A stretch of 7,065 nt of DNA from an uncultured bacterium (lineage in GTDB: Bacteria > Patescibacteria > Microgenomatia > Levybacterales > UBA12049). The position numbers and the translations under genes are program-made. Location of the stretch: positions 1 to 7,065 of the forward strand of contig CAMPGJ010000056.1 of assembly GCA_946885425.1 (NCBI GenBank), in the 5' to 3' direction. Below are positions 1-7,065 of this stretch, in pieces (position 1 is the stretch's first letter; every line of letters starts with the position of its first letter). The notes beneath the pieces were generated by a model. The model saw only the letters and a program-made list of their open reading frames with translations, was not told where the DNA came from and did not search any database.

Positions 1-233
1 ATCTGGGCTCCTCCACTGATAACACATGGATGTTGTAGTCTAAGCTCATCAAATATAACGCTTACCTGGTGAAGTGGTCTCCCGCTGACGATGCCGATAT
101 GGATTTTATTTTGGGAGTCATGGATAGATTGTTTGACTCGGGCGGAAATAGTATTTCCTCCTCCGTTGACGATAAGAGTACCGTCAACATCAGTCATGAG
201 TGCTTTATACTTTCGGGCAGTTTTGTTGTTCAT
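1..233 (-). CDS. HAD-superfamily hydrolase, Cof-type, N-terminal part (runs off left edge)
   Basis: The first 77 codons of a minus-strand gene are present; the rest lies beyond position 1. The translation carries HAD motif I, DVDGTL (residues 15-20), with D15 as expected nucleophile and D17 as expected acid/base. Motif II follows as VSGRP (49-53), and VISGGAQ (71-77) matches the segment after motif II in Cof/YbiV-type sugar-phosphate or phospholipid-head-group phosphatases. HAD enzymes of this type are cytoplasmic, Mg-dependent phosphatases; the substrate cannot be told from the N-terminus. The ATG at 233 is preferred because it is the first Met after an in-frame TAG at 246-248 and leaves the usual short lead-in (KYKALM) before motif I. 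There is no Shine-Dalgarno sequence; a candidate promoter ends 9 bases upstream. It could also be a SPP/MPGP-like HAD phosphatase. The family call is secure, the subfamily is not. Confidence 0.85.
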   Translation of the reverse strand, partial: MNNKTARKYKALMTDVDGTLIVNGGGNTISARVKQSIHDSQNKIHIGIVSGRPLHQVSVIFDELRLQHPCVISGGAQ

Positions 234-242
234 TTGATTACG

Positions 243-271
243 ATTCTATTACCAAAGGCTTACAAATGCAA
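243..271 (-). promoter_or_regulatory. candidate sigma70-type promoter of the HAD gene
   Basis: On the minus strand TTGCAT (266-271) and TAGAAT (243-248) are 17 bases apart, and only 9 bases separate the -10 box from the ATG at 233. A start site 6-7 bases past the -10 box would leave a leader of about 2-3 bases. The -10 match is 5 of 6; the -35 match is only its first three bases. Confidence 0.4.
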
Positions 272-279
272 GTCAGCAG

Positions 280-304
280 TAGATTTTCTTACAAAGAAAA
301 TCTA
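280..304. repeat. AT-rich perfect inverted repeat (11-bp stem)
   Basis: TAGATTTTCTT (280-290) and AAGAAAATCTA (294-304) are exact reverse complements around a 3-base loop. The hairpin lies in the gap between the DUF1761 and HAD genes and directly abuts the larger inverted repeat at 304-379. No T-run follows it on the minus strand, so it is not a canonical intrinsic terminator, though it may form an mRNA 3' end. Confidence 0.6.
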
Positions 305-379
305 GTTATAAAGTTATCAAGTCGAAAGTTATAAAGTTATTGTGTCTTTATAACTTTATAACCTTATGACTTTATAACT
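304..379. repeat. nested inverted and direct repeat built on AGTTATAAAG
   Basis: The outer arms AGTTATAAAG (304-313) and CTTTATAACT (370-379) are exact reverse complements. An inner pair, GTTATAAAGTTAT (328-340) and ATAACTTTATAAC (350-362), forms a perfect 13-bp stem with a 9-base loop. On each side the unit also occurs as a direct repeat. The tract fills the 3' side of the DUF1761 gene and stops at its stop-codon hairpin. The role is unknown; an mRNA-end structure or a repeat family of this genome are both possible. Confidence 0.7.
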
Positions 380-395
380 GGCGCATTTAGCGCCA
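379..395 (-). other. GC-rich hairpin embedding the DUF1761 stop codon
   Basis: TGGCGC (379-384) and GCGCCA (390-395) form a perfect 6-bp stem whose 5-base loop (385-389) contains the TAA stop of the DUF1761 gene (387-389). There is no T-run after it on the minus strand, so termination is uncertain. It may mark or protect the mRNA end. Confidence 0.4.
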
Positions 396-797
396 AGCTC
401 CGAGTATTCCTCCCATCAAACTAAAGGCGACCAGTTGGTAGCCGGTGTTGATAAAGTAAAGTTCTTTTGGTTTGCCTCCTGAAAAAACCCAGGAATTCAA
501 AACTTGTGCTGTGGTTGTAAAGCCCAGCCATCCCAGGAATCCTACTTTCAGTCCGTCAACAAAGGTATTTGCCCCAAGTTCTTGGATGAACCAAGAGAGA
601 ACAACTGCTGTGACTAAAGCAGCGACCATAGGTGGGAAGTACATTCCTGTACCCATCTTTTTGCTGCTTTTTTCAAAGTCGTCCTTTTTCATCTGCATTG
701 CTTTGACCCATGGTTTTGCAAATAAAACAGGAGAATACCATAATGATCCAAGAATCACATTCACAACTGCTGCGACAATAATTGCTAAAATATTCAT
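387..797 (-). CDS. DUF1761 family small membrane protein
   Basis: This is a 136-residue integral membrane protein with four predicted membrane segments (about residues 2-22, 54-74, 82-104 and 113-134). The N-terminal segment ends in LGSLWYSPVLFAKPW (16-30), the hallmark of DUF1761. A Lys-rich loop (32-48) precedes segment two, and FTTTAQVLNSWVF (93-105) is typical of the family's third segment. The family has no established function. The length is normal and the gene looks intact. The ATG at 797 is supported by a strong Shine-Dalgarno sequence (GGGGGTGA, 804-811) six bases upstream. It lies 81 bases after the PPC-domain gene on the same strand, so co-transcription is possible, but nothing in the sequence ties it functionally to the oxidase. 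The stop codon sits in the loop of a hairpin. Confidence 0.88.
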   Translation of the reverse strand: MNILAIIVAAVVNVILGSLWYSPVLFAKPWVKAMQMKKDDFEKSSKKMGTGMYFPPMVAALVTAVVLSWFIQELGANTFVDGLKVGFLGWLGFTTTAQVLNSWVFSGGKPKELYFINTGYQLVAFSLMGGILGAWR

Positions 798-803
798 AAT
801 AAT

Positions 804-811
804 TCACCCCC
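804..811 (-). promoter_or_regulatory. strong Shine-Dalgarno sequence of the DUF1761 gene
   Basis: The minus strand reads GGGGGTGA, one base off GGAGGTGA, ending six bases before the ATG at 797. It fixes the start and contrasts with most other starts here, which have no such site. Confidence 0.7.
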
Positions 812-830
812 TCTTAGATTTCTCTAATTA

Positions 831-880
831 CTCGAATTTTAATCGAATCTATTCGAATTTATTAGATAGTTATTCGAGCT
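831..880. repeat. degenerate 10-bp-period repeat tract (ATTCGAAT type)
   Basis: Five consecutive 10-base blocks carry variants of a TCGAAT core: CTCGAATTTT, AATCGAATCT, ATTCGAATTT, ATTAGATAGT and TATTCGAGCT. ATTCGAAT is itself palindromic. The tract fills the gap between the PPC-domain and DUF1761 genes and reaches the PPC stop codon at 879-881. The spacing resembles one helical turn, but the degenerate copies also fit decaying slippage repeats. Confidence 0.55.
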
Positions 881-1319
881 ATTTGGGAAATTCTTTAGTT
901 AGCTCCCACAATTTTAACCCCACCTCTTCGTTAAATTGTTTGACGTAGGTGGTCGGATAAACAGTGATTGTCATCTCTATTGTTGCTGAAGCGTTGCCTT
1001 GGACGAGATGTCCACCAAATGCTTGCATATTTTCATCAGCAATTGTTACATGGAAGTGGAGGATTATGTCATCCTCAAATATGCCTATGTTACCAGTCAG
1101 ATTGGTTAGTTCGAAGACACCTTCAAGTTTTTTCTCACTGTATTTTTTAGTATCCATTCGGTAGTGAGCCAATGTTGGGTTTTCTAGTGAACCCAGTGCA
1201 GACACAAGAGCATTTTTAATTTTATGTTCGTTACAAAATGTTTTTATTGTTTCGTGGACATCCTCTCCTCTACTCAGGCGGATCAAATAGGTTTTGTCAT
1301 CAAGCTTTCCGAAGGTCAT
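879..1319 (-). CDS. PPC-domain (DUF296) protein
   Basis: The 146-residue product is a single PPC domain (plants and prokaryotes conserved, DUF296). Landmarks are LIRLSRGEDV (12-21), ALGSLENPTL (41-50), LHFHVTIADEN (87-97) and GGHLVQG (102-108). The last two match the family signature of a His-containing strand followed by Gly-Gly-His-Leu. Solved prokaryotic members are small trimers. In plants the domain accompanies AT-hook DNA binding, but there is no AT-hook here. The bacterial role is unknown; the conserved histidines have suggested metal or small-ligand binding. There is no signal peptide or membrane segment, so it is probably cytoplasmic. The gene lies 107 bases downstream of cyoE but has its own good promoter, so it need not depend on the oxidase operon. 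The ATG at 1319 has no Shine-Dalgarno sequence; it may be read from a leaderless mRNA. Confidence 0.88.
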   Translation of the reverse strand: MTFGKLDDKTYLIRLSRGEDVHETIKTFCNEHKIKNALVSALGSLENPTLAHYRMDTKKYSEKKLEGVFELTNLTGNIGIFEDDIILHFHVTIADENMQAFGGHLVQGNASATIEMTITVYPTTYVKQFNEEVGLKLWELTKEFPK

Positions 1320-1325
1320 ATATCA

Positions 1326-1354
1326 ATCATAGAATATCCAATGCCAAATATCAA
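1326..1354 (-). promoter_or_regulatory. candidate promoter of the PPC-domain gene, within repeat sequence
   Basis: On the minus strand TTGATA (1349-1354), a 17-base spacer and TATGAT (1326-1331) each match the sigma70 consensus at 5 of 6 positions. The -10 box ends 6 bases before the ATG at 1319, so the expected transcription start is at or next to the A of the start codon. The boxes are made from the AATATCCAATG repeat tract. Confidence 0.55.
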
Positions 1355-1371
1355 ATATCCAATATCCAATG
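1333..1371. repeat. direct repeat AATATCCAATG with intervening variants
   Basis: The 11-mer AATATCCAATG occurs exactly at 1333-1343 and 1361-1371. Partial copies (CCAAATATC, AAATATCC) fill the space between. The tract lies just upstream of the PPC-domain gene and overlaps its putative promoter. Confidence 0.65.
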
Positions 1372-1378
1372 ACTAAAG

Positions 1379-1414
1379 ATGAGAATGTGGATTTCCGCCT
1401 ACGCGGGAATGACA
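1379..1414. repeat. dispersed palindromic repeat resembling dRS3
   Basis: The core ATTTCCGCCTACGCGGGAAT (1391-1410) is a near-perfect palindrome with an 8-bp stem, one G-T wobble and a CTAC loop. It is flanked by GATGAGAATGTGG on the left and GACA on the right. It closely resembles the ATTCCC-N8-GGGAAT core of the neisserial dRS3 repeat and similar dispersed repeats of other bacteria. It lies in the gap after cyoE. No T-run follows on either strand, so it is better called a dispersed repeat than a terminator. Confidence 0.6.
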
Positions 1415-1420
1415 AATGAC

Positions 1421-1453
1421 TATCCCCTATCCCCTATAACCTATCCCCTCTAT
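1421..1453 (-). repeat. imperfect GGGGATA heptamer repeat overlapping the 3' end of cyoE
   Basis: On the minus strand four adjacent 7-base units read GGGGATA, GGTTATA, GGGGATA and GGGGATA. The first two and part of the third are translated as the last residues of CyoE (GIGYRG), and the TAG stop at 1427-1429 is created inside the array. Confidence 0.6.
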
Positions 1454-2305
1454 TGCAAGTGTGATAAACAATCCCATCAAGACTATGAGGGAGAGGTAGA
1501 ACATTTTTCTTGCCCATCGTTTGGTGTTTGCTGTTCTTACTCCTCTTGTCCAGAGCAACAACCATGATGTACTGAGGAGCCCGGCAATAACCAGATAGAA
1601 TATCCCGGCATATCCAAAAAAATTCAGAGAAAGTACGGCGACGGTAAAAGCGATGATGTAGAGTAGCATTGCTACTTTTGTTTCGTTGATTCCTTTTATC
1701 ACTGGCAGGACGGGTATACTTGCGGCAGCATAGTCATCGGATCTATAGAGTGCGATTGCATAAAAATGAGGCATTTGCCAGATAACTAAAATAACAAAAA
1801 GAAGCAGTGCGCCCAGATCAAAGTTGGCTGTTACCGCGCAATAACCGATGACCGGAGGTGTCGCGCCTGAGACGGCTCCCACGAGCGTTCCGTGAATTGA
1901 GCGGCGTTTTCCGATACTATAAAAGATGACATAAAAAACAAATCCAAGACCAGCAAGTCCAAGTGTGATAAGGTTTGTATAAATAGCTAGAATAGAGGTT
2001 CCTGTGATACCAAGGATAATTCCATAGATAAGTGCATGTTTTTTTGGAATGAGTTTTTTTACCAGCGCCCTATCTTTTGTTCTCTCCATTTTTGTATCAA
2101 TGCCTTCATCAATACAATTATTAAAAACACATGCAGCTGCAATAATCAATGAAATCCCTGCCAGCATCGCCAATAATAGCCACCAATCTATAGTGCCTTT
2201 GGATGCAAAGAAAAATGCACAAACGGCAATCATAGCATTCCCTCGGACCATACCGGGTTTTGTTAGGAGATAGTATTGTTTCACTTTCTGCATAAGGCTC
2301 AGCAT
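1427..2305 (-). CDS. cyoE: protoheme IX farnesyltransferase (heme O synthase)
   Basis: This UbiA-superfamily membrane enzyme transfers a farnesyl group from farnesyl diphosphate to heme B, giving the heme O used by subunit I of the bo3 oxidase. The first prenyl-diphosphate-binding motif is NNCIDEGID (62-70), followed by KMERTKDRAL (72-81). The second Asp-containing site is YRSDDY (187-192), within the CyoE stretch from HFYAIALYRS to SIPVLPVIKG. About eight or nine hydrophobic segments are visible. The start is set at the ATG at 2305 because GAGGTGA lies just upstream; this gives 292 residues, close to the 296 of E. coli CyoE. An in-frame ATG at 2344 would add 13 polar residues with no such support. 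The gene follows cyoD by 57 bases. The C-terminus is about ten residues shorter than in E. coli and ends inside a heptamer repeat array. Confidence 0.95.
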   Translation of the reverse strand: MLSLMQKVKQYYLLTKPGMVRGNAMIAVCAFFFASKGTIDWWLLLAMLAGISLIIAAACVFNNCIDEGIDTKMERTKDRALVKKLIPKKHALIYGIILGITGTSILAIYTNLITLGLAGLGFVFYVIFYSIGKRRSIHGTLVGAVSGATPPVIGYCAVTANFDLGALLLFVILVIWQMPHFYAIALYRSDDYAAASIPVLPVIKGINETKVAMLLYIIAFTVAVLSLNFFGYAGIFYLVIAGLLSTSWLLLWTRGVRTANTKRWARKMFYLSLIVLMGLFITLAIEGIGYRG

Positions 2306-2307
2306 TA

Positions 2308-2314
2308 TCACCTC
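2308..2314 (-). promoter_or_regulatory. Shine-Dalgarno sequence that sets the cyoE start
   Basis: GAGGTGA on the minus strand is a 7-base match to the anti-Shine-Dalgarno complement. It ends two bases before the ATG at 2305, leaving about five bases after the GAGG core. It argues for 2305 over the in-frame ATG at 2344. Confidence 0.75.
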
Positions 2315-2362
2315 AAAAATATCATTTTTAGAGCAGTAAATCAATCGGTGGTATAGGAAAGA

Positions 2363-2710
2363 TTATTTATAGATTGCTTCTTTTTCCATGATATATCTAG
2401 TCATTTCATCCGGGGACATCAAATTATAATGGAGATGATTCATAATCCAGATAGAACCCAGGACGACGATGAGAATGATTGAAAAAGTTGTAAGGAAAGC
2501 CATTAGATTCCAGTGTGGTTTGGCTTCTCTTCCCATGTGCAGGAAGTATATCAATTGTATTGCAAGCTGTACAAAGGCAAGGATGATGATAGCAGCCAGA
2601 AGCATCGTGCCTGTTAGCAGATGATTTACGACAGCATAATAAGCTGCAAATGTAAGAGCTACAGAGAGAAGAAATCCAATGATAAATGATTTTGTTGTTT
2701 CTGTATGCAT
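2363..2710 (-). CDS. cyoD: cytochrome bo3 ubiquinol oxidase subunit IV
   Basis: This is the small subunit IV, a three-helix membrane protein that supports assembly of the heme-copper centre in subunit I. Predicted membrane segments are about residues 8-28, 34-56 and 69-91. Family landmarks are FIIGFLLS (9-16), FVQLAIQLIYFLHM (46-59) and GSIWIMNHLHYNLM (85-98), all matching E. coli CyoD in order. At 115 residues it is similar in length to E. coli CyoD (109), but the polar N-terminal tail is shorter and about 17 charged residues follow the usual C-terminus (99-115). No Shine-Dalgarno sequence precedes the ATG at 2710. The gene is separated from cyoC by 132 bases of repeat and hairpin sequence, an unusually large gap for this operon, so expression relative to cyoABC may differ. 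Confidence 0.93.
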   Translation of the reverse strand: MHTETTKSFIIGFLLSVALTFAAYYAVVNHLLTGTMLLAAIIILAFVQLAIQLIYFLHMGREAKPHWNLMAFLTTFSIILIVVLGSIWIMNHLHYNLMSPDEMTRYIMEKEAIYK

Positions 2711-2720
2711 AGATTTAATA

Positions 2721-2845
2721 ATTGTTACATTGTTTCACTGTTATATTGTTGGCGTTAATCCCCCCAGCCCCCTTTACCTAAAGGGGGTGGTCCGCAGACC
2801 GGGAGATTTAACAATTTAACTAGCAATTTAGCAATACAACAATTA
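2721..2845. repeat. palindromic repeat element between cyoC and cyoD
   Basis: The centre is a perfect 9-bp inverted repeat, CCCCCTTTA (2768-2776) with TAAAGGGGG (2779-2787). A second small hairpin follows, GGTC (2789-2792) with GACC (2797-2800). AT-rich flanks in opposite orientation lie on either side: ATTGTT units at 2721-2750, and ACAATTTA/AGCAATTTA units at 2810-2842 whose complement also reads ATTGTT. The right flank reaches the cyoC stop. The element has the size and symmetry of a non-autonomous palindromic repeat (REP or MITE-like) inserted in the operon. No T-run follows the stem, so full termination is not expected, but it could stabilise the cyoABC part of the mRNA. Confidence 0.6.
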
Positions 2846-3439
2846 TATTACACTCATCAGGTATACTATCGTAAAAATGAAAATCCAGACAATATCCAAA
2901 AAGTGCCAGAAAAGACTCAAGAGCATCAATTTTCTTATGTTATGGAAGGTGAATCCTTGCACTTGTACAGCTATCAGGCAGACTGCCATCCAGAGCAGAC
3001 CAAATGAGATATGCGCTCCATGTGTTCCCACAAGAGCGAAGAATGAAGACATAGCTCCGCTCCTCTGCCATCCATAGCCTTCGGCGATAAGTTTTTTAAA
3101 TTCATCGATTTCCAGGAAAAGGAACGCAAGCCCGAGGAAAAAGGTAATGCCGAACCAGGCAAATGTTTGTGTTTTTTCTTTATGATGCGCGGCAATCATA
3201 GCCAAACCGCAAGTGAAGCTACTTGTCAGAAGAATAAGTGTTTCCCACAGAACGAATTCCATGTTAAACAATTTACCCAGTTGTACGCCGCCATAGGTGC
3301 TTCCCCGAAGTACTGCAAAGGTTGCGAAAAGCACGCCAAACATGATGAGGTCGGTCATCAGGTATGTCCAGAATCCGAACATAGTCCGGTCCTGCGCTGC
3401 AAGTTTATGATGATCTAAATGTTCTTTTACTTCTTTCAT
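2843..3439 (-). CDS. cyoC: cytochrome bo3 ubiquinol oxidase subunit III
   Basis: Subunit III of the heme-copper quinol oxidase has no redox centre and stabilises subunit I and its proton uptake. Its 198 residues compare with 204 in E. coli CyoC. Five membrane segments are predicted (about 24-44, 61-83, 92-111, 132-158 and 172-195), the bacterial CyoC pattern, which lacks the first two helices of mitochondrial COX3. Landmarks are FGFWTYLMTD (21-30), the buried Glu in FLFLEIDEF (106-114), FALVGTHGAH (134-143) and LFWHFLDIVW (176-185). The short N-terminus is His- and Lys-rich, as in E. coli. The ATG at 3439 follows the cyoB stop by 11 bases without a Shine-Dalgarno sequence, so translational coupling to cyoB is likely. 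The gene appears intact. Confidence 0.95.
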   Translation of the reverse strand: MKEVKEHLDHHKLAAQDRTMFGFWTYLMTDLIMFGVLFATFAVLRGSTYGGVQLGKLFNMEFVLWETLILLTSSFTCGLAMIAAHHKEKTQTFAWFGITFFLGLAFLFLEIDEFKKLIAEGYGWQRSGAMSSFFALVGTHGAHISFGLLWMAVCLIAVQVQGFTFHNIRKLMLLSLFWHFLDIVWIFIFTIVYLMSVI

Positions 3440-3450
3440 ACGTTGAGATT

Positions 3451-5442
3451 TTATTTTTTATTTTTAATTTTTTTCTCCATCTTCTCTATTTCTGCTGCGG
3501 TGACTACATATTCATTGTTCACGTCAAATGATCGGATGAAAGCACAGGCAACTGCGCCGACCAGACCAATAATCGCGAAGAAGTAGCTATGGAATGTCAT
3601 GGCCAAACCAAAGAGGAAAACAAATCCGGAAAGATAGATGGCAAGTCCTGTATTTTTAGGCATTTCAATATCTACATATTTAGTTGGTGTTGTTTTCCCC
3701 TTCTTCATATCCCAAAATGGTTCGCGGCTGTGGACTTCAGGAATAACAGCAAAGTTATAAAAGGGTGGTGGTGATGTGGTCGCCCATTCGAGAGATCTTC
3801 CATTCCATGGATCTCCAGTTGTATCGAGATTTTGTTTCTTCTGTATGATACTGACAATTATCTGTACTATTTGCACAAGCACTCCACAGGCTATGATGGC
3901 TGCGCCGATGAGCGATACCATAAAGAGAGGCTGCCAACCTGTTGCTGCATCATAATGGTCAAGGCGTCTCGTAGCTCCCATAAGACCTAAAATATACATC
4001 GGTGTGAAGGCGACAAAGAATCCGATAAGCCAGAGCCAGAATGCATATTTTCCAATCCGTTCATTTAATCTTAAACCGAATATCTTCGGGAACCAATAGA
4101 CAAATCCGGCAAAAATACCAAAGAGTGCACCACCGACAATCATGGTATGGAAGTGTGCGACGAGGAACAAACTATTATGTACCTGGAAATCGACAGGTGG
4201 GATTGCCATGAGAACCCCCGCCATTCCTCCGAAGGTGAAAGTACTGATAAATCCAAAAAACCAGTACATAGGAGTTTTCATTTGAATTCGTCCTTTGTAC
4301 ATGGTGAGGAGCCAGTTACCTACCTGTATTCCTGTCGGGATAGCAATAAGCATGGTGACGATACCAAAGAAGGAGTTTACATTTGCTCCTGCTCCCATGG
4401 TGAAGAAGTGGTGAAGCCAGACGGAAAAGGATAGAAGCGTGATAGAAATGGCGCCAATGACTAATGTCGTATAGCCGAATAGACGTTTTTGGCTGAAGGT
4501 TGAAACAATTTCAGAATAGATTCCGAAGGCTGGAAGGATGAGGATATACACCTCAGGGTGTCCCCACATCCAGATGAGGTTCCAATACATCATCGGACTT
4601 CCGCCAAAATCAGTGGTAAAGAAATGTGTACCCATATAACGATCCAATGTGAGAAGGATGATTGTCATAGCGAGGATAGGGAAAATGGTGAGAATAAGAA
4701 CCATACTGCAAAGAGAGGTCCAGGTAAATAAGGGCATACGCATGAGGGTCATGCCCGGAGCGCGCATCTTGAGAATGGTGACAAAGAAATTAATTCCTCC
4801 GATCAGCGTTCCTAGTCCCGAGACCTGTAAGCTCCAAATCCAATAATCCATCCCCACCCCGGGGCTGAATTCAAGGCCGGAAAGCGGAGCTACTGCGAGC
4901 CATCCTGTCGCTGCAAATTCTCCTCCCAAAAAGAAAAAGAAATTGATAAGCCCGGCTCCTGCCACATATAACCAGAATCCCAATGAGTTAAGGAATGGAT
5001 ATGCCAGGTCGCGGGCGCCTATCTGCAAAGGGACGATGAAATTGATCAGGCCGAATAAGAACCCCATGGTGACAAAGAACACCATGATATCTCCATGCGC
5101 GGTGAGGATTTCCTGAAAATGTTGGGAATTGAGATAGCCATGTGAGGCTTCTACAAATCCAGGAGATGTGCTGGAACCCAAGGATTGTTGCAGCCAGATC
5201 ATAACTACGTCAAGTCCGCCGCGAGCGAACATCAGTGTCGCTACGATGAAATACATGATTCCGATTTTTTTCGGATCACATGAGGTGAGCCAATCATTCC
5301 ATAGCCATTTCCATCGCTTGGTCACTGTGAGGAAGATAGCAACAGCGATGAACATTCCTGTAATTCCCACGGTTCCGCCTATGGTGAACCATTCGTGTGG
5401 CAATTCATCTACAGTAAGTTTTCCAAAAATAAATTTGTCCAT
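3451..5442 (-). CDS. cyoB: cytochrome bo3 ubiquinol oxidase subunit I (natural K-channel variant)
   Basis: The catalytic subunit is 663 residues, the same length as E. coli CyoB, with about 15 membrane helices. It oxidises ubiquinol, reduces O2 at the heme o3-CuB centre and pumps protons. Low-spin heme ligands are H116 (TAHG) and H432; CuB ligands are H295, H344 and H345; the heme o3 ligand is H430. WGHPEVY (293-299) supplies the cross-linked His-Tyr pair and the D-channel glutamate E297. D-channel entrance residues D145, N134 and N152 are present. At the quinol site R74, D78 and H108 match E. coli R71, D75 and H98, whereas Q101 is E111. The K-channel lysine (E. coli K362, in IPTGVK) is Q373 here, encoded by CAG in IPTGIQ, while T370, Y299 and S310 are kept and S315 is T326. 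The C-terminal part keeps WATTSPPPFYNF (553-564). No Shine-Dalgarno sequence precedes the ATG, 29 bases after cyoA. Confidence 0.97.
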   Translation of the reverse strand: MDKFIFGKLTVDELPHEWFTIGGTVGITGMFIAVAIFLTVTKRWKWLWNDWLTSCDPKKIGIMYFIVATLMFARGGLDVVMIWLQQSLGSSTSPGFVEASHGYLNSQHFQEILTAHGDIMVFFVTMGFLFGLINFIVPLQIGARDLAYPFLNSLGFWLYVAGAGLINFFFFLGGEFAATGWLAVAPLSGLEFSPGVGMDYWIWSLQVSGLGTLIGGINFFVTILKMRAPGMTLMRMPLFTWTSLCSMVLILTIFPILAMTIILLTLDRYMGTHFFTTDFGGSPMMYWNLIWMWGHPEVYILILPAFGIYSEIVSTFSQKRLFGYTTLVIGAISITLLSFSVWLHHFFTMGAGANVNSFFGIVTMLIAIPTGIQVGNWLLTMYKGRIQMKTPMYWFFGFISTFTFGGMAGVLMAIPPVDFQVHNSLFLVAHFHTMIVGGALFGIFAGFVYWFPKIFGLRLNERIGKYAFWLWLIGFFVAFTPMYILGLMGATRRLDHYDAATGWQPLFMVSLIGAAIIACGVLVQIVQIIVSIIQKKQNLDTTGDPWNGRSLEWATTSPPPFYNFAVIPEVHSREPFWDMKKGKTTPTKYVDIEMPKNTGLAIYLSGFVFLFGLAMTFHSYFFAIIGLVGAVACAFIRSFDVNNEYVVTAAEIEKMEKKIKNKK

Positions 5443-5471
5443 AAATTATTAGCGTTAAGGTAAAGGGTTAG

Positions 5472-6398
5472 CTAGTGTTCCATTCCATGTTTTCCAGGCA
5501 TTGCTTCTGATGTTGGCATTTTATGTCCCCCACCATTTGCTGGCGCCTGGTATTTCATTATTATTGTACTGAAGAGATTGTCTGCTGTCGATGAGTAGAA
5601 TACAGGTGGATTATCTTCAGTTGGTTGAGTTAGAACCTTATATTCTTCACGGGTAAGTGCTTTTGAAGATTGTTTGACTGATGTGATCCATGTATCAAAA
5701 TCGTTTTGCGAGACTGATTTGACAGTAAATCTCATTCCGGCAAATCCTTTACCGCTTATTTCTGCATTAGAACCATAATATACACCAGTTTCATCCGCGA
5801 TGAGGTTGAGGCGATTGACCATCCCCGACATCGCGTAGAGTTGTCCACCCAGCCGAGGAACCCAAAATGAATTCATAGGGGCTTCATCAGCAGTCAACAC
5901 AAATTTGATAGGTGTTTTTTCAGGGATTGTAATATAGTTGACTGTGGCAATCCCCTGCTCCGGATATATAAACAGCCATTTCCAGCGGAGTGCAACAACT
6001 TGTATTGTCATTTCTTTTTTGTCGGATTGGATTGGTGAATGAGGTTCCCATTTGAAGGTGGCGTTCCACATGATGATACAAAGGATAAAAATAATTGTTG
6101 TTGGCAAGGCCCACCAGGCTAATTGTATTTTGATATCGTGATCCCAATCAGGAGTATATTTACTTTTTGTATTGCCTTCACGATAATTCATGACTACATA
6201 AATAGCAAAAAGAAAAACAGGGACAACGACAATGAGCATCAATAATATCGCATTCACAAAAAGGCTTTTTTGTTGTGCAGCAATCAAACCTTTTGGATCG
6301 AGTACTGAAATGGGATTATTACCTATTAATATTGAAAGTATTAAGGCAAAATCAAGAGCAAGAAGAGCAAGAATGATGAATTTATATTTAGTTTTCAT
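5472..6398 (-). CDS. cyoA: cytochrome bo3 ubiquinol oxidase subunit II (no CuA; no lipobox)
   Basis: Subunit II of the quinol oxidase has 308 residues (E. coli CyoA 315). A hydrophobic N-terminal segment (about 7-27) and two membrane helices (about 48-70 and 93-115) precede a periplasmic cupredoxin domain (130-230). Matching stretches are LDPKGLIAAQQKSL (33-46), WKWLFIYPEQGIATVN (139-154), MNSFWVPRLGGQLYAM (175-190) and SGKGFAGMRF (215-224). The Cys, His and Met ligands of CuA are absent, as expected for a quinol rather than cytochrome c oxidase. E. coli CyoA is a lipoprotein (LSGC), but here the same site reads LIGNN and no lipobox cysteine exists. The K-channel entrance residue E89 of E. 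coli is Q92 here. The tail (288-308) is rich in Gly, His and Met. It is the first gene of the operon, with a promoter just upstream and AAGG directly next to the ATG. Confidence 0.96.
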   Translation of the reverse strand: MKTKYKFIILALLALDFALILSILIGNNPISVLDPKGLIAAQQKSLFVNAILLMLIVVVPVFLFAIYVVMNYREGNTKSKYTPDWDHDIKIQLAWWALPTTIIFILCIIMWNATFKWEPHSPIQSDKKEMTIQVVALRWKWLFIYPEQGIATVNYITIPEKTPIKFVLTADEAPMNSFWVPRLGGQLYAMSGMVNRLNLIADETGVYYGSNAEISGKGFAGMRFTVKSVSQNDFDTWITSVKQSSKALTREEYKVLTQPTEDNPPVFYSSTADNLFSTIIMKYQAPANGGGHKMPTSEAMPGKHGMEH

Positions 6399-6408
6399 CC
6401 TTATATAA

Positions 6409-6417
6409 ATTGTAGCA
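6409..6417 (-). promoter_or_regulatory. candidate extended -10 promoter of the cyo operon
   Basis: The minus strand reads TGCTACAAT: a TACAAT -10 box (6409-6414) with the extended TGn element (6415-6417) just upstream. No good -35 hexamer lies 16-18 bases upstream, as is common for extended -10 promoters. The box ends 10 bases before the cyoA ATG, so the leader would be only about 3-4 bases. Confidence 0.5.
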
Positions 6418-6438
6418 CAACTGTTATGACCTATGCTA

Positions 6439-6466
6439 TTGATTTAGTTCATGGAGATGTTAAATT
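6439..6466 (+). promoter_or_regulatory. candidate promoter of the divergent plus-strand gene
   Basis: TTGATT (6439-6444), a 16-base spacer ending in TGT, and TAAATT (6461-6466) form a modest extended -10 promoter 11 bases before the ATG at 6478. A competing -10 box, TGCTAGTAT (6488-6496), lies inside the reading frame 8 bases before the ATG at 6505. It looks like the cyoA promoter on the other strand (both contain TGTGCTA). Choosing between them decides the start codon. Confidence 0.3.
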
Positions 6467-6477
6467 ACTGCAAAAGG

Positions 6478-7047
6478 ATGAGGTTTGTGCTAGTATGTAG
6501 GCACATGTCTGCTGAGCATTTTTCACCAAAAGAAGATAGAAGAGAAGGGGATTTATTTCCCATAAGCAAAGTTGCTGTTGAAAGTGCTTTATTTTCGATC
6601 TCGATAGACCCTCCCGCTAAAATGAATGAAGAATATGGTTTGCTTGGAGAGCGAAATCCGTCATTAAAAAGATTTATTTTATCGCAAATGCAAGAATATG
6701 ATGATGAGAGTGCCTCAAGAGAATTTTTTGAAGGGGCTCTATGGTCACATAAAATACTTCGGTATAATTTGCCTTCGCGCCAACTTCCTGTATTATCAGA
6801 AACGATATCTGATTCTATCTATAATGTCGCTGTAGCAGAACATCCCGAAAAAACTTTTAAGGAAATATGCGCTGATAAGCTGATGAAAGTATTCCGTTCA
6901 GAAGAAAATTTGGAGGCAGGAATCAAGGAAATGACACGATATAAAACAAGCAATATAGATTTCTATTTCGGAGCATATACAGTCATAGGTAGTTTCGGCA
7001 AACAAGAAGAAATAAAAAAACTAAACGCCTCCATGGGGTTAGAATAA
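6478..7047 (+). CDS. uncharacterised protein, possibly histidine-phosphatase-like
   Basis: I do not firmly recognise this gene. From the ATG at 6478 it encodes 189 residues, soluble and rich in Glu and Lys, with no signal peptide or membrane segment. The N-terminus, MRFVLVCRHMSAEH, resembles the first strand and catalytic RH motif of the histidine phosphatase (phosphoglycerate mutase-like) superfamily. DLFPISKVAVESA (25-37) sits where that family has its PLTxxGxxQA stretch. The length also fits. However, the second catalytic His, normally in a VSHG-like motif near the C-terminus, is not evident: the best candidate reads VIGSFG. It would therefore be a divergent or inactive member, or unrelated. 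In-frame ATGs at 6451, 6460 and 6505 are alternatives. 6478 is chosen because it puts RH at residues 8-9, the family's usual place; 6505 would remove it. It is transcribed divergently from cyoA. Confidence 0.6.
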   Translation: MRFVLVCRHMSAEHFSPKEDRREGDLFPISKVAVESALFSISIDPPAKMNEEYGLLGERNPSLKRFILSQMQEYDDESASREFFEGALWSHKILRYNLPSRQLPVLSETISDSIYNVAVAEHPEKTFKEICADKLMKVFRSEENLEAGIKEMTRYKTSNIDFYFGAYTVIGSFGKQEEIKKLNASMGLE

Positions 7048-7065
7048 ATCCCCTCTCCTAATGGA
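7048..7065 (+). other. possible left half of a hairpin cut by the window edge
   Basis: Directly after the stop codon the sequence reads ATCCCCTCTCCTAATGGA. TCC and GGA already pair around a TAAT loop, and continuation with GAGGGG would complete a long stem. It could be a terminator or another GC-rich palindromic repeat like the one between cyoC and cyoD. Only half is visible, so this is tentative. Confidence 0.25.

Follow-up and report, generated by a model that had tools for sequence, protein, structure and literature searches.

The window, a stretch of 7,065 nucleotides from an uncultured bacterium of the Patescibacteria (Levybacterales; contig CAMPGJ010000056.1 of assembly GCA_946885425.1), carries on its minus strand five full-length frames in the order cyoA-cyoB-cyoC-cyoD-cyoE, the arrangement known from Escherichia coli. 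Table 1 lists these genes together with the residues that are discussed below. Two of the products fell under the NCBIfam cut-offs that delimit the equivalogs of the E. coli bo3 type, CyoB with 961 bits against a TIGR02843 cut-off of 1020, and CyoA only slightly, with 263.5 bits against a TIGR01433 cut-off of 266.2.

Table 1. Genes of the cyo locus and residues of CyoB and CyoA in the window, with E. coli K-12 counterparts assigned by alignment; fractions refer to CyoB homologues.
Feature	Position	Strand	E. coli counterpart	Evidence or remark
CyoE/CtaB, haem O synthase	1427..2344	-		TIGR01473 over cut-off
CyoD (subunit IV)	2363..2710	-		TIGR02847 over cut-off
CyoC (subunit III)	2843..3439	-		TIGR02842 over cut-off
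CyoB-like subunit I, 663 aa	3451..5442	-	bo3 chain 1fft_A (7.7e-250)	PF00115 (8.2e-141)
CyoA-like subunit II, 308 aa	5472..6398	-		PF06481 and PF00116; without CuA cysteines
CyoB Gln373	4324..4326	-	K362	codon CAG; alignment
CyoB Thr370	4333..4335	-	T359	K-path residue, kept; T in 167/183
CyoB Thr326	4465..4467	-	S315	S in 172/183, T in 8/183
CyoB Ser310	4513..4515	-	S299	K-path residue, kept; S in 182/183
CyoB Tyr299	4546..4548	-	Y288	active-site Tyr, GHPEVY motif; 183/183
CyoB Glu297	4552..4554	-	E286	D-channel end; 183/183
CyoB Gly173	4924..4926	-		one-residue insertion, clade marker; adjoins FF 169-170
CyoB Asp145	5008..5010	-	D135	D-channel entrance; 183/183
CyoB Trp83	5194..5196	-	R80	clade marker
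CyoA Glu213	5760..5762	-	position 209	clade marker
CyoA Gln92	6123..6125	-	E89	codon CAA; alignment

Residues were mapped by alignment with CyoB and CyoA of E. coli K-12, whose numbering is used here unless a window residue is named. K362 of subunit I is a textbook essential residue, whose replacement alone suffices to abolish oxidase activity. The window enzyme has Gln in its place, and a second Gln occupies the position of E89, the entrance Glu in subunit II. Both substitutions had been claimed in an earlier note on this DNA, as had a Thr (Thr326) in the place of S315 and an intact set of Asp145, Asn134, Asn152, Glu297 and His ligands; the alignments bore out all of these points, and Tyr299 is intact as well. 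Among the CyoB homologues the D-channel residues D135, N124 and N142, intact in the window, are each conserved in 183/183 proteins, and the His ligands H106, H284, H333, H334, H419 and H421, all of them present in the window, in 183, 183, 182, 183, 183 and 183 of 183 respectively. We take R71, D75, H98 and Q101 to be the quinol-site residues of bo3: the first three are kept, and the Q101 column has Glu in the window and in 17/183 homologues, and Gln in 166/183.

Compared with E. coli bo3 (CyoABCDE; PDB 1fft and later), the window shares the gene order, the haem and CuB ligands, Tyr288, Glu286, the D channel, the quinol-site residues R71, D75 and H98 and a subunit II without CuA cysteines, but differs by K362Q, E89Q, Glu for Q101, Trp for R80, a one-residue insertion, and Glu at CyoA position 209. 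On the strength of these alignments and profile matches, we assign the window CyoB as subunit I of a K-less bo3-type quinol oxidase, i.e. one without the K-channel Lys. Because this Lys is missing from the window protein and from 178/183 homologues, the enzyme is filed here as a variant of the A-type (A1) haem-copper oxygen reductases and not as a canonical member.

The 183 distinct CyoB homologues, which include the window's own, came from two lists that each hold the best 120 proteins. The protein lists used in this analysis are the best 120 of 8000 scored, or of 5488, and one best-120-of-8000 list was seeded with a K-bearing member of the clade described below. At the K362 column these proteins have Q in 161 cases, L in 17 and K in 5, and the first list alone, the best 120 CyoB homologues, gives Q 112, L 6 and K 2. 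Neither Thr nor Ser was found at this column in any of the 183. Since Lys is absent from 178 of them, and since the window CyoB is recorded on four contigs, a sequencing or assembly error, which the earlier note would have thought likely had all CyoB homologues of the lineage kept K362, is ruled out. Among 49 related genome loci, 19 had Q, L or M at K362 and 30 had K. Of 379 patescibacterial genomes, 30 matched (10 K-less and 20 K-bearing loci), as did 94/151 chlamydial genomes, where the best-scoring 30 loci comprised 8 K-less and 22 K-bearing ones; 9/109 loci were left out as duplicate CyoB. Leu, Met or Ile also occur at the K362 column among the loci, Met and Ile only rarely.

The trees were built with the K362 column removed. 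In the 105-row tree, a quick search with many open forks and thinned Bacillus-type rows, all 54 K-less rows and two K rows formed one 56-row clade (SH-aLRT 100, stem 0.29), inside which 11 rows from chlamydial metagenome-assembled genomes (MAGs) made up a sub-branch (SH-aLRT 100). Judged from these placements, K-less bo3-type quinol oxidases are a trait of a clade in small Patescibacteria with a nested chlamydial branch. One row of that branch, L009, is labelled Solirubrobacterales; its bin also carries three COX1 genes of another type, which makes mis-binning possible, and three loci of the bin other than L009 have Lys and the Glu of E89.

In the 79-row tree, built by the same quick approach, a clade of 71 rows (SH-aLRT 100) united 66 K-less rows with the five K-bearing ones, the latter mostly basal: P0089 branched first, P0257, P0258 and P0264 came next, alongside Leu/Ile forms, and P0063 lay deeper, among Leu/Gln forms. 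This tree required four changes between Lys and other states, and a constrained topology with a single K-less clade was rejected (p-AU 0.0026), so that, on this phylogeny, Lys has been lost more than once, or regained. A regain of Lys from Gln takes a one-base change. Several markers characterize the clade beyond the Lys itself. The inserted Gly173 was present in 54/54 K-less rows as well as in P0063 and P0089, and the column was a gap in 48/49 other K rows; the R80 column has W in 178/183 clade proteins and R in 49/49 K-bearing outgroup rows. Clade-wide changes that include the K-bearing members are W15, W80 (4/5 K members), T115, Y149, F159, F160, A428, I432 and others. In CyoA, position 209, which falls in what is the CuA-binding loop of cytochrome c oxidases, has Glu in 29/30 K-less loci and in 0/54 K-bearing non-Bacillus loci (52 of them with N).

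We then compared the two sites where CyoA and CyoB are encoded at the same locus (102 rows). All 70 readable K-bearing rows had E89 (two were truncated), and 24 of the 29 readable K-less rows (one was truncated) were without Glu: the 29 comprised Q 14, E 5, D 3, I 2, and L, T, A, N and K once each. On the tree the E89 column changed 14 times among 28 K-less rows and not once among 47 K-bearing rows; the next most variable of the 21 CyoA columns that are invariant in the K set changed three times. Eighteen CyoA/CyoB protein pairs, presumed partners because their contigs are equally long, gave Q 12, E 5 and A 1, and the list of the best 120 CyoA proteins, which is unpaired, E 69, Q 46 and other residues 5. 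Position 209 splits this list, E89 being found in 46/46 proteins with N209 and in 23/74 with E209. Since Glu is kept in 5/18 inferred pairs and in 23/74 E209 proteins, the counts argue that the entrance Glu is relaxed, rather than uniformly lost, in the K-less clade. The earlier note had spoken of two coordinated losses in an otherwise conserved enzyme, and this description holds only in part. The two sites are indeed evolutionarily linked, with E89 varying only in K-less enzymes among the readable loci; but loss of the Lys marks a large clade and was repeated or partly reversed, and the E89 changes, which lead to Q, D, I, L, T, A, N or K while other K-less enzymes retain Glu, resemble repeated later loosening.

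CyoB was relaxed at further positions. Eleven of the 116 columns that are invariant in the K set were relaxed in K-less rows (80, 111, 173, 247, 310, 312, 323, 359, 360, 362 and 364), and six of the 11 lie at most five residues from a K-path residue (p 0.011 without K362; p 0.014 with a three-residue window); near D-channel residues, 0/18 invariant columns were relaxed. The high retention of S299, S315 and T359 (Table 1) counts against complete erosion of the K path, and with its upper residues largely kept the old path may still conduct in part. A possible, if rather unlikely, explanation of the K-less enzymes is that Gln or extra water, standing in for the Lys side chain, passes protons slowly through S299 and T359 to Tyr288, maybe from an entrance other than E89. 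Such a route would suit the retention of S299, T359, S315 and Tyr288 in most homologues, the prevalence of Gln among the replacements, and the column of Y298, which adjoins S299 and is Tyr in 151/178 K-less proteins (1/5 K-bearing clade members; 7/49 outgroup rows). However, Leu (17/183), Met and Ile at K362 are no proton carriers, columns 310, 312, 359, 360 and 364 have loosened, E89 is replaced by I, L, A or T in some proteins, and Y298 shows no consistent link to Lys loss on the tree, where it can be compared in 2 or 3 independent pairs only.

A scan of 147 K-less against 55 K rows, from which 18 Bacillus-type K rows were left out, found no ionisable CyoB column that is near-universal in K-less and absent in K-bearing rows. 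Two candidates were enriched without being universal, namely D/N108, where K rows have V or T, and Y298; neither followed Lys loss consistently on the tree. CyoA Glu209 is a discriminating column but sits in the soluble domain, and hence it was not taken as a K-path substitute; presumably it matches the Mg-binding subunit-interface Glu of the Rhodobacter sphaeroides oxidase. The alternative K channel of the B-type (ba3) oxidases was considered as well. These enzymes, too, have no Lys at the position equivalent to K362, and we assume that their Tyr, Ser and Thr sites correspond exactly to A-type K-path positions. B-type oxidases fill these places with Tyr, Ser and Thr (PMC3084760), and a D channel is absent from them. 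In the K-less clade, by contrast, Ser299 and Thr359 persist, 362 is Gln or Leu, and a D channel is present, which rules the B-type route out.

To gauge constraint on the K-less genes, we compared pairs of sequences. In six K-less pairs the dN of CyoB was 0.06-0.17, with synonymous differences of 0.62 to 0.81 per site that are mostly saturated; dN/dS was about 0.05 to 0.06 in the two K-less pairs for which dS was computable, and a K-bearing control pair had a similar dN of 0.10. CyoA evolves faster (dN 0.16 to 0.37). By these rates K-less CyoB is under purifying selection. That the genes encode a decaying, non-functional oxidase is extremely improbable: a residue regarded as essential has been lost, but the five frames are full-length and in order, cofactor ligands and D channel are conserved, and CyoB diverges in K-less pairs much as it does in the K-bearing pair.

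The K-less cyoB was the sole COX1-family (PF00115) gene in 10/10 small-genome hosts searched, and a bd oxidase was found in none of 18 small-genome K-less hosts, whose MAGs may be incomplete; the K-less enzyme is thus the only terminal oxidase found in these hosts. Searches for subunit a of ATP synthase succeeded in 17/18 of them. Chlamydial K-less hosts are differently equipped, with a bd oxidase in 7/8, and ten chlamydial genomes with a K-less copy contain 11 further CyoB copies, all with Lys, and with Glu at E89 in 9/9 cases where CyoA was readable. These inventories bear on a further explanation, i.e. that the enzyme is mainly a proton-translocating quinol peroxidase, reducing H2O2, or a slow O2 scavenger. 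In R. sphaeroides, replacing this Lys by Met (K362M) abolishes oxidase activity but spares peroxidase activity, and the peroxidase phase uses the D channel only (PMC7601700), the channel that is intact here; moreover, O2 scavenging has been proposed for these bacteria (PMC9166423), and in the chlamydial hosts a K-bearing copy exists besides the K-less one. Against this stand the small-genome hosts, in which the enzyme is the only terminal oxidase found and occurs together with ATP synthase, and an active site without any change that points to a new substrate. We regard a peroxidase or scavenger role as unlikely.

During reduction, the active-site Tyr receives one or two protons by way of the K channel (PMC8079940, PMC8361435), and mutants without the Lys still perform the first reduction step (PMC8079940). 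With Tyr and D channel kept and the Lys site drifting as far as Leu, three explanations are left, which we rank as follows: supply of these protons through the D channel, their leakage through the old path, and H2O2 reduction, for which they would not be needed. The first of these, to which we give an even chance, is that the window encodes a quinol:O2 oxidoreductase of the bo3 type whose clade no longer needs the lysine-dependent K pathway and draws its protons mainly through the D channel instead. Its first step, the dispensing with the Lys pathway, is well supported; the D pathway is probably the route by which protons reach the site. As the clade markers are already present in K-bearing members, changes on the stem would precede Lys loss in this scheme: R80W, S159F/L160F together with the one-residue insertion, and a substitution at A281, next to the HPEVY motif, are examples of changes that would have made the Lys dispensable. 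The Lys would afterwards have been lost, its site drifting among Q, L, M and I, and the entrance Glu E89 would have relaxed after that. The binuclear centre and the Tyr of the active site would now receive their reduction-phase protons mainly through the intact D channel and E286, possibly at a cost in speed or pumping yield. Published mutants without the K-channel Lys lose oxidase activity (PMC7601700, PMC10341450), which tells against D-channel supply. Only tentatively do we propose that nature may have produced here an A-type quinol oxidase for which the D channel alone suffices for turnover, and maybe for pumping, or, more boldly, an enzyme that acts mainly as a D-channel-driven quinol peroxidase.

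Both the lineage of these genes and its transfer were already in the literature. Patescibacterial and chlamydial cyo operons of the same lineage as the window have been described (PMC8407418, PMC9166423, PMC9816063, PMC6031116); a proteobacterial origin of the bo3 operons of the Candidate Phyla Radiation (CPR) has been proposed and their link to Chlamydiae published (PMC9166423, PMC8407418, PMC7507113, PMC9816063), and for CPR subunit I, one study reported that Parachlamydiales branch off inside Saccharimonadia (PMC9166423). An analysis of the missing K pathway was not found in the literature searched, which lay outside preprints and most subscription papers: no paper on the K channel in Patescibacteria came up, and for Saccharibacteria only PMC6031116 did. 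The main text of that paper refers, for subunit I, to 'some functional residues' and a 'discrepancy' from E. coli, and its text mentions 'K-channel' and 'D-channel' once each, perhaps in the legend of supplementary figure S2; the absence of the Lys from one sequence may thus have been noticed there. Archaeal family A oxidases are likewise described as being without a canonical K channel (PMC8239418), but archaeal COX1 is a lineage distinct from the quinol oxidases studied here, and the 'seven losses' mentioned in that paper follow from a hypothesis which the authors of the paper reject.

Were either of the readings that rely on the D channel alone to hold, the two-channel design of A-type oxidases would be dispensable, and could be undone by a few changes on a stem. 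The natural K-less clade, its basal K-bearing members and the K-bearing second copies in Chlamydiae form a ready comparison set, which bears on why two proton channels exist, what makes one of them dispensable, and what its loss may cost in pumping or rate. It likewise bears on how Patescibacteria use O2, be it in respiration for energy or for scavenging only.

The clade is further marked in CyoA, by a Glu at E. coli position 209 (CyoA residue 213, window 5760-5762). This Glu was present in 29 of 30 loci whose CyoB lacks the Lys of the E. coli K362 column (K-less), versus none of the 54 K-bearing loci. The surrounding region is presumably the equivalent of the loop which, in cytochrome c oxidases, holds CuA and an Mg ligand at the interface. 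In CyoB, residue 118 (E. coli 108) lies two residues past the haem b ligand H106; most K-less proteins have Asp or Asn there, K-bearing ones Thr or Val. This is a polar change adjoining the low-spin haem.

Several CyoB homologues, P0014 and P0015 among them, are bo3-like but carry the NCBI name 'cbb3-type cytochrome c oxidase subunit I'. Like the window CyoB, they score under the cut-off of the CyoB model (TIGR02843).

The other frames and repeats of the window are listed below; the 198-aa frame had no match in Pfam or NCBIfam.

Other frames and repeats in the window
Feature	Position	Strand
HAD hydrolase, start of gene	3-233	-
Short A+T-rich repeats, direct and inverted, intergenic	304-379	
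DUF1761 protein	387-797	-
PCC/DUF296-domain protein	879-1319	-
198-aa frame	6451-7047	+

In ten examined chlamydial genomes K-less and K-bearing bo3 copies occur together (e.g. as two bo3 operons in the genomes of L083 and L111), and this coexistence suggests a division of labour between the two kinds.
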